A DNA stretch of 64,000 bases from Geovibrio ferrireducens (GCF_026226615.1 NZ_JAJAPB010000013.1:1-64000); one strand, 5' to 3'; counted from the first letter of the stretch, positions 1 through 64,000 are shown. The notes: a model not told the origin generated them from the letters alone. Numbers and translations: made by a program.

Positions 1-17
1 TCCTGTCCCTTTTCTGT

Positions 18-75
18 ACACGCTCGCGCCGAACTCAGTTCGGCTTCGCTTCGCAGGCGCAACTCCGTCCATGGA
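18..75. repeat. Two-hairpin intergenic repeat, copy A
   Basis: This short element begins ACACGCTCGCG, continues with a hairpin (CCGAACT at 29-35 pairing with AGTTCGG at 37-43), then CTTCGCTTCGCAGGCGCA, and ends in a second, weaker hairpin around TCCATGGA. Two more copies lie at 55348-55431 and 55442-55502. The fixed blocks are shared, but the stem sequences differ between copies and remain paired, so the structure rather than the sequence is conserved. It sits just past the 3' end of the cytochrome b5/DUF2231 gene. I do not recognise the family. Confidence 0.6.
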
Positions 76-85
76 ATTGTATACG

Positions 86-778
86 TCATCCCCAGGTGAT
101 CTTGCCGCCGTTAAACCCTATCACCGCCATAACAGGCAGATTAAGGAGCAGAAGACCGTTGTAGAGGTTGGAAACCCCTGTCCCGGCAGCCGAGATAGAC
201 GGATCGCTGAACCTCAGCCACATTTCCGCCATGCACATAAGAAACAGCAGGGCTGAGAAGGCTATCTTCGTAACAAAGACATTAGATGTCGCATAGTGAT
301 AGTTCACCCACCAGCTGAAAAAGCCGGAGGCTATTGTGGGGACGAGGGCAACACCGCCGGCCACCATGCAGTGAAAGGCTGTGGTCTCAAAGCTCGGCTC
401 CCCGGTGAACAGGAACATAATCTGCATAAACACCGCAAAGCTGAGAAGACCCATGGGGAAATGTATGAACATAGGGTGCGGGTGGAGCTTTCGGTAAACA
501 TCCCTCAGCATCGCCTTAAGCTCATCGGATGAGGATGTCTGAATCTTCGCCACTGATTCCGTGAGCACATCAACGGGCTTTATTCTGGAAAAAACCTCAT
601 CAGTGTGCGGTGCTTTGTCCAGATCCTCAGTGAGATCCCGTCCGGCAAAGTGCCTCTTAACGTGCTGACCGTTTTTCCACAGTCTGCTCTCCGTAACATC
701 ATAAACGTGGCCTTTGTAGCCTATATACGCCCTGCGCCCTTCTTTACCGTCAAACTTGCTGAGTTCTTCCCTGTCCAA
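86..778 (-). CDS. Cytochrome b5-like domain / DUF2231 membrane protein
   Basis: The 230-residue protein has two parts. Residues about 8-75 resemble a cytochrome b5-type haem/steroid-binding domain (YIGYKGHVYDVTES, then GQHVKRHFAGRDLT and a later His at KAPHTDE; His39/His43 and His58 are candidate axial ligands). Residues about 97-230 form a DUF2231-type membrane domain starting HPHPMFIHFPMG, with about four hydrophobic segments. The start is a TTG at 778, supported by GGAGGT about 7 bases upstream. A membrane redox or haem-related role is inferred from the domains; the partner is unknown. It is divergent from the molybdopterin gene at 956. Confidence 0.75.
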   Translation of the reverse strand: MDREELSKFDGKEGRRAYIGYKGHVYDVTESRLWKNGQHVKRHFAGRDLTEDLDKAPHTDEVFSRIKPVDVLTESVAKIQTSSSDELKAMLRDVYRKLHPHPMFIHFPMGLLSFAVFMQIMFLFTGEPSFETTAFHCMVAGGVALVPTIASGFFSWWVNYHYATSNVFVTKIAFSALLFLMCMAEMWLRFSDPSISAAGTGVSNLYNGLLLLNLPVMAVIGFNGGKITWG

Positions 779-901
779 ATCCGTACCTCCAAAAAAGCAT
801 ATTCCGGGGCTTTACCTCAGATTTACCTTTTGGCAATTATCATTTAAACTATAAGAAAATATACCAGAATGCAGAATCAAGTTCCACCGCAATCGGTCTG
901 C

Positions 902-930
902 TTGACAAAAACATTCCGTACATCTACATT
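902..930 (+). promoter_or_regulatory. Sigma-70-type promoter for the molybdopterin genes
   Basis: TTGACA at 902-907 and TACATT at 925-930 are separated by 17 bases, followed by a GGAG ribosome-binding site at 946-949 and the ATG at 956. The match to a housekeeping promoter is good. No experimental support is available here. Confidence 0.5.
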
Positions 931-955
931 TTATTGAACACACAGCGGAGTCGCA

Positions 956-1981
956 ATGAAAAAAATCAGTATTGACAATGCGGAAGGTCAGGTTCTCGCA
1001 TACGACATCACAGAAGTTAGCCTGGAGAAGAAAATAAAGAACAGAGCATTCAAGCGCGGACATGTAATCTGTGCGGATGACATAGAGTATATGAAAAACC
1101 TCGGCCGCAGAAACATTTTTGTTATGGACGGCAATGACACGGATGTTCATGAGGATGACGCGGCAAAAATGGCCGCACCCCTCGCCGCAGGTGAAAATGT
1201 CACCTACGACAAAGAGACCAGCGAAGGAAAAGTTTCATTCTATGCGGAAATTGACGGAGTTTTCCATGTGGACAGGGAAAAACTGCTGGCAGTAAACAGC
1301 CTTGAGATCCCCTCCATGCCCACCCTGCATGACGGTTTTCCCGTGAAGAAAGGCGCTCAGGTGGCAGCTTTCAGGATAATCCCCCTTGTCTGCACTGAGG
1401 AGCTTATGAACTCTGTCAGAAGCATTCTCGACAAACCTATATTAAGCGTTAATCCATACAAAATAAAAACAGCCTGCATTCTGGTAACAGGGAACGAGGT
1501 TTACGAAGGGCGCATAAAGGAAGGCTTCATACCCAAGCTTTCCGCTAAGCTCAATGCAATGGGCGTTGAAGTTGTCGCAACCGCTGTCGCCCCCGATGAC
1601 AGAGAGCACATAACCGGTGAGCTTAAAAAAATGCTTGAGCTCACCGACCTTGTGCTCACCACAGGCGGAACCAGCGTTGACCCTGATGATGTCACTACAG
1701 ATGCCATAAAGGACGCAGGAGTGCAGATAATCTGCAAGGGCAACCCCATACAGCCGGGGAACAACTGCTCCATAGGCTACATAGGAGAAAAAACCGTGGT
1801 CTGTGTGCCTGCTGCGGCTCTGTTTTTCCATGCAACAGCGCTGGACATCTATCTGCCGAAAATACTGGCACAAGAAAAAATAACTAAAGAGTTCATAGCA
1901 AATTCCGGTCACGGCGGCCTGTGCCACTTCTGCGAGAAGTGCCATTATCCCGTCTGTCCGTTCGGGAGGGGCGGCTTATGA
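956..1981 (+). CDS. Molybdopterin-binding (MoCF-domain) protein with C-terminal Cys cluster
   Basis: The 341-residue protein carries a MogA/MoeA-type molybdopterin-binding fold at about residues 166-300 (ILVTGNEVYEGRI, later LVLTTGGTSVDPDDVT). The N-terminal ~160 residues look like the linker half seen in stand-alone MoCF proteins. The C-terminus ends in a compact cluster, Cys323, Cys326, Cys329 and Cys334, the pattern of a zinc or iron-sulfur site. Its stop overlaps the moeA start (ATGA), so the two are translationally coupled and probably act together in molybdenum cofactor handling. The exact reaction is not predictable from sequence. Confidence 0.8.
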   Translation: MKKISIDNAEGQVLAYDITEVSLEKKIKNRAFKRGHVICADDIEYMKNLGRRNIFVMDGNDTDVHEDDAAKMAAPLAAGENVTYDKETSEGKVSFYAEIDGVFHVDREKLLAVNSLEIPSMPTLHDGFPVKKGAQVAAFRIIPLVCTEELMNSVRSILDKPILSVNPYKIKTACILVTGNEVYEGRIKEGFIPKLSAKLNAMGVEVVATAVAPDDREHITGELKKMLELTDLVLTTGGTSVDPDDVTTDAIKDAGVQIICKGNPIQPGNNCSIGYIGEKTVVCVPAAALFFHATALDIYLPKILAQEKITKEFIANSGHGGLCHFCEKCHYPVCPFGRGGL

Positions 1982-3159
1982 TAAGCTGGCAGGAAGCAAA
2001 ATCCATACTTAACAGCCTTGTAACAACGTACGGAACAGAAAAAGTTTCGGTAAGGGAAAGCTGGGGCAGAACTCTGGCGGAAGATATAACAGTGCCCAGA
2101 GACTACCCGGATGTACATAAATCCGCAGTGGACGGCTATGCCTTCAGGCACGGCCGTAAAACCTACAGGCTCACGGGGGAAGTAGCCGCCGGAGAAAAAA
2201 GCGGCCCGTCCGTAGAGGCTGATGAAACCATATTTGTTATGACCGGAGGAACTGTCCCCCACGGTGCGGACACTGTTGCCCGTGTTGAAGACTGTGAAGA
2301 TAACGACGGAATTATCACCATCCCCGGAACTATCCCCGCGGGAGATTCCGTCAACCTCGCCGGAGAAGAGGCCAGAAAAGGCGAAGCCGTAATCAGAAAA
2401 GGCGCAGTCATTGACAAGGGGCTGTACCCTGCCCTGTTTTATCTGGGCAAGGCTGAGGTTGAGGTATATAAAAAACCCCGTGTGGCCGCATTTGTCACCG
2501 GTGATGAAATCCTTGAAGTGGAAGAAAAATTCACCGAGGGAATGGTTTTTGACACCAACAGGCGCATTCTGGAAAGCTGCCTGAACTCCGTAGGCATAAC
2601 CCCTGACTTCTTCGGCCCCATCGGGGACACGGAAGCGGAAGTGGCAAACGCTTTCAAGGAAATGTGCAGGGATCACGACATAATCATATCCTCCGGCGGC
2701 GTTTCCATGGGGAAATATGACTTCGTGAAAAAAGTGTTCAAAGAGCATGACTTCGAACTTTTTATAGAGAGAACACGCATCAAACCCGGCAGCCCGCTCA
2801 TGGTGGCCAAAAGAGATAACAAGCTCTTCCTCGGCATGCCCGGCTACCCGGCGGCGTTTCTCACAAACTTTGTTTTCTACGCTGTGCCTCTTTTCAGGAA
2901 GGCTCTCGGCGTGACTGACTTTGAAAACAAGATCCATAAGGCAATCCTGAAAACCGAGATGAAGGCAAGAAAGGGGCGCATGGATGTTGACAGGGCTGTC
3001 GTAACTGTTGAGAACGGACGCTACTGCGCCGCCGATCCCGGTTCGCAGCTCACCTCCCACTTCATCAACTTTGCGGCGGTAAACGCCCTTGTGCTTATTG
3101 ATGAAGACAAAAATTCGCTCCCCGCAGGTTCGGAAGCGGACATGATACTTATTCCGTAA
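1978..3159 (+). CDS. moeA: Molybdopterin molybdenumtransferase MoeA
   Basis: MoeA inserts molybdate into adenylylated molybdopterin, the last common step of Mo-cofactor synthesis. The 393-residue protein shows the family's blocks: early DYPDVHKSAVDGYAFR, the MTGGTVPHGADTV loop, the molybdopterin-binding region with FVTGDEI and DIIISSGGVSMGKYDFV, and a late KPGSPLMVAKRDNKLFLGMPGYP motif, with a C-terminal beta domain. The ATG at 1978 is preferred because GGGAGG precedes it and it overlaps the upstream stop; a GTG 57 bases earlier is also open. It would serve the psrA molybdoenzyme in this window. A strong terminator follows. Confidence 0.93.
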   Translation: MISWQEAKSILNSLVTTYGTEKVSVRESWGRTLAEDITVPRDYPDVHKSAVDGYAFRHGRKTYRLTGEVAAGEKSGPSVEADETIFVMTGGTVPHGADTVARVEDCEDNDGIITIPGTIPAGDSVNLAGEEARKGEAVIRKGAVIDKGLYPALFYLGKAEVEVYKKPRVAAFVTGDEILEVEEKFTEGMVFDTNRRILESCLNSVGITPDFFGPIGDTEAEVANAFKEMCRDHDIIISSGGVSMGKYDFVKKVFKEHDFELFIERTRIKPGSPLMVAKRDNKLFLGMPGYPAAFLTNFVFYAVPLFRKALGVTDFENKIHKAILKTEMKARKGRMDVDRAVVTVENGRYCAADPGSQLTSHFINFAAVNALVLIDEDKNSLPAGSEADMILIP

Positions 3160-3165
3160 AAACAG

Positions 3166-3197
3166 TGCCGCCTCCCGAAAAGGCGGCATTTTTATTT
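3166..3197 (+). terminator. Intrinsic terminator after moeA
   Basis: TGCCGCCT (3166-3173) pairs perfectly with AGGCGGCA (3181-3188) across a 7-base loop, followed by a T-rich run. It closes the two-gene molybdopterin operon. Confidence 0.85.
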
Positions 3198-3287
3198 CAA
3201 TTATCATAGAACAACAGCGACTTATTGCTTTTTTTGCTGTAAAATCAGGTATGACCATTTATCCTAGAGGGGCGGGGCAGTATAATT

Positions 3288-5036
3288 ATGGCGGCGTATG
3301 ATTTTGTTCTGAATGGGGATTTGCGTATTCTGAATATATCCGGAAAAGCAGAATCTTTTCTCGGATACGACATTTCGGATCTAAGGGGAAAAGCTTTCAT
3401 AGAGCTCATAAAACTGGACTATCAGGAAAGGACGGCTTCCGCCCTTGGGCATGGCGAACAGGACTTCTGTTTTATCCTTGATGCAGGCAGTCTGTGGCAT
3501 TTCATTGAGTTCGAGCCTGTCCCCCTGCCCGACGGCACAACGGGAATCAGCATATCAAACCTTAACCCGCTCGCCTCTGACAGCGGCAAAACATTCAGCA
3601 GTTTTGCCGGCTTCATTGAAAATATGTTCGACATTTACTACACAGCAGATATTTACGGCAATATAACCGCTATCTCCCCTTCCGTTTTCATATATTCCGG
3701 CTTCACCCCGGAGGAGCTCGTAGGAAAAAACCTCGGCAACGAGCTGTATGTTAACCCCGCAATGAGGGAAACATTCAAAGAGCTGATAGGAATCAACGGA
3801 AAAGTCTCAGCTTTTGACGCTCCTCTGTTCAGGAAGGACGGCAGCGTTTGGTGGGTTTCCACTTACGCGCACTTTATCAAAAACAGCAAGGGGGAAGTCA
3901 TAGGCGTTGAAGGGATAGCCAGAGACATCACCGACCATAAGGAAGGGCTGGAAAAGCTGTTGAGAGGGATAGAAACCAGATATAAAACCCTCTTTGAATC
4001 GGCAACAGATGCCATCTTCATTGTGGATCTGCGCACCAAGCGGATTGTGGATGCTAATGCCGCAGCACGGAACATGACGGGCTACAGCCTCGATGAGCTC
4101 CGCACACTCATCCCCGAACAGGTTCACCCGCGCTATGAGTTTGAAAAAGTCCATAACTACATAATACGCAAGCGGGAAGAGTTCGGTCTCAAGGAAACGG
4201 TGAGGCTCGACTTCCTCAATAAACACGGCGAAATAATCCCTACAGAGATAACGGCATCCGTCATTACGGAGGACGGCAGGAAGTTTTCCATTGATGTGGC
4301 AAGGGATATTTCCCAAAGGCTTGCCACAGAAAAAAAACAGCGCGAACAGGAGCAGATGCTTGTTCATCAGTCCAAGCTGGCGGCTATGGGGGAAATGATT
4401 TCAAATATAGCCCATCAGTGGCGCCAGCCGTTAAGCAAAATGACAGGCATACTCACCAACCTTGAAATGGGCATAAAACAGGGCAATCTGGATAAAAACG
4501 AGGCAGAAGACCTTATCCGCGAAGCTTTTTCCACCCTCAAGTTCATGTCGCACACGATTGATGATTTCAAAAACTTCTTCAGCCCGTCAAAACCTGTCGA
4601 GGAGTTTTGTATCAATGCCGCCCTCAATGAGGTGCTGTCCATAATTGAGCCTAATCTCAGGTTCCACGGCATAAGGGTGATAATAAAGGCGCAGGAAAAT
4701 ATTTTTCTGACAACCCACAGGAATGAATTCTGTCAGGTTCTGCTGAACATAATCCAGAACGCGAAGGACATTTTATCCATCAGAAAAACGCCTGAACCCA
4801 AAATAGAAATACGGATAACAGCCGGAAGGGGGAAAACTGTGATCCGTGTGGCAGACAACGGCGGCGGCATAGAGCACTCAGCAATGGGGCGGATATTTGA
4901 GCCCTACTTCACCACCAGACCGGACGGTCAGGGTATAGGGCTGTATATGTCTAAGATAATTATAGAGAAGAATATTAAAGGGACAATAACTGCCAGAAAC
5001 ACCTTTGAAGGGGCGGAGTTTACCATTGTATTGTAA
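3288..5036 (+). CDS. Triple-PAS sensor histidine kinase
   Basis: The 582-residue protein has no clear transmembrane segment, so it is probably a soluble cytoplasmic sensor. Three PAS domains occupy about residues 1-105, 110-225 and 232-355 (each with the FxG(F/Y)..EEL / RD(I/S) pattern). The kinase core follows: dimerisation/phosphoacceptor region with NIAHQWRQPL (His376), N-box NIIQNAKD, and ATP lid DNGGGI...GQGIGLYMSK. The HQWRQPL form is typical of PAS kinases of sulfur and metal reducers. No response regulator is adjacent, so the partner is encoded elsewhere. The signal sensed is unknown. Confidence 0.85.
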   Translation: MAAYDFVLNGDLRILNISGKAESFLGYDISDLRGKAFIELIKLDYQERTASALGHGEQDFCFILDAGSLWHFIEFEPVPLPDGTTGISISNLNPLASDSGKTFSSFAGFIENMFDIYYTADIYGNITAISPSVFIYSGFTPEELVGKNLGNELYVNPAMRETFKELIGINGKVSAFDAPLFRKDGSVWWVSTYAHFIKNSKGEVIGVEGIARDITDHKEGLEKLLRGIETRYKTLFESATDAIFIVDLRTKRIVDANAAARNMTGYSLDELRTLIPEQVHPRYEFEKVHNYIIRKREEFGLKETVRLDFLNKHGEIIPTEITASVITEDGRKFSIDVARDISQRLATEKKQREQEQMLVHQSKLAAMGEMISNIAHQWRQPLSKMTGILTNLEMGIKQGNLDKNEAEDLIREAFSTLKFMSHTIDDFKNFFSPSKPVEEFCINAALNEVLSIIEPNLRFHGIRVIIKAQENIFLTTHRNEFCQVLLNIIQNAKDILSIRKTPEPKIEIRITAGRGKTVIRVADNGGGIEHSAMGRIFEPYFTTRPDGQGIGLYMSKIIIEKNIKGTITARNTFEGAEFTIVL

Positions 5037-5085
5037 AAACAGCCCTATCCTTAAGGTTTCAGAGCTTATTCAAAGGGTCTGAACA

Positions 5086-5120
5086 GAGACTGCCGCGTCG
5101 CTCCCGCTCCTCGCAGTGAC
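5086..5120. repeat. Dispersed GAGAYTGC...GCARTGAC repeat, degenerate copy
   Basis: The stretch begins GAGACTGCCGCG and ends TCGCAGTGAC. It belongs to the same family as the copies at 20389-20420, 20815-20846, 25491-25519 and 55529-55563, whose ends are GAGAYTGCTTCAC and GTTCGCAATGAC. It lies in the 268-base gap between two convergent genes. Confidence 0.5.
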
Positions 5121-5198
5121 GCCGGAAACAACAACGCTTCCGTGATAGGACTGCCAGGCTGATGACAAACACATTAGCATGCTCTGTTCATATATAAA

Positions 5199-5236
5199 AT
5201 CCCCCTCCGGTTCCCCTTTGCAAAGGGGGAAGTCAT
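5199..5236. repeat. Palindromic CCCCTTTGCAAAGGGG element
   Basis: TCCCCTTTGCAAAGGGGGA is a near-perfect palindrome preceded by ATCCCCCTCCGG. Similar short palindromes recur between genes of many bacteria; only one copy is in this window. It lies between two convergent genes and could also act as a transcription stop. Confidence 0.4.
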
Positions 5237-5304
5237 TGCATATAAAAGCAAAACGACCCCATCAGCAATCTGGACAGCCCCACATTATGGGGCTGACTGC
5301 TAAA

Positions 5305-6297
5305 CTACAGATCCGCTATTTTTAACACTATCTTGCCGAAATGTTTGTCCTCTTCCATAGTTCTGTGGGCTTCGGCGACTTCTTCTATGGGGAAAACCTT
5401 GTAGATTATGGGCACAATGCTTCCGTCAGCGAATTTGGGAAGAGCTCTTCCGGTGAACTCTCTGACTATCTCCCCTTTTTCGGAAACTGGTCTGGAACGG
5501 AGGACAGAGCCGATAATCTGCTGGCGCTTAACCATCATCAGGGCAAGGTTAAGTTCAGCCTTGATTCCGCTTGTGACGCCGATTATCACAAGTCTGCCTG
5601 CGTAAGCCAGTGAGTTCATGTTGGGAGAAAGATATTTTGCGCCGACATGGTCAAGAATAAGGTTAACGCCCTTCTTGTTGGTAAATTCCTTCACCATCTC
5701 GGAAAAGTCTGACACTTCACGGAAGTTCACTGTCATTGCCGCGCCGAGTTCCTTAACCTTCGCTTCCTTATCAGGCGCAACTGTCACTATATATTTTGAT
5801 TTGGGAGTGAGTGCATTTGAAAGCTGTATGGCCGCAGTGTTGACACCGCCGCCGCCGCCGTGGAAGATCGCCGTTTCCCCATCCTGAAACCCGCCGATCA
5901 TAAATACATTCAGAAATGCGGTAATATATGACTCGCACACGCATGCGGCCTGTTCAAAGCTCATGTTCGCAGGGACAGGCATAAGGTGCTCTGCATAGGC
6001 CACAGCATATTCAGCGTAACCGCCGCCGCCCACAAGGGTCATCACCCTGTCGCCCTTCTTCCAGCCTGTAACTTTTGAGCCGAGTTCTTCGATTACACCT
6101 GCAACCTCAAGTCCGAGAATTTCAGAATCTCCGGGAGGGGGCGGGTATTTGCCTTCTCTCTGCACAAGGTCAGGTCTGTTTATGGAAGTGGCAGCAACTT
6201 TTATCAATACTTCGTTCTCTTTCGGTAACGGCTTTTCCGCCTCTCCCACCTTAAGAACGTCAACTCCTCCGAATCCGCTCATTAATACGGCTTTCAT
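5305..6297 (-). CDS. NAD(P)H:quinone oxidoreductase, PIG3-type zinc-independent MDR family
   Basis: The 330-residue protein belongs to the medium-chain dehydrogenase/reductase superfamily: N-terminal GroES-like domain (MKAVLMSGFGG, then NRPDLVQREGKYPPPPG and LGLEVAG), followed by the nucleotide-binding fold with a glycine-rich loop (FHGGGGGVNTAAIQL). The YPPPPG and N-R-PDL-QR-G motifs are those of the PIG3 quinone oxidoreductase group, which lacks the catalytic zinc. It would reduce quinones or enones with NADPH in the cytoplasm. The ATG at 6297 is chosen over one 18 bases upstream because GGAGGAG lies 6 bases before it. Confidence 0.85.
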   Translation of the reverse strand: MKAVLMSGFGGVDVLKVGEAEKPLPKENEVLIKVAATSINRPDLVQREGKYPPPPGDSEILGLEVAGVIEELGSKVTGWKKGDRVMTLVGGGGYAEYAVAYAEHLMPVPANMSFEQAACVCESYITAFLNVFMIGGFQDGETAIFHGGGGGVNTAAIQLSNALTPKSKYIVTVAPDKEAKVKELGAAMTVNFREVSDFSEMVKEFTNKKGVNLILDHVGAKYLSPNMNSLAYAGRLVIIGVTSGIKAELNLALMMVKRQQIIGSVLRSRPVSEKGEIVREFTGRALPKFADGSIVPIIYKVFPIEEVAEAHRTMEEDKHFGKIVLKIADL

Positions 6298-6391
6298 GAT
6301 AGTCTCCTCCGGCATTTATTTAAATTATCGTTTGATTTTTAGCATATGCAGGAAATTTTATAAACAGAAATCTGTTGAATCAAGGTACGAT

Positions 6392-7348
6392 TTATTCTGA
6401 TATGGTGAGCACAAGTCTTTTATTTGCCAGACTGTCATCACTGCCGACGGGGTCATTGCCGTCACGAACCCATACGCTTATATAGTACGAACCGCTGCTG
6501 CCTGCGGGCGGTGTTCCGGTTATGCTCACATTATCCCCCGCTGTCCATGAGGATTCACTTTCGTTAAAGCAGTCCGAGGACATTTTTACACTGCTGCCGA
6601 AAGCGGAAAATTCAAGAGCACCGGAGGCCTTAAGCGCCAGAGCATCCAGACACCACCTGTATCTGCCGCCGCTCTCCAGCGGAACCCCTCCGTCCGCGAA
6701 AAACTTCGCGCTGTAGCTCCGCCCTGTCCGTGCCTGAGGAAGCTCGTTATTCAGTATCCTGAGCCTTGAAGCACTGCATCCGCTGCGCGCCTGAAGCTCA
6801 CCGAGGGTGACCCACTCACTTATATCGTCATAGCCTTCTGCCCGTGTTCCGTCAGCAGCCCAGTCGTCCGCAGCATCACCCTGAACATATATGCGGATGA
6901 TCCCCGCCTCATCGGCTCCGGTCTGTATGTTGGCGTTTGCTCCGCCGCTCACCGTGACAAAGGCAATATTTTTTACCTGAGTGTATTCCGTGCAGCCGAA
7001 GTTTCGGCACTGGCGGATCTCAAGGCGGGCAGTCTTCTTCCGGCATACGGCATCACCCGATGTCAGTGCTTCATCATATATATAAACAACAGGCCTGCCG
7101 CCGAAATCCGATGAATAAGGAACGGCAGGTGCAAACCCCTCCTGCGCGGGAAGCACCCCGTTAAACCCGGAGTATGAAAAAAGTGAGTTTTTGGCCGAAA
7201 CAAGGCGGGCGGAATCGGTCTCCGCAGTTTTCTTCTTAACGGCAAGGGCGAGGAGACTGCTCCCCGATGCAAGGGCAAAGCCTATTATAACCAATACTAT
7301 AGCAAGCTCAATAAGAGTGAACCCCTTCGTTCCTGAACGCATTGGCAA
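6392..7348 (-). CDS. Prepilin-like protein with class III N-terminus
   Basis: The 318-residue protein starts with a prepilin peptidase signal: short basic leader, Gly then FTLIELAIVLVIIGF, with Glu at position +5 and a long hydrophobic helix. The rest has several Cys residues and ends in a region resembling a putative Ig-like fold (LPQARTGRSYSAKF...ITGTPP). It is larger than usual pseudopilins. Start is either TTG at 7348, 5 bases after GGGAGT, or ATG at 7342; the cleavage site is the same. It is divergent from another prepilin-like gene at 7431; no secretion or pilus assembly genes are nearby, so the machinery must be elsewhere. Confidence 0.75.
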   Translation of the reverse strand: MPMRSGTKGFTLIELAIVLVIIGFALASGSSLLALAVKKKTAETDSARLVSAKNSLFSYSGFNGVLPAQEGFAPAVPYSSDFGGRPVVYIYDEALTSGDAVCRKKTARLEIRQCRNFGCTEYTQVKNIAFVTVSGGANANIQTGADEAGIIRIYVQGDAADDWAADGTRAEGYDDISEWVTLGELQARSGCSASRLRILNNELPQARTGRSYSAKFFADGGVPLESGGRYRWCLDALALKASGALEFSAFGSSVKMSSDCFNESESSWTAGDNVSITGTPPAGSSGSYYISVWVRDGNDPVGSDDSLANKRLVLTISE

Positions 7349-7430
7349 CTAGACTCCCGTAACGTTAATTGACTGATACTGTTTAATTTTATAATAATTC
7401 TTATCTCCTGTCATCCTGTATGAGGCTTTT

Positions 7431-9113
7431 ATGCGTTCCCCTCTCTGCCCTGAAAAGGGCTTTTCGTTGATTGAGCTGGTTTTTGTCCTTGTCATAATCG
7501 GTTTTCTCGCCTCGTTCGGCTACGGAATGATGAAAAATGCCAGAAACTATTCTGCTAAAAGGACTACGGATGCGGCTCTCAGAGAGGTCCTTATGAAAGC
7601 ATCGGCAGTGATCGCATCGTCAGGAAAAATCCCGCCGGCATCTTATTTTAACGGCTTAACGGACGGCTACGGCAGAAGCATTCTGACCGCTGCGGCAGAC
7701 GAGGCTGATCTGTGTTCAGGCTTCGGCGGAATAAATATTTCCATATGCCTCAATGCGGACTGCTCCGAGAAAGAATCAGGCGGAACGGCTGCGGTTTTTG
7801 CCGCCAGTGCCGGAGAGGACGGCAGGTTTACCGCAAATACGGAGAACGGTTCAGTCACAATCTACCCCCGGTCAGTGCAGCATGATGATGTAATCCTTTG
7901 GACAGGCTTCGCTGAGGCTATGGCACAGGCCGGATGCGGAAACGGCTCACTTAAAATTGTCACTCCCGCGCTCCCTCCGGTGAACGGAGGTAGCCTTTAC
8001 ACAGCAGAAATACAGTCAGTGCCCCCTGCGGAAAAGTGGTGTGCGGAATCAGACGGTGAAACAGCCGCAATCCTGAATATTTCAGCAGGGTGTGCAGATA
8101 ATGCAAGTTTCATCAGCGGCACATCCATGCTTATCTCAGCCAGTACCCCTTCATTCACCGATTCTTCCATCCGCAGAATAACAGTTTATGCCGAACGGGG
8201 CGGAACAGTGTCAACCGCCTCATATGCTGTGCCTTTTTATCCGGATGATACGGCAGGGGGGACAAAACCCGGCATAAGGCTGGATTCGGATGATATATAC
8301 CGGAGGGATCAGGCTGGTGCGGAGACGGACGCAATAGAGCTGATAACAGATGAAAAGGGCGGCGTAGACGGCTTCGCCCTGGCAGGAGGCTCCTCATCCG
8401 GCTCTGTGTGCCTGTGGATCAATAAGGTATTCGATTATAAAACTACTTTCAGAATGTATTACGAAGCGGAAACACACTATAAAGACAATGATGTACAAAG
8501 CCTCGGCTCACCATTCGGCGGTTACGGTCTTGCGGTTTTCCCATCCGAGTATGAGACAAAGCAGTTGAAATGCGGCTTGCCCGGCACTACCGGGCTAGGT
8601 TACGGAGGGCTGAGCTTCGGAGGTGCGGGCTTCATTCTGGAAACAGACCTTTACCCTGACAGAAACTTCGACTTCAATCTTTACCCTTCCCCTAACCATC
8701 TCGCTTTTGTGCCGTGTATTTACCCCACCGGAGGCTCAAAAGTCTGCCTCGGCGCCCATCTGCACACTGCCCTTCCCTCATGCCCCTCCGGCGGCTGCGC
8801 TGAGCCTGCTTCCTCATCCCCGAACTGGTTTGAGGATGAAAAAAAGCACCCGATGCGCCTTGAGCTTCACTCCGGCTACTCCGACGGCACATGCTCGCAA
8901 AAATCCTCCGGCGGCGGCTACATACTTGCCAAGGCATGGACAGACTGCTCATCCTGCTCGGATCTCTCCTTCAATTACACAGGGAGCAGCCCCGATGCGG
9001 AGTACTGCCTAGAATCGGAAGATAAAATGAACAGCATCCACATAGGCTTCACCTTCGGCAGCACGGCAGGCTCGGAAATCACTTTCGATAAAATTCTCTT
9101 CTCTGCGGACTGA
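7431..9113 (+). CDS. Large prepilin-like protein with possible lectin-like C-terminal region
   Basis: At 560 residues this is far longer than a normal pseudopilin (about 150-300). The N-terminus has the prepilin cleavage motif (EKG then FSLIELVFVLVIIGF, Glu+5). A middle section resembles the Ig-like region of its divergent neighbour. Residues about 285-560 are Cys-rich and Gly-rich, with FGGYGLAVFPSEYE and LSFGGAGFILETD, a layout reminiscent of concanavalin-like lectin folds; that reading is tentative. GAGG precedes the ATG at 7431. It is probably a pilus- or pseudopilus-tip protein presenting an extracellular binding domain. Confidence 0.7.
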   Translation: MRSPLCPEKGFSLIELVFVLVIIGFLASFGYGMMKNARNYSAKRTTDAALREVLMKASAVIASSGKIPPASYFNGLTDGYGRSILTAAADEADLCSGFGGINISICLNADCSEKESGGTAAVFAASAGEDGRFTANTENGSVTIYPRSVQHDDVILWTGFAEAMAQAGCGNGSLKIVTPALPPVNGGSLYTAEIQSVPPAEKWCAESDGETAAILNISAGCADNASFISGTSMLISASTPSFTDSSIRRITVYAERGGTVSTASYAVPFYPDDTAGGTKPGIRLDSDDIYRRDQAGAETDAIELITDEKGGVDGFALAGGSSSGSVCLWINKVFDYKTTFRMYYEAETHYKDNDVQSLGSPFGGYGLAVFPSEYETKQLKCGLPGTTGLGYGGLSFGGAGFILETDLYPDRNFDFNLYPSPNHLAFVPCIYPTGGSKVCLGAHLHTALPSCPSGGCAEPASSSPNWFEDEKKHPMRLELHSGYSDGTCSQKSSGGGYILAKAWTDCSSCSDLSFNYTGSSPDAEYCLESEDKMNSIHIGFTFGSTAGSEITFDKILFSAD

Positions 9114-9236
9114 AAAAGCATAGTTTACTGCCTCTGTTTTCCGCTTTTTCCGGAAAAATTATTATTAATCCTCTTGCACAGCAAAAATGAGCAGTATATG
9201 ATGAAATATTGCGCTGTTTTTTTGCGGAGGAACCAT

Positions 9237-9980
9237 ATGAAAAAAACGCTGCTCCTTGTTTTCCTGTTTTTTTCCGCCATTCAGATCCATGCCGGCATAA
9301 CCGTGTCGGAAAAACTTACAGACGGCCAGTCTGTAAGCTATTTCCAGAACGGACTTATCGCATCCTTCTCTGACGGGAAACTGGACACGCTGATTGATAT
9401 CAGGAAGAAGACGGTCTACACAGTGGACTACGAAAGTGAAATGATAATGCACGGAACCTTTGATGACATGAGGGAAATGCAGAAGCTGGCCGCTGCACAG
9501 ATACAGGATGTCACCAAGGATGACTATTACAAAAAGCAGAATGAGGAAATCAAAAAGCTTAAGGTTAAAACCGAGCTCAAGGGCAAGGGCTCTTACGCGG
9601 GCTACCCCTGCGAGAGAGTGCTTTTATCTCTGCCGAACATGAACATTTCCACAGAGATATGTTACTCAAAACAGCTTCTTGACGAGATAGCCGGAGAGGT
9701 TGACATAGCCGCTTTTCTAAGCATTGTCAATAACACACCCCCATTCTACATGAGCCCGGAAGAGGTTGTGGAAAGTGAAATCACCGCTTATGCCTCAAAG
9801 GGTTTCAGCCTGTATGAGAAAACCCGCCTGCCTGATTTCAGCGGCGGCACTAAGGAAGATGTGACTGTAGTCACAGCAGTAACAAAGGGCAACATTCCGG
9901 CCGACAGATTTCAGCTTCCCAAAGGGCTTACCATGGTGAAGATGAAAGACCTGATGACCCAGATAATCAACCAGCAGTAG
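9237..9980 (+). CDS. Exported protein of unknown function
   Basis: The 247-residue product begins with a typical Sec signal peptide (MKKTLLLVFLFFSAIQIHA, cleavage expected after HA). The mature part is charged and periplasmic in character: YFQNGLIASFSDGK, a long Lys/Glu-rich stretch, then GYPCERVLLSLPNMNISTEICYS with two Cys. The arrangement is reminiscent of DUF4412-type proteins, but I cannot assign it firmly. Start at 9237 is set by GGAGG six bases upstream; an in-frame TTG at 9174 is less likely. It stands alone, convergent with the hydrogenase operon. Confidence 0.7.
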   Translation: MKKTLLLVFLFFSAIQIHAGITVSEKLTDGQSVSYFQNGLIASFSDGKLDTLIDIRKKTVYTVDYESEMIMHGTFDDMREMQKLAAAQIQDVTKDDYYKKQNEEIKKLKVKTELKGKGSYAGYPCERVLLSLPNMNISTEICYSKQLLDEIAGEVDIAAFLSIVNNTPPFYMSPEEVVESEITAYASKGFSLYEKTRLPDFSGGTKEDVTVVTAVTKGNIPADRFQLPKGLTMVKMKDLMTQIINQQ

Positions 9981-9991
9981 CTCAGACAAAA

Positions 9992-10025
9992 AAACGGGCA
10001 ATTCCCTCACAGGAAGTGCCCGTTT
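9992..10025 (-). terminator. Terminator of the hydrogenase operon (partly bidirectional)
   Basis: AAACGGGCA (9992-10000) pairs with TGCCCGTTT (10017-10025), and the inner bases TTCC/GGAA extend the stem. On the minus strand the stem runs into a stretch of seven T, giving a strong stop for hybD. On the plus strand the T run is only three bases. Confidence 0.8.
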
Positions 10026-10062
10026 CATGATTCTATGATGTTCCCCAAAGGAAGCTTCCGGA

Positions 10063-10551
10063 CTAGCCGTTCTGTTTCCTTTTCAGAGTGATGCCATGAG
10101 AACCTAATTCATCCAGAAGGAGCTTCTCAACAACAGCAACCTTGTCCTGAAGTTCAGGGCTCAGCTCTAAGTTGCCTTCCAGAGATTTGGGGATTATGCC
10201 CAGAAGCTTCACACTTTCGGGCACTTTCCCGCGCACTTCGCTGATAAGCAGAACTTCCTGCAAACCTATCTGGTGAGGAGACATCTTGGCGGGAATCCTG
10301 TTCAGCCTGATGTCATCAAGGCCGTAGGTACGTATCTCCCCCGGTTCGCCGTCTGTATCGAGAGTGTCTATAATGATAATATGCTCGGCTTCTTCCAGCT
10401 TGTGAGTAGCGAAAATACCCATGGTTCCCCCATCATAGAGTTCCACGTTTTCGGATGCCTCGAAATTTTTCTCCATGTGCTGGATCATGTGCACTCCGAA
10501 GCCTTCGTCGCCAAGCAAAATGTTTCCTGCACCGAATACAAGTACGTTCAT
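10063..10551 (-). CDS. hybD: Hydrogenase maturation endopeptidase HybD/HyaD
   Basis: This 162-residue protease removes the C-terminal tail of the [NiFe] hydrogenase large subunit after nickel insertion. Family marks are clear: VFGAGNILLGDEGFGVH with Glu16 as nickel ligand, IIIDTLDTDGEPG with a ligand Asp, and MSPHQIGL with the ligand His. The start at 10551 is supported by GGAGC; a long in-frame upstream extension overlaps hybC and lacks family similarity. It is last in the hyb operon, 83 bases after hybC, with a hairpin plus T-run in that gap that may lower its expression. Confidence 0.92.
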   Translation of the reverse strand: MNVLVFGAGNILLGDEGFGVHMIQHMEKNFEASENVELYDGGTMGIFATHKLEEAEHIIIIDTLDTDGEPGEIRTYGLDDIRLNRIPAKMSPHQIGLQEVLLISEVRGKVPESVKLLGIIPKSLEGNLELSPELQDKVAVVEKLLLDELGSHGITLKRKQNG

Positions 10552-10591
10552 ATGTGCTCCGTATAAATCATTGCGCAGCGAAGCGCAACAG

Positions 10592-10622
10592 AAAAAAAGG
10601 GGGCAGGTCTGCACCTTGCCCC
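10592..10622 (-). terminator. Hairpin with T-run between hybC and hybD
   Basis: On the minus strand GGGGCAAGGT pairs with ACCTGCCCCC around a 4-base loop (one bulge), followed by seven T (10592-10598 as A on the plus strand). It looks like a complete intrinsic terminator inside the operon, probably acting as a partial stop so that less protease than structural subunit is made. Confidence 0.65.
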
Positions 10623-10634
10623 GCTTTGTTTGTA

Positions 10635-12317
10635 TTATCTTACTTTTACGCTTGTAAGCTCTTTTCCTTCGGGGTCGATTGAGTGCACAGCGCACGCAAT
10701 GCAGGGGTCGAAGGAGTGTATTGTTCTGATAACTTCAAGGGGCTGGTGAGCGTCCGCAACGGGGTTGCCCACAAGGCTCGCCTCATAGGGTCCTGCCTGT
10801 CCTTTCTCATCTCTGGGGCCTGCGTTCCATGTAGAAGGAACAACCGCCTGATAGTTAGCGATTTTCTTGTCTTTAATGACTATCCAGTGTGAAAGTGTTC
10901 CTCTGGGTGCTTCGTGGAAGCCCACGCCTCTGTACTCGCCCATGGGCATTTCAACATGGTTAGCATATGCAGTTTCGCCTTTTGCAAGGTTGTCTATGAG
11001 CATATCAAGGTATTTGAGCGATTTGTCAGCCATTACAACTGAGCGGATTGCTCTTGTGACGTGTCTTCCCATAGTTGACTCAAGGTCGCCTACTGTTATG
11101 CCGAGAGTTTTAACTGTTGAGTTGACAAGATCAACAACCTCTTTGTCCTTGTTGTAGTAAGAAGCGAGGATCTGCGCAACGGGACCAACCTGAATGGGTT
11201 TGTCAACGAGTCTGGGCGCTTTTGACCATGAGTATTTGCCGTTCTCATCGAAGTCAGTGTACATGGGTTCGGTAACGCCCTCATAGGGGTGTTTGGGAGT
11301 TCCGTTCTGATACCATGCGTGAGCGACTGACTCTGTTACGTTGTCAATGAGGTATGCATCTTTATGGTCTTTAAGGACTCTCATTTTGTTAAATTCGCTG
11401 TTGAAAACTATACCGCCGTTCATGTCGAACTGAGTCATTTTTTCATCCACGGGGAATTCAGGTACAGCAAGGTAGTTGTTAACGCCTTTGCCGTATTTGA
11501 ACCAGTCTTTGTACATAGAGCCGATAGCCACAACATCAGGGAAGAGAACTTTTTTCACGAAGTCTCTTGTTTCAGTCATGAGCGCGCGGAGCTGAGCGAA
11601 TTTCTCCATGTTGAGTGTTGCCATGTTATCCACGTTAACCGCAGTTGCAACACCGCCGAGGCAGAGGTTCTGTATGTGGGGGTTTTTACCGCCGAGGATA
11701 GCCACAGCCTGAGCCGCTTTTCTCTGGTAGTCAAGGGCTTTAAGGTAGTGAGCAACAGCCAGAAGGTTTACTTCGGGGCTGAGTTTCATTGCGGGGTGTC
11801 CCCAGTAGCCTGAACCGAAGATACCGAGTTTTCCGGTAGCTACGAAGCTTTTGAGTTTTTCTTTAACAGCGGCAAATTCAGTTACGCTGTTGCCGGGCCA
11901 GTCAGAGAGGCTCTGAGCGATGGCAGCGGTTTTCTTGGGGTCTGCTGAAAGTGCGGAAACAATGTCAACCCAGTCAAGGGCTGAAAGGTGATAGAAATGC
12001 ACTATGTGATCCTGTACGGAGTGCTGAGCTATCATCATGTTTCTGATAAGCTGGCCGTTAACGGGAACGTCAACGTTCATAGCCGCTTCAAGTGAGCGGA
12101 TTGAGCTTATGGCGTGTACAGTGGTGCAGACACCGCAGAATCTCTGAGTGAAAACCCACGCATCTCTGGGGTCACGCCCCAGAAGGATTTTTTCGATACC
12201 TCTCCACATCTGTGCAGAGGACCATGCCTTAGTAACCTGGCCGCCGTCAACCTCTACGTCTATTCTGAGGTGTCCTTCTATACGGGTAATAGGGTCAATC
12301 GTTATTCTTTTTCCCAT
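10635..12317 (-). CDS. hybC: [NiFe] hydrogenase large subunit (hyb type, group 1)
   Basis: The 560-residue catalytic subunit holds the NiFe(CN)2CO site in the periplasm. Both metal-binding pairs are present: RFCGVC near residue 60 and DPCIAC near the C-terminus. RIEGHLR near residue 12 is also characteristic. After DPCIACAVH a 15-residue tail (SIDPEGKELTSVKVR) remains, the part removed by HybD. All four ligands are Cys, so this is not a selenohydrogenase. It has no signal peptide and is co-exported with HybO through Tat. It takes up H2 and feeds electrons to quinone through HybO, HybA and HybB. Confidence 0.96.
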   Translation of the reverse strand: MGKRITIDPITRIEGHLRIDVEVDGGQVTKAWSSAQMWRGIEKILLGRDPRDAWVFTQRFCGVCTTVHAISSIRSLEAAMNVDVPVNGQLIRNMMIAQHSVQDHIVHFYHLSALDWVDIVSALSADPKKTAAIAQSLSDWPGNSVTEFAAVKEKLKSFVATGKLGIFGSGYWGHPAMKLSPEVNLLAVAHYLKALDYQRKAAQAVAILGGKNPHIQNLCLGGVATAVNVDNMATLNMEKFAQLRALMTETRDFVKKVLFPDVVAIGSMYKDWFKYGKGVNNYLAVPEFPVDEKMTQFDMNGGIVFNSEFNKMRVLKDHKDAYLIDNVTESVAHAWYQNGTPKHPYEGVTEPMYTDFDENGKYSWSKAPRLVDKPIQVGPVAQILASYYNKDKEVVDLVNSTVKTLGITVGDLESTMGRHVTRAIRSVVMADKSLKYLDMLIDNLAKGETAYANHVEMPMGEYRGVGFHEAPRGTLSHWIVIKDKKIANYQAVVPSTWNAGPRDEKGQAGPYEASLVGNPVADAHQPLEVIRTIHSFDPCIACAVHSIDPEGKELTSVKVR

Positions 12318-12336
12318 TATTTAATCTCCTGAAAAT

Positions 12337-13536
12337 TTATGCGCTCTTCTTGTGCCCTTCAAGGTTGGGCATGATGGGGAACATCTTCACCAGCACCATG
12401 TAGCCGAGGATTTCAAAAGCCACGAGACCGAGGGTTATGAAAAACTCAGGCAGTGAGGGGAAGTATGACCATCCCTTATCTGGGTTGAAGCCGATAATAT
12501 AAACACTGAACCTGTACCATGAACCGCCGACGCAGAGCATGACAGCGGAAACAAATACCCATCTGGGCGACATTCTGAAATGCTTCCATGTGAGCATGTA
12601 CGCACCGCCCGCGATAAGCAGGGTTTCAGCGAGGAACATCTTCGAGTAGTAGTCCCCTGAGAAAGCCGTTGAAAGGTGTCCTCTGTAGTAAAGGTCAGCA
12701 AAGCGGATTATCAGCCATGCAGCAGTGAGGTAGGGAACAACTTTCGCGATTATCCTTACTTCCTTCTCAAAGGGTCTGCCGAACGCCACTGAAGACAGGG
12801 TGGATTCGAAAATGATCACTGAGTAGCCTATGTACATTGCGTTTATGAGGAAAAGAACAGGAAGGAAACCTGTCTGCCATATGGGGTTCAGCTTGGAACC
12901 GGCGATAATCATCATAGAGCCCAGTGAGGACTGGTGCATTGTAGGCAGCGTGATACCCAGAACGATGAAGAAGATAAGCACTTTATCAAGTTTCGGGTAA
13001 ATTTTTCTGGCATATTCCTTGAGTTTCGGGAAACGGGGATTTGTGGAGTGCACAAACCTTTCCAGAATCGCAGGAAGAAGCTCAATGGCAAGAACCACGT
13101 TATATGCCATAACGCAGACAGCGACCTCAAACATTACCGAGTTTACCTGCCAGCGTGAAGGCATGAAGAAGCTGTAAGCGTTCCAGTACCTTCCAAGGTC
13201 CACCATAACGGAGAAGCCCGCAAGAGCGTAACCGAAGAGTGATGTAACGATCGCGGAACGGATAAGGGGGTGGTATTTCCAGCCGTTCATGATGTAAATC
13301 ACGATAGCAAGGGCATAACCGCCGCAGGCAAGAGCCGTACCTGTTGCAACGTCATATGCAATCCAGATACCCCAGGGGAAACCGTCCGAAAGGTTACTCA
13401 CCGCGCCGATACCCATTACATAACGGAGACCGATGCAGTAGAAGCCGATTACCGTGAAGGTAAGAAGCACCCAGAAAGACGGGGTGAGAATCTTCTCACG
13501 GTGTAGTGCCATATATTCATTACTTTTCGGAACCAT
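12337..13536 (-). CDS. hybB: Hydrogenase membrane subunit HybB (NrfD family)
   Basis: The 399-residue polytopic membrane protein belongs to the NrfD/HybB family, which passes electrons between quinone and a periplasmic iron-sulfur partner without haem. About ten hydrophobic segments are visible, with FPWGIWIAYDVATGTALACGGYA and the acidic-turn VDLGRYWN typical of HybB. The ATG at 13536 follows GAGGA and overlaps hybA by 17 bases; an ATG 21 bases upstream is less well placed. It lies between hybA and hybC as in E. coli hydrogenase 2. Confidence 0.92.
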   Translation of the reverse strand: MVPKSNEYMALHREKILTPSFWVLLTFTVIGFYCIGLRYVMGIGAVSNLSDGFPWGIWIAYDVATGTALACGGYALAIVIYIMNGWKYHPLIRSAIVTSLFGYALAGFSVMVDLGRYWNAYSFFMPSRWQVNSVMFEVAVCVMAYNVVLAIELLPAILERFVHSTNPRFPKLKEYARKIYPKLDKVLIFFIVLGITLPTMHQSSLGSMMIIAGSKLNPIWQTGFLPVLFLINAMYIGYSVIIFESTLSSVAFGRPFEKEVRIIAKVVPYLTAAWLIIRFADLYYRGHLSTAFSGDYYSKMFLAETLLIAGGAYMLTWKHFRMSPRWVFVSAVMLCVGGSWYRFSVYIIGFNPDKGWSYFPSLPEFFITLGLVAFEILGYMVLVKMFPIMPNLEGHKKSA

Positions 13537-14452
13537 GTTTATCCTCGTGTTTGGCATCGTGTCCGTGGCCGTGACCGTGGTGGTTTTTGCGGTTTTTAAT
13601 CGCTACGAAAGCGAGGAAACCGTAAAGAGCCACAGGCGCTACGAAGCCTTTGTAAATAGTGTGCTGAATGTTCTCGGAGAAAGCCGCGTTCGAATCGAAC
13701 TCAAGCTCTCTGAAGCCGAGGTTGCTGAAGCTTTCGCCGGCGATGTAGATAACGTTTGTTCCGCCGACTTCGAACTCTCCGTAAATCTCTTTCTGATATT
13801 TGCCGGGATTCTCAGCAAGTCTTTTTTTAGCTTCTGCGAGAAGGAAATCCCTTTTGCCGTAAATCACCGCTTTTGTGGGGCATACCTCGCAGCATGCGGG
13901 AATACCTTTATCCTTAAGGTTGGTGAACTTGCAGAGGTCGCACTTCACTATTTTCGGGAAAGCCTTGGGCCATTCAAACTTGGGAATGTTGAACGGGCAG
14001 GCAACCTGGCAGTAGCGGCAGCCGATGCATATATCTTTGTCGTAAAAAACGATTCCTCTGTCCTTTTCCTGCTGCATTGCTGCAACGGGGCAGGCGGAAA
14101 CACATGAGGGCTTTATGCAGTGCATGCACTGATGCTTCACATAAGAGAAGTCGCCCTCACCGTCTTTATACAGTTTTATTATGTTTCTTGTCCTGTAGTC
14201 GAGGTCTTCGGGAGCGTCCCAAAGTCTGTCAGCGTCATTGGGTGCGGGAGCCGCGTCCATATCGTTGACATTTTTACAACTCGCTACGCATGCCTTACAG
14301 CCGACGCAGAGCGTGGCATCGTAAAGCATACCCACGGCTTCTTCATTTGCGGTGATGGGAGCAGAAGCTTCCGCCGCCAGCGGAGCGGCAGCAATGCCCG
14401 CGCCGCTGAGAGCCGCGAGTTTTATAAACTCACGCCTCGTCTTCTTCATCAT
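13520..14452 (-). CDS. hybA: Hydrogenase iron-sulfur subunit HybA
   Basis: HybA carries electrons between HybO and HybB. The 310-residue protein begins with a Tat signal (TRREFIKLAALSGAG) and holds ferredoxin-type Cys clusters: CVGCKACVASC, CMHCIKPSCVSACP, CIGCRYCQVACP, CDLCKF...CCEVCP, enough for four [4Fe-4S] centres. A single hydrophobic segment near the C-terminus (YKGFVAPVALYGFLAFVAI) anchors it. The tail is rich in His (HHGHGHGHDAKHEDKHG), which could bind nickel or other metals; that is inference. It overlaps hybO by 23 bases. Confidence 0.94.
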   Translation of the reverse strand: MMKKTRREFIKLAALSGAGIAAAPLAAEASAPITANEEAVGMLYDATLCVGCKACVASCKNVNDMDAAPAPNDADRLWDAPEDLDYRTRNIIKLYKDGEGDFSYVKHQCMHCIKPSCVSACPVAAMQQEKDRGIVFYDKDICIGCRYCQVACPFNIPKFEWPKAFPKIVKCDLCKFTNLKDKGIPACCEVCPTKAVIYGKRDFLLAEAKKRLAENPGKYQKEIYGEFEVGGTNVIYIAGESFSNLGFRELEFDSNAAFSENIQHTIYKGFVAPVALYGFLAFVAIKNRKNHHGHGHGHDAKHEDKHGSEK

Positions 14453-15533
14453 TCTCCTCCTTGGGAAGGTTCGCAGCTACCATTGCGCTGGCACCTATCG
14501 CAGCGCCGCCTACAAGACCGACTATACCCGTAGTGAGCGGGTCAGCGCCTTTGCCCCTGCTTTCAGGGTTGGCATTGGGATAGAAATCGGGAGGAGTAGG
14601 GTTATGTACCTGAACTTTGTCGAAGATCGAAAGGTGGAACATAACATCGGGCTCGGTGCAGCCTATGCAGGGGTGACCGACTGAAACCGGCCATACGCCG
14701 ACATCATTGAACCTCTGCACGGAGCAGTTAGCAAAAGTAGCGGGACCTTTGCAGCCGAGTTTGTAAAGGCAGTAGCCGAGTCTGTGACCTTCATCATCGA
14801 AGTTTTCTGCAAATCTGCCTGCATCGAAATGAGGTCTTCTTTCGCAGTGTTCATGTATTTTTCTGCCGTAGGCGAAAACAGGTCTTTTCTTATCGTCAAG
14901 CTCAGGAAGCTTGCCCAGTGTGAGGATGTAAAGAACAGTTGCAAGCAGGTTGTAGGGGCTGGGAGGACATCCGGGAACGTTTATTACCGGTTTGTCTTTA
15001 ATAAGGCTGTCTGCGGAAACCGCCTGTGTGGGGTTGGGAGCCGCAGCCTGAACACCGCCGAAGGATGAACAGGTTCCGATATTGATGATTGCAGCAGCGC
15101 CTGCAGCAGCCTCAAGGAGAGAATCCTTAGCTGTTTTACCGGCGACTTTGCAGTAAATTCCGTTCTCAGCCAGGGGTACAGCGCCCTCTACGATGAGAAT
15201 GTATTTACCTTTGTTCGCTTCCATTGAATCATGAAGCGATTTCTCCGCCTGATGTCCTGAACCCACCATGAGGGTTTCATGGTAGTCGAGTGAAATCATG
15301 TCGAGAATAAGCGCGGCAGGGGTCGGGTGGTCAGACCTTAAAAGAGACTCTGAACAACCTGTACACTCCTGAAAATGGAGCCAGATGACGGGCGGACGGT
15401 TATCGGACGTTGCCGCATCTGCTATTGCCGTATGCATTGAATAAGGAAGTCCCATCAAAGCCGTAACACCTACGCTGAATTTCAGCACGTCACGTCTTGA
15501 GACATTAGCCCCGAAAAGGCTGTTTCTGCTCAT
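14430..15533 (-). CDS. hybO: [NiFe] hydrogenase small subunit
   Basis: The 367-residue small subunit carries three iron-sulfur clusters. Its Tat signal is NVSRRDVLKFSVGVTALMG. Proximal-cluster ligands are visible in ECTGCSESLLR, GTCSSFGG and VPGCPPSP; the medial and distal clusters use the HCERRPHFDAGRF, GCKGP and GHPCIGCTEP region. The C-terminus has a hydrophobic helix (GIVGLVGGAAIGASAMVAA) for membrane anchoring and an acidic tail. GAGGTG precedes the ATG. As first gene of hybOABCD it marks the operon promoter, in the hairpin-rich gap upstream. Confidence 0.95.
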   Translation of the reverse strand: MSRNSLFGANVSRRDVLKFSVGVTALMGLPYSMHTAIADAATSDNRPPVIWLHFQECTGCSESLLRSDHPTPAALILDMISLDYHETLMVGSGHQAEKSLHDSMEANKGKYILIVEGAVPLAENGIYCKVAGKTAKDSLLEAAAGAAAIINIGTCSSFGGVQAAAPNPTQAVSADSLIKDKPVINVPGCPPSPYNLLATVLYILTLGKLPELDDKKRPVFAYGRKIHEHCERRPHFDAGRFAENFDDEGHRLGYCLYKLGCKGPATFANCSVQRFNDVGVWPVSVGHPCIGCTEPDVMFHLSIFDKVQVHNPTPPDFYPNANPESRGKGADPLTTGIVGLVGGAAIGASAMVAANLPKEENDEEDEA

Positions 15534-15617
15534 ACTACACCTCTATTCTTTAAACCTAACCTAAAAAGTTAGCACTGTACAAATTACTAGTGCGTAACAA
15601 AATACCTAATAAAGAAA

Positions 15618-15702
15618 TTAAAACGCGCTATACTTGCATACTAATTTTTTTGATGCAAGCCATAGACTAATCCTATAGCGCAACAAAATTGCGTTTTAAT
15701 TT
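15618..15702. promoter_or_regulatory. Nested inverted repeats upstream of hybO
   Basis: TTAAAACGCGCTATA on the left can pair with TATAGCGC and GCGTTTTAA on the right, the two right pieces being split by AACAAAATT. Inside lies a second perfect pair, CTTGCAT (15633-15639) with ATGCAAG (15653-15659). It starts about 85 bases upstream of the hybO start codon. It could be an RNA leader structure or a regulator site. Confidence 0.45.
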
Positions 15703-16045
15703 TTCAGGAATCACGGGGCGGCATAAGGCATTGTGAGTTATTTTGAGCATAAGATTTTTAGTTATGAGCAAAAAATATAAGGTATGATAAACTGAATGAT
15801 CGTATAAAATCCTTTTCTCAAGGGGGAGCGGAGAGTTATTTTGAACTGACTGAACTAAAAATGATAATAGCAATTATCAACATATCTAAGTCATCTGACC
15901 ATTTTTTATTTCATGAAAAACGATGTAAATTTCTTAAATAAAATTTATCAGCACCATTTCCTATAACGCGATTTCTTTAATATGAAACATTGGAAGGTAA
16001 AAAATAGGTCAACTAATTACCATTTCAATCATATTTTCCGCCCCC

Positions 16046-16081
16046 AAATGTAGCACAAAACTCCTGATATGTGCTACATTT
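16046..16081. terminator. Perfect 12-bp dyad after the FIST kinase gene
   Basis: AAATGTAGCACA (16046-16057) pairs perfectly with TGTGCTACATTT (16070-16081) over a 12-base loop. It lies 36 bases past the kinase stop codon, so terminator is the simplest reading, but a clean T-run is missing and an operator role is also possible. Confidence 0.45.
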
Positions 16082-16116
16082 AGGACATCGATCAATGGAA
16101 TGACAACAAAGTTGAC

Positions 16117-19100
16117 TTAAGGTTTAATGGAAGCCAGCGCCGCTTCCAGATACTTTACCTGAAGTGCGAGATACTCAAACAGGAAGGGGTATTCGCAGTC
16201 ATGCCCGTTTTTGGCGCATTCGGAAATCTCCCTCGCTTTCTCTGCAATCCGCTTCAGGCGCAGGTTGCTGGCTGCTCCGTATACACTGTGGGCAACTGCC
16301 CCAATTCTGGCGTAATTCCGCTCAGTAAGCGCATGCTCAAGATTTTCGTACTGTTCTTTAAACTGCTCGATAAAATTGTCTAAAAGTATAATAACGTCTT
16401 CTTTTTTAAGCCTTAACCCGTCTATTACATCGGAAATAAGCTCAGAGCCCGCTCCCATTCCCGCAGTGGGATAGGCGCGTTTTTGTCTCATTGACTCAAG
16501 GCCGTCTGAGGATTCATCGAGATACTTATGCAAAAGCCCGTGGAGCTCCGAAAAATCCAGCGGTTTGGGAAGAAACTCGTCCATACCGTATTTACGGAAG
16601 TTCTCATCCACAAAAAGCCCTATATTCGCTGTGAAGGCTGCGATTGGGGTTCTCTCCATATTCTGTCTGGCCTCAAGCTTTCGTATCTCCGCAACGGCTT
16701 CACACCCGCTCATCACAGGCATGTTTTCATCTATCAGTATCAGGTCAAACTTGTCCGCAGTGAATGCCGTCACAGCCTCCTTACCGTTTTTCGCCCAGAC
16801 ATAATCCAGACCGTATGAACCCAGAATGAGCTCCACCAGCTTGGCTGTGGTCTCGTTATCATCAGCTATGAGGATTTTCCCCTTGAAAGCCCCCACAGGT
16901 CTTTGCTGCATTGAACTGAGCCTTGTGCCCCCGTAACCTTCGGGCAGAAGGAAATCATTTATATCAAGCGAGAAGAAGAAGCGGCTGCCCGCCCCCTGCT
17001 CACTCTCAAGCTCAAGCCTGCCACCCATCATATCAACAAGGCTGGAGGCTATGGCAAGCCCAAGCCCCGTGCCTCCGTGGGTTTTTGTTGATATATCCTT
17101 GCTGGTGTCAACATAAAAGCGGAAAATCCTCTTCTGGTTCTCCTTTGGGATGCCTATGCCGTTATCCGTCACCGTGAAGCAAACCTTTTTCTCATCCTCT
17201 CTGTAGTCAGCCCTGAGTTCAGCCCTTCCCCCCACAGGGGTAAATTTAAGTGCGTTGCTGATCAGATTGCAGAGTATCTGCTTAAGCCTCAGCGGATCTG
17301 AGACCATGTACACAGGCAAGGCATCATCCTTAACCAGCGTAAGCTCTATGTTTTTCTCCCTCGCCTTTGTCCTGAATGTGGAGATTACCGCCTTGAGCTC
17401 ATATTCGAGTTTAAACGGCATATAACGTATCTCCATACGGCCGTTGTCAATTTTCGAATAGTCGAGAATATCGTTTATCACAGAAAGCAGTCCGGCGCCG
17501 TTCTCTCTTATCACTGCTATGAGCTCTTTCTTTTCCGGTGCGGTTTCCATCTGCCCCAGAATATCCAGAAAGCCGAGCATTCCGCCCAGCGGCGTTTTTA
17601 TCTCATGGCTTATGTTCGCAAGGAAGTCAGACTTGGCTTTTTCCGCAAAAACAGCTGTGTTGACAGCGTTTTCCAGATCCGTTACATCATTGAGAGTGAC
17701 CAGCATGTACGGCGGCTCCCCGAAGTTAAGCTTTGAGGCACGCACCTTGTAAACCCGCACTATTCCCTTCGGATCGCGCATTTTGCATTTCTCGTTTATT
17801 ATAATATCCACACCGTCAAAGCAGCCATGTTCCAGATAGCCTTCCTGAGAGATGAAAAGCTCGCTGATACATCTGTGCTGCTTTTTAAAGCTGTTCAGAT
17901 CATCAAAGCCGAAAAGATCAAAGAAGGTGCGGTTAATTTTCACTGCCCCCTCATTTTCTGAGCGCAGAATTACAATGCTCTCCTGATTGTCCAGAATTAC
18001 CGATGTCAGTTCCTTCTCAAAATTAAGCTCCGCGGAGGTAGTGCGCACCAGAGTGGTAATAGCCTTGAGGGAGCGGTTCTCTATCCGCTTTTTCTCCATC
18101 TGCTTGCGCCTGAAAGCATCTTTGGATTCACTGAGGGTCATGAAGGTGGTGGTAACATTAAGCAGTTCGTTGCAGCGGTTCGCCTGAAAATATTCCCCAT
18201 AAGTAAAAAAGCCCACGCTGCTCCCCATGGAAGCCAGCAGACGAAGCTCTATCTCCATTCCGTATTTGAGGAAAAACCTGCGCCCTGAGCATGTATAGAC
18301 AAACACACCTTCAACCGGAACACCGCTCATGGCATCAAACTTCGCATATGCTCCGGTATCGGCGAAATCCAGATTGCCGAAACCGAAGCGCACAAGACTG
18401 CCTTTCTCGATATTTCCGGCAAAAAGCACTGAACCGTCATCATATTTCGCCACCGGGCTTCTGGCCACCTCTATCCCTCTGCGGAATGTGATGAGCGGAA
18501 ACTCTATTCCGGCATCCGGCAGACCGTCCGTTACCTCATGCCCCAGATAGCGGCGGTATATATCAACAGCGGGTATGTCGTTTATGGTGTAAACCCTGCC
18601 CCCTTCGGAGGAGGTGACTGTCATCATCTCCCCCACAGGCTCCCAGCCGAAGAGATAATCTGTATGAAGTATGAGCTCCTCTCCGCTGAGAGCGGCGCAT
18701 ACCACACCTCTGGCGGCGAATTTATGATCAGTGAAAACAAAGGTTTCGGTGTATGAATAATCATCGGCGGCCTTTCCGCCTGCTATGAGAACATGAGGAG
18801 CAGTCTCAGCCAGACGGGCTATCAGTGCCTGACCGTCGCTGTGCAGACCGTCTGTGAAAATAATCAGCCCTTTTGTGCTGCTGTCTATTATATTTGCTTT
18901 TATCTCATCGGCAGCTTTGATCATGTCACTGCCTTCATAAAAGAAGGGTTTAACGTCCGAGAACTCGAAATCCGCCACAGAAACAACGACAGAACCTTCC
19001 AGTATTTCGCCTTCCAGCACCTCTCCGGCGCTTGTACAGCCGATTACACAGGAATTTTTTATTTTTCCTGCCTCAGCCGCTATAGCTGTTATCTGGCGCA

Positions 19101-19218
19101 TGCTGCCGCTTCCGCCGAAAATCTGCACCAGCCTGCGTCCGTTCTCGTGCAGACTTATATCAGCAAGCTTTCTTTTAAGCTCTTCCGCGTTGCTGCAACT
19201 GAAATTAAAAACCTTCAT
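16117..19218 (-). CDS. FIST-domain hybrid sensor histidine kinase with REC and Hpt domains
   Basis: The 1033-residue protein starts with FIST N and C domains (about 1-370; IGCTSAGEVLEGEI, later LLASMGSSVGFFTYGEYF), a module predicted to sense small ligands such as amino acids. A PAS-like region covers about 395-525. The kinase core has FLANISHEIKTPLGG (phospho-His), NALKF and GTGLGLAIASSLVD. A receiver domain follows with phospho-Asp in LILIDENMP, then a C-terminal Hpt domain with His in GAVAHSVYGAASNL. No membrane segment is seen, so it should be cytoplasmic. GAGGGGA precedes the ATG. It is divergent from an HD-GYP regulator, its likely partner. Confidence 0.9.
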   Translation of the reverse strand: MKVFNFSCSNAEELKRKLADISLHENGRRLVQIFGGSGSMRQITAIAAEAGKIKNSCVIGCTSAGEVLEGEILEGSVVVSVADFEFSDVKPFFYEGSDMIKAADEIKANIIDSSTKGLIIFTDGLHSDGQALIARLAETAPHVLIAGGKAADDYSYTETFVFTDHKFAARGVVCAALSGEELILHTDYLFGWEPVGEMMTVTSSEGGRVYTINDIPAVDIYRRYLGHEVTDGLPDAGIEFPLITFRRGIEVARSPVAKYDDGSVLFAGNIEKGSLVRFGFGNLDFADTGAYAKFDAMSGVPVEGVFVYTCSGRRFFLKYGMEIELRLLASMGSSVGFFTYGEYFQANRCNELLNVTTTFMTLSESKDAFRRKQMEKKRIENRSLKAITTLVRTTSAELNFEKELTSVILDNQESIVILRSENEGAVKINRTFFDLFGFDDLNSFKKQHRCISELFISQEGYLEHGCFDGVDIIINEKCKMRDPKGIVRVYKVRASKLNFGEPPYMLVTLNDVTDLENAVNTAVFAEKAKSDFLANISHEIKTPLGGMLGFLDILGQMETAPEKKELIAVIRENGAGLLSVINDILDYSKIDNGRMEIRYMPFKLEYELKAVISTFRTKAREKNIELTLVKDDALPVYMVSDPLRLKQILCNLISNALKFTPVGGRAELRADYREDEKKVCFTVTDNGIGIPKENQKRIFRFYVDTSKDISTKTHGGTGLGLAIASSLVDMMGGRLELESEQGAGSRFFFSLDINDFLLPEGYGGTRLSSMQQRPVGAFKGKILIADDNETTAKLVELILGSYGLDYVWAKNGKEAVTAFTADKFDLILIDENMPVMSGCEAVAEIRKLEARQNMERTPIAAFTANIGLFVDENFRKYGMDEFLPKPLDFSELHGLLHKYLDESSDGLESMRQKRAYPTAGMGAGSELISDVIDGLRLKKEDVIILLDNFIEQFKEQYENLEHALTERNYARIGAVAHSVYGAASNLRLKRIAEKAREISECAKNGHDCEYPFLFEYLALQVKYLEAALASIKP

Positions 19219-19345
19219 GCACCATCCCCTCGTTAATCAGGCTTTTTGCCGCAGGCACAAGCACAAAAACATTGTAAAAGCTTGCTTCAAATGCAACAAT
19301 ATATAGATTATAATGTCTATTAATCATTAATACTAGGGATCTTGG

Positions 19346-20386
19346 ATGGATTTTTTCTTTAACATTATTGCAGTAGATGACAACAAAATTAACCTCATGC
19401 TCATTGAGCACCTTGCGGGAGCCATCGGACACAGGGTCACAAGCTTTTCCAACCCGGAAGAGGCGCTGGCTTATGTTCAGACAAATGAAATAGATGTGGC
19501 GCTTGTGGATTATATGATGCCGAAGATGAACGGTATAGAACTGACTAAAATGATAAAAACAATCCAGCCTGATGTACCTATTATAATGATTACAGCCGTC
19601 AGTGACGACAATACAGTGAAGATCGGCGCTTTCGAGTCCGGGGCAACGGAATTCCTCACCAAACCCATAGACACCACAGAGTTTAAGGCGCGCCTTAACA
19701 ACATCCTCACCATAAGAAAATACAGAAAAATGCTCAGCGAACGTGCGCTTCACCTCCAGTCCGAGGTGGAAAAGGCAACGGAAGTCATCCGCGCCAGAGA
19801 ATTTGAAGCCCTCTCACTCCTCGGCCGCGTGGCGGAATACAGGGATGAGGAAACAGGGGAGCACATACTCCGCGTGGGGCATTATGCAAGAATCATAGCA
19901 GAGGGGATGGGATGCCCAGCGGAATTCTGCGAGCAGATACTGCACATTGCGCCCCTCCATGACATAGGCAAAATTGCCGTGAGCGACACTATACTGAACA
20001 AGCAGGGAAAACTTACGCCCGAAGAGTTTGAGACCATGAAAAAACATACAATCTTCGGGTGCGATATACTGAAAAATGCCGACTCTCCGTATATAAGAGG
20101 CGGTGCGGTCATAGCCAGATACCACCACGAAAAATATAACGGTTCAGGCTACCCGGACGGACTTGCGGGTGAGGAAATCCCCATCGAAGCGCGGGTTGTT
20201 GCCCTTGCTGATGTTTTTGATGCCCTCACATCGAAGCGTCCGTATAAACAGGCATGGCCTTTTGAGCAGGCCGTGGAATATATAATGAACGAAAGAGGCG
20301 CACACTTCGACCCCAAAGCTGTTGATGCCTTTCTGGAAGGGATCGACAGAGTTGTGGAGGTTTACAACAACCACAAGCATGTGTGA
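19346..20386 (+). CDS. Response regulator with HD-GYP c-di-GMP phosphodiesterase domain
   Basis: The 346-residue protein has a receiver domain (residues 1-125, phospho-Asp in ALVDYMMPKMNG, Lys in LTKP) and an HD-GYP domain (about 150-340). The metal-binding marks are intact: HILRVGHYA, HIAPLHDIGKIAV with the HD pair, HHEKYNGSGYPDGL with the GYP motif, and ALADVFDALTS. It should hydrolyse cyclic di-GMP when phosphorylated. It is divergent from the FIST hybrid kinase 127 bases away, whose terminal Hpt domain is suited to feed it. A dispersed repeat begins at its stop codon. Confidence 0.92.
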   Translation: MDFFFNIIAVDDNKINLMLIEHLAGAIGHRVTSFSNPEEALAYVQTNEIDVALVDYMMPKMNGIELTKMIKTIQPDVPIIMITAVSDDNTVKIGAFESGATEFLTKPIDTTEFKARLNNILTIRKYRKMLSERALHLQSEVEKATEVIRAREFEALSLLGRVAEYRDEETGEHILRVGHYARIIAEGMGCPAEFCEQILHIAPLHDIGKIAVSDTILNKQGKLTPEEFETMKKHTIFGCDILKNADSPYIRGGAVIARYHHEKYNGSGYPDGLAGEEIPIEARVVALADVFDALTSKRPYKQAWPFEQAVEYIMNERGAHFDPKAVDAFLEGIDRVVEVYNNHKHV

Positions 20387-20388
20387 AT

Positions 20389-20420
20389 GAGACTGCTTCA
20401 CCCTGCGGGTTCGCAGTGAC
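20389..20420. repeat. Dispersed GAGACTGCTTCAC...GCAGTGAC repeat, upstream of GIY-YIG
   Basis: The element starts within 3 bases of the HD-GYP stop and reads GAGACTGCTTCACCC then TGCGGGTTCGCAGTGAC. The leading part, with the preceding TGTGAAT, is repeated almost exactly at 20755-20785 just past the GIY-YIG gene, so that gene is bracketed by direct repeats. Confidence 0.75.
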
Positions 20421-20460
20421 ACTTATTGCGTTCAACATGGGTTGATACGGGTTAGGGGAT

Positions 20461-20763
20461 ATGAGTTCTGATGGTAAAAAAGGTTATGTATATATTGTCA
20501 CAAATAAAACCTGCACAACACTCTATACCGGAGTCACAAGCAACTTTATTAAGATAATTTATGAACATAAAAACAAACTTCTAAACGGATTCAGCAAAAG
20601 ATATAACCTCAGTATTCTTGTTTATTATGAATGTATTGAGACAATTGAAGCAGCCATCGCAAGAGAGAAACAAATAAAAGCCGGAAGCAGGCAAAAGAAA
20701 ATCGATCTAATTCAAAGCATAAACCCTGACTGGAAAGATTTGTACGAGAGTATATGTGAATGA
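20461..20763 (+). CDS. Small GIY-YIG domain protein, probably catalytically impaired
   Basis: The 100-residue protein is a stand-alone GIY-YIG nuclease domain of the UvrC-N-terminal-like type: KGYVYIVTNK and TLYTGVTSN supply the two signature halves, and EAAIAREKQIK the conserved Glu. Family members normally have Arg before the YEH segment (KRxYEHK), but here it reads KIIYEHK; one base change (AGA to ATA) would explain this loss. AGGGGAT lies just before the ATG. It lies between direct copies of a dispersed repeat and has AT-richer codon use than its neighbours, both suggestive of mobility. Confidence 0.8.
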   Translation: MSSDGKKGYVYIVTNKTCTTLYTGVTSNFIKIIYEHKNKLLNGFSKRYNLSILVYYECIETIEAAIAREKQIKAGSRQKKIDLIQSINPDWKDLYESICE

Positions 20764-20785
20764 GACTACTTCACCCTGCGGGTTC
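20755..20785. repeat. Dispersed repeat, downstream partial copy beside GIY-YIG
   Basis: TGTGAATGAGACTACTTCAC followed by CCTGCGGGTTC matches the upstream copy (one substitution) and includes the GIY-YIG stop codon. The 3' end diverges after GGTTC. Confidence 0.7.
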
Positions 20786-20814
20786 TTACGCTATTGCGTC
20801 CGGCTTCTGAAACA

Positions 20815-20846
20815 GTCATTGCGAACCCTGAAAGGGTGAAGCAATC
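20815..20846. repeat. Dispersed repeat, inverted full copy
   Basis: GTCATTGCGAACCCTGAAAG followed by GGTGAAGCAATC is the reverse-complement form of the family, with an internal CCCT/AGGG hairpin. It lies just before the 3' end of the ubiD-like gene. Confidence 0.7.
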
Positions 20847-20881
20847 CACTCCTCAGCACTATTTTTTCATCAGTTCCGCTG

Positions 20882-22720
20882 TTACCCCAGCCCGGCCAGA
20901 ACACCGCCCTTTGCAAAGAGAGAGTCCACCCTTTTCTCAACATCCTTATCCATAATAAGCGGCGGGGCATGGTGTGGTTTGATTCTCGCATCAATCACCA
21001 GTGAGCCGCGGCAGCCGAAGTGCTTGCTCACTGTTTCCGCCTCTATTCCGTAAACATCACTCGCCGGGTTTGACCTTGTAAAAGTAACCCAAAGCAGGTT
21101 CGCCATATTCCGTGCGGTAAAATCACTGTCATCCGCCACTATGATAAGCGGAAACCTGTTTATGGGGTGATCTGCACTGAAACTGCGCACAAAAGCATGC
21201 ATCGCCTGATCTTCCATTCCCCTCGGAGCATCGGCTTTTCTCCCCTTTACAACCAGTACGCCCGGCATAGCGGCCTTTGGTTCGGAAAATCCGTCAGGGA
21301 GTCCGAGACCGCCTCTTATCTCGGCTGTCAGTTCCCTTATCTTCCCGCCGCATGCGGCTATTACGAGCTTGGAGCCCTCATTGAGGCCGCTGCCGGAATA
21401 GTCGAGGGTGTCAATAGTGGTCGATGTCTGAAAATGGAGATCCCGCCGCCAGTCAGCCCTTTCAAGCATATGCCTGAGAAATGCCTCAGTATCATGTATA
21501 TCCAGTTCCTCGTTATCAAAGTAATTGGCGATAAACAGATATTTCGCCAGTGAAAGCTGCCCCTGCCCCAGCACCGCATTAGCCTGCGTGAGAAGCTCCT
21601 TCGGGCGGGGATTGTTTTCGTAAGGTGCGTAACGCTCACTCCCGATCGCAAAAAGCAGCGGATGTACGCCCGCCGCATCAACAGCATGCACTGCCTTTAT
21701 TCCGGGCAATACCTCCGGTATCAGCCCGCCCGTGAGCTCATGGATAAATTCACCGAAGCTGGTGTCCTCCTGCGGGGGTCTGCCGACGGTGGTGAAGGGG
21801 TATATTGCGCCGTCACGGTGATACACCGCATCAACCTTCATAACCGGAAAATCGTGTTTCAGACTGTAATAACCTATATGATCGCCGAAGGGTCCCTCCG
21901 GCTTGGTTTCGTTTCCGTAAATATGCCCGGAGATGCAGAAGTCTGCCTCGGCCGGAACGGGAAGGCCGTTCGGAGTTCTGCCGTATGATATGCGTCTGCC
22001 GCCGAGAACCCCCGCAAAAGCAAGTTCCGGCATCCCCTCCGGCAAGGGCATTACGGCAGCCACGCTCAGAGCCGGAGCCCCGCCGATGAAAATATTCACA
22101 GGGAGAGGCTCGCCCCTCCGCAGAGCTTCCCTGTGATGCACACCTATTCCTCTGTGGATCTGATAATGCAGTCCGGCCTCGTTATCCTGATATTCGTTGC
22201 CGGAAATCTGCACCCTGTACATGCCCAAATTTGATGACCGGAACCCCCTTGCAGCGGGGTTTTCCGTATACACAAGCGGCAGAGTGACAAAAGCACCGCC
22301 GTCCATAGGCCATGAAACAAGCTGAGGAAGATCTTTAAGAGTGCATTTATTTTTAAGAACAGGAGAAAAACGCCTGCCTGCGGGAAGAAGCCTGTAAGCT
22401 CCGGCAAAGGCTTTCAGAAGAGAAGAAAAATCCATAACAGCCTCTTTGGGGCTGATTTTCATTCTGACCATAGCCTCTATAACTCTGAGGCTGTCACGGA
22501 AGATATACCTTGTTCTCTCTGTTGTGCCGAAGAGATTGCCGAGCATGGGAAAACGGCTCCCTCTCACATTTGTAAACAGAAGCGCAGGGCCGCCGGCCTC
22601 ATACACCCGCCGCTGAACACAGCCTATTTCCAGATAAGGATCAAGCTCCGCATTCACCCTTACAAGCATCCCTTTTTTCTCAAGATCCGCCGCGCATTCA
22701 GAAAGATTTCTATATCCCAT
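20882..22720 (-). CDS. UbiD-family decarboxylase, probably menaquinone biosynthesis
   Basis: The 612-residue protein is a prenylated-FMN-dependent UbiD decarboxylase. Visible family blocks include NLGMYRVQISG, HYQIHRGIGVHH, GFGDHIGYY-like EGPFGDHIGYY, and the central Arg/Glu-rich YGRTPNGLPVPAEADFCISGHI. It is longer than classic UbiD (about 490), with a C-terminal extension as in Campylobacter and Helicobacter homologues that decarboxylate a menaquinone precursor. A menaquinone role fits an anaerobic respirer but is inference; other aromatic acids are possible. The UbiX partner is not in the window. Confidence 0.85.
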   Translation of the reverse strand: MGYRNLSECAADLEKKGMLVRVNAELDPYLEIGCVQRRVYEAGGPALLFTNVRGSRFPMLGNLFGTTERTRYIFRDSLRVIEAMVRMKISPKEAVMDFSSLLKAFAGAYRLLPAGRRFSPVLKNKCTLKDLPQLVSWPMDGGAFVTLPLVYTENPAARGFRSSNLGMYRVQISGNEYQDNEAGLHYQIHRGIGVHHREALRRGEPLPVNIFIGGAPALSVAAVMPLPEGMPELAFAGVLGGRRISYGRTPNGLPVPAEADFCISGHIYGNETKPEGPFGDHIGYYSLKHDFPVMKVDAVYHRDGAIYPFTTVGRPPQEDTSFGEFIHELTGGLIPEVLPGIKAVHAVDAAGVHPLLFAIGSERYAPYENNPRPKELLTQANAVLGQGQLSLAKYLFIANYFDNEELDIHDTEAFLRHMLERADWRRDLHFQTSTTIDTLDYSGSGLNEGSKLVIAACGGKIRELTAEIRGGLGLPDGFSEPKAAMPGVLVVKGRKADAPRGMEDQAMHAFVRSFSADHPINRFPLIIVADDSDFTARNMANLLWVTFTRSNPASDVYGIEAETVSKHFGCRGSLVIDARIKPHHAPPLIMDKDVEKRVDSLFAKGGVLAGLG

Positions 22721-22762
22721 GCCATCACCGTGATTTTATTTCAGATATATATTTAACAACAT

Positions 22763-23611
22763 TCAGCCTGTTTCAGTCAAAAAGTTTTTCCTCAGCAAAG
22801 CCGCAAAAGCATCCGCAGCGGCAGAAGGTTTTATGTCTCTGCGGTATATGTAGTTTGTTTCAACAAGGCTGAAGTCCTCCTCCATCTCCCTGAAAGGCAC
22901 ATTGTACCTGCGCATGATTTTCTCCGGCAGGCAGGTTATACCCAGCCCGGCGTTTACGCAGCCGAGTATGCCGTCCAGAGTGCTGAGCTCTATTATTTTT
23001 ACATTCTGCTTGCCGGAGGAGAGAGCCCATTTTTCCGCCACATCCCTGTAGGAGCATCCTTTTTTGAACACAATCATCGCAGAGGGGGACTCTATCTCCT
23101 TCTTTGTCCCGCCGAGAACCGCCGGAATCTTGCATATATGCACTGATTCAATATTCTCGTTTCCGCCCACACTCCCGGTAAAAGCCCCGTCCAGCCTGTA
23201 ACCGATAATATCATCCACCAGAGCGGAGGAGGCATCCGTTTTGATAGTCAGTTCCACCTGCGGATATTTTTTTTTGTAGGCAGCCATTGCAGTGGGGAGA
23301 CACTCTGCAAATGTTGTGTCTGTCAGGCCTATGCGCACCTCCCCCTTCCACATAGGCTTTAGTTTAAACTCAGTGTTTATCTCCGCAGCAGCGGACATTA
23401 TTTTTTTGGCGTACGGCAAAAGTCTTTTACCGTCAGATGTTATTTCCACCCCTCTGCTTTTGCGGTAAAACAGACTGACATTCAGCTCATCCTCAAGTTT
23501 CTTGAGCCTTGCGGTAACATTTGACTGCACCGTATTGAGTTTTTCCGCGGCAGATGAAATTGTACCTGTCCTGTAAACCTCCAAAAAGATTTTCAGTTCG
23601 TTTAAATCCAT
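22763..23611 (-). CDS. LysR-family transcriptional regulator
   Basis: The 282-residue protein has the LysR winged helix at residues 2-60 (LKIFLEVYRTGTISSAAEKLNTVQSNVTARLKKLE) and a substrate-binding domain from about 88 (WKGEVRIGLTDTTFAE). GGTGAT precedes the ATG. It is divergent from an MFS transporter plus tautomerase pair and 42 bases upstream of the UbiD gene on the same strand, so it may control either. The inducer is unknown. Confidence 0.9.
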   Translation of the reverse strand: MDLNELKIFLEVYRTGTISSAAEKLNTVQSNVTARLKKLEDELNVSLFYRKSRGVEITSDGKRLLPYAKKIMSAAAEINTEFKLKPMWKGEVRIGLTDTTFAECLPTAMAAYKKKYPQVELTIKTDASSALVDDIIGYRLDGAFTGSVGGNENIESVHICKIPAVLGGTKKEIESPSAMIVFKKGCSYRDVAEKWALSSGKQNVKIIELSTLDGILGCVNAGLGITCLPEKIMRRYNVPFREMEEDFSLVETNYIYRRDIKPSAAADAFAALLRKNFLTETG

Positions 23612-24092
23612 ACATCACCATAAAATAAGCATATTTCGTGACATATGATATATCTATGGCGTAATATTTGTTATCACTTGTATTGATGTAAACCCATGAT
23701 AATATCGTTAAAAATGAACTTTTAAATGAACCGCGCGGTATTTTTCACATATAAGAGAAGAGTGTCTGCGGGATGTAAAAAAACCGAAACAGTCAAAAAC
23801 AGTTCAGCTAAATCAGTTGCCCGGACAGATAAACATTATGAAAGTTAGCAGAGCCCGTGCGGTATCACTGCGCAATCTAAGTTACCCCTGGGTTAAGTAT
23901 ATCCTCTTTATCCTGAAAATAAATTAAACATCCGATTTTTTTTATCCGGGAAGAAACCTGCTCATTTATTACAGACCGAAGGTAAAGAGAAGGCATAGCC
24001 GCCGGACCTGCGGACATCAAATATCCGTTAAGATCTCTTTAATGGTTGTGCTGCTGCAAACATATGATAATATCGGGAAATACGGAGGAAGG
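23612..24092. other. Intergenic region between LysR gene and MFS transporter
   Basis: This 481-base gap separates divergent genes and should hold both promoters and LysR binding sites. A 10-bp perfect palindrome ACCGCGCGGT lies at 23730-23739, followed by ATTTTT. No gene or RNA is evident. Confidence 0.5.
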
Positions 24093-25247
24093 ATGAAACA
24101 TTACCAGGCGGTTCTTCTCGGAGGAGCGGCGGCTATGTTCACAGCCATGGGCATAGGAAGGTTCGCATACACTCCCGCAATCACTTTCATGCTGGAAGCA
24201 GGCATTCTCAACACCGCTCAGGCGGGGTTCATAGCCTCTGCCAATTTTGCCGGCTATCTCGGCGGAGCACTGTATTATACTCTGCGCACTCCGAAAAAGC
24301 ATACATTCGAAATATCTCTCGTGCTCAGCGTCCTCACTACCGCAGCAATGCCCCTTTTCAGCGGCCTCGTCTGGTGGAGCGCAATCCGCCTGCTGTCCGG
24401 ATTTTACAGTGCGGCGGTGTTCATCTGCGCTACGGAAAAGGTTTACACAGCCCTGTACAGCAATAATAAGCAGAATCTTGGCGGTCTTCTGTTCTCCGGT
24501 GTGGGAGCGGGGATTGCATTTTCATCATGGTCTGTCCCCTTTGCAGCCTCATTCGGCGGCTGGGAGGCATCATGGTATTTCATAGGCGCGGTGTGCGTTG
24601 CCGCTGCATTTCTTTCATACAGACTGGCGGGCGGAACATCCGCCGCACCCCGGAAGGTAAGCGAAATAGACAACACAGGCATATGGAGCCTGCCGATGTT
24701 TCTGCTCTCGTGCGCGTATCTTCTTGAAGGCGCGGGCTACATTATTGCGGGAACATTCCTTGTGGATATAATAAAATCATCATCCGGCTCAGCCTCCGCC
24801 GGGTTCACCGGATGGGCGCTTGCGGGGATAGCCGCAGTGTTCTCAAACCTTTTCTGGTCTAAAGCGGGGCACAGGTTCGGCGTTTTCAGAGTGCTTATGC
24901 TCCTCTTTATCCTTCAGGCGGCAGGAATGCTTCTGCCCGCTTTCAGCAGTTCTGTGTGGGCGGCGTACCTGTTCGCAGTAATCTTCGGCGGAACATTCCT
25001 CGGTGCTGTGGCTTTGGCCTTTGCCTGCGGCAGACTCATGCTGCCTAAAGGAAATACTGCGCCGTTTCTCACTGTTTTTTACGGTGTGGGGCAAATAATC
25101 AGCCCGTGGATAGGCGGCCTGATGGCTTACAGATCCGGCAGCTTTGCTGCGCCCATGATTTTCTCATCAGCCAATGTAGCGGCGGGGGCACTGCTCACCG
25201 CACTCGCCGGAGCAGCATATATAAGGAGGAACAAATGCCGTTCGTAA
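24093..25247 (+). CDS. MFS transporter, YbfB/YjiJ family
   Basis: The 384-residue protein has about 12 hydrophobic segments and the family's N-terminal signature GIGRFAYTPAITFMLEAG, near the start of helix 1, with GYLGGAL in helix 2. Substrates for this family are unknown. Start at 24093 follows GGAGGAAGG; an in-frame upstream ATG at 24042 lacks such a site. The gene overlaps a tautomerase gene by 13 bases, forming a two-gene operon beside a divergent LysR gene, an arrangement often used for uptake or export of aromatic or organic acids. Confidence 0.82.
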   Translation: MKHYQAVLLGGAAAMFTAMGIGRFAYTPAITFMLEAGILNTAQAGFIASANFAGYLGGALYYTLRTPKKHTFEISLVLSVLTTAAMPLFSGLVWWSAIRLLSGFYSAAVFICATEKVYTALYSNNKQNLGGLLFSGVGAGIAFSSWSVPFAASFGGWEASWYFIGAVCVAAAFLSYRLAGGTSAAPRKVSEIDNTGIWSLPMFLLSCAYLLEGAGYIIAGTFLVDIIKSSSGSASAGFTGWALAGIAAVFSNLFWSKAGHRFGVFRVLMLLFILQAAGMLLPAFSSSVWAAYLFAVIFGGTFLGAVALAFACGRLMLPKGNTAPFLTVFYGVGQIISPWIGGLMAYRSGSFAAPMIFSSANVAAGALLTALAGAAYIRRNKCRS

Positions 25248-25435
25248 ATATCAGAATCACCAGAGAAGGCGCAACCAAGGAACAGAAGGAAAAACTCATC
25301 AAAGGCGTTACGGATCTGCTTGTGGACGTTCTGGGCAAAAACCCTAAAACAACTTTCGTTATCATAGACGAGGTTGAAACAGACAACTGGGGAGTGGGCG
25401 GGGAATCCGTCACGGAACTGCGCAAAAAGCAGTAA
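25235..25435 (+). CDS. 4-oxalocrotonate tautomerase-family enzyme
   Basis: The 66-residue protein has the hallmark of the tautomerase family: Met-Pro start, so that Pro1 becomes the catalytic base after Met removal, followed by FVNIRITREG and TFVIIDEVETDNWGVGG. These small enzymes form hexamers and interconvert keto and enol acids. GGAGG five bases before the ATG at 25235 sets the start. It overlaps the MFS transporter gene, so the two are co-expressed; the natural substrate is unknown. Confidence 0.88.
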   Translation: MPFVNIRITREGATKEQKEKLIKGVTDLLVDVLGKNPKTTFVIIDEVETDNWGVGGESVTELRKKQ

Positions 25436-25446
25436 GCACACTGAGA

Positions 25447-25465
25447 CGGGGCATCCTCTGCCCCG
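25447..25465 (+). terminator. GC-rich hairpin after the tautomerase gene
   Basis: CGGGGCA (25447-25453) pairs with TGCCCCG (25459-25465) over a 5-base loop. A T-run is missing, so termination strength is uncertain. Confidence 0.5.
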
Positions 25466-25490
25466 CCGTACCCAAGGCTGACTTGCAACT

Positions 25491-25519
25491 GAGATTGCTT
25501 CACTTAAGTTCGCAATGAC
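25491..25519. repeat. Dispersed GAGATTGCTTCAC...GCAATGAC repeat
   Basis: GAGATTGCTTCACTTAAGT followed by TCGCAATGAC is the shortest clean copy of the family, lying between the convergent tautomerase and nitroreductase genes. Confidence 0.7.
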
Positions 25520-25565
25520 CGCTATAAGAGTCACTGTTAGGAGCAAAGCGACATTCTTCGCTCCG

Positions 25566-26084
25566 TTAAAACCTGTTCAGGCGTATCTTGTTTTTCTGGA
25601 GATAATTATCGGGGTGAGGCTCAGGTGCTTCCGCAGGATGACCTATTGCCACCATGGCAAGCACAAGGTAGCTGTCCGGAATACCCAGCAGCCTGCGCAC
25701 GTAGTCCTCTGACTTTGTTCTGTCGTCCTTTTCCCTCTCCCTGAGCTGAATCCAGCAGCTTCCGAGACCGAGTGAGGCCGCAGTGTAGTGCAGGGTGGCT
25801 GCGGCTATGGAGCAGTCCTCCACACACATATCGCTCACGTCCCTGTCGCCGATGATAACATAAACAATGGCAGCGCCCCTGGCGAAGGATGAGCCGTGCT
25901 TTTTAGCTTCGGAAAGCTTCGCAACCGTCTCCCTGTCATCAACAAGAATAAATTCCCACGGATTTTTTCCCCTCGAACTGGGGGAGCGCAGAAGGGCTTC
26001 CGAAAGTATTGCTCTCTTCTCGTTTTCCACTGGTTTATCAGTATATTTCCTTACGCTTCTTCTTTTTCTCAGCAGTTCGATCAT
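25566..26084 (-). CDS. Nitroreductase-family flavoprotein
   Basis: The 172-residue protein fits the small nitroreductase family: N-terminal RKRRSVRKYTDKPV (FMN phosphate-binding Arg cluster), RSPSSRGKNPWEFILV, and a late LGLGSCWIQLRER and AMVAIGHPAE segment. Such enzymes use NAD(P)H and FMN to reduce nitro compounds or quinones. Start at 26084 follows GGAGG; 12 more residues upstream are open but lack such a site. It stands alone on the minus strand. Confidence 0.85.
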   Translation of the reverse strand: MIELLRKRRSVRKYTDKPVENEKRAILSEALLRSPSSRGKNPWEFILVDDRETVAKLSEAKKHGSSFARGAAIVYVIIGDRDVSDMCVEDCSIAAATLHYTAASLGLGSCWIQLREREKDDRTKSEDYVRRLLGIPDSYLVLAMVAIGHPAEAPEPHPDNYLQKNKIRLNRF

Positions 26085-26415
26085 TGCACGGCCTCCGTAA
26101 TCATATATGATGATTATCACGGTATTAAGTTCCGATGCAATAAAATAAAGTCCGGCATTTCCCGGAACAGCGGTTTTATTTAATTTCAGATTAAACCCGC
26201 TTCAAAAAATCTGCTCCTTTCCAATCCGCGGCATTTCAGGGACAATTCATAGCTATTCAATAGTTAATTATTAATACCAATAGACAAATGAACAATCGGC
26301 CAAAAAAAGGAAGAAAGCTGTAATAAAAACATAGCAGAGAAATAAGTTATTAAAATATCACATATAAGCATATTAATGAAGCAGAGGCAGCCGGAACCCG
26401 GCCGCCTCATGAATA
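26085..26415. other. AT-rich gap before the nitroreductase
   Basis: This 331-base gap contains the nitroreductase promoter region and, at 26384-26408, the GC-rich hairpin behind the rhodanese gene. No gene is evident. Confidence 0.5.
26384..26408 (-). terminator. Hairpin after the rhodanese gene
   Basis: GAGGCAGCCGG pairs with CCGGCCGCCTC (one mismatch) over a 3-base loop, directly past the rhodanese stop codon. The following minus-strand sequence is AT-rich but lacks a long T-run. Confidence 0.55.
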
Positions 26416-26901
26416 TCAGTTAGAAAACTTGTAGCCGGAAGGCTTTATCTCACCGATGTATGTCTGAACGCCATACCCGGCTTCAAGCCAGCCCACTATC
26501 CCGCCTTTCATATTTACTGCGTTTTTGTAGCCCAGTTCATTCAGAAGCTGAGTCGCAAAAGCGCCTCTTGCGCCTGTTTTGCAGTAGACCACAATTTTGT
26601 CATCAGCATCAAGCTGACCGGCTGCTACCCACTCAAGAAGCCCTCTGGGAATTTTTTTGAGTGTTCCAGCATCGATAACCATTCCCTGTTCATCGGCCTC
26701 TCTTATGTCCAGCATGATAAACCGCCCTTCTTTTGAGGCCATTTCAGCCACCTCAGCAGGGGAAACTTCCTTGATTGCTTTTCTGGCTTCCGCCAGTTTC
26801 GCATCACGGATTTTGGCAAGATTTTCCGGCGCAGCGGCATTCGCGCTGAAGCTCAGAAGCATTGCTGTGAGAGCTCCTGCGATAATCAGAACCTTTTTCA
26901 T
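26416..26901 (-). CDS. Exported rhodanese-like sulfurtransferase
   Basis: The 161-residue protein has a Sec signal peptide (MKKVLIIAGALTAMLLSFSANA) and a single rhodanese domain with the active-site loop VYCKTGARGAFAT, Cys being the persulfide carrier. It should act in the periplasm, moving sulfane sulfur from thiosulfate or polysulfide. GGAGGTG precedes the ATG at 26901. Its promoter shares a 17-base palindromic box with the psr operon across the ArsR-type gene, so it probably serves the same sulfur pathway, much as periplasmic Sud-type rhodaneses deliver polysulfide to polysulfide reductase. Confidence 0.9.
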   Translation of the reverse strand: MKKVLIIAGALTAMLLSFSANAAAPENLAKIRDAKLAEARKAIKEVSPAEVAEMASKEGRFIMLDIREADEQGMVIDAGTLKKIPRGLLEWVAAGQLDADDKIVVYCKTGARGAFATQLLNELGYKNAVNMKGGIVGWLEAGYGVQTYIGEIKPSGYKFSN

Positions 26902-26927
26902 GATACACCTCCAAATAAACATACGTC

Positions 26928-26957
26928 AGTATACCGAACATACCGGAAAAGCGTCAA
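26928..26957 (-). promoter_or_regulatory. Rhodanese promoter
   Basis: On the minus strand TTGACG (26957-26952) and TATACT (26933-26928) are 18 bases apart. The shared palindromic box lies 8 bases upstream of the -35, the position expected of an activator. Confidence 0.6.
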
Positions 26958-26965
26958 GGCGATGT

Positions 26966-26982
26966 GTGATTTATTTGTCACT
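26966..26982. promoter_or_regulatory. Shared 17-bp operator, rhodanese copy
   Basis: GTGATTTATTTGTCACT occurs here and again, identical, at 27628-27644 before psrA. Its core is the dyad GTGA-N8-TCAC. The dyad centre is about 52 bases upstream of the predicted transcription start. Confidence 0.7.
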
Positions 26983-27204
26983 CATTTTCGTATTAAACTG
27001 ATACAACAGATAAAATAAAGCGAAGACAAAAGAGTAAATTCAGATAGGTTTTTTTTGATTATTTGTATCGGAAAACGCATATTGAAGCTGGATTAGGCTG
27101 ATAAGCAGAGGTGATAATGATTCCGGGTATTCTTTCACTACATGAATAGCGGCTGCGCTATAAGAAAAACAAATGCCTGAAACAGCAAAATACCTAAATA
27201 ATCA

Positions 27205-27519
27205 CTAAGCCCTTGAGTTTTCAATCAGCTTGTCGTGCTCGATGCACCCAAGCAAACTGCTCTTGATGTAACCGGTCTGAAGAACGAAAAGTGTTTTTCT
27301 TCCTTCCTTGTAGGCTTTCAGCAAGCCGGCATCCTTCATCAGATTAACGTGCTTTGTAATGTTGGTTCTTTCGCAGTCGAAGGCTTCTTCGATCTCATAG
27401 CCGTAGCGGGGTCTTTCGCAGACCATCTTTGCAATGCGCAGACGCACAGGGTTTGCAAGCGCCTTGAACAGCCCCAGTACTTCGTCTAATTCTTTTTCGT
27501 TAAGGTCTCGTAATGCCAT
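27205..27519 (-). CDS. ArsR-family regulator with possible persulfide-sensing cysteines
   Basis: The 104-residue winged-helix protein matches the ArsR/SmtB fold: LFKALANPVRLRIAKMV in helix 2-3, CERTNITKHVNLMKDAGLL as recognition helix, and YKEGRKTLFVL as wing. The arsenic-binding ELCVCDL motif is absent. Instead Cys34 lies in helix 2 and Cys92 in helix 5, the places used by the sulfide/persulfide sensors SqrR and BigR; Cys49 is an extra. Start at 27519 is chosen because upstream residues are not family-like. It sits between the rhodanese and the divergent psr operon, which it probably regulates. Confidence 0.85.
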   Translation of the reverse strand: MALRDLNEKELDEVLGLFKALANPVRLRIAKMVCERPRYGYEIEEAFDCERTNITKHVNLMKDAGLLKAYKEGRKTLFVLQTGYIKSSLLGCIEHDKLIENSRA

Positions 27520-27523
27520 GTAA

Positions 27524-27549
27524 TCTCTATATATTATATATATTAGAGA
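27524..27549. promoter_or_regulatory. Inverted repeat just upstream of the ArsR-type gene
   Basis: TCTCTA (27524-27529) and TAGAGA (27544-27549) flank 14 A/T bases, placed 5-30 bases upstream of the ATG. It could be an autoregulatory operator or simply the promoter core. Confidence 0.4.
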
Positions 27550-27627
27550 GTCAATCACTTTGTTATAAATAGAAATATAGGAATAACTGATTGAGACATT
27601 CAATTTTACTTATCAAACGGGATAATA

Positions 27628-27644
27628 GTGATTTATTTGTCACT
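27628..27644. promoter_or_regulatory. Shared 17-bp operator, psr copy
   Basis: GTGATTTATTTGTCACT is identical to the copy before the rhodanese gene. It lies 5 bases upstream of the psr -35 element, centre about 50 bases before the predicted transcript start. Confidence 0.7.
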
Positions 27645-27649
27645 TTTTA

Positions 27650-27678
27650 TTGACACTTTTTACTCACGGAACTAATCT
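27650..27678 (+). promoter_or_regulatory. Promoter of the psr operon
   Basis: TTGACA (27650-27655) and TAATCT (27673-27678) are 17 bases apart, a near-consensus sigma-70 promoter about 70 bases before the psrA start. Confidence 0.65.
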
Positions 27679-27746
27679 ACCTTTAATGTTTATTTACAGT
27701 TCAAATATGCGCTAATCCGCATATAAACTTCAAAACGAGGGAATCC

Positions 27747-29948
27747 ATGACAAAATGCAGAATCTCCCGGAGACGTTTTATTCAGGGAACGGCCTCAGTG
27801 GGCGCAGCATTGGCGTCCATGTCATCTTTCCGTCTGCTTACCGGCAGCTCATCAGCCGTTGCAGAACCCCAGCAGGGAGTGACATATGCCCAGAACTGGT
27901 GCGAAATGTGCTTCTGGAAGTGCGGTCTCACCGCAAAAGTGGTCAACGGAAAAGTGAGAAAACTTGAAGGACAGCCGGACTGCCCCAGCAACTTCGGCAA
28001 ACTTTGTGCAAAAGGGAACGCAGGCGTGTTCCAGCTTTATGACCCCGACAGGCTGAAAACACCTCTTATAAGAGACGGTGAAAGAGGCTCAGGCAAATTC
28101 AGAAAGGCAACATGGGAAGAAGCAATCACATATGTTGCGCAGAAAACCAACGAGCTTAAGGAGAAATACGGCCCCGAAACTTTCAGCCTTTTCTGCCACG
28201 GCTCAGGACAGGACCCGTTCATCCAGATGATGGAAATAATGGGTTCACCCAACATATGCGTACCCTCATACTCACAGTGTACCGGAAGCCGTGACATCGG
28301 CTGGGCTCTCTCCTTCGGAAAGCCTGTGGGCGGCAAGGAACCTGTGGACTCCCAGAACTCAAAATGCATCATGCTTCTGGGCAGGAACATTGCCGAGGCT
28401 CTCCACGTGGGCGAAATGCAGGACTTCGTGGAAGGCGTGGCAAAGGGCGCACACGTTATCTATGTTGACCCCCGCTTCACAAAAACAGCGGCGAAGGCCA
28501 ACCAGTACATGATGATAAAACCCGGAACAGACTCCGCTCTGCTCCTCGGCATGATTAACTACATAATAGAAAAAGAGATCTACAGTAAAGACTTTGTGGA
28601 AAACTACACCTACGGCTTTGACCAGTTCAAGGAGCACGTGGCTGGCTACACTGTTGAGTGGGCTTCAGAGATAACTGAAATCCCGCAGGAAGAGATCATA
28701 AAGGCTGCGGAAAAGCTCTGCAAGGCAGCTCCGCGCTGTTACGTGCATCCGGGCAGAAGGCTCACCAGATACGGCAACGACACTCAGTTCACCAGAATTG
28801 TGGCATGTCTTAACATGCTTCTGGGCAACTGGGAGGTCAGAGGCGGTCTGTACCGTACAATAGGCTTCAAGTACGATGCGCCGGCAATGATCGAGTATGA
28901 CAAATCCCATGCGGAAAGGGCAGACGGCTCAGGCAGTGAGGAATTTCCCCTTGGGCCCAAGAACCTCGGCTTTTCCAACGGAACAATCAAGGCTATAGCC
29001 GAACAGTCGTCCCCGCTCAAAGGGATGTTTATATACGGCTGCAACCCGCTGCACCACCACGGGAATACAGACACTGTCAGAAAAGCTATAGAAAACACTG
29101 AACTGATAGTAACATGCGAAATCTACATGACGGACACCGCATGGTACTCCGACGTTATTCTTCCCGAATCCACCTACCTTGAGCGCACTGAGCCTGTGAT
29201 CACCACAGGACGCAGAGCAGGTTTTGTGCAGTACAGGGAAAAAGCCGTTGATCCAGTTTTTGAAACTCTCGGAAGCTGGGATATGGTAAACAGACTCCTT
29301 GAGGCCATGGGCTATGAAAACAGGTTCATGGACATAAGCGAGTACAACAGGCTGGCATTCGAATCCCTCGGCGTTGACGAGGAATATATGAAGAAAAACG
29401 GCGTATTCATAGGCAACGAAAGCTCCCCCTACCCTGTGGAGGATTACGAAGAGGAACCCTCTTTCAGAACCCCCTCAGGCAAGGCCGAGTTTTACAGCAA
29501 CCTTGCCGAGCATTTTTCATATCCTCCCATGCCCTCATACGAGGAAAACCCCGTTCCGGCGGAAGGCGAGTTCAGGCTGCTTTTCGGCAGAATAAGCTTC
29601 CACACCCACGCACGCACGCAGAACAACGCATGGCTCCTTGCCCTGCACAAGTCCGAAGTGCCCCTGTGGATTCACACCGAAAGGGCTAAGGCGCTTGGAA
29701 TAAAAGACGGAATGCAGGTACGCCTTGTTAAGGAAGGATTCAAAAGCAACCCCTGTACAGCGAGGGTTGTGGACTACATCCATCCTCAGGCGGTATTCCT
29801 CCCCTACGGCTTCGGTCATGAATCAAAAGGGCTCACAAGGATAGTCGGCAAGGGAGCCAGAACATCGGACTTCACCTCCGACCTCACAGACCCCATAAGC
29901 GGCGCCGCAGGCTTTCACAACGGCTTCGTGAAAATTGAGATCGCTTAG
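27747..29948 (+). CDS. psrA: Polysulfide/thiosulfate reductase catalytic subunit (PsrA/PhsA)
   Basis: The 733-residue molybdopterin enzyme has a Tat signal (ISRRRFIQGTASVGAA), so it works in the periplasm. A [4Fe-4S] motif follows: CEMCFWKCGLTAKV with the fourth Cys in GKLCAKG. Molybdopterin-binding segments follow, with SYSQCTGS offering a candidate Cys ligand to Mo, as in Psr/Phs enzymes. Length and order match PsrA/PhsA. It would reduce polysulfide, sulfur or thiosulfate to sulfide, or possibly run in reverse. It heads psrABC and a bc-type cytochrome module. GAGGGAA precedes the ATG. Substrate cannot be fixed from sequence. Confidence 0.9.
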   Translation: MTKCRISRRRFIQGTASVGAALASMSSFRLLTGSSSAVAEPQQGVTYAQNWCEMCFWKCGLTAKVVNGKVRKLEGQPDCPSNFGKLCAKGNAGVFQLYDPDRLKTPLIRDGERGSGKFRKATWEEAITYVAQKTNELKEKYGPETFSLFCHGSGQDPFIQMMEIMGSPNICVPSYSQCTGSRDIGWALSFGKPVGGKEPVDSQNSKCIMLLGRNIAEALHVGEMQDFVEGVAKGAHVIYVDPRFTKTAAKANQYMMIKPGTDSALLLGMINYIIEKEIYSKDFVENYTYGFDQFKEHVAGYTVEWASEITEIPQEEIIKAAEKLCKAAPRCYVHPGRRLTRYGNDTQFTRIVACLNMLLGNWEVRGGLYRTIGFKYDAPAMIEYDKSHAERADGSGSEEFPLGPKNLGFSNGTIKAIAEQSSPLKGMFIYGCNPLHHHGNTDTVRKAIENTELIVTCEIYMTDTAWYSDVILPESTYLERTEPVITTGRRAGFVQYREKAVDPVFETLGSWDMVNRLLEAMGYENRFMDISEYNRLAFESLGVDEEYMKKNGVFIGNESSPYPVEDYEEEPSFRTPSGKAEFYSNLAEHFSYPPMPSYEENPVPAEGEFRLLFGRISFHTHARTQNNAWLLALHKSEVPLWIHTERAKALGIKDGMQVRLVKEGFKSNPCTARVVDYIHPQAVFLPYGFGHESKGLTRIVGKGARTSDFTSDLTDPISGAAGFHNGFVKIEIA

Positions 29949-29961
29949 GGAGGAATCTGAG

Positions 29962-30540
29962 ATGAGCACAGCAGATAAAACAAAAAAATTCGCAATGGCA
30001 TACATAGTGGACAGATGCGTGGACTGCAAAGCATGCATGGTGGCATGCAAGGCGGAATGGCAGGTTCCGGAAAACGATTTCCGCACGCATATAGACACAG
30101 GCATAGCCCCGGCAGTGACAGAAAGGCTCAGCATGCACTTTCTTCCCCATCAGTGCAACCACTGCGACCATGCCCCCTGTGTGACGGTCTGCCCCACAAA
30201 GGCAAGCCACAAAAGAGAGGACGGAGTTGTGGATATTGACAACCGCAAGTGCGTCGGCTGCCGCTACTGCATCCCCTCCTGCCCCTACAACGCAAGGTTC
30301 TTCAATAACGAACTTGGCGTTGCGGACAAGTGCACCTTCTGTCTGCCGAGAATATACGACGGCCTCATGCCCGCATGCGTAACAACATGCCCCGGCAGGG
30401 CAAGGGTTTTCGGCGATGTGAACGATCCCGAAAGCGAGATCTCAAAGGCGCTTAAAAACGCCGCAGACAACAGGTACAGAGTCTGGACCCTCCGCAAGGA
30501 TCTGGGCACTGAGCCTAACATTTATTACATCCAGAAGTAG
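29962..30540 (+). CDS. psrB: Polysulfide/thiosulfate reductase iron-sulfur subunit (PsrB/PhsB)
   Basis: The 192-residue protein contains four ferredoxin-like Cys groups (CVDCKACMVACK, CNHCDHAPCVTVCP, CVGCRYCIPSCP, CTFCLPR...CVTTCP), giving four [4Fe-4S] clusters that wire PsrA to the membrane subunit. No signal peptide is present, so it should be co-exported with PsrA by Tat. The ATG at 29962 follows GGAGGAATCTGAG, 13 bases after psrA. Confidence 0.93.
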   Translation: MSTADKTKKFAMAYIVDRCVDCKACMVACKAEWQVPENDFRTHIDTGIAPAVTERLSMHFLPHQCNHCDHAPCVTVCPTKASHKREDGVVDIDNRKCVGCRYCIPSCPYNARFFNNELGVADKCTFCLPRIYDGLMPACVTTCPGRARVFGDVNDPESEISKALKNAADNRYRVWTLRKDLGTEPNIYYIQK

Positions 30541-30549
30541 GAGGACAAA

Positions 30550-31485
30550 ATGGAATTTCAGACAGGCTTCCATTGGTACATAGCGGTTTATCTGTTCCTC
30601 GCGGGTGTGGGTGCGGGCTCCATAGTTGTCGCCTCCCTCGCGGATATGTACGACAGACAGAAATATATATCATTCATAAAAGCGGCAAGCGTGATAGGCA
30701 TGCCCCTTGTTTCCATAGGTATATTCTTCCTTTACATCGACCTCGGTCAGGGAATGTACAAGCCGTGGCTCCTTGCGCTGCTGTTTGTAAACCCAACATC
30801 TGCGATCATGTGGGGTACGCTTATACTTACTATCTTCACAATACTTTCGCTGATCTACGGTGCTTATAACCTCGGCATACTCGACTGGTTCATCAAAAAA
30901 GCGGGATTCCTGAAAATATTCAGATCCCTCGCCGCAAGCGGCTTCATGAACTGGGCGCTGATCATCACAGGCATACTCACCGCGGGCTACACGGCGGTTC
31001 TCCTCGGCGTGCTTAAGGCAATCCCCTTCTGGCACCAGACAGCCCTGCCCATACTCTTCATCATATCCGCCTCATCCACGGGAATTTCAGGTGCGATGGT
31101 GGTGAAGGAGCTCTTCTTCAAGGAGGAGGCTCATCTGGCGAAAATAGAAACCACTCACTTCTACCTGATAATGCTTGAAATCCTGCTGCTCATAGGCATG
31201 ATGCTCATAGCTCTTCAGGGTGTGCCTGAAATGAGGTTTTCAGCCCTTGCGCTCCTCACCGGAGAATTCGCGGTTGAGTTCTGGGTGTTCCTTGTGCTTC
31301 TTGGGCTTGTGGTTCCGGCTTTTGTCTTTGCCTTTGTTGAGGCGGGCAAACTCCACATCAGCGGCGGCAAGCTTGTTTTCTTTGAGCTGCTTGTACTCGC
31401 CGGCGGTTACTTTCTGCGTCATCTCATACTCCACGCAGGTGTTTACACACAGAAATTTACCGACTATATTATGATTCATTACTGA
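30550..31485 (+). CDS. psrC: NrfD/PsrC-family membrane subunit
   Basis: The 311-residue polytopic protein (about eight or nine hydrophobic segments) belongs to the NrfD/PsrC family of quinone-reactive anchors. FHWYIAVYLFLAGVGAGS at the start and VNPTSAIMWGTLIL are typical of PsrC. It exchanges electrons between menaquinone and PsrB. GGAGG precedes the ATG, 9 bases after psrB. Confidence 0.92.
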   Translation: MEFQTGFHWYIAVYLFLAGVGAGSIVVASLADMYDRQKYISFIKAASVIGMPLVSIGIFFLYIDLGQGMYKPWLLALLFVNPTSAIMWGTLILTIFTILSLIYGAYNLGILDWFIKKAGFLKIFRSLAASGFMNWALIITGILTAGYTAVLLGVLKAIPFWHQTALPILFIISASSTGISGAMVVKELFFKEEAHLAKIETTHFYLIMLEILLLIGMMLIALQGVPEMRFSALALLTGEFAVEFWVFLVLLGLVVPAFVFAFVEAGKLHISGGKLVFFELLVLAGGYFLRHLILHAGVYTQKFTDYIMIHY

Positions 31486-31548
31486 AACCTTAAAAGCCGC
31501 GGGCGGTTAACCCCCGCCTGCGGCATCGTTTTATTCGGGATAACTTGA

Positions 31549-31965
31549 ATGACAGAGCAAAAAAGCATCTCCAGAAGAGGATTTCTGGGCAGGCTTGCGG
31601 CACTGGCCGCTTCCGCCTTTTCCCTCTGGTTTATTTACAGATTCCTCACCCCTGCGAGTTCAGGCGGCGAAATACTGGTTCAGGCTCAGGAAGCCGACAT
31701 ACCCGAAGGGGGAGCGGTTATCTTTCCCGATAAAAATATAGCCGTGATGCGGATGGACGGCGCTGTGAGCGCAATGTCACTGGTATGCACCCATCTGGGC
31801 TGCACAATAGCCCTCGACGGCGACAGGTTCGCCTGCCCATGCCACGGAAGCATATTCGCCCTTGACGGAACAGTGATAAAAGGCCCGGCTGAACGCAGAC
31901 TTGACACATACAGAACAGAAACCGCAGACGGCATGATAACCGTATTCAGACAGGTGAACGCGTGA
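31549..31965 (+). CDS. Rieske iron-sulfur protein
   Basis: The 138-residue protein has a Tat-like twin-arginine signal/anchor (SISRRGFLGRLAALAASAFS) and a Rieske [2Fe-2S] domain with both ligand boxes: CTHLGC and CPCHGS. It would be the high-potential electron acceptor of a cytochrome bc-type quinol oxidase module. It lies 63 bases downstream of psrC and overlaps the cytochrome b gene (GTGA). Confidence 0.93.
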   Translation: MTEQKSISRRGFLGRLAALAASAFSLWFIYRFLTPASSGGEILVQAQEADIPEGGAVIFPDKNIAVMRMDGAVSAMSLVCTHLGCTIALDGDRFACPCHGSIFALDGTVIKGPAERRLDTYRTETADGMITVFRQVNA

Positions 31966-32987
31966 TAAAGCGCTATCTTGTTCATCTATATCCCAAAACA
32001 TTCAGCAAAGCGGCAGTAAACGGAACTCTCTTTATGGGCGGGCTGATAACCGCTCTCTTTCTCAGCCTGTGCGTAACGGGAATTCTTCTTCTCTTCTATT
32101 ACTCACCGGAAAGCTCCGCCGCATATTTATCAATCATCCACCTTGAGGAGAAGGTCTTCGGCGGGCGCTTCATCCGCGCAATGCATCTGTGGAGCTCACA
32201 CATACTGCTCATTGCCCTTGCCCTGCACATGGTGCGCACCATATTCACCGGAACTTACGCTGTCAGGCCTTCCAACTGGAAGCTGGGCTATATCCTCTTC
32301 GGTCTTCTGGTTTTTGAGGCCTACACAGGGGTTCTTCTCCCTATGGATCAGCTTTCATACTGGGCCACCAAAACAGGGATGGAGCTTGTAAACGTCCTCC
32401 CCTTCGGTGATTTCATCCGCAGACTGCTCACGCCGGACGATGTAGGCGGCAGGCTCTCACTTATAAGGTTTTTCGCCATGCACATAGCCCTCATCCCGCT
32501 TCTGTGCGTGTTTCTCATATCCGCCCATCTTTACAATGTCCGCAGGGACGGCGGCCTGCACCCGAAGGATGACAGAACAAAAACAAAGAGCGAGCCCTAT
32601 CTCTTTAACCTCACATGGGTTATTGCGGCTGCGGCAGTGGCGCTCCCCGCTGTGCTGGCAGTTGTTTCCGGCGCTCCCCTTGAGGAACCGGCAGATCCAG
32701 CGCTCCCCCCGAACCCTGCAAAAAGCGCATGGTTCCTGCTGTGGATTCAGGAGATAGTAAGCTGGAAGGCATGGCTGTTCAACCCTTTTGCGGTGCTGTT
32801 TATCCTGTATTTCTTTCTGCCTGATTTCCGCAGGAAATATCAGCCGGAAACAGCCGTCTGGTTTGCGAAAAAAGATGCTCCCGTCTGGGGGATCACGCTG
32901 TTTCTGTGTTCGGCTGTTCTTGTGCTCACGGCAGTTGCAATGTTTTTCAGAGGTGAGAATTGGTCGCTCGTGCCCTTTTACTTCTGA
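31962..32987 (+). CDS. Cytochrome b subunit of a bc-type complex
   Basis: The 341-residue membrane protein is a cytochrome b of bc complexes. Haem-ligand His pairs are visible in AMHLWSSHILLIALALHMV and AMHIALIPLLCVFLISAHLY. A second half follows with NPAKSAWFLLWIQE at the place of the usual quinol-site PEWY segment, which is therefore not canonical. GTG start at 31962 overlaps the Rieske stop. With the Rieske protein and the tetrahaem cytochrome it should form a quinol:cytochrome c oxidoreductase in the inner membrane. Confidence 0.88.
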   Translation: MIKRYLVHLYPKTFSKAAVNGTLFMGGLITALFLSLCVTGILLLFYYSPESSAAYLSIIHLEEKVFGGRFIRAMHLWSSHILLIALALHMVRTIFTGTYAVRPSNWKLGYILFGLLVFEAYTGVLLPMDQLSYWATKTGMELVNVLPFGDFIRRLLTPDDVGGRLSLIRFFAMHIALIPLLCVFLISAHLYNVRRDGGLHPKDDRTKTKSEPYLFNLTWVIAAAAVALPAVLAVVSGAPLEEPADPALPPNPAKSAWFLLWIQEIVSWKAWLFNPFAVLFILYFFLPDFRRKYQPETAVWFAKKDAPVWGITLFLCSAVLVLTAVAMFFRGENWSLVPFYF

Positions 32988-33733
32988 TTTTTCTCAGCCT
33001 TCCTGCTTTTCCCGCCTTTGCGTCCATGTGCGTGAAATGCCACAAGCCCCATTATGAGAAAACAGGCTCATGCACTGTCTGCCACAGGGGAAACAGTGAA
33101 ACAAGCCGGAAAAACATAGCCCACAGCGGGCTGATAACAAAGAAATACGCTGACTTCATCATAAACCGTCAGGCTGTCTCCGGCGGCGGAAAAACCATAG
33201 AAAACGCCCATTGCAGAAGGTGTCACGTCACAGGGGGCAAGGGTAATGACATAGCCCCTGACCTTGATACCGAAAGCAGACGCAAAACCGCAGAAACACT
33301 GAAAGACAAGCTGATGAAACCAACGGACTACATGCCTGATTTCCGTATGAATGACAAGACTGCCGAAGATTCCGTCAGGTATATCCTTAATGCGGGGGGA
33401 AGCGCAAAAAAGGTTTCGGGAACAGCCCCTTATGTTGTCTTCATAACTCAGGGCAAAAAGAGCGCTTTTGATGGAAAATGCGGCGGATGCCACAGGCTGC
33501 TTACCCGCAAAAAAGGCGGAACAGGGCATGGGAACACCGCACCGAACCTTTCCGGACTGTTCAGCGAATATTACCCCGCTGATACCGTAAAGATGGAAGG
33601 CGGAAGATGGAACAGGGAAATACTGATTAAATGGATTAAAAATCCCAGAAAAATAAAGCCGGATTCACTCATGCCGCCGATCCTCCTCACTCCTGAGGAG
33701 GAAAAAAGAATAACAGCCGAATTTGAAAGCTGA
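32960..33733 (+). CDS. Tetrahaem cytochrome c
   Basis: The 257-residue protein has a signal peptide (LLLLIFLSLPAFPAFA) and four haem-binding motifs: CVKCH, CTVCH, CRRCH and CGGCH. The last third resembles a monohaem cytochrome c domain with Met in SLMPP as a possible sixth ligand. The start is TTG at 32960, supported by AGAGGTG four bases upstream and by overlap with the cytochrome b gene, which implies coupling. It likely takes electrons from the Rieske protein. It ends 9 bases before the stop of the convergent MFS gene. Confidence 0.88.
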   Translation: MVARALLLLIFLSLPAFPAFASMCVKCHKPHYEKTGSCTVCHRGNSETSRKNIAHSGLITKKYADFIINRQAVSGGGKTIENAHCRRCHVTGGKGNDIAPDLDTESRRKTAETLKDKLMKPTDYMPDFRMNDKTAEDSVRYILNAGGSAKKVSGTAPYVVFITQGKKSAFDGKCGGCHRLLTRKKGGTGHGNTAPNLSGLFSEYYPADTVKMEGGRWNREILIKWIKNPRKIKPDSLMPPILLTPEEEKRITAEFES

Positions 33734-33742
33734 TTAAACCTT

Positions 33743-34924
33743 TCAGGACAGACGTTTTCTTAAGAAAATCCAGTTTATCATCACAAACACCGCAACAGAG
33801 GCAAACAGCAGGTTAAACACCGCAAGCCTGTGGGCATGTGTGCCTGAAACTATGAACATGCACAATGCGCCGAACATAAGCTGTGTGAAAACCATGAATG
33901 ACGAGGCGGAACCTATATCCGTGTTCACCTGCTCGACTATGAGATTGTTGCTCAGGGGTCTGTTCATGCAGATGAAGAATGTGGTAAGGAACGTGAAGCA
34001 GGTGAAGAAGTACCACGCGGAAAAGCTCAGCATCCACAGCCCGCCTGCGGCAAATACAGCACCGCCGAGGCAGAAAGTGATGAGCGTATTCGGCTTAAAG
34101 TATTTCAGCATCCTTGAGCACACAAACGCGCCGAACATAGCCCCGAATGCGTTAAACGCGAAGAGGAAGCTGAACTTTGATTCTGAAAAGCCGTTTATGC
34201 CTATGTAGTATATGGGTGAAAAGGCAATGAACGCATAAAGCGGCCCCGCCGAAATACCTAAAGTAAGGTTGGTGCGCATAAACTTCCAGTTGGAGAAAAC
34301 ATTGCGGTATCTGAAAAACACCCTGTACCACTCTCCGCTTAACCGCTCCTGAATAGTTTCCTGAAACAGGAACGAAACAGCAAATGTGCATGCCACCATT
34401 GAGGCCTGTGTGAGAAAAATATATCTCCACGAACCCAGACTGAGAAGAAAAGCCCCGATCATAGGCGCCACCATAGGCGCGACAGCCAGAACAGTGCCGA
34501 GATATGCAAACGCCTTCCGGCGCTCCTCCCCCTCGTATTTATCCCTGCATATTGCCATAACCATGGCAGAAGGAGCGGCTGCGCCTGCACCCTGTAAAAT
34601 GCGGAAAAGTATAAGCTGCCATACATTTGCGCTTAATGTGCATAATACGGAGGAGAGAACGAACATAAACAAACCGCCGAGAAGCACAGGCCGTCTGCCG
34701 AATTTATCCGAAAGCGGGCCGTAAAAAAGGAGCGACGAACTGAAACTGGCAAACCACAGCACAAGGGAAAGGTTCACCAGATGCTCCCCCACGTTCCACT
34801 CTCTGGCTATGATGGGAATCGCCGCCAGATACATATCAGTGGCAAGGGGCGGGGTGGCTCCTATCATCGCCAGAAAAATTATGTAAAGTCCTTTATGTCT
34901 GTTAATATCAATCATTACTCTCAT
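33743..34924 (-). CDS. Bcr/CflA-family multidrug MFS transporter
   Basis: The 393-residue protein has 12 expected membrane helices and the Bcr/CflA marks TPPLATDMYLAAIP in helix 1, the MFS motif GPLSDKFGRRPVLLGG in loop 2-3 and RILQGAGAAAPSAMVMAICRD in helix 4. It is a proton-driven exporter of drugs or metabolites. AGGTGA supports the ATG at 34924; a second ATG nine bases later is possible. Nothing nearby identifies its substrate. Confidence 0.88.
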   Translation of the reverse strand: MRVMIDINRHKGLYIIFLAMIGATPPLATDMYLAAIPIIAREWNVGEHLVNLSLVLWFASFSSSLLFYGPLSDKFGRRPVLLGGLFMFVLSSVLCTLSANVWQLILFRILQGAGAAAPSAMVMAICRDKYEGEERRKAFAYLGTVLAVAPMVAPMIGAFLLSLGSWRYIFLTQASMVACTFAVSFLFQETIQERLSGEWYRVFFRYRNVFSNWKFMRTNLTLGISAGPLYAFIAFSPIYYIGINGFSESKFSFLFAFNAFGAMFGAFVCSRMLKYFKPNTLITFCLGGAVFAAGGLWMLSFSAWYFFTCFTFLTTFFICMNRPLSNNLIVEQVNTDIGSASSFMVFTQLMFGALCMFIVSGTHAHRLAVFNLLFASVAVFVMINWIFLRKRLS

Positions 34925-35043
34925 TCAATCACCTATGCGAATTTATAACTATGCACATATGTTTCCATATTTTCAATGCCTATTACATTTTTTTACACTC
35001 GATATAAGAAAGGCAAATCAAAAGCATTGACTTAACCCTTCAC

Positions 35044-35069
35044 TCGCTATATACATTCCTACATAACGA
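35044..35069. promoter_or_regulatory. ModE-like operator before modA
   Basis: TCGCTATATA-N6-TACATAACGA is an imperfect dyad that closely follows the ModE consensus (CGnTATATA...TATATAACG). It overlaps the expected -10 region of a promoter with TTGACT at 35027-35032, so it would repress modABC when molybdate is plentiful. No modE gene is in the window. Confidence 0.65.
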
Positions 35070-35088
35070 TTTCAAAGAGGTAAAATTT

Positions 35089-35838
35089 ATGAGAATACTC
35101 CTTATCGCATTATGCCTGCTTATCAGTGTTTCAGCCTTCGCCAAAGATGTCACTGTCTTCGGCGCGGCTTCCGTAACAAACGCGATGGATGAAATTATCG
35201 CCGCTTACAAAAAGGAAAAGGGCGTTAATGTCATAGCTTCCTACGCATCCTCCGGCCCCCTTGCAAAACAGATAGAAAACGGCGCTCCCGCAGATATTTT
35301 CATATCAGCTAACATGAGCTGGATGGATTATCTGCTTGAAAAGGACAAAATTGAGGCAGGAACAAATGTGCCCTACCTCGCTAACAAGCTCGCTTTTATC
35401 GCCCCTGTCTCCTCCAAAACAGAGAAAATATCAGGCCTTGACGGAGCCACAGTGAAAAAACTCATCGGCAGCGGCAAGTTCGCTATGGGCGACCCTGAGC
35501 ACGTTCCCGCCGGGAAATACACTCAGAAGGCAATGGAAGGCTGGGGAATCTGGAAGGATCTTGAATCTCAGGCAGTCAGAATGCAGGACGTAAGATCGAC
35601 TCTCGCCATGGTCGAACGCGCCGTCCCTTACGGCTTTGTTTACTTCTCTGATGCCGCAGTCAGCAACAAGGTAAAGGTTATTTCTCTTGTGGATGATTCT
35701 CTCACAGGGAAAATAATATATCCCATGGGCATAGTAAAAGGAAAACGCACTCCCGAAACGGAAGCATTTTACAATTTCCTTAAAACAGACTATGCTTCTG
35801 GAGTTTTTCTGAAATACGGATTTATTGTGGTGAAGTAA
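35089..35838 (+). CDS. modA: Molybdate ABC transporter substrate-binding protein
   Basis: The 249-residue periplasmic protein has a signal peptide (MRILLIALCLLISVSAFA) and matches ModA: VFGAASVTNAMDEI, YASSGPLAKQIENGAPADIFISA and GDPEHVPAGKYTQKA, which build the oxyanion-binding cleft. It captures molybdate (or tungstate) for ModBC. GAGG precedes the ATG. First gene of modABC, downstream of a ModE-like box. It supplies Mo for the psrA enzyme. Confidence 0.94.
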   Translation: MRILLIALCLLISVSAFAKDVTVFGAASVTNAMDEIIAAYKKEKGVNVIASYASSGPLAKQIENGAPADIFISANMSWMDYLLEKDKIEAGTNVPYLANKLAFIAPVSSKTEKISGLDGATVKKLIGSGKFAMGDPEHVPAGKYTQKAMEGWGIWKDLESQAVRMQDVRSTLAMVERAVPYGFVYFSDAAVSNKVKVISLVDDSLTGKIIYPMGIVKGKRTPETEAFYNFLKTDYASGVFLKYGFIVVK

Positions 35839-35840
35839 GC

Positions 35841-36545
35841 ATGTTTAACCTCTCGCCGATAGAGATTGAGGCGATTTATCTCAGTATGAAAACTTCTCTC
35901 TGGGCGGTGCTTGCCGGGCTGATCCCCGGCATTGCCGCCGCTTATGTTCTGGCGCGCAAGAACTTTCCGGGCAAGCTGCTTCTGGACGGACTGCTCCATG
36001 TGCCCCTCGTTATCCCTCCCGTTGTTACGGGCTACCTGCTCCTCATAACCTTTAATGACAATGCCCCCATGGGCAAGCTGCTCAACAGCATCTTCGGTGT
36101 GGGCATAGCCTTCTCATGGAGGGGTGCGGTAGTTGCCTCAGTTGTGATGTCCATGCCTCTTCTGGTGCGCAGCGTCCGGCTTTCCATAGAGGGCATAGAC
36201 AGAGGGCTTGAGGAGGCGGCAAAAACACTCGGCGCAAAAAGATGGCGGGTATTCTTCACAGTCACCCTTCCCCTTTCAGTTCCGGGTATTATAACGGGAA
36301 CAGTCCTCGCATTCGCCAGAAGTTTAGGTGAGTTCGGAGCCACGATAACCTTCGTTTCCAATATCCCCGGCGAGACAAGAACCCTCCCCGTGGCACTGTA
36401 TAACCTTACCCAGACTCCGGGTACTGAGGCTGCGGCGCTCCGGCTCTGTATAATATCAATAGGGCTTTCCGTAGCCGCTATAGCCGCGTCCGAATACCTT
36501 TCCAGAAGAGCCGCGCTTAAACTCAGGGGAGCAGCCAATGCTTGA
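35841..36545 (+). CDS. modB: Molybdate ABC transporter permease
   Basis: The 234-residue membrane protein has about five or six helices and the ABC-permease EAA loop (EEAAKTLGAKRWRVFFTVTLPLSVPGI) that docks on ModC. FARSLGEFGATITFVSNIPGET is the ModB signature. It starts 2 bases after modA and overlaps modC by 8 bases. Confidence 0.95.
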   Translation: MFNLSPIEIEAIYLSMKTSLWAVLAGLIPGIAAAYVLARKNFPGKLLLDGLLHVPLVIPPVVTGYLLLITFNDNAPMGKLLNSIFGVGIAFSWRGAVVASVVMSMPLLVRSVRLSIEGIDRGLEEAAKTLGAKRWRVFFTVTLPLSVPGIITGTVLAFARSLGEFGATITFVSNIPGETRTLPVALYNLTQTPGTEAAALRLCIISIGLSVAAIAASEYLSRRAALKLRGAANA

Positions 36546-37620
36546 GTTCAGGGCATTAAAGCACTATCCGGCTTTCACTCTGGATGTTTCATTCAAAACA
36601 ACAGAAGGAATGGTGACAGGGCTCTTCGGGCGCTCAGGCTCCGGCAAAACCAGCATAATCAACATTGCTGCGGGGCTTGTTAAACCTGATGAGGGATATG
36701 TATCCGTCGGCGGCAAAGTTCTTTATGACAGCAGAAATAAAATCAACCTCCCTGCGCCCTCCCGCAGTTCCGGCTACATCTTTCAGGACGGCAGACTTTT
36801 CCCTCATATGACAGTGGAGGCCAACCTCCGCTACGGAATGAAGAGAAGCACAGAGAACGGACACAAGGCGAAGTTTGATGATGTTGTGGAGCTTCTTGGG
36901 ATAGGCGAACTGCTGAAACGCAGACCGCACAGGCTCTCCGGCGGTGAAAAGCAAAGGGTGGCTATCGGGCGCGCCCTGCTCTCCTCGCCCGACTTTCTCC
37001 TTATGGACGAACCGCTTTCCGCCCTTGATTCCAACAGGAAGGAGGAGCTTATCCCCTTCATCGGCAAAATGGTGCAGACCTTCAAGCTTCCTGTGCTTTA
37101 TGTAACTCACTCTATAGATGAGCTTTTCAGCCTGTGCGATAATGTGGTGCTGATGAATAACGGAAAATGCACTGATTCGGGCTCTGTGGAGGATGTTGTG
37201 TCACGTCCGGCAAACAGGGAGATACTCAGCCTCAGCGGACGGGTAAGTGTTCTGCGGGCTTATGCCGTTTCGGAAAGCGAGCCCTCAATCATTACATTCG
37301 AAAACGGAAAGCTTGGCATCCCCACTTCAAAACACGCAACAGGAACTGAGCTTCGTGTCGCTGTGCATTCCGATGATGTGACCCTTGCACTGAATAAGCC
37401 AACAGGGTTAAGCGCCAGAAACATAATGAAAGGCACTGTAACAGCCATGGACAGGAGTGATGATGGTGCGGTTGCCGTCACTGTGGATGTCGGACTTCCG
37501 GTCTACGCCACAATAACACGCTCTGCCGCTTCGGAACTCGGCATAAGGGCAGGGATGGAGATTTATGTAATAATGAAAACCATCGCCCTTTCAAGACTCA
37601 GCGTTCCTTTTATACATTAA
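36538..37620 (+). CDS. modC: Molybdate ABC transporter ATP-binding protein
   Basis: The 360-residue protein has Walker A FGRSGSGKTS, signature LSGGEKQRVAIGRALL, Walker B FLLMDEPLSALD and the switch His in YVTHSIDE. A C-terminal Mop/TOBE domain (about 290-355) can bind molybdate and regulate transport. It overlaps modB and is followed by a terminator-like hairpin. Confidence 0.94.
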   Translation: MLEFRALKHYPAFTLDVSFKTTEGMVTGLFGRSGSGKTSIINIAAGLVKPDEGYVSVGGKVLYDSRNKINLPAPSRSSGYIFQDGRLFPHMTVEANLRYGMKRSTENGHKAKFDDVVELLGIGELLKRRPHRLSGGEKQRVAIGRALLSSPDFLLMDEPLSALDSNRKEELIPFIGKMVQTFKLPVLYVTHSIDELFSLCDNVVLMNNGKCTDSGSVEDVVSRPANREILSLSGRVSVLRAYAVSESEPSIITFENGKLGIPTSKHATGTELRVAVHSDDVTLALNKPTGLSARNIMKGTVTAMDRSDDGAVAVTVDVGLPVYATITRSAASELGIRAGMEIYVIMKTIALSRLSVPFIH

Positions 37621-37624
37621 TGGT

Positions 37625-37661
37625 AAGTAAAGGCGGCAGACGAAGCCGCCTCTGTTTACTT
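37625..37661. terminator. Bidirectional terminator between modC and the EamA gene
   Basis: AGGCGGC (37631-37637) pairs with GCCGCCT (37645-37651); AGTAAA and TTTACT further out can extend the stem. It lies between convergent genes and overlaps the 3' end of the EamA transporter gene. Confidence 0.7.
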
Positions 37662-38528
37662 CGCCTTCCTCACCACATCCCGCATCTGGAGCAGAACAGA
37701 GAGAATAATGATACCCAGACCAGCGAAGAATGATGCGTTGACCTCGCTCATCTCCCTGAAAATCACTGCCGCCAGAATAATCGTATAGATAGGCTCAAGG
37801 TTATATGACAGATTCACGGTGAAAGCCGAGATCCTCTTGAGGGCATAAATTTGCAGAAGCTGCAGCCCTATTGTGCAGAAAACCGCAAGGATGATAATAA
37901 AAAACAGGTTCCGTGCATCGGGAATCACTGCTCCTGCGCCGAAGAAATAGAGATACACAGGGGCAAGGGCGGAAAGGAAAATAAGCCCTCCTGCTATCTC
38001 ATAAAAAGTGAGCAGCGGAATATACGAAAACTTTGGGATGACAAGCTTGTTCATGGTAATCGCCAGCGCACACGCAAGGGAGGAGACTATGCCGAGCCCT
38101 ATGCCAAGCCTGTAGCGGCTGTCAAAATGGAATATAAGCAGTATGCCCGCCACGGAAAAGAAGCCGTAGAAAAGCTCTTTGAAGTTGAAACGGATTCGGA
38201 GCATAAGCGGCTCCAGAAGGGCGGTGAAGAATCCTGTCAGAGAAAAGCAGACCACACCGACACTAACGTTTGATGCCTTTATGCTTCCGTAAAACAAAAT
38301 CCAGTGCAGACACAGCACAGCGCCAACGCCGGCTGCCTGTATAATCTCCTCTGCACTGTAGAGGCGGAATTTCCCGCTGAATTTCAGTATAAGCCAGAAG
38401 CAAAGTGCGGCAACAAACACACGCCACCACACCAGCGCACCCGCATCCAGAGTGATGAGACGGCCGAAAAGTCCCGTGAAACCCGCTATGAATATGGAAA
38501 GATGGAGTGCTATGAATGCCTGTTTCAT
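37656..38528 (-). CDS. EamA/DMT-family transporter
   Basis: The 290-residue protein has about ten hydrophobic helices in two EamA repeats (RVFVAALCFWLIL...WILFYGSIKASNVSVGVV in the first; LQIYALKRISAFTVNLSYNLEPIYTIILA in the second). Members export amino acids or other metabolites. Start at 38528 is chosen because helix 1 starts right after MKQAFIA; 30 residues upstream are open but hydrophilic. The ribosome-binding site is weak. Confidence 0.82.
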   Translation of the reverse strand: MKQAFIALHLSIFIAGFTGLFGRLITLDAGALVWWRVFVAALCFWLILKFSGKFRLYSAEEIIQAAGVGAVLCLHWILFYGSIKASNVSVGVVCFSLTGFFTALLEPLMLRIRFNFKELFYGFFSVAGILLIFHFDSRYRLGIGLGIVSSLACALAITMNKLVIPKFSYIPLLTFYEIAGGLIFLSALAPVYLYFFGAGAVIPDARNLFFIIILAVFCTIGLQLLQIYALKRISAFTVNLSYNLEPIYTIILAAVIFREMSEVNASFFAGLGIIILSVLLQMRDVVRKAK

Positions 38529-38696
38529 ACTTTTAAGGAAATTTCGCCGGAAGGCAGAATGAGACTGATTTTGTAAGTTTTCATATCCGCTTATATCACT
38601 GCCGCGTTGCGCTTGCAAATCATTTCATATTCTCTGAAAATTATTTAATTTTGTGATGATTTTTTCTGAAATAAGGTATAAAGAACAATAACACAT

Positions 38697-38769
38697 GCGG
38701 GCGTAGCTCATCAGGTAGAGCGACAGCTTCCCAAGCTGTAGGTGGCGGGTTCGAGCCCCGTCGCCCGCT
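38697..38769 (+). tRNA. tRNA-Gly (anticodon CCC)
   Basis: A complete cloverleaf is present: acceptor GCGGGCG/CGCCCGC, D-arm GCTC...GAGC, anticodon stem ACAGC/GCTGT with loop TTCCCAA (anticodon CCC, reading GGG), T-arm GCGGG-TTCGAGC-CCCGT with one G-U pair, discriminator T. The CCA end is not encoded. An accessory gene patch begins just downstream, and tRNA 3' ends are common integration sites, though I saw no repeat of this 3' end further on. Confidence 0.95.
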
Positions 38770-38795
38770 TTATTTTTATATTTATTATGAATAAC

Positions 38796-39119
38796 CTATT
38801 TACCTTTTATTCTTTTCTGAGCCATTTTATAAACGGCTGAATCATCCCTGACAGAAATAATAACAATCCTCATCACACCTTCTTTTCTTTCTATACTGTA
38901 AACAACTCTAAGTCCCAGAGCTGAGAGCTTTATCTTCATATATCCCGCAAGCTTGCCAGACACCTTATTGCCCAAAGGTTTACCGTAACCGCCTTCGGTA
39001 ATGAGCAAAGGATTTGCCGAAACCTTCTTCACTGCTTTAAGAACATGTATTTGCTGAGTTTTATCAAGATTTTTTAAATCCTGTGCTGCTTCCCCTGTGT
39101 ATTCAACTACCCACGCCAT
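38796..39119 (-). CDS. RelE/ParE-family toxin
   Basis: The 107-residue basic protein matches RelE-type mRNA interferases: WVVEYTGEAAQDLKNLDKTQQ at the start, NPL...GKPLGNKVSGKLAGYMKIKLSALGLRVVYSIERKEGVMRIVIISV in the core strands. It should cleave mRNA at the ribosome when free of antitoxin. Its ATG shares one base with the antitoxin's stop codon. Confidence 0.88.
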   Translation of the reverse strand: MAWVVEYTGEAAQDLKNLDKTQQIHVLKAVKKVSANPLLITEGGYGKPLGNKVSGKLAGYMKIKLSALGLRVVYSIERKEGVMRIVIISVRDDSAVYKMAQKRIKGK

Positions 39120-39451
39120 CAGTCAATCTCAACCTCAATATCATCAAGGTCAGCTTCACTTATACCCAGATTGGCAAGAACATCGCCAGAGGACATAAAT
39201 CCGCTCTGAGAAGCATTTTTCATCCTTTTTTCAGCCTCAAAATATAAAGCGTAGTCCTCCAGAGCCTCCATCATTGCTTCATAGCGCTCAGGCTGAACCA
39301 GAACACAAGCGGGAGTATTATTTTTGAGAACAACCTTGAACCCGCTCTCATTAACTTCATCAAATATTTTGCCTGCTTCACCACGGTTAAAGCGTGTGAT
39401 AGGTACTATTGAGCCAATAATATCTTTTACGGAAAAGTTATCTTTCTTCAT
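39119..39451 (-). CDS. Phd/YefM-family antitoxin
   Basis: The 110-residue protein has the Phd/YefM pattern: short DNA-binding N-terminus (DIIGSIVPITRFNRGEAGKIFDEV), VVLKNNTPACVLVQPERYEAMMEALED, and an acidic C-terminal tail that would wrap the toxin. GGAGC precedes the ATG at 39451. It overlaps the RelE-type toxin by one base, and the complex likely autorepresses the operon. Confidence 0.85.
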   Translation of the reverse strand: MKKDNFSVKDIIGSIVPITRFNRGEAGKIFDEVNESGFKVVLKNNTPACVLVQPERYEAMMEALEDYALYFEAEKRMKNASQSGFMSSGDVLANLGISEADLDDIEVEID

Positions 39452-39554
39452 TATCGCTCCTTTATGATAGAAGTATAGGCTTAACGATAAAAAAGACAAT
39501 AAAAAAGTTGATTAATATATCGACATACCTCACTCTCCCGCAATTTGTTTGACT

Positions 39555-39845
39555 TTAAATAGCGTTTTTAAAATCTTTTACATCAAGTTTGTCAGCTTCC
39601 TTTTCTGCCTTCCAGAGATCATACATCATCTGCTGTTTGAGCCAGCTTTCAGGAGTTCCGCCGAATGCTCTGGAAAGTCTTATCGCCATAAGCGGTGAAA
39701 TCCCTGATTTTCCATTTATAAGTTCAGAGAAAGCTTTTCTGGTTACTCCAAGCCCTTCTGCGGCTTTTGTTACGGACAACCCCAGCGGTTCTAAACATAG
39801 CTCTTTAATTGTTTCTCCCGGATGAGGAGGATTAAACATTGCCAT
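39555..39845 (-). CDS. higA: HigA-family antitoxin
   Basis: The 96-residue helix-turn-helix protein matches HigA/Vap[61 protein letters not shown], the classic antitoxin repressor. AGAGGTG before the ATG at 39845 sets the start. It follows the higB toxin by 10 bases, the reversed (toxin-first) order typical of higBA. Confidence 0.92.
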
Positions 39846-39855
39846 TTTACACCTC

Positions 39856-40134
39856 TCAGTGATAATCCAAGTAATCAACATCAAGGACGTTGCCTTCTTC
39901 CAGCCTGAAAATGACTCGCCAATTACCGAAAACAGATACAGACATAAACCCGTCAAGGCTACCTGACAGCTTATGTAAAGCAAGACCCGGCAGGTTCATA
40001 TCTTCTGCCGATGCTGCAACATCCAGTCTGGCCAGAATAGCTCTCAGCCTTTTTTCATACTGAGGAACAATTCCGGACTTGCTGCCTGTGCTGTAATATT
40101 TTTCTAATCCTTTATGCCTGAAGCTGACTATCAT
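39856..40134 (-). CDS. higB: HigB-family toxin
   Basis: The 92-residue protein is a HigB/RelE-fold mRNA interferase: [21 protein letters not shown] at the start, [40 protein letters not shown] at the end, with the conserved terminal YLDYH. The ATG at 40134 matches the family start; another ATG lies 12 bases upstream, and neither has a clear ribosome-binding site. Confidence 0.9.
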
Positions 40135-40356
40135 ATATAAACGCATATTGCAACGTGTCGGGTGTCAATAGTTTTGATTTAACCCTGCGTTCAGCTTCCT
40201 GCTTGCAGGTAATATTTTCGATTGGTGTGCTTGTTGTGTTTAAATAAGCCTCTGTCTGATTGCACAATGGTTAATGATGGAGTTGCTTTTTTATTTTTCA
40301 AAATGAAAATTGATGTTAAACTATAGAAAAATTATCAAAATCAGGGGGGGAGTACC

Positions 40357-41958
40357 TTGAATCAAAATATTGCAAGCCGCTTAGTAACAGATACACCATT
40401 GATTAAAGATCTCATTAGTGAGATAAAAAAGGGAGAAATTAAAGTTCCACAATTTCAGCGCCCTTTTGTTTGGAAAGAGGAACAGGCTATACGTTTACTT
40501 GATAGTATTTCAAGCAGCTATCCAGTAGGGAGTTTGTTACTTTGGAGAACAAAATCAAAACTTGCAACTGAGAGAAATATTGGAGACTTTAAACTACCGG
40601 ACGCAGATGATATGAGCCCGACTAACTATGTACTTGATGGACAACAACGTTTAACTGTAATTTATGCGTGTTTTGGAGCACCTGACGAAGAAGACGGTTT
40701 TAATGTTGTTTTTGATTTAAATAAACAGGAATTTTCAAAAAAAACAGATATAAAAGAAAATTATTTATTTCCATTAAGATGGATTTTTATCACAACAAAA
40801 TTATTAAATTTTAGGACAGCTTTATCAGAACATCCTGAAGCAACTGTCTTTCAGGAGCGACTTGACAAATTGATTGATATAATAACTAATTATCGAATAC
40901 CTGTAGTCATTCTCAAAGAGTTAACCGTTGAAGAAGTTTGCCCAATTTTCGAAAGAATTAATAGTTCGGGAACAAGATTGTCAACATACGATTTGATGGT
41001 TGCGGCGACATGGACGCAAACTTTCAACTTGAATGATGAGGTTAAAGCTATTTCCGAAGCATTAGAAGCAAAAAGATACGAAGAAATAAGCGGAGATACT
41101 ATTCTCAAATGCTTATCAGCTATAAAATATACTAGTACAAAAAAAGATACAATACTATCATTAAGAAAGTTGTCACGAGCAGAAATGAATAGCTTAGTCG
41201 ATACCACAAAAGAAGCATTATTAAAAACGGTAGATTTATTAACAACTGAATTTAAGATCTATAGCTGGGCTTTTTTACCTTATGAAGCAATTTTGGTAAT
41301 AATTTGCTTTATTTATGCCAGAAAGAATACGCTTGATCAAGAGGCACATATTCGCCTTAAGAGATGGTTTTGGAGTAGTGCTTTCGCTGAACGTTATAGA
41401 GGTGCAGCTGATTCCTTGATAACATCTGACTTAACACGTATTGAAGAGTATATAGTAAACTGTAAAGATGTCCCTGGCTTACTTGCTAATATTCCTTCCA
41501 AAGATGAGCTAGCTTCTGTCTTATTTCGGAGTAACGTTTCTCGCACCAGAGCATTTATACTGTTACTCGCATCATTAAACCCCCAAAACATTACCAATGG
41601 TGCCAAAATTGATGTAACTAATGCACTCTCTGTCTTTAATCAGAAGCAATTTCATCATATATACCCGAAAGCTTACCTTAAAAATCTTAGTATAGATGAT
41701 CGTCAAATGAATCTTATTTCTAATATATGTATGCTTTCAGCATCAGAAAATAATCTTATCCGCGATAACGATCCAAATAAATATATACCTAATTTAATAG
41801 AACAACTAGATGATCGGTATGAAGATATTTTTAAAACAAACTTACTACCAATACTCAAAGCCAATGATTACAGGAAATTAGCATACGATGAATTCCTTGA
41901 ATTAAGAATCGAGCTCATACATGAACGTATGTCGTTAATGTGCAACGGAAAAATATAA
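40357..41958 (+). CDS. DUF262/DUF1524 (GmrSD-like) nuclease protein
   Basis: The 533-residue protein has an N-terminal DUF262 domain (residues about 15-230) with the ParB-like nucleotide-binding DGQQRLT motif and the FERINSSGTRLS box, and a C-terminal DUF1524-type HNH segment with HHIYPKAYL (about residue 430). The same pair occurs in GmrSD type IV restriction enzymes, which attack modified phage DNA; here they are on one chain. Start is TTG at 40357, behind a run AGGGGGGGAG. The gene is strikingly AT-rich compared with its surroundings and sits beside two toxin-antitoxin pairs downstream of a tRNA, so horizontal transfer is likely. Confidence 0.82.
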   Translation: MNQNIASRLVTDTPLIKDLISEIKKGEIKVPQFQRPFVWKEEQAIRLLDSISSSYPVGSLLLWRTKSKLATERNIGDFKLPDADDMSPTNYVLDGQQRLTVIYACFGAPDEEDGFNVVFDLNKQEFSKKTDIKENYLFPLRWIFITTKLLNFRTALSEHPEATVFQERLDKLIDIITNYRIPVVILKELTVEEVCPIFERINSSGTRLSTYDLMVAATWTQTFNLNDEVKAISEALEAKRYEEISGDTILKCLSAIKYTSTKKDTILSLRKLSRAEMNSLVDTTKEALLKTVDLLTTEFKIYSWAFLPYEAILVIICFIYARKNTLDQEAHIRLKRWFWSSAFAERYRGAADSLITSDLTRIEEYIVNCKDVPGLLANIPSKDELASVLFRSNVSRTRAFILLLASLNPQNITNGAKIDVTNALSVFNQKQFHHIYPKAYLKNLSIDDRQMNLISNICMLSASENNLIRDNDPNKYIPNLIEQLDDRYEDIFKTNLLPILKANDYRKLAYDEFLELRIELIHERMSLMCNGKI

Positions 41959-42000
41959 TCGACAAATTATAGGACGCTTGATATTTCACATCACATTAAA

Positions 42001-42030
42001 AAAGGGCACCCTCCCTTCAGGGTGCCCTTT
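42001..42030. terminator. Strong bidirectional terminator
   Basis: AAAGGGCACCCT (42001-42012) pairs perfectly with AGGGTGCCCTTT (42019-42030) over a 6-base loop, with flanking A and T runs. It separates the DUF262 gene from the convergent DASS transporter. Confidence 0.9.
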
Positions 42031-42081
42031 CTTAATAGAGGTCAAAACCGGATGAATAAGCTTCCGGCGTTGCGCACTTAA

Positions 42082-43830
42082 TTATTTACCGGTAATAACT
42101 TTTGCCCACTCAGGAACAATGCCGAACTCCACGCCGAAGGCGGGAACAACTATCAGGTAAGTTACCGCGACAGTGATAACTATGCCGAGCACATTAAGCC
42201 CGAAGCCGCTTCTTACCATCTGCGGAATGGTGACATAGCCCGACCCGAAAACTATGGCGTTCGGGGGTGTAGCCACTGGCAGCATGAAAGCGCACGAAGC
42301 CGCAATAGCCGCGGGAACGGTGAGCAGAAGCGGGTTCTGCCCCAAGCCTACCGCAACAGCCGCGAGAATGGGCATAACCATTGCCGCTGTAGCGGTGTTT
42401 GATGTGAGTTCTGTAAGAAAGATAATAAGTGTTGTGACCGCAATTATCAATACAAATATCGGTGCGTGTTCAAGAAGTCCGACCTGCATACCTATCCAGT
42501 CTGCAAGCTTTGTGGTCTTAAAACCATCGGAAAGCGCAAGACCGCCGCCGAAGAGTATGAGAACTCCCCATGGCATTTTAGCAGCCCAGTGCCAGTCCAT
42601 GACAAATTCGTTTTTCTTCATATTTATAGGGATAAGGAAGAGAACAAGCCCTCCTACCATTGCAATGGCAGCATCTGTAACCATTTTGGGATCGGGGAAA
42701 AGGAAAGCGAGTTTTGCCCTGAATATCCATGCGAATGCTGTAAGGCCGAAAACAAGCGCAGTCCAGCGTTCCCCGGCACTCATGCTGCCCATTCTTTTAA
42801 GTTCCGCTTCGATAAGCTCTTTACCGCCGGGAACCTTTTTGAGCTTCATGGGGTTTGCCACCTTGATAAGCCACAGCCAGCAAAGGGGAAGTGTCACTAT
42901 AACAAGAGGCACGCCTACAGCAAGCCATTTTGCGAAAGTTATTTCATAACCGAATGTTTTTGACATATATCCGGCAAGAACAGTATTGGGCGGAGTTCCT
43001 ATAAGAGTCGCGATACCGCCGATTGACGCGGCGTAAGCGATACCCAGCATGAGGTTAAGGCCGAAGGCGAACTTTTCGGGCGAGAAATCTATGACCTTGT
43101 CGAGACCTTCTTTTTTTCCTTCCTCAACAACGTGATAAATTATGGCAAGGCCGATGGGCATCATCATAACTGCGGTTGCTGTGTTGGAAACGAAAGCGGA
43201 AAGAACGGCAGTGGCCGCCATGAAGCCGAAAATAAGTCTGCTGGGCGAGAAGCCGACAACTTTTACAATATTCATGGCTATTCTGCGGTGAAGGTTCCAC
43301 CTCTGCATAGCAAGCGCTATTATGAAACCGCCCATGAAGAGATAGATCAGGTCATTGGCATAGGGTGCAGCCGCTTTGCCGGTGGGCATGAGACCGAGTA
43401 CCGGAAAAAGGGGTATAGGAAGAAGACTTGTGGCCGGAATCGGGATAGACTCACACATCCACCAGCATGCCATAAGGAAAGCAACCGCTGCCATTTTCTG
43501 TGCGGCGGGCTCCATACCTGCGGGTGCGGGGACAACAAGCATAAGTACAAAAAGAACAGGGCCGAGAATCAGACCGATGAACTGGCGTCTGGTGTATTCG
43601 CGGGGCTCATCCTCTTTCACGCCGTCAGGGCCTGTCTGGAGTCTGCGCACATGCTCAGCGGGCGCCTGCTCCATCTCGTCTGCGAGGTCGATGCTTTTTT
43701 CCTCTCTCTCATCAGCGGATGAGAAGTGTTGGTTGTGGAATTTCCTGAGTAATGCTTTGGGACTATAAAGCACGAGTGCCTTTGTCTCGTCGTGCCAGTC
43801 CCAAAGCCTGCTCCAAATAGCTGTCATCAT
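42082..43830 (-). CDS. DASS-family (SLC13) anion/dicarboxylate transporter, copy 1
   Basis: The 582-residue sodium-coupled transporter has both SLC13 substrate motifs, SNTATAVMMMPIGLA and LTSNTATAAMVMPI, plus LPVATPPNAIVFGSG at the end. An unusual cytosolic N-terminal stretch of about 80 residues (DETKALVLYSPKALLRKF...) is shared with copy 2, to which it is very similar throughout. AGGAG before ATGATG sets the start at 43830. Substrate is probably C4-dicarboxylates, citrate or a related anion. A sigma-54 promoter at 43874-43888 and upstream boxes tie it to the adjacent two-component system. Confidence 0.9.
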   Translation of the reverse strand: MMTAIWSRLWDWHDETKALVLYSPKALLRKFHNQHFSSADEREEKSIDLADEMEQAPAEHVRRLQTGPDGVKEDEPREYTRRQFIGLILGPVLFVLMLVVPAPAGMEPAAQKMAAVAFLMACWWMCESIPIPATSLLPIPLFPVLGLMPTGKAAAPYANDLIYLFMGGFIIALAMQRWNLHRRIAMNIVKVVGFSPSRLIFGFMAATAVLSAFVSNTATAVMMMPIGLAIIYHVVEEGKKEGLDKVIDFSPEKFAFGLNLMLGIAYAASIGGIATLIGTPPNTVLAGYMSKTFGYEITFAKWLAVGVPLVIVTLPLCWLWLIKVANPMKLKKVPGGKELIEAELKRMGSMSAGERWTALVFGLTAFAWIFRAKLAFLFPDPKMVTDAAIAMVGGLVLFLIPINMKKNEFVMDWHWAAKMPWGVLILFGGGLALSDGFKTTKLADWIGMQVGLLEHAPIFVLIIAVTTLIIFLTELTSNTATAAMVMPILAAVAVGLGQNPLLLTVPAAIAASCAFMLPVATPPNAIVFGSGYVTIPQMVRSGFGLNVLGIVITVAVTYLIVVPAFGVEFGIVPEWAKVITGK

Positions 43831-43873
43831 AAACCACTCCTGAAACAAAACTTAATGAACTGGCGCTTTAAAA

Positions 43874-43888
43874 GCAACAAGCGTACCA
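43874..43888 (-). promoter_or_regulatory. Sigma-54 promoter of DASS copy 1
   Basis: On the minus strand TGGTACGCTTGTTGC matches the sigma-54 consensus TGGCAC-N5-TTGC with one difference. The transcript would start near 43862, about 32 bases before the start codon. Confidence 0.75.
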
Positions 43889-43977
43889 TATTCCTTGATA
43901 ATCTTATTAATTTTTATCCGCAATAACCCTAAACACCTTATAAAAAAGAGATAGAAAAATTTAAATTTATAACAGAC

Positions 43978-43992
43978 TATAATCTCGTTATA
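43978..43992. promoter_or_regulatory. TATAATCTCGTTATA box, DASS copy 1
   Basis: This dyad-like 15-mer is centred about 123 bases before the predicted sigma-54 transcript start. The same box (one change) lies at the same distance before DASS copy 2. Confidence 0.6.
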
Positions 43993-44022
43993 ATTTTTGA
44001 CAATATTGAAAAGCAGATTTGC

Positions 44023-44036
44023 GGCGGAAATTCGCC
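44023..44036. promoter_or_regulatory. GGCGGAAATTCGCC box, proximal
   Basis: Centred about 167 bases before the predicted transcript start of DASS copy 1. It matches the proximal box of copy 2 in sequence and distance; a candidate enhancer site for the DctD-like regulator. Confidence 0.6.
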
Positions 44037-44101
44037 AGATAAAATTAATTGTAGACATTTAAATATTGATAATAAAGGAATATTTACCGAATAAGCAAAA
44101 T

Positions 44102-44115
44102 GGCGGAAATTCGCC
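44102..44115. promoter_or_regulatory. GGCGGAAATTCGCC box, distal
   Basis: Identical to the proximal box, 79 bases further upstream, and followed by the same CCAGATAA context. Confidence 0.6.
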
Positions 44116-44296
44116 AGATAATACAAATAGAACAGAGCCATATCGATTCTGCATAAAATATTAACTTAAAAAGCAACAAATGAATATGTAATTAAGGCTT
44201 TGACCATTAAAACACGTCTTTTGTTCTATTTTAACCCTCGGTATTTTATAACGAGGTGTCTTTTACGTCTCATTTTTGTCTGTTATTTTACGCATG

Positions 44297-44310
44297 TGCA
44301 GATTTCCGCC
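44297..44310. promoter_or_regulatory. GGCGGAAATCTGCA box, third weaker copy
   Basis: Read on the minus strand this is GGCGGAAATCTGCA, one base short of the shared pattern. It lies near the end of DASS copy 2, about 440 bases upstream of the copy 1 promoter. Confidence 0.4.
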
Positions 44311-44324
44311 ACCTGAAACAAGGT

Positions 44325-44350
44325 TCCCGGAGCCCTGCACGGCTCCGGGA
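44325..44350 (-). terminator. Hairpin after DASS copy 2
   Basis: TCCCGGAGCC (44325-44334) pairs perfectly with GGCTCCGGGA (44341-44350) over six bases, 34 bases past the stop codon. The following T content is modest. Confidence 0.7.
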
Positions 44351-44383
44351 TAGGTGATGCGGCATATTATTGCCGTTGATGCC

Positions 44384-46138
44384 TTATTTTGTTACTGCTT
44401 CTGTGAGAACCGCCCAGTCGGGAAGAACACCTATCTCAACACCGAATAACGGGATGATAAGCGCGTAAGTTATTGCCACTGTGATAACTATGCAGAGAAT
44501 ATTCAGCCCGAAGCCGCTTTTTGCCATCTGAGGAATCGTCACATAGCCTGAACCGAAAACAATTGCGTTAGGCGGTGTGGCAACAGGGAGCATGAAGGCG
44601 CATGAGGCTGCTATGGCAGCGGGAACAACCAGCAGAAGCGGGTTCTGACCGAGACCGATCGCAACAGCCGAAAGAATGGGCATAACCATAGCCGCAGTTG
44701 CTGTGTTTGACGTAAGCTCCGTAAGGAATATTATGAGCGTTGTTACGGCTATAATAAGCACAAGGATGGGCGCATGCTCAAGAAGACCGACCTGAAGACC
44801 TATCCAGTCCGCAAGCTGCGTTGTTTTAAAACCGTCAGAAAGACAGAGGCCGCCGCCGAAGAGTATAAGAACACCCCAGGGCATTTTAGCCGCCCAGTGC
44901 CAGTCCATTACAAATTCGTTTCTTTTAAGATTAATGGGTATAAGGAAGAGTATGCATCCGCCTACCATGCCGATTGCGGCATCCGTAACCATTTTGGGGT
45001 CGGGGAAAAGGAAGCTTAGCTGCGCTCTGAATATCCATGCAAGGGCTGTGAGCGAGAAGACAAGAAGAGTCCAGCGTTCACCAACGCTCATCCTGCCCAT
45101 TTTTTTAAGCTCAGCCTCTATAAGGTCTTTGCCGCCGGGAACCTTCTTAAGTTTCATAGGGTTAGCAACTTTTATAAGCCACAGCCAGCAGAGAGGAAGA
45201 GTTACCAAAACAAGAGGTACGCCAACAGCAAGCCATTTGGCGAAGGTTATTTCATAACCGAATGATTTTGAGAGATAGCCCGCAAGAACAGTGTTGGGAG
45301 GCGTGCCTATCAGGGTTGCTATACCGCCTATTGATGCAGCGTAGGCAATACCGAGCATGAGGTTGAGACCGAAGGCGAATTTCTCCGGAGAGAAATCTAT
45401 TATTTTATCAAGCCCTTCCCTTTTTCCTTCCTCAACAACGTGAGCAATGATGGCAAGGCCAATGGGCATCATCATAACTGCGGTTGCGGTGTTTGAAACG
45501 AAAGCGGAAATAATACCTGTCGCAACCATGAAGCCGAGTATCAGTCTGCTGGGCGAGAAACCCACGACCTTAACTATATTCATCGCGATTCTGCGGTGGA
45601 GGTTCCACTTCTGCATGGAGAGCGCGATTATGAAGCCGCCCATGAAAAGATATATAAGGTCATTTGCATACGGCGCTGTGGCCTTGCCCGTGGACATAAG
45701 CCCCATTATGGGGAAAAGAGGTATGGGCAGAAGGCTTGTTACAGGGATGGGAAGAGATTCGCACATCCACCATGTAGCCATAAGGAAAGTGATTGCCGCC
45801 ATTTTCTGAGCTTCGGGGCTCATTCCGGCGGGTGTGGGTATAATAAGCATAAGGAAAAACAGTGCGGGTCCGAGAAACAGGCCGATTTTCTGTCTTAATG
45901 AGTATTCCCTCGGCTCCCCCTCTTCGATTCCGCCGGGGCCCGACTTGAGCCTGCGCGCGTGCTCCGCGGGGGCATCGGACATTTCGTCCGCGAGATCAAC
46001 ACTTTTTTCTTCCTTCTCGGTTGCAGACGAGAAGTGCGTGTTGACGAATTTTTTGAGCATTGCTTTGGGGCTGTACAGCACGAGAGCCTTGGTGTCATCG
46101 TGCATGTCCCAGAGTCTGTTCCAGAATGCTGCCATCAT
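44384..46138 (-). CDS. DASS-family (SLC13) anion/dicarboxylate transporter, copy 2
   Basis: The 584-residue paralogue of copy 1 keeps the same motifs (SNTATAVMMMPIGLA, LTSNTATAAMVMPI, LPVATPPNAIVFGSG) and the same charged N-terminal stretch (DDTKALVLYSPKAMLKKF). The two are tandem duplicates, on the same strand. The start is ATG at 46138, aligned with copy 1 and behind AGGAG; an in-frame start at 46177 would lie at or before the predicted transcript start. It has its own sigma-54 promoter. Having two near-identical carriers under matching control suggests differing affinity or direction of transport. Confidence 0.9.
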   Translation of the reverse strand: MMAAFWNRLWDMHDDTKALVLYSPKAMLKKFVNTHFSSATEKEEKSVDLADEMSDAPAEHARRLKSGPGGIEEGEPREYSLRQKIGLFLGPALFFLMLIIPTPAGMSPEAQKMAAITFLMATWWMCESLPIPVTSLLPIPLFPIMGLMSTGKATAPYANDLIYLFMGGFIIALSMQKWNLHRRIAMNIVKVVGFSPSRLILGFMVATGIISAFVSNTATAVMMMPIGLAIIAHVVEEGKREGLDKIIDFSPEKFAFGLNLMLGIAYAASIGGIATLIGTPPNTVLAGYLSKSFGYEITFAKWLAVGVPLVLVTLPLCWLWLIKVANPMKLKKVPGGKDLIEAELKKMGRMSVGERWTLLVFSLTALAWIFRAQLSFLFPDPKMVTDAAIGMVGGCILFLIPINLKRNEFVMDWHWAAKMPWGVLILFGGGLCLSDGFKTTQLADWIGLQVGLLEHAPILVLIIAVTTLIIFLTELTSNTATAAMVMPILSAVAIGLGQNPLLLVVPAAIAASCAFMLPVATPPNAIVFGSGYVTIPQMAKSGFGLNILCIVITVAITYALIIPLFGVEIGVLPDWAVLTEAVTK

Positions 46139-46184
46139 AAAAGCCACTCCTAAAATGAAAGTTATAAAACCTGTCATATTAAAA

Positions 46185-46199
46185 GCAACTCACATACCA
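46185..46199 (-). promoter_or_regulatory. Sigma-54 promoter of DASS copy 2
   Basis: On the minus strand TGGTATGTGAGTTGC keeps the essential TGG and TTGC at sigma-54 spacing. The transcript would start near 46173, about 35 bases before the start codon. Confidence 0.7.
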
Positions 46200-46288
46200 G
46201 CTTCTGTATTTTTTCTGACAAAAAATATGAACACCCGCTAAAACCCCTTTGATTACAGGGTTCAATGAATTTTAAAGATACAGCGGGT

Positions 46289-46303
46289 TATAATTTCGTT
46301 ATA
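46289..46303. promoter_or_regulatory. TATAATTTCGTTATA box, DASS copy 2
   Basis: The box is centred about 123 bases before the predicted transcript start, exactly as in copy 1, and differs by one base. Confidence 0.6.
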
Positions 46304-46333
46304 GAATACGGACATATTATGGACGTAATAAAA

Positions 46334-46347
46334 GGCGGAAAACTGCC
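46334..46347. promoter_or_regulatory. GGCGGAAAACTGCC box, proximal
   Basis: Centred about 167 bases before the predicted DASS copy 2 transcript start, the same distance as the proximal box of copy 1. Confidence 0.6.
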
Positions 46348-46417
46348 ATCGGCTACAGCATCATATGTCATATATATATATATCAGCAAAAAGGATTCGG
46401 TTTTTTTGCACCCCCGT

Positions 46418-46431
46418 GGCAAATTTCCGCC
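46418..46431. promoter_or_regulatory. GGCGGAAATTTGCC box, distal (minus orientation)
   Basis: On the plus strand it reads GGCAAATTTCCGCC. It lies 84 bases beyond the proximal box, close to the 79-base spacing seen before copy 1. Confidence 0.6.
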
Positions 46432-46527
46432 TTTTAGGGGCAATAGAACACCCGCAGGAGAGTGTTGTAAAATCTGACACATATATATAGGTATAGCCTC
46501 ACCATGAATATACATATAAATAACTAT

Positions 46528-47913
46528 TTAATGGTCATTATGCTCAATTTTATATTTATCCAGTTTATAACGCAGTGTTCCCCTCGCAGTTCCAAGAAGC
46601 TTTGAGGCCTGCGCCACGTTGCCGTCGGTCATAGTCAGCGCCTTTCTTATTATGCTTTCCTCATACCGGGAAACAGCATCGTCCAGCACAAGCCCCTCCG
46701 CCGGAACCTCCACACCCGAAGGCGCTTCACGCCGCACCTTGCTCCCTCTGATCTCCTGCGGGAGAACATCCTCGGTTATCACCTCGGCATCTGTCATTAT
46801 GCAGATCCGCTCCACAACGTTCTTAAGCTCACGCACGTTGCCCGGCCAGGGATACTCCATAAACAGGTTCAGGGCGGGGCGGGCTATGTCCTTAACCTTC
46901 TTTTTAAAATCCGTGCTGAATTTCTTTATGAAAAAGTCCAGAAGGTTCGGAATATCCTCCTTACGCTCCCTCAGGGCGGGCAGGCGGATAGGGAAGACAT
47001 TCAGCCTGTAGTAGAGGTCTTCCCTGAACTGCTTTTCATCTATGGCTCTTTTAAGGTCTCTGTTGGTGGCTGCGATTATGCGCACATCTATATCTATGTT
47101 TCTGGTGTTGCCCAGTCTGCGGAATTTTCTGTCCTCAATCACACGGAGAAGCTTAACCTGAAGGCTCATGTCCATCTCACCTATCTCATCCAGAAAAAGG
47201 GTTCCGCCGGAAGCCTCTTCCAGAAGGCCTATCTTGCGTGTTTTCGCATCGGTGAAGGCTCCCTTCTCGTAGCCGAAAAGCTCTGACTCAAGCAGGTTGT
47301 ATGGGAGAGAACCGCAGTTTATTTCCACAAACGGCTTTGCGCTGCGGGGAGAAAGGTTGTGAATGGCCTTTGCCACAAGCTCCTTGCCTGTGCCCGATTC
47401 CCCGGTGATGAGAACCGTGGCGGCCTCATGCTTTGCCACTTCCTGAATCTGGGAGTAGATCCGCTTCATCTCCTCGCTTGCGCCCACAATCTGCATGGCA
47501 GAGGCAAGAGCCTCACTCCCTCTTTTAAGATGGCGCACCTCTCTCCTCAGCTCCTGAGTTTCGAGGGCAAGACGGACAATAAGATGTATAGCATCCGCCT
47601 TGAAAGGTTTCTTTATATAGTCATAAGCGCCCATTTTGAGGGATTCCACGGCGCTTTCCACTGTTCCGTATCCGGTTATGATAATTACAAGAAGCTCAGG
47701 GTCTATGTCTTTCAGAGCCTTAAGAACGTCCAGCCCGCTTGTGGAGCCGAGGTTGAGATCAAGCAGAACAAGATCTATCTCCTCCTCAACGACTATATCA
47801 AGGGCATCCTCGCCGCTGTGCGTGATGAATACGGTGTACCCGTCAGCACTCAGAACTCTCTGGAGGTTTTCGCAGATGAAAACCTCGTCATCCACAATCA
47901 GTATCTTTTCCAT
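46528..47913 (-). CDS. NtrC-family sigma-54 response regulator (DctD-like)
   Basis: The 461-residue protein has a receiver domain (phospho-Asp in LVLLDLNLGSTSG), a sigma-54 AAA+ domain (Walker A GESGTGKELVAKAIH, GGTLFLDEIGEMD, R-fingers downstream) and a Fis-type helix-turn-helix at the end (NVAQASKLLGTARGTLRYKLDKY). The sigma-54 contact loop reads GAFTDA instead of the usual GAFTGA. It is paired with the Cache-domain kinase upstream, with an 87-base gap, and sits beside two sigma-54-type promoters of DASS transporters, which it most likely activates. Confidence 0.92.
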   Translation of the reverse strand: MEKILIVDDEVFICENLQRVLSADGYTVFITHSGEDALDIVVEEEIDLVLLDLNLGSTSGLDVLKALKDIDPELLVIIITGYGTVESAVESLKMGAYDYIKKPFKADAIHLIVRLALETQELRREVRHLKRGSEALASAMQIVGASEEMKRIYSQIQEVAKHEAATVLITGESGTGKELVAKAIHNLSPRSAKPFVEINCGSLPYNLLESELFGYEKGAFTDAKTRKIGLLEEASGGTLFLDEIGEMDMSLQVKLLRVIEDRKFRRLGNTRNIDIDVRIIAATNRDLKRAIDEKQFREDLYYRLNVFPIRLPALRERKEDIPNLLDFFIKKFSTDFKKKVKDIARPALNLFMEYPWPGNVRELKNVVERICIMTDAEVITEDVLPQEIRGSKVRREAPSGVEVPAEGLVLDDAVSRYEESIIRKALTMTDGNVAQASKLLGTARGTLRYKLDKYKIEHNDH

Positions 47914-48000
47914 ATATCCATGCCTCTCCCGCCGCCTGCCGGGGCTGCGAAGTGCAGTTATATACAGCAGAGCGGGAAATTACGCCATATATATATTCTT

Positions 48001-50472
48001 TTACTTAAGATTTCCCTCAAAAGGAAAAAACAGTATGAATCTGCTCCCCGTACCCTGCCTGCTCTCCGCCTCAATCTTGCCGCCGTGCTCTGAGACTATG
48101 TTGTGAGTAATAGCAAGTCCCAGACCAGTACCCTCCGCCTTTGTGGTGTAGAAGGGTTCAAAGATATTGGGCAGATCTTCCGGGCTTATACCCATGCCGG
48201 TATCGCTGAATATAAGCTCTATGCCGCCTTCGGCGCGCTTGGCGGATATGCGCAGACTGCCGCCGTTCTTTATGGCATCCAGAGCATTTGTAAGTAGGTT
48301 CAGGAATGCCTGCTTAATTTTGTCAGGGTCAAGGCTTATCATGGGCAGTTCAGGCTCCACATCTGTTTCCAGAACAATCCTCTGTCTCTCACACTGCTTT
48401 TTAACAAAGAAGAGCGTGTCCGAAAGTATGTCTGCTATGTTTGCCATGCGCAGCTTGGGCGGAACAGCGGATGCAAAATTAAGAAGCCCGTCCACAAGCC
48501 CCTCAAGCCTTTCTATCTCTTTCAGTGAACGCTGTATAAGCTGTCTGTCAGCATCGTTTTTCAGGAGCCTGTCATGCAGGTCATCCAGCATGAGGCTTAT
48601 CCCGGTGAGCGGGTTGCGTATCTCATGCGCCAGCCCGGCGGAGAGCCTGCCCATTGAGGCGAACCTGTCCATTCTGGCCATCTGTTTGCGCAGCCCCACT
48701 CTTTCGGTAAGATCCTCCACGGTGATTATGTTTCCGTCCGCATGCTCCATCACCATGGGCAGACCGGCTATCCTCAGGTGCATGTTCCGTCCGCCGTCCT
48801 CTGAGTCAATATAGCGGCTCCAGCGTTTTGTGCGCCCCTCTGACTGAAATTCCTTTATTACACTTATTACCTCCGGCTTATGCTCCAGCGCATCTTCCAG
48901 AAGTCCCCCCTCTGCCGTCTTTGCCAGCCGGAGAATCGTCATGGCGGGTTTGTTTATGAATGTTATGCGGTTGTCCTTATCAAGAGTGAGGATGCCTGTT
49001 TCTATATTTTCAAACACAGTGGTTTTGAAGTTCTGTTCAAGGATGACAGCCTCTCTGGATGCCTCAAGCTTCTGCATGGACTCCATAAGACTCACCCGCC
49101 TGTTCTCAAGCTCACGCGCCATGTCGTTGAATGATCTGGTGAGCTGAGCCACCTCATCGCCGCCGGAAACATCCACATTAGGCACTGCGCCGTCTCTGGT
49201 GACGCTTTTTATAGCCAGATTCAGCCTCTCTATGGGGTTGGTTATGCTCCATGAAAGCCTGTAAGCCACGGCCAGAACCGCCACCGCCATAATGGAAATA
49301 AATATGGCCATGCTGCTGACAAACTTATCAAGCTCGCCCCTGATCACATCGGAAATCTTCACAGCGGGCATATGAAACCGGCTTATCTCAGCGCCTATAG
49401 TCACCCCGCCGAACACTCCGTGCGCCGAGTACACCCCGGAGGAATAGCGTATGGGGGCGTAGGCCATAATCTTCCTTGAGCCGCCCACGTTGGTTACGTC
49501 CACCACCCCTTTGCCCCCTTTCAGTACATCCGCTGCGGCAGCAGGGTAGTTTTCATGTATGAAGCCGGTCTTAAACAGATTAAAAGGAATATCCCCTGCC
49601 TGAAGCCTCGCAGCGTTATACTCACCCCTTGTTCCCGTCAGCGTGCCGTCAGTATTGTAGCCGCGTATGTCCCACTGCTTAGGGTGAGTTATTATCCACC
49701 CTTCATCATCAAACATGAAAGAGTAGTCGGCACTTTCATAGGATGCCTTCCTGCTGCTGTCCTTTCCGTCCGGGGAGATGTGACGTGTAAACTCCATAAG
49801 GTGCATGTGATCCAAAGAAATAACAGCCACTCCCTTTAAGCTGCCGCTTTCATCATAAACTGCTCTGGCAAAACGGATAACTCCCTCATACGCGGTATCG
49901 GCCCCGTTTTTTTCAACTTCGTTTTTATGGATAAACCAGCCGCTTACCCTCGAAACGTAAACCTCTCCGTCCGGAAGCTCAAGGGTACGGGCAAAATAGT
50001 CTTCGGATTTGTACGTGGTTCCTCCGGGTGCGGCAACATTTCTGCGGTCATACGCGGGAACGCCGTCTATAAGCCTGATCATCTCCGTGCCGTCCGGGCT
50101 TATGAATGCAAGCTCGCTGTAAAGAGGAAGATCATGCAGCTTTTCACTGCCGTTGTCCCAGATACGGACCGTGCCTCTGTGCCTGTCGTAGAAGTCCCTG
50201 TACTCGGCTTCTTTCGGTTCCAGCAGCACAAAGCTGTTCAGGTCGTTCTCCACGCTTCTTAAAAAGATTGATACTGTGTCTGCGACTGTCTGCGCGCTGA
50301 GAACAAGGGAGCGTGTTGCCTGCGCCTCCAGTGCGGAGGAAGCGCTTTTGCGCAGATACTGCTCAACTGCGCTGAGGTTCCGTGCGGCATAAAAGCCCAG
50401 AACCCCCAGAGGAAACAGAGACAGTGCCAGAAAGGCTATAAGAACTTTTTTGTGAAGGCTGTAAAATTTCAT
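48001..50472 (-). CDS. Membrane sensor histidine kinase with periplasmic Cache domain (DctB-like)
   Basis: The 823-residue protein has an N-terminal helix (VLIAFLALSLFPLGVLGFYA), a periplasmic Cache-type sensor (about 40-370), a second helix (MAIFISIMAVAVLAVAYRL), HAMP, a PAS domain, and a kinase core with SAGLAHEIRNPLTG (phospho-His), NLLTNALDA and GTGLGLAITHNIV. It resembles DctB-type sensors of C4-dicarboxylates. ATG at 50472 is preferred to a TTG 42 bases earlier because the basic residues and helix follow directly; no clear ribosome-binding site is seen. Confidence 0.88.
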   Translation of the reverse strand: MKFYSLHKKVLIAFLALSLFPLGVLGFYAARNLSAVEQYLRKSASSALEAQATRSLVLSAQTVADTVSIFLRSVENDLNSFVLLEPKEAEYRDFYDRHRGTVRIWDNGSEKLHDLPLYSELAFISPDGTEMIRLIDGVPAYDRRNVAAPGGTTYKSEDYFARTLELPDGEVYVSRVSGWFIHKNEVEKNGADTAYEGVIRFARAVYDESGSLKGVAVISLDHMHLMEFTRHISPDGKDSSRKASYESADYSFMFDDEGWIITHPKQWDIRGYNTDGTLTGTRGEYNAARLQAGDIPFNLFKTGFIHENYPAAAADVLKGGKGVVDVTNVGGSRKIMAYAPIRYSSGVYSAHGVFGGVTIGAEISRFHMPAVKISDVIRGELDKFVSSMAIFISIMAVAVLAVAYRLSWSITNPIERLNLAIKSVTRDGAVPNVDVSGGDEVAQLTRSFNDMARELENRRVSLMESMQKLEASREAVILEQNFKTTVFENIETGILTLDKDNRITFINKPAMTILRLAKTAEGGLLEDALEHKPEVISVIKEFQSEGRTKRWSRYIDSEDGGRNMHLRIAGLPMVMEHADGNIITVEDLTERVGLRKQMARMDRFASMGRLSAGLAHEIRNPLTGISLMLDDLHDRLLKNDADRQLIQRSLKEIERLEGLVDGLLNFASAVPPKLRMANIADILSDTLFFVKKQCERQRIVLETDVEPELPMISLDPDKIKQAFLNLLTNALDAIKNGGSLRISAKRAEGGIELIFSDTGMGISPEDLPNIFEPFYTTKAEGTGLGLAITHNIVSEHGGKIEAESRQGTGSRFILFFPFEGNLK

Positions 50473-50625
50473 GGATAACAGAATATAACTTACAAAAGGG
50501 AAAATAAACCCCAAAGAATTTTATTACTATATAAGGTACAAATGAAATGAACATAACTTTATGCCGATAGAATCTCCACTGACCTTAGTTTATAATACCG
50601 CATTTTCCAGGATAAATAAGGATAA

Positions 50626-52116
<1,491 letters not shown>

Positions 52117-52174
52117 CACAACAATCTGCGGGGAGGCCTTCTACGGGCTTCCCCGAACCTTTTAAAGGGAGCGG

Positions 52175-54751
52175 ATGAACGCAAAGCAGGAAAGGGTTAA
52201 GACCGGCCTGAGCGGGCTGGATTCCGTTATAGACTGCCTCCGCATGGGGGACAATGTGGTGTGGAATGTTCCGTCCTTTGCGGAGTATGCGGCATTCGTG
52301 CGCCCTTTTGCACGTCAGGCCGTTGCAGACGGCAGAAAGCTCTGCTATATCCGCTTTGCAGACCACCCTCCACTGGTTGAGGATGATGAGGCGGAGGTTT
52401 TCAGCCTTGAGGCGGACACAGGCTTCGGCCAGTTCGCGGAGCATGCCCACCGCATAGTAAAGGATCAGGGCAAGGGTGTTTTTTACATCTTTGACTGCCT
52501 GTCATACCTGCTGTCATCATGGGCTTCTGACAACTCTGTCGCAAACTTCTTCCGCATAATCTGCCCTTTTCTTTACAAGCTTGACACCGTGGCATTCTTT
52601 GCTGTCTATAAAAACCATCATTCATCGGAAACCATCAACCGCATACGTGAAACCACGCAGGTTATGATGGAGATCTACAATGACGGAGCAAACCTTTATG
52701 CCCACCCGCAGAAGGTGTTTGAGCGCACCAGCCCCACTATGTTCCTGCCGCACAGGTTTGAGAGTGCGGAGAACTTCACCCCGGTAAAAAACAGCCTTGA
52801 GGCCACCAGCCTTTTCCGCACACTATGCACCGCCCCCGGAGCGGGAATAAGGCGTGCGATGGATGCATGGGACAGAGTGTTCATAAGGGCTGAGGCAATT
52901 CTGGGCACAAACAAGGAAACAGAGAAAAACGCAATGAAGGAGAAGCTGGTCAGTATGCTTATGGGCAGGGATCAGCGGATAATATACCTCGTAAACCGCC
53001 ATTTCAGCCTCGCTGACATGCTGGAAATAAAAAACCGCATGATAGGCACAGGATTCATAGGGGGCAAGGCGGCAGGCTTCCTGCTGGCCCGCAGGATTCT
53101 GGAAAGAAAGCGCGGCAGACCCTTTGAAAAGTATATGGAACCGCATGATTCGTTCTTCATCGGCTCTGATGTCTTCCATTCATTCATAGTGCACAACGGC
53201 TGGTGGGATCTCTTCATGGAGCAGAAAACTCCCGAAGGCTATTTCAGAGCCGGAAGAAGGCTCGAAAAGCTTTTCCCTCAGGGGAAACTGCCGCCTGAAA
53301 TCAAATCAAGAATCAGGGAAATGCTGGACTACTTCGGGCAGTACCCCATTGTTGTCCGTTCAAGCAGCCTTCTTGAGGACGGCTACGGCAACGCCTTTGC
53401 AGGCAAATACGAAAGCTTCTTCTGCTCCGTCATGGGTTCGCCGGAGGAAAGGTATGAGGACTTTTTCCGCTGCATGAAGCTGATATACGCCAGCGCCATG
53501 AGCAGGGACGCTCTGGAATACAGGCGCAACAGAGGTCTTGAGGATGCGGATGAGCAGATGTCGCTCCTTGTGCAGAGAGTTTCCGGCAGCTATCAGGATC
53601 ACTATTACTATCCGCATGCGGCGGGCGTGGGTCTCTCCTACAACACCTATGTGTGGAACAGAAACATAGATCCCGAAGCGGGTATGCTCCGTATAGTCAT
53701 GGGGCTGGGAACAAGGGCTGTGAACCGGGTGGAGGGCGATTACCCCAGAATAGTTTCCCTCTCCGACCCGGAGATGATCCCCCTCTCGGACATACATAAC
53801 AAAATGCGCTACTCACAGAGGGATCTGGACGTTCTGGATGTTCAGAAGGACGGCAAACACTGTGTGTCGCTTATGCAGATAACAAAGGGGGAGCTCAACT
53901 TCGACCTGAATGAGTTTGCCCTCCGTGATTTCGAGACGGAACGCAGGCTTGAGGAGCGGGGCAGGCTTAAGCAGCACATATGGATTCTCACCTTCCAGAA
54001 GCTTCTGCGCGGCTCATTCCCGGAAGTGATGAAAAAAATGATGAACAGCCTTGAAGCGGAATATAAGAATCCGGTGGAGATAGAATTTACCCTAAACTTC
54101 ACAGAAAACTCGGAATACGTGATAAACCTTCTCCAGTGCCGCCCTGTTCAGAAAAGCACCCGGAGCGGGGCGGTGCACAAGCTCGGCGATACTCAGCACA
54201 ACAGGATTCTCCTTGAATCAAACGGTCACTTCATGGGCGGAAACGTTCATATATCCGTCCACTGGCTGGTGTTTGTGGATGCTGAGAAATACTCAGCCCT
54301 CAGCCTGACCGAAAAATACGATACTGCAAAGGCCATATCGATGATAAACAAAAGCGTCCGCGCTCTGGGCAAAAACGCTGTCCTCTTCGGTCCCGGCAGA
54401 TGGGGGACAAGCACACCCTCCCTCGGCGTACCCATTGTTTTTGCGGATATAAACAGCTTCGCCGCAATATGCGAAATGGAGTATGATGCCGGCGGGCTTT
54501 ACCCTGAGCTCTCCTTCGGCTCGCACTTTTTTCAGGATCTCGTGGAAAACGGCACATTTTACATGGCACTTTTCACGGAAAAAAAAGAGAGCATGATAAA
54601 TTTTGTTGAGATAGAACGCTTTAAGGAAATATCCGGCACAATTGTCGAGGCTGAACCACATATCGCTGATGTTATTAAAATTTACGATACTGATGGAAGA
54701 GCCTTCCTCAACTCTGACATAGAAACCCAGAAAGCGGTCATTCTCGCCTGA
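52175..54751 (+). CDS. KaiC-like / PEP-pyruvate-binding domain fusion protein
   Basis: The 858-residue protein joins a KaiC/RecA-like N-terminal domain (about 1-220; TGLSGLDSVIDCLRMGDNVVWNVPS) with a PPDK N-terminal ATP-grasp domain (about 280-680; GFIGGKAAGFLLARRIL and PIVVRSSSLLEDGYGNAFAGKYESFF, typical of phosphoenolpyruvate synthase). The KaiC-like part lacks a Walker A GxxxxGKT. The swivelling phosphohistidine and PEP-binding barrel domains of PEP synthase are absent. Its reaction is therefore not known; a phosphotransfer or regulatory role is a guess. It lies 58 bases downstream of gdhA on the same strand. Confidence 0.75.
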   Translation: MNAKQERVKTGLSGLDSVIDCLRMGDNVVWNVPSFAEYAAFVRPFARQAVADGRKLCYIRFADHPPLVEDDEAEVFSLEADTGFGQFAEHAHRIVKDQGKGVFYIFDCLSYLLSSWASDNSVANFFRIICPFLYKLDTVAFFAVYKNHHSSETINRIRETTQVMMEIYNDGANLYAHPQKVFERTSPTMFLPHRFESAENFTPVKNSLEATSLFRTLCTAPGAGIRRAMDAWDRVFIRAEAILGTNKETEKNAMKEKLVSMLMGRDQRIIYLVNRHFSLADMLEIKNRMIGTGFIGGKAAGFLLARRILERKRGRPFEKYMEPHDSFFIGSDVFHSFIVHNGWWDLFMEQKTPEGYFRAGRRLEKLFPQGKLPPEIKSRIREMLDYFGQYPIVVRSSSLLEDGYGNAFAGKYESFFCSVMGSPEERYEDFFRCMKLIYASAMSRDALEYRRNRGLEDADEQMSLLVQRVSGSYQDHYYYPHAAGVGLSYNTYVWNRNIDPEAGMLRIVMGLGTRAVNRVEGDYPRIVSLSDPEMIPLSDIHNKMRYSQRDLDVLDVQKDGKHCVSLMQITKGELNFDLNEFALRDFETERRLEERGRLKQHIWILTFQKLLRGSFPEVMKKMMNSLEAEYKNPVEIEFTLNFTENSEYVINLLQCRPVQKSTRSGAVHKLGDTQHNRILLESNGHFMGGNVHISVHWLVFVDAEKYSALSLTEKYDTAKAISMINKSVRALGKNAVLFGPGRWGTSTPSLGVPIVFADINSFAAICEMEYDAGGLYPELSFGSHFFQDLVENGTFYMALFTEKKESMINFVEIERFKEISGTIVEAEPHIADVIKIYDTDGRAFLNSDIETQKAVILA

Positions 54752-54845
54752 ACCGTTACCATCCGCTCACTTTGCACTTCTTAACAATCGCCCATAAAGA
54801 AATGTGCCATATTATTGTTTAGCAAGCAAAGGGAAGGTGGAACTT

Positions 54846-55313
54846 ATGGAGCGCAAACTGTTTCTGCATCTGTTTTTGAACATTTCAAAACTTCTGGAAG
54901 ACCGGATTCGTGAAGACCTTGATCCCATGGGCATATTCCACGGGCAGGGTAAAGTCCTCGCCGAGTTATACAAAAATGACGGCATGACCCAGATAAGTAT
55001 AGCCAAAACCCTCGGCATATCACCTGCGACCGTCACTAATATGGTGAAAAGAATGGAAGCGGGCGGTCTGGTAAAACGCTACAGTGACAAACACGACGAC
55101 AGAGTTATCCGCGTTCACCTCACCAAAGAGGGGAACAGGTCTGCGGAGAAAGTTATTGAAGTCTGGGAAAATATAGACGGCTACATCAGAACTCTGATGC
55201 CTGAAACAGACCTTGAGTCACTTCACAAGGTGCTGGATAAATTAAGATTCGGTCTCGGCGGAACAGACGAAGGGTGTGAATCAGACTGTAGGGAATCTGT
55301 TTTACAGTCCTGA
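54846..55313 (+). CDS. MarR-family transcriptional regulator
   Basis: The 155-residue protein has a MarR winged helix: QGKVLAELYKNDGMTQISIAKTLGISPATVTNMVKRMEAGGLVKRYSDKHDDRVIRVHLTKEG. AAGGTGG precedes the ATG at 54846. The C-terminal tail carries two Cys (EGCESDCRES), unusual for MarR and possibly redox- or metal-sensitive. The controlled genes are not obvious; it follows the KaiC-like fusion gene by 94 bases. Confidence 0.87.
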   Translation: MERKLFLHLFLNISKLLEDRIREDLDPMGIFHGQGKVLAELYKNDGMTQISIAKTLGISPATVTNMVKRMEAGGLVKRYSDKHDDRVIRVHLTKEGNRSAEKVIEVWENIDGYIRTLMPETDLESLHKVLDKLRFGLGGTDEGCESDCRESVLQS

Positions 55314-55347
55314 TTTAACAGCAAAAATCCGCGTGTCGGATTGATGC

Positions 55348-55431
55348 ACACGCTCGCGGGCGGATGAACCGCCCTTCGCTGCGCACGGCGCAGTGTCTTT
55401 TCTTAATAATTCAAAATTTACCATCCATGGA
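55348..55431. repeat. Two-hairpin repeat, copy B
   Basis: ACACGCTCGCG, then hairpin GGGCGG/CCGCCC (55358-55363 with 55369-55374), then CTTCGCTGCGCACGGCGCAGT. The second hairpin is ATTCAAAATTT pairing with AAATTTTGAAT around CCATCCATGG, extending to 55441. Confidence 0.75.
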
Positions 55432-55441
55432 AATTTTGAAT

Positions 55442-55502
55442 ACACGCTCGCGGGCGGGATAAACCCGCCCTTCGCTGCGCACGGCGCAGTTCCATCCATG
55501 GA
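55442..55502. repeat. Two-hairpin repeat, copy C
   Basis: Directly follows copy B in the same direction. First hairpin GGGCGGG/CCCGCCC, fixed block CTTCGCTGCGCACGGCGCA, second hairpin CAGTTCCA/TGGAACTG. A 15-base CCATGGAACTGTTTT unit then occurs twice. Confidence 0.75.
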
Positions 55503-55528
55503 ACTGTTTTACCATGGAACTGTTTTGC

Positions 55529-55563
55529 GTCATTGCGAACCCTGCAAGGGTGAAGCAATCTCT
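55529..55563. repeat. Dispersed repeat, inverted full copy
   Basis: GTCATTGCGAACCCTGCAAG followed by GGTGAAGCAATCTC is nearly identical to the copy at 20815-20846. A degenerate direct copy (GAGACTGCCGCG...GAAGTGAC) follows at 55574-55610, so the two face each other. Confidence 0.75.
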
Positions 55564-55854
55564 CAGTATATTAGAGACTGCCGCGTCAGGCTGTGCCTTC
55601 CTCGAAGTGACCCAATACGCCGCATAAGCGGGGTAATGCGGAAGAAACCCATAAATATCATATTTATACAAGCTTCGATAACCATAGAAATATGTGATAC
55701 CTGCCCACACAGGTACAGCGGCACAGTGATGTCTGCAAAATTATTCCGCATTTAAACATTTGTCATAAAAGCACTTTCCCACACCAACCCTTTTATGGGT
55801 TCCGTTCTCAAGATTGTCCTCCCTACTTTACCCCGGCTTTTTCCACGCTTTGTT

Positions 55855-55878
55855 ACTTGTTGCCTGAAAGCAACAAGT
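55855..55878. other. Perfect 9-bp hairpin upstream of the PAS kinase
   Basis: ACTTGTTGC pairs with GCAACAAGT over a 6-base loop, about 110 bases upstream of the kinase start. No T-run follows, so a regulator site or leader structure is as likely as a terminator. Confidence 0.45.
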
Positions 55879-55990
55879 GTGGTACTGTGCAGTATACATA
55901 TAAATAGTGATGCATACTCACTATAAACATGTATATTGATGCATAAAACAAACAATAAAGGCTGATGCCTTAAATTTGAGAAGGGGTAAA

Positions 55991-57112
55991 ATGTTTATTA
56001 AAGCTGACCTGAGCAGAGTATTTGACGGAGTTCCGGTTGCTGTTCATTCAATTAATCCCGAAGGTGTGTTTGAATACGCAAATACCAGTTGGCTGAACCT
56101 TTTCGGTTATCCTGAATCTGAAGTTCTGGGAAAACACCTGACCGATTTTATTCACCCGGACTACAGGACAAAGGCGGAAAACAAATTCCGCGAATTTACC
56201 GAAAAAGGCGAGCTTGAAATGCTGCACATGAAATTCATAAGGAAAGACGGAAGTGAGATCAAAACTTCCATACACTCCTTCGCTGTGTACGGAAGCAGCG
56301 GCACATTCATGCGCTCGTACGCTTTTGTCGAGCCTTACAATGTCCAGCCTGAGCACACAAACTCCTGCCCTATGCCCACCCAGGCGGATGTGAAAAATGA
56401 GTTTGTAAACGAGCTTCTGGCAGCAATATCCCACCACTGGCGTCAGCCGCTCAACGCACTTGGGCTGAATATACAGAACCTTTCAGAGTCCTTCACCTCC
56501 TCAGAGCACGAGGAAATGTTCAAAGAGTTTGAAAACATCAGCATGTCCATTATTCTGGAAATGTCAGAAACAATAGACACATTTAAAGATTTCTTCCGTG
56601 TGCAGGAGGACGGCTGGTTCAGCATATCAAAAGCTGTGGGGCAGACTCTGAGCATGTATGACTCGCTCCTGAAAGAATCCGGTGTTGCGGTATGCGTAAC
56701 CTGCAACTGCGAAGAAGGGCAGACAGTTTTCACACCGGAGCACAGGCCTGTCTGCTCCGGTTTATGCAAGCTGGCATCAGGCAGCGAGATAAACTTCAAA
56801 CAGGTGATGATGCATCTGCTGAGCAATGCTGTAAACGCTATAAAACGCTCAGGACAGATTCACGGAAAAATACACATCAATATCACAAACTTTAAAGGCG
56901 GGAAAACAGTCGAGGTCGTAAACAACGGCGGAGGCATAAGCAAGGAGATAATGGAGCGGATCTTCGAGCCTTATTTCACCACCTCTGAGGTGGGGCAGAA
57001 CAAGGGGCTGGGGCTTTACCTCGCCAAGACCCTTGTGGAAAAATCCCTCGGCGGAACACTGAAATGCACTGCCGAAAAAAGCACAACGACCTTCACAGTC
57101 GCAATAAAATAG
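55991..57112 (+). CDS. PAS-domain histidine kinase with a Cys cluster
   Basis: The 373-residue soluble kinase has one PAS domain (about 8-120; SINPEGVFEYANTSWLNLFGYPESEVLGK), a phosphoacceptor region ISHHWRQPLNALGLN, N-box LLSNAVNAI and ATP lid VNNGGGIS...NKGLGLYLAK. Between phosphoacceptor and ATP domain is a Cys cluster, VCVTCNCEEGQ...RPVCSGLC, absent from ordinary kinases, which may bind metal or an iron-sulfur centre. AAGGGG before ATG 55991 sets the start. No partner regulator is adjacent. Confidence 0.85.
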   Translation: MFIKADLSRVFDGVPVAVHSINPEGVFEYANTSWLNLFGYPESEVLGKHLTDFIHPDYRTKAENKFREFTEKGELEMLHMKFIRKDGSEIKTSIHSFAVYGSSGTFMRSYAFVEPYNVQPEHTNSCPMPTQADVKNEFVNELLAAISHHWRQPLNALGLNIQNLSESFTSSEHEEMFKEFENISMSIILEMSETIDTFKDFFRVQEDGWFSISKAVGQTLSMYDSLLKESGVAVCVTCNCEEGQTVFTPEHRPVCSGLCKLASGSEINFKQVMMHLLSNAVNAIKRSGQIHGKIHINITNFKGGKTVEVVNNGGGISKEIMERIFEPYFTTSEVGQNKGLGLYLAKTLVEKSLGGTLKCTAEKSTTTFTVAIK

Positions 57113-58228
57113 CTACTCCAGCCGCCGCCTGAAAAGCACTCCTGCCAGTGTCAGGTTCAGGGCGGCTATATACACAAGGGGCAGAGCGTTTGCAAAAACA
57201 TTTGCCGCGCTCATATCTTTCAGATAAACCCCTTTAAGCACAATAAGAAAATGCTTAAGGGGATTTATCTGCATTACAGCCTGAAGCCATGAGGGCATGT
57301 TTTCAAAAGGAGCGGCAAAGCCTGAGAGAGCCACAGCGGGAACCATGAACACAAATGCGCCGAGTATCGCCTGCTGCTGGGTCTTTGCCAGTGATGATAT
57401 AAAAAGACCTATCCCCGTAACCGAAAGCGCAAATACAAACAGCGCAGCATAAAGCATCAGCACAGAGCCTCTGAAAGGAACGCCGAAAACAAAATACGAA
57501 AACAGAAGAATAACGCTCCCCTGAGTCATCCCCACAGCCATGGGGGGAACTGTTTTGCCGGCAAGGATCTCCCATGGCATAAGCGGAGAGACCAGAAGCT
57601 GATCAAATGTCCCCTGTTCCCTCTCTCTGGCAACTGAAAGAGATGTCAGCACGATCGTTCCCACCATGGTGAGTATCCCCATCAGTGAAGGTACATTAAA
57701 CCACATATAGATAAGATTTTCATTATAGAAACTCCGCCCGCTCACCACCGCGGGGAGCGGCTTTCCGCCTGCCTTTTGCCTCAGCTCATCAGAGTATGTA
57801 TTGATCACTGCGCTGATATAGCCCATTACAATCTGCGATGCATTGGACCTCCGTCCGTCCAGCAGAATCTGGATCTTCCCCTGTTCCCCTGCCTCTATCC
57901 TGCGGGAGAAGTCCTGCGGAATGCTGAGAACCGCAAGAACATCCTGCTCATCAATTGCGCTGTCAGCCTGCCCGTGGCTGTTCAGAAAAACCACCCTGCC
58001 GAATGTCTTTGAACCTGCAAACCTCTGCACAAGCTCATAGCCGTGCTTTCCGCCGTCCGAATTGTTTATTCCCAACGCAACATTTTTCACCTCCAGAGTG
58101 GCGGCGAATGAGAATATAAAAAGCTGAACAGTCAGCGGAGCAATGAGCACTATGCGGCTTTTCGGGTCACGCCATACTGCATGTATCTCTTTTATCATCA
58201 GTGCCTTTATTCTGTTCAGCCTGCCCAT
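57113..58228 (-). CDS. ybhR: ABC-2 type exporter permease (YbhR-like)
   Basis: The 371-residue protein fits the ABC-2 permease family: cytosolic start, first helix near SRIVLIAPLTVQLFIFSFAATLEV, a large extracytoplasmic domain of about 150 residues, then five helices with the SVAREREQGTFDQLLVSPLMPWEILAGK coupling segment. It is the last gene of cecR-ybhGFSR, 7 bases after ybhS, and would form a heterodimeric drug exporter with it. Confidence 0.88.
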   Translation of the reverse strand: MGRLNRIKALMIKEIHAVWRDPKSRIVLIAPLTVQLFIFSFAATLEVKNVALGINNSDGGKHGYELVQRFAGSKTFGRVVFLNSHGQADSAIDEQDVLAVLSIPQDFSRRIEAGEQGKIQILLDGRRSNASQIVMGYISAVINTYSDELRQKAGGKPLPAVVSGRSFYNENLIYMWFNVPSLMGILTMVGTIVLTSLSVAREREQGTFDQLLVSPLMPWEILAGKTVPPMAVGMTQGSVILLFSYFVFGVPFRGSVLMLYAALFVFALSVTGIGLFISSLAKTQQQAILGAFVFMVPAVALSGFAAPFENMPSWLQAVMQINPLKHFLIVLKGVYLKDMSAANVFANALPLVYIAALNLTLAGVLFRRRLE

Positions 58229-58235
58229 GTCCGCC

Positions 58236-59354
58236 TCAATCCAGAGTCTTTCGGGTTTTTGCCGCGGTTACAGCAAAAAATGCAGCAGCTATAATGGCAA
58301 TGGCTGCGGTGTTTATAATGAGCAGGTTTTTAACGTTCCCGGCGAGAAAAAGGGTCTGGAGGTCTGTCACAAAGTATCTCGCAGCAAAAAGATACGTGAG
58401 CCCCCTTATAACCGCGGGCATGGAATCTATTTCAAAAATAAAGCCGGACAGCATAAAAGCCGGCAGAAACGCACTGAGAAGAGCTAACTGCGCCGCCACA
58501 AACTGGTTTCTCGCCAGTGTGGAAATTAGCAGCCCCTGCCCCAGCGAAGCCAGCAGAAACAGAGCGGAAACACCGGAGAGAATAAGAAACGAGCCCCTGA
58601 ACGGCACACCGTAGAAAAATACGGAAACCAGCACACAGACCGTCATGGAGCCCATGCCCAGAACAAAATACGGAACCAGCTTGCCGAGAATTATCTCTGC
58701 TACTGTCACAGGCTTTGCCATCATAGCCTCCATTGTCCCCCTCTCCCACTCTCTGGCGACAACAAGGGAGGTGAGTATGGTTCCTGTCAGCGTCATGATA
58801 ATCGCGATGGAACCGGGCAGGAGGAAGTTACGGCTTTTAAGCTCAGGGTTGAACAGAAAGCGGGGCTCTGAGGCGATGGGAATCTTCATTTCCGTCCCCT
58901 CTTCATCCGCATGCTGCAACAGCCATGTCTGCCATATGCCCGCAGTGTAATTATGCACAAATGAGGCTGTGTTAGGCTCGCTTCCGTCTGCTATCACCTG
59001 AATAACCGCACTTTCGGATTCTTGGGCGGCTTTGATGCTGAAATTTTGCGGAATTATCACTATCCCCCTTATCTTCCCTGCCTCAAGTTCAGGCAGAAGC
59101 TCCCTTCTGTCATTTGCGGTGCGTACATTCAGAAATTCCGAATTGATAAACGCAGAAGCCAGACGCCCGGCATCCGCCCCGCGTCCTTCAAGGGCAAGGC
59201 CTATATTTATCTTTGTACTGTCAAGATTTATGCCGTAGCCGAATATAAAAAGCAGAATGAGCGGCAAAACAAAAGCGATAAGGATCGAGCTTGGATCTCG
59301 GATTATCTGTGAGCTTTCTTTCCGTATGAGAGCGCTTACCCTTCTGAGATTCAT
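58236..59354 (-). CDS. ybhS: ABC-2 type exporter permease (YbhS-like)
   Basis: The 372-residue protein has the same architecture as its downstream neighbour: helix near SSILIAFVLPLILLFIFGYGINL, periplasmic domain, then five helices with VVAREWERGTMEAMMAKPVTVAEIILGK. The ATG overlaps the ybhF stop (ATGA), so translation is coupled. Partner of YbhR in the membrane. Confidence 0.88.
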   Translation of the reverse strand: MNLRRVSALIRKESSQIIRDPSSILIAFVLPLILLFIFGYGINLDSTKINIGLALEGRGADAGRLASAFINSEFLNVRTANDRRELLPELEAGKIRGIVIIPQNFSIKAAQESESAVIQVIADGSEPNTASFVHNYTAGIWQTWLLQHADEEGTEMKIPIASEPRFLFNPELKSRNFLLPGSIAIIMTLTGTILTSLVVAREWERGTMEAMMAKPVTVAEIILGKLVPYFVLGMGSMTVCVLVSVFFYGVPFRGSFLILSGVSALFLLASLGQGLLISTLARNQFVAAQLALLSAFLPAFMLSGFIFEIDSMPAVIRGLTYLFAARYFVTDLQTLFLAGNVKNLLIINTAAIAIIAAAFFAVTAAKTRKTLD

Positions 59355-61054
59355 GGCATGCTCCTTTGATCGAACCGCTTTATCAGCTCTATAAAGGCAT
59401 CTTCAAGGGACGGTGACGGCAAAACAGAGGAACATGCGGATTCCTTAAGCTGATCCGGTGTTCCGGAGGCTATGTTCTCCCCTCTGTATATAAGCCCTAT
59501 GCGGTCGCAGTACTCGGCTTCGTCCATAAAATGTGTGGTGACCATCACGGTAACTCCCTTTTTCACCATGCCGTTGATATGGTTCCAGAACTCACGCCTT
59601 GTCACAGGGTCGACGCCTGATGTGGGCTCATCCAGAAACAGGACATCCGGCGAATGCATAACAGAACAGGCAAGCGCCAGCCTCTGTTTGAAGCCGAGGG
59701 GCAGAGTATCCGTGTTTGCGGAGCGGTAACGGCCAAGTTCGAATATCTCCGTCATTCTGTCGGCAGCTTTTTCAGCCTCAGCTCCTCCGAGACCGTAAAC
59801 TCCGGCAAAAAAGCTCAGGTTCTGCCTTACGCTCAGATTACCGTACAGAGAAAACTTCTGCGCCATGTAGCCGATGCGGGATCTGGCCGCGGAAGTGGCA
59901 GTTTTCAGGTCAAGCCCCATAACCTTCGCACTGCCGGAAGTGGGCTGAAGCAGACCGCACATCATCTTAAAAGTGGTTGACTTGCCCGCTCCGTTCGGGC
60001 CGAGGAGGCCGAAGATCTCGCCCCGCTTTATAGTAAAGCTGTTGTCACGCACGGCGGTAAAGTCACCGAAACGTTTGGTCAGATTAAGCGCTTCAATCAC
60101 TGCACCGCTGTTTTCCGGTTTTTCTGTTATTATTTCCGCCAGCGGGGAATGCCCTCCGGGGCCGCCGCCAAGCCTGTCTATGAAGCCGTCCTCAAAACAG
60201 GGCTCCGTATTTTCCGCACCTGTAACCGGTACAGCAGCCCCCTCGCTGAGAGTAAATCTTACCCCGTTTCCCTGAATTATTCCGTCTGTCACATCGGCTC
60301 TGTTAAGAAGCTCCGTAAGAAGAGCCCGTTTATCCGCATCCGTGCTGCGGACAATGAACACGCGCCCCCTCATGCCCGTAAGCAGCTCCGAAGGCCGCCC
60401 GGCAAAAAGCATTCTGCCCCCGTTCAGGAGAACCACATCATCACACTTTTCAGCCTCATCCAGATAAGCCGTAGACCACACAACCCCCATGCCTCTCTCC
60501 AGCAGTTCCTGCACCATCTTCCACAGTTCCCGCCTAGAGATGGGATCAACACCCACGCTGGGTTCATCCAGCAAAAGAAGCTCCGGTTCGCCGAGAAGGG
60601 CACATGCAAGACCCAGCTTCTGCTTCATACCGCCGGAAAGCCTCCCGGCGAGTCTGCCCGTAAACTCTTTCAGCGCAGTGAACTCAAGGAGCCTGCCGAA
60701 GCGCTCCGCCTTTTTCCTTTTGTCCAGTCCGCATAATTCGGCGTACAGATTCAGGTTCTCCTGCACGGTAAGATCTTCATAAAGACCAAACTTCTGGGGC
60801 ATATATCCTGTAATTTCCCTTATGGCGGGTGCATCAGTTACAGAATTCAGCCCATTCACCGTAACAATGCCGCTGTCAGCATGCAGAAGGCCGATCAGAT
60901 GGCGCATCAGGGTGGTTTTCCCTGCTCCGTCAGGCCCAACCAGCCCCGTCATCCGTCCTCTGAAAATCTGCATGGAGATATTATCAAGCGCCGGGGGAGA
61001 ACCGCCTGAAAAACGCTTGGTGAGCCCTTTTACCTCCGCAAGAAGGTTTTCCAT
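59351..61054 (-). CDS. ybhF: Tandem ABC transporter ATPase (YbhF-like)
   Basis: The 567-residue protein carries two ATPase domains. The first has Walker A GPDGAGKTT, signature LSGGMKQKLG and Walker B LLLLDEPSVGVD; the second has GPNGAGKST, a drifted signature LPLGFKQRLALA and VLFLDEPTSGVD. The asymmetry of the signatures suggests one of the two sites is weaker. It energises YbhS/YbhR and follows the membrane-fusion gene by two bases. Confidence 0.93.
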   Translation of the reverse strand: MENLLAEVKGLTKRFSGGSPPALDNISMQIFRGRMTGLVGPDGAGKTTLMRHLIGLLHADSGIVTVNGLNSVTDAPAIREITGYMPQKFGLYEDLTVQENLNLYAELCGLDKRKKAERFGRLLEFTALKEFTGRLAGRLSGGMKQKLGLACALLGEPELLLLDEPSVGVDPISRRELWKMVQELLERGMGVVWSTAYLDEAEKCDDVVLLNGGRMLFAGRPSELLTGMRGRVFIVRSTDADKRALLTELLNRADVTDGIIQGNGVRFTLSEGAAVPVTGAENTEPCFEDGFIDRLGGGPGGHSPLAEIITEKPENSGAVIEALNLTKRFGDFTAVRDNSFTIKRGEIFGLLGPNGAGKSTTFKMMCGLLQPTSGSAKVMGLDLKTATSAARSRIGYMAQKFSLYGNLSVRQNLSFFAGVYGLGGAEAEKAADRMTEIFELGRYRSANTDTLPLGFKQRLALACSVMHSPDVLFLDEPTSGVDPVTRREFWNHINGMVKKGVTVMVTTHFMDEAEYCDRIGLIYRGENIASGTPDQLKESACSSVLPSPSLEDAFIELIKRFDQRSMP

Positions 61055-61056
61055 AT

Positions 61057-62037
61057 CTATTCCTCAAGCCTGACAGTAACAGGCATGCCCTGACGCAGAT
61101 GCTTATCCGGGTTATCAACCGCAATACGGAGACGGTACACAAGATCTGTCCGGAGTGATGCTGTTTCCACATTTTTGGGAGTAAACTCCGCCTGCGGGGA
61201 TATGAAACCGACCTGCCCCGTGTAAGGTCTGTCCGGGTTGGTGTCTGTGTATATCACGGCCTTCTGTCCGGGATGCACAAGCCCAAGCTGCGGTTCGCTC
61301 ACATATGTCCGCACCCATACAGGGTTATCCAGAGCAAGGGTGAAGACTGCCGCACCGGAAGCTATTATTGAGCCTTTTTCACGCACACGGGTGAGTATCA
61401 CGCCGTCGGAAGGGGAGATTATCTCCGTATCTGCCAGAGAGGTAACGGCCGATTCCGCTGATGCTGCGGCAGCCTTATACTCCGCCGCTGCCGCTCTTAT
61501 ATCCTCATCCCTGTACCCTGCTACGGCCAGTTCAAGAGACTTTTTCGCCATGTTCAGTCTGGCTCTCGCTTCATCCCTAGCAGCCAGTGATTCATCATGC
61601 GCCTGCGCGGACACAGCGCCAAGCTTAAAGAGCTCAGCCTGTCTTCTGTATGTCTGTTCAAGGTTGGCGAGAGTCGCCTCGCGTTCGCTCACCTGAGCCC
61701 GCGCCTCATCTATCTCCTGCGGGCGCAGACCCTTCGAGAGCTTTGCAAAGTTGGCCTCTGCCGCCTCAAGGCGCGCCACTGCCACCGCGAGCTGATCTTC
61801 GTAGGGCTTTTTATCCAGAACAGCAAGGAGATCCCCTGCCTTCACCCTGTCCCCTTCCTCAAACATAAGCTCCGCAACGCGGCCGGAGACCCGGAAACCG
61901 AGAGTTACATCCCTTATATCCACATTGCCGTAAAGGGTCAGGCTTCCGCTGCTTTTTTCATCCTTTCCTGCATAAAAGAAATACAGCGCACCGGCGGCTC
62001 CGAGCATAAGCACCAGTATTATCAGGAGTTTTTTCAT
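61057..62037 (-). CDS. ybhG: HlyD-family membrane-fusion protein (YbhG-like)
   Basis: The 326-residue protein has an N-terminal anchor (MKKLLIILVLMLGAAGALYFFYA), a lipoyl half-motif (FRVSGRVAELMFEEGDRVKAGDLLAVLD), a long helical hairpin (about 75-195) and the second half (IISPSDGVILTRVREKGSIIASG). It bridges the ABC exporter to an outer-membrane channel. Its start overlaps the cecR stop. Confidence 0.93.
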   Translation of the reverse strand: MKKLLIILVLMLGAAGALYFFYAGKDEKSSGSLTLYGNVDIRDVTLGFRVSGRVAELMFEEGDRVKAGDLLAVLDKKPYEDQLAVAVARLEAAEANFAKLSKGLRPQEIDEARAQVSEREATLANLEQTYRRQAELFKLGAVSAQAHDESLAARDEARARLNMAKKSLELAVAGYRDEDIRAAAAEYKAAAASAESAVTSLADTEIISPSDGVILTRVREKGSIIASGAAVFTLALDNPVWVRTYVSEPQLGLVHPGQKAVIYTDTNPDRPYTGQVGFISPQAEFTPKNVETASLRTDLVYRLRIAVDNPDKHLRQGMPVTVRLEE

Positions 62038-62726
62038 TATTCAGCCTCGCTTATCACAGCATTCAGTGATGAAACAGCCATAGCGGGGAGCAGCCTGTCC
62101 AGCAAGTCCATATGCTCCGCCGTGTAATCAGAAGTGCCCAGTCTGCGGACTGCGGTTTCCCTTGCGGATAAAAATGCAAGAACACTTCCCACCACAGCAT
62201 GCGCCCTGAGATGCGCCTCCGCACTGTCGGGCTTTATCCCCGCACCCGCGGCAATCAGCCTGCTGAAAAGCCCGTGGGCTTCCTTCATCACCGAATCGTA
62301 AAGAATATCAAATGCGGGAGTGGGCTTGGCCTGCTCCCTCAGAACTATGAGCGCCCAGCGTTTCGGCCCGTCCGACCTTATGAACATAGCAGCCAGTCCG
62401 CGGACAGCGGTTATAATACATTTTACTGCCGCATCGCGTCCCCCGCCTGATTTCTCGAACTCATTCCTTATCCCCGCAGCAAGAGGGTTTATGTATGAGC
62501 CGATTCCTTCTGCTATGTGGGAAACCACGGCGCGGTACAGCCCCTCTTTTCCGCCGAAATAATACTGAATGGCGGAGATATTCGCTCCGGCCTTATCGGC
62601 TATCATCCTTGTGCCTGTGGCGGTGAAGCCATGCTCACCGAAGAGATCTATGGCTGCTTCTATAAGATTCTGCCTTGCTCTGTCCCCTTTGTTTTTTTCA
62701 TTAACATTATTGCTTCGTATATCCAT
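62037..62726 (-). CDS. cecR: TetR-family regulator (CecR-like)
   Basis: The 229-residue protein has the TetR helix-turn-helix (RQNLIEAAIDLFGEHGFTATGTRMIADKAGANISAIQYYFGGKEGLYRAVVSH) and a CecR-type ligand domain with a WALIVLREQAKPTPAFDILYD block. The order cecR-ybhG-F-S-R matches the E. coli operon. ATG at 62726 is chosen over TTG at 62744; no clear ribosome-binding site is visible, and the predicted -10 TATAAT is only about 10 bases upstream, so a near-leaderless transcript is possible. A perfect 18-bp palindrome lies just before it. Confidence 0.9.
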   Translation of the reverse strand: MDIRSNNVNEKNKGDRARQNLIEAAIDLFGEHGFTATGTRMIADKAGANISAIQYYFGGKEGLYRAVVSHIAEGIGSYINPLAAGIRNEFEKSGGGRDAAVKCIITAVRGLAAMFIRSDGPKRWALIVLREQAKPTPAFDILYDSVMKEAHGLFSRLIAAGAGIKPDSAEAHLRAHAVVGSVLAFLSARETAVRRLGTSDYTAEHMDLLDRLLPAMAVSSLNAVISEAE

Positions 62727-62737
62727 AATCAAATTAT

Positions 62738-62755
62738 AAATCAATCGATTGATTT
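62738..62755. promoter_or_regulatory. Perfect 18-bp palindrome, probable CecR operator
   Basis: AAATCAATCGATTGATTT is perfectly symmetric and lies just upstream of the predicted -10 (TATAAT on the minus strand at 62736-62731). TetR regulators commonly repress from such sites. Confidence 0.7.
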
Positions 62756-62790
62756 ATTCAAGGATACCTGATTTTTTTTCTTGCCTTTTA

Positions 62791-62815
62791 TATTGTTACT
62801 ATTAAAATAACAATA
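62791..62815. promoter_or_regulatory. Dyad before the Rrf2-type gene
   Basis: TATTGTTA and TAACAATA are perfect inverted arms 9 bases apart, the last base being the A of the start codon. A related dyad lies before the flavoprotein gene at 63248-63268. Confidence 0.6.
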
Positions 62816-63231
62816 TGACTTCAAGAAACACTCAGTTCTCGGTGGCTGTACACATAATGACCGGCCTTGGTTTCCACGCGGGGGAATACATATGCTCCTG
62901 CAATCTGGCGGAGAGTGTAAATGCCTGCCCCAGCTTTGTCCGCCGCATTATCGCCAAGCTCTCAAGGGCGGGACTTGTCCGCGCCACCAGAGGGAAGAAC
63001 GGTTCATGCGCTCTGGCAAAGAAACCGGAAGAAATCACTCTTTTTGATATATACAAAGCGGTCGAGGCACCCAAAGCCTTCGCTGTGCACTCTTATCCCG
63101 TTCAGGAATCATGCGCTGTAAGCTGCAACATGAAACCCGCACTGGAAAAGGTTCTGGACAAGGCACAGGAATCCTTTGAAAACACACTTAAAACAACCAG
63201 ACTCTCCGAGCTTGTCACGCAGGTGAGCTGA
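62815..63231 (+). CDS. Rrf2-family transcriptional regulator
   Basis: The 138-residue protein has the Rrf2 winged helix (QFSVAVHIMTGLGFHAGEYICSCNLAESVNACPSFVRRIIAKLSRAGLV) and the wing RGKNGSCALAKKPEEITLFDIYKAVE. Cysteines 27, 29, 38, 65, 100 and 104 are available; the usual three-Cys IscR spacing is not seen, so redox or electrophile sensing is as likely as cluster binding. It is transcribed toward a flavoprotein that shares its operator pattern. No clear ribosome-binding site precedes the ATG. Confidence 0.87.
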   Translation: MTSRNTQFSVAVHIMTGLGFHAGEYICSCNLAESVNACPSFVRRIIAKLSRAGLVRATRGKNGSCALAKKPEEITLFDIYKAVEAPKAFAVHSYPVQESCAVSCNMKPALEKVLDKAQESFENTLKTTRLSELVTQVS

Positions 63232-63247
63232 TTTTTTTTGCATATAA

Positions 63248-63268
63248 TTGTTACTTTGAAAGTTACAA
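63248..63268. promoter_or_regulatory. Dyad before the flavoprotein gene
   Basis: TTGTTACTTTGAAAGTTACAA shares TTGTTACT and ACAA with the dyad before the Rrf2-type gene (arms match 6 of 7). It lies 17 bases before the flavoprotein start, a position suited to repression. Confidence 0.55.
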
Positions 63269-63284
63269 ACAGAAGGAGGAGAAA

Positions 63285-63929
63285 ATGAAAGTTATAGCAT
63301 TTAACGGAAGCCCCAGAAAGAATTTCAGCACTGCGCATCTTCTTGAAAAGGCTCTGGAAGGAGCAAAGGCAGCAGGAGCCGAGACTGAGCTTGTGCATCT
63401 GTATGATGTGGATTTCAAAGGCTGTATGAGCTGTTTTGTCTGTAAAGTGAGAAACGGCAAAACCTACGGCAGATGCGCCCATAGGGACGGTATTCTGCCC
63501 TATCTCGAAAAAGCCGCAGAAGCGGATGCGCTGATCATCGGCTCACCGATTTATCTCGGCAGAACAAGCGGAGAGGCATCAGCCTTTCTTGAGCGTCTTA
63601 TTTTCCCGTTCATTTCATACGCCGACTACAGGACTCTCGCCCCCAGAAAATCCTCAACTGCAATGATTTATACCATGAACGTCACAGAGCAGGAAAAGAA
63701 TGACTACGGATATGACTCTCACATTAAGAGAAATGAAAGCTTCATGGAGAGAACATTCGGCTCATGTGAAAGCCTTTGCAGTTTCAACACGCTTCAGGGA
63801 ACAGAGAAAGACTATGAAAAGTTCGAGCTGCGCGGCACTTTCGGCGAAAAAATCAGATACCGCAATGAAAATTTTGAAAATGACCTGCAGAAAGCATTTG
63901 ACCTTGGCGGAAGACTGGCTGGAAAATAA
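63285..63929 (+). CDS. Flavodoxin-fold NADPH-dependent FMN reductase with Cys motif
   Basis: The 214-residue protein has the flavodoxin-type FMN loop (FNGSPRKNFSTAHLL) and GSPIYLGRTSGEASAFLERL. Cys47, Cys50, Cys53 and Cys64 form a cluster like that of iron-sulfur flavoproteins, though the last spacing is longer than usual. It may reduce quinones or azo/nitro compounds. GGAGGAG precedes the ATG. A hairpin follows, and control by the adjacent Rrf2-type protein is likely. Confidence 0.85.
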   Translation: MKVIAFNGSPRKNFSTAHLLEKALEGAKAAGAETELVHLYDVDFKGCMSCFVCKVRNGKTYGRCAHRDGILPYLEKAAEADALIIGSPIYLGRTSGEASAFLERLIFPFISYADYRTLAPRKSSTAMIYTMNVTEQEKNDYGYDSHIKRNESFMERTFGSCESLCSFNTLQGTEKDYEKFELRGTFGEKIRYRNENFENDLQKAFDLGGRLAGK

Positions 63930-63939
63930 TGTGAAATAT

Positions 63940-63967
63940 GCACCGGACACCCTGAAATGTCCGGTGC
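63940..63967. terminator. Hairpin after the flavoprotein gene
   Basis: GCACCGGAC (63940-63948) pairs perfectly with GTCCGGTGC (63959-63967) over ten bases. It probably separates this gene from a convergent one entering from the right edge. Confidence 0.65.
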
Positions 63968-63973
63968 GCCGCA

Positions 63974-64000
63974 TTACTGCGCGGTAACCTTGTCATAAAG
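63974..64000 (-). CDS. Possible 3' end of a convergent gene
   Basis: On the minus strand the last 27 bases read LYDKVTAQ then stop, with the hairpin at 63940-63967 just beyond. Too little is present to identify or confirm a gene. Confidence 0.25.
   Translation of the reverse strand, partial: LYDKVTAQ

Follow-up and report, generated by a model that had tools for sequence, protein, structure and literature searches.

In Geovibrio ferrireducens, a gene for an ArsR-type regulator lies between two copies of a short palindromic box, and each copy faces a sulfur gene, a rhodanese gene on one side and psrA on the other. The regulator gene is transcribed towards the rhodanese gene, and psrABC runs in the opposite direction. 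The question raised by this locus is whether boxes and ArsR protein form one switch for both genes, and which signal would set it. The region under study is 26416-29948 of a 64,000-nucleotide stretch (the window; GCF_026226615.1 NZ_JAJAPB010000013.1:1-64000), which belongs to a genome of 2.97 Mb in 46 contigs. According to the original prediction, both sulfur genes are controlled through the box, by the ArsR protein or by another regulator, and the ArsR protein has cysteines like those of the persulfide sensors SqrR and BigR. The features are listed in Table 1.

Table 1. Genes, boxes and predicted promoters at the locus, in window coordinates.
Feature	Position	Strand	Basis or remark
Sud-like exported rhodanese (polysulfide-sulfur carrier), target 1	26416-26901	-	Pfam Rhodanese 50 bits; PDB relatives 6mxv, 1qxn
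Predicted rhodanese promoter, TTGACG-N18-TATACT	26928-26957	-	Best-scoring hexamer pair, 8 bp past box 1
Box 1, GTGATTTATTTGTCAC, palindrome GTGA-N8-TCAC	26966-26981		Exact copy of box 2; kept in relatives
ArsR-type regulator, 104 aa, Cys34/Cys49/Cys92, recognition helix ERTNITKH	27205-27519	-	Pfam, orthologs, alignment, model
Predicted arsR promoter, TTGACT-N17-TATAGA, leaderless, ends 7 nt 5' of ATG	27526-27554	-	Sequence reading
Box 2, GTGATTTATTTGTCAC, between arsR and psrA	27628-27643		Exact copy of box 1; kept in relatives
Predicted psrA promoter, TTGACA-N17-TAATCT, -10 weak	27650-27678	+	Sequence reading, 6 bp past box 2
psrA, molybdopterin polysulfide/thiosulfate reductase catalytic subunit, target 2	27747-29948	+	2vpw 505 bits
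psrB, four-cluster iron-sulfur subunit	29962-30540	+	Pfam Fer4_11
psrC, NrfD-type membrane subunit	30550-31485	+	Pfam NrfD 126 bits

Target 1 encodes a short, exported rhodanese. Among solved structures, 6mxv and 1qxn, the sulfide dehydrogenase Sud of Wolinella, are its closest relatives, and it has a CKTxAR active-site loop of the same type as these two. Among solved molybdopterin enzymes, PsrA matched the Thermus polysulfide/thiosulfate reductase (2vpw) with 505 bits versus 193 bits for the second best. Together with the B (Fer4_11) and C (NrfD) subunits, it makes an operon of the PsrABC/PhsABC class, within which sequence cannot tell polysulfide, thiosulfate and other acceptors apart. Genes for a Rieske protein, an ExtP/ExtQ-like cytochrome b and a cytochrome c follow psrABC; the cytochrome c passes the ExtS model cut-off, and the ExtP/ExtQ matches are below theirs. 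The regulator belongs to the ArsR/SmtB family by Pfam HTH_20 (28.2 bits) and HTH_5 (23.3 bits), each of which passes its cut-off, and by a matching fold.

The 17-bp sequence GTGATTTATTTGTCACT occurs exactly at 26966-26982 and 27628-27644, and these are the only two exact copies in the whole genome. When three mismatches were allowed, five more places were found genome-wide, which is about the level of the reversed control. Just as predicted, each box is followed at once by the -35 element of the gene it faces, TTGACG at 26957-26952 (minus strand) for the rhodanese and TTGACA at 27650-27655 (plus strand) for psrA, so that both boxes stand 5' of the -35 with 6-8 bp between. The exact 17-mer was ruled out as the conserved unit, as the cores vary among relatives; in a sister species (G019) the core differs even between its two boxes (GTGATATTTTTATCAC and GTGATTAAATTGTCAC). 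The constrained part is GTGA-N8-TCAC. As a bare pattern this gave 38 matches in the genome versus 22 for the reversed control, and with an A/T-rich core (GTGANW6NTCAC) the only two matches were the two boxes. In a weight-matrix scan of the window, the next-best matches (13484 and 49684) were both inside ORFs. A search for the box together with a -35 over 48 genomes gave one more match in the G. ferrireducens genome, C12:22108, which has a G/C-rich core, and the match in G015 was inside an ORF. Separately, ATGTTTATTT, which occurs in both leaders (27686, plus strand; 26913, minus strand), was considered as a second degenerate operator and rejected, as it had no box-level score.

The GTGA...TCAC arrangement resembles CRP half sites, and the box might be bound by another regulator, for example of the CRP/FNR type, with arsR as a bystander. 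The original prediction had reckoned that many copies unrelated to sulfur genes would point to such a global regulator, but in the genome-wide search for the 17-mer many unrelated copies were sought and not found. Because the A/T-core copies in the genome are these two only, a global CRP/FNR-type regulator is unlikely. The box spacing is N8 rather than the N6 of CRP, the boxes accompany the arsR clade across three different gene orders, and of the six A/T-core matches inspected at other places, five lie inside genes and one (L147) is intergenic. On spacing, genome-wide rarity and linkage to arsR, the CRP/FNR reading was set aside as highly improbable.

The link between box and arsR was followed by an ortholog search over the class (48 genomes), which gave a close ortholog in seven, G. 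ferrireducens included, and a set of remoter relatives. In all but one of these seven genomes, the ortholog is flanked by two boxes (in three species of the genus of G. ferrireducens, in two of genus g2 and in one of genus g3). They face the rhodanese gene and psrABC in g2, and also in g1 except in G018, where the rhodanese is lost and the box on its side is kept. In G020, a single in-frame stop interrupts the rhodanese gene, and psr no longer lies in front of the other box. The sole ortholog without boxes is that of G015, in which both neighbouring targets are also absent. In two genomes of another family (G003 and G005), two boxes lie 5' of an operon that encodes a pair of exported rhodaneses and a relative of the ArsR protein, and in G021 two boxes precede arsR and two rhodaneses; these relatives are 36%, 32% and 30% identical to the window regulator, respectively. 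The link of box, rhodanese and arsR thus extends to two more genera. The Poisson chance of two boxes around the ortholog is 1e-4 to 2.6e-4 per genome (4e-6 for G003 and 2e-5 for G021); G. ferrireducens itself, from which the pattern was derived, has to be left out of the count, and congeneric species do not provide independent cases. ArsR paralogs in the phylum had no box nearby, with the exception of L163, whose two box matches are richer in G/C at the core and seem incidental. The recognition helix is conserved together with the box.

Because of this co-occurrence, the co-loss and the geometry conserved across genera, the ArsR protein is taken as the regulator of both sulfur genes through the box, one of the two options in the original prediction. 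The box pair and the ArsR-type regulator are very probably a real, conserved local switch, and their shared history among relatives suggests that the ArsR protein most likely binds the boxes directly.

Whether such binding would repress or activate was judged from the position of the boxes. A TTGRC hexamer comes 6-8 bp past the box in all 12 target-facing boxes of g1, g2, g3 and g5, and the box centre is near -50, with start sites estimated from the hexamers. The E. coli ArsR site includes the -35 (PMC9134189). The fixed spacing of a box always just 5' of the -35, together with the weak psrA -10, could suit an activator or anti-silencer acting from -50 in the own genus, as the original prediction had hinted. 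Activation is known for HlyU-type ArsR proteins, and at katG the binding site of YgaV lies upstream of that of the polymerase (PMC9774250). However, the -35 hexamers come close to the consensus, as would be expected where no activator is needed, and the relatives have other layouts. G003 and G005 have a further box close to the transcription start, 57-59 bp downstream, and both boxes come directly after TTGACT-N18-TATAAT in G021; such positions would suit a repressor. The window has only the -50 box, therefore the repressor geometry is borrowed from these relatives. Both hexamers of the predicted arsR promoter are also kept in three species of the genus. Thus the placement behind the activator hint stands, the hint itself is weakened by the relatives' boxes, and activation is improbable; the ArsR protein is probably a repressor of both genes.

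The regulator has three cysteines, 34, 49 and 92, of which Cys49 comes in addition to the pair noted in the original prediction. Cys34 in helix 2 (24-35) and Cys92 in helix 5 (87-103, low confidence) agree with an AlphaFold2 model, in which the Cys34-Cys92 distance is not usable because helix 5 of the monomer is below pLDDT 50. The arsenic motif ELCVCDL was not found in the regulator, again as predicted; helix 3 reads GYEIEEAF, and paralogs in the same genome carry CVC. The claim that the cysteines are SqrR/BigR-like did not survive, as they are in the right helices but the wrong columns. In the alignment with E. coli YgaV, the helix-2 sensor Cys falls on Lys31, with Cys34 at +3, one helical turn off, and the helix-5 Cys comes 5-6 residues after Cys92, so that the regulator lacks Cys in both the helix-2 and the helix-5 column of SqrR/BigR/YgaV. 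Published members of the SqrR family have both cysteines in common (PMC12423496). Consistently, the regulator scored 26 bits with the NCBIfam BigR equivalog (cut-off 155), and 13 clade members stand on one side of a branch with 97/90 support while YgaV/HlyU are in another group (99/93). The boxes also differ from the SqrR-type site ATTC-N8-GAAT; GTGA-N8-TCAC has the same spacing but other half sites.

Within the clade, Cys92 is present in 12 of 13 members (Ala in G010) as a clade signature, and the other ArsR paralogs inspected from Deferribacterota all lack a Cys at this position. Cys34 is found in all seven close orthologs and confined to them. Other clade members have Trp, Tyr or Ser instead, and Cys34 is absent from the rhodanese-only lineages (G003, G005 and G021). 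A second helix-5 cysteine (CIPRVIGC and similar) is present in these three, in the second G017 protein and in G008. Cys49 is present in eight clade members. An intraprotomer Cys34-Cys92 tetrasulfide exactly as in SqrR/BigR would fit the use of the same two helices and the presence of both cysteines in all seven orthologs, but it is decidedly unlikely, given the shifted columns, the separation of the clade from YgaV/HlyU and the replacement of Cys34 in other members. The regulator appears rather to be a variant of the ArsR thiol-sensor kind outside the SqrR/BigR family, to which its sequence does not assign it, although its sensing mode may resemble that of SqrR. We tentatively propose, with some doubt, a separate Deferribacterota ArsR clade in which sulfane-sulfur sensing would have evolved independently of SqrR/BigR. 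Cys92 would be the centre of such sensing, and its partner would be exchangeable, namely Cys34 in the lineages with psr and another helix-5 Cys in those with rhodaneses only. This would be the first case of a respiratory polysulfide reductase under ArsR-type control together with its carrier.

Sulfane sulfur is the favoured signal for two reasons. The genes behind the boxes are exported rhodaneses in all arrangements, joined by PsrABC in two genera, and Sud is paired with Psr in Wolinella. Sud functions in Wolinella polysulfide respiration. Against a sulfur signal, many psrABC-bearing Deferribacteres fail to reduce elemental sulfur (PMC6896113). Sulfane-sulfur sensing is plausible, with selenium, tellurium and arsenic as rivals, and has about an even chance of being right. 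With the same regulator and boxes, the signal might instead be a thiophilic metalloid (selenite/tellurite products or arsenite) or a metal ion on Cys34, Cys49 and Cys92. The ExtS and ExtP/ExtQ models matched by the genes after psrABC are named for selenite/tellurite reduction, and Geobacter extHIJKLMNOPQS has a rhodanese-like protein, with ExtI implicated in selenite/tellurite reduction (PMC5877670). In addition, the clade's arsR adjoins ExtM/ExtN genes in G008 and G010, which belong to other genera, and the G021 rhodanese operon has as neighbours genes for an ArsC-like protein and for an SBF-family protein that is probably an arsenite carrier. In contrast, the arsenic-like genes of G021 are convergent and not behind boxes, every arrangement has exported rhodaneses behind its boxes with PsrABC in two genera, the regulator has no ELCVCDL, and the molybdopterin enzyme is nearest to Psr, not to arsenate reductase. 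A metalloid or metal signal is therefore considered unlikely.

With sulfane sulfur as the preferred signal, we infer the following mechanism. An ArsR dimer would bind boxes 1 and 2, each recognition helix (ERTNITKH) reading one GTGA half of GTGA-N8-TCAC, and at about -50, beside a near-consensus -35, it would hinder RNA polymerase. Once polysulfide or persulfide supplies sulfane sulfur, the thiols of the regulator would react; Cys92 of helix 5, conserved in the clade, would be central to the reaction, and its partner in this lineage would be Cys34 (or Cys49). The protein would then leave the DNA, and polysulfide carrier and polysulfide reductase would be made together. The full model of a dimeric repressor on both boxes, released by sulfane sulfur through its thiols, comes just short of an even chance. 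If the clade does sense sulfane sulfur, detection of a respiratory substrate would be tied directly to its carrier and reductase, and the two-cysteine ArsR sensor would have arisen more than once with different geometry. It would also warn against predicting persulfide sensors from the SqrR Cys columns alone. The locus gives an operator motif and natural cysteine layouts for direct comparison.

Among known systems, SqrR, BigR, YgaV, SoxR and sHdrR share with this regulator the ArsR winged helix, helix-2 and helix-5 cysteines, an N8 palindromic site and the linkage to sulfur genes; the E. coli YgaV gene adjoins the rhodanese gene ygaP, and the SqrR site, ATTC-N8-GAAT, has the N8 of the boxes here (PMC9774250). 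The differences are the Cys columns, the GTGA-N8-TCAC sequence, the separate clade and the respiratory reductase as target. CzrA, SmtB and CmtR have a similar fold (CzrA TM about 0.77), and CzrA is among the nearest PDB sequence matches, but the regulator has no CVC in helix 3 and no metal-efflux gene behind its boxes. In the open-access literature, the only regulator found for a polysulfide reductase operon was PsrR of the AraC family, which controls psrABC of Wolinella succinogenes (PMC6682613); both proteins would act on psrABC, and their families are unrelated. The Sud-like (1qxn) rhodanese adjoining PsrABC recalls the Sud and Psr module of Wolinella, whereas here the control would be shared through ArsR-linked boxes and Ext-like cytochromes follow. 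These ExtS-like and ExtP/ExtQ-like cytochromes downstream of psrABC are in turn the likeness to Geobacter extHIJKLMNOPQS; the Geobacter clusters are reported to come with a LysR-type regulator (PMC6148476), whereas this locus combines psrABC with an ArsR-type one.

The predicted -10 element of arsR (TATAGA, within window 27519-27554) ends 7 nt before the ATG and is kept in three species, which makes a leaderless arsR transcript probable. In the leaders of both target genes, the Sud-like rhodanese and psrA, ATGTTTATTT lies close to the expected start site. It is kept across the genus, and it gave no box-level score when tested as a GTGA-N8-TCAC box.

Among the relatives, the arsR-adjacent rhodanese of G020 contains a single in-frame TAG near the signal-peptide end and is otherwise intact. 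In G018 the rhodanese gene is absent and its box is still present. In G021, two genes are convergent with the boxed arsR-rhodanese operon: one encodes an SBF-family protein, probably an arsenite carrier, and the other an ArsC-like protein. G017 encodes a second member of the ArsR clade, whose operon has no GTGA-N8-TCAC box. Its recognition helix is DRTTISRH (ERTNITKH in the window regulator), suggesting that it may read another site.

Features in the window and in loci of relatives
Feature	Location	Coordinates
ATGTTTATTT, leaders of both target genes	window	26913-26922 (-); 27686-27695 (+)
Rieske, cytochrome b (ExtP/ExtQ-like), ExtS cytochrome; downstream of psrABC	window	31549-33733
arsR-adjacent rhodanese	G020, L130	around 8000-8520
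Site of absent rhodanese gene, box retained	G018, L127	9820-10423
SBF-family carrier, ArsC-like protein	G021, L157	5210-7926
Second ArsR clade member, two rhodaneses, one operon	G017, L158	6017-7479

The cytochrome c in the window scored 264.8 bits against the ExtS model (cut-off 100), and relatives of ExtM and ExtN extend the psr operon of G017. Judged by sequence, psrABC and the Ext-type genes are a psr-ext hybrid respiratory cluster (compare Geobacter extHIJKLMNOPQS).
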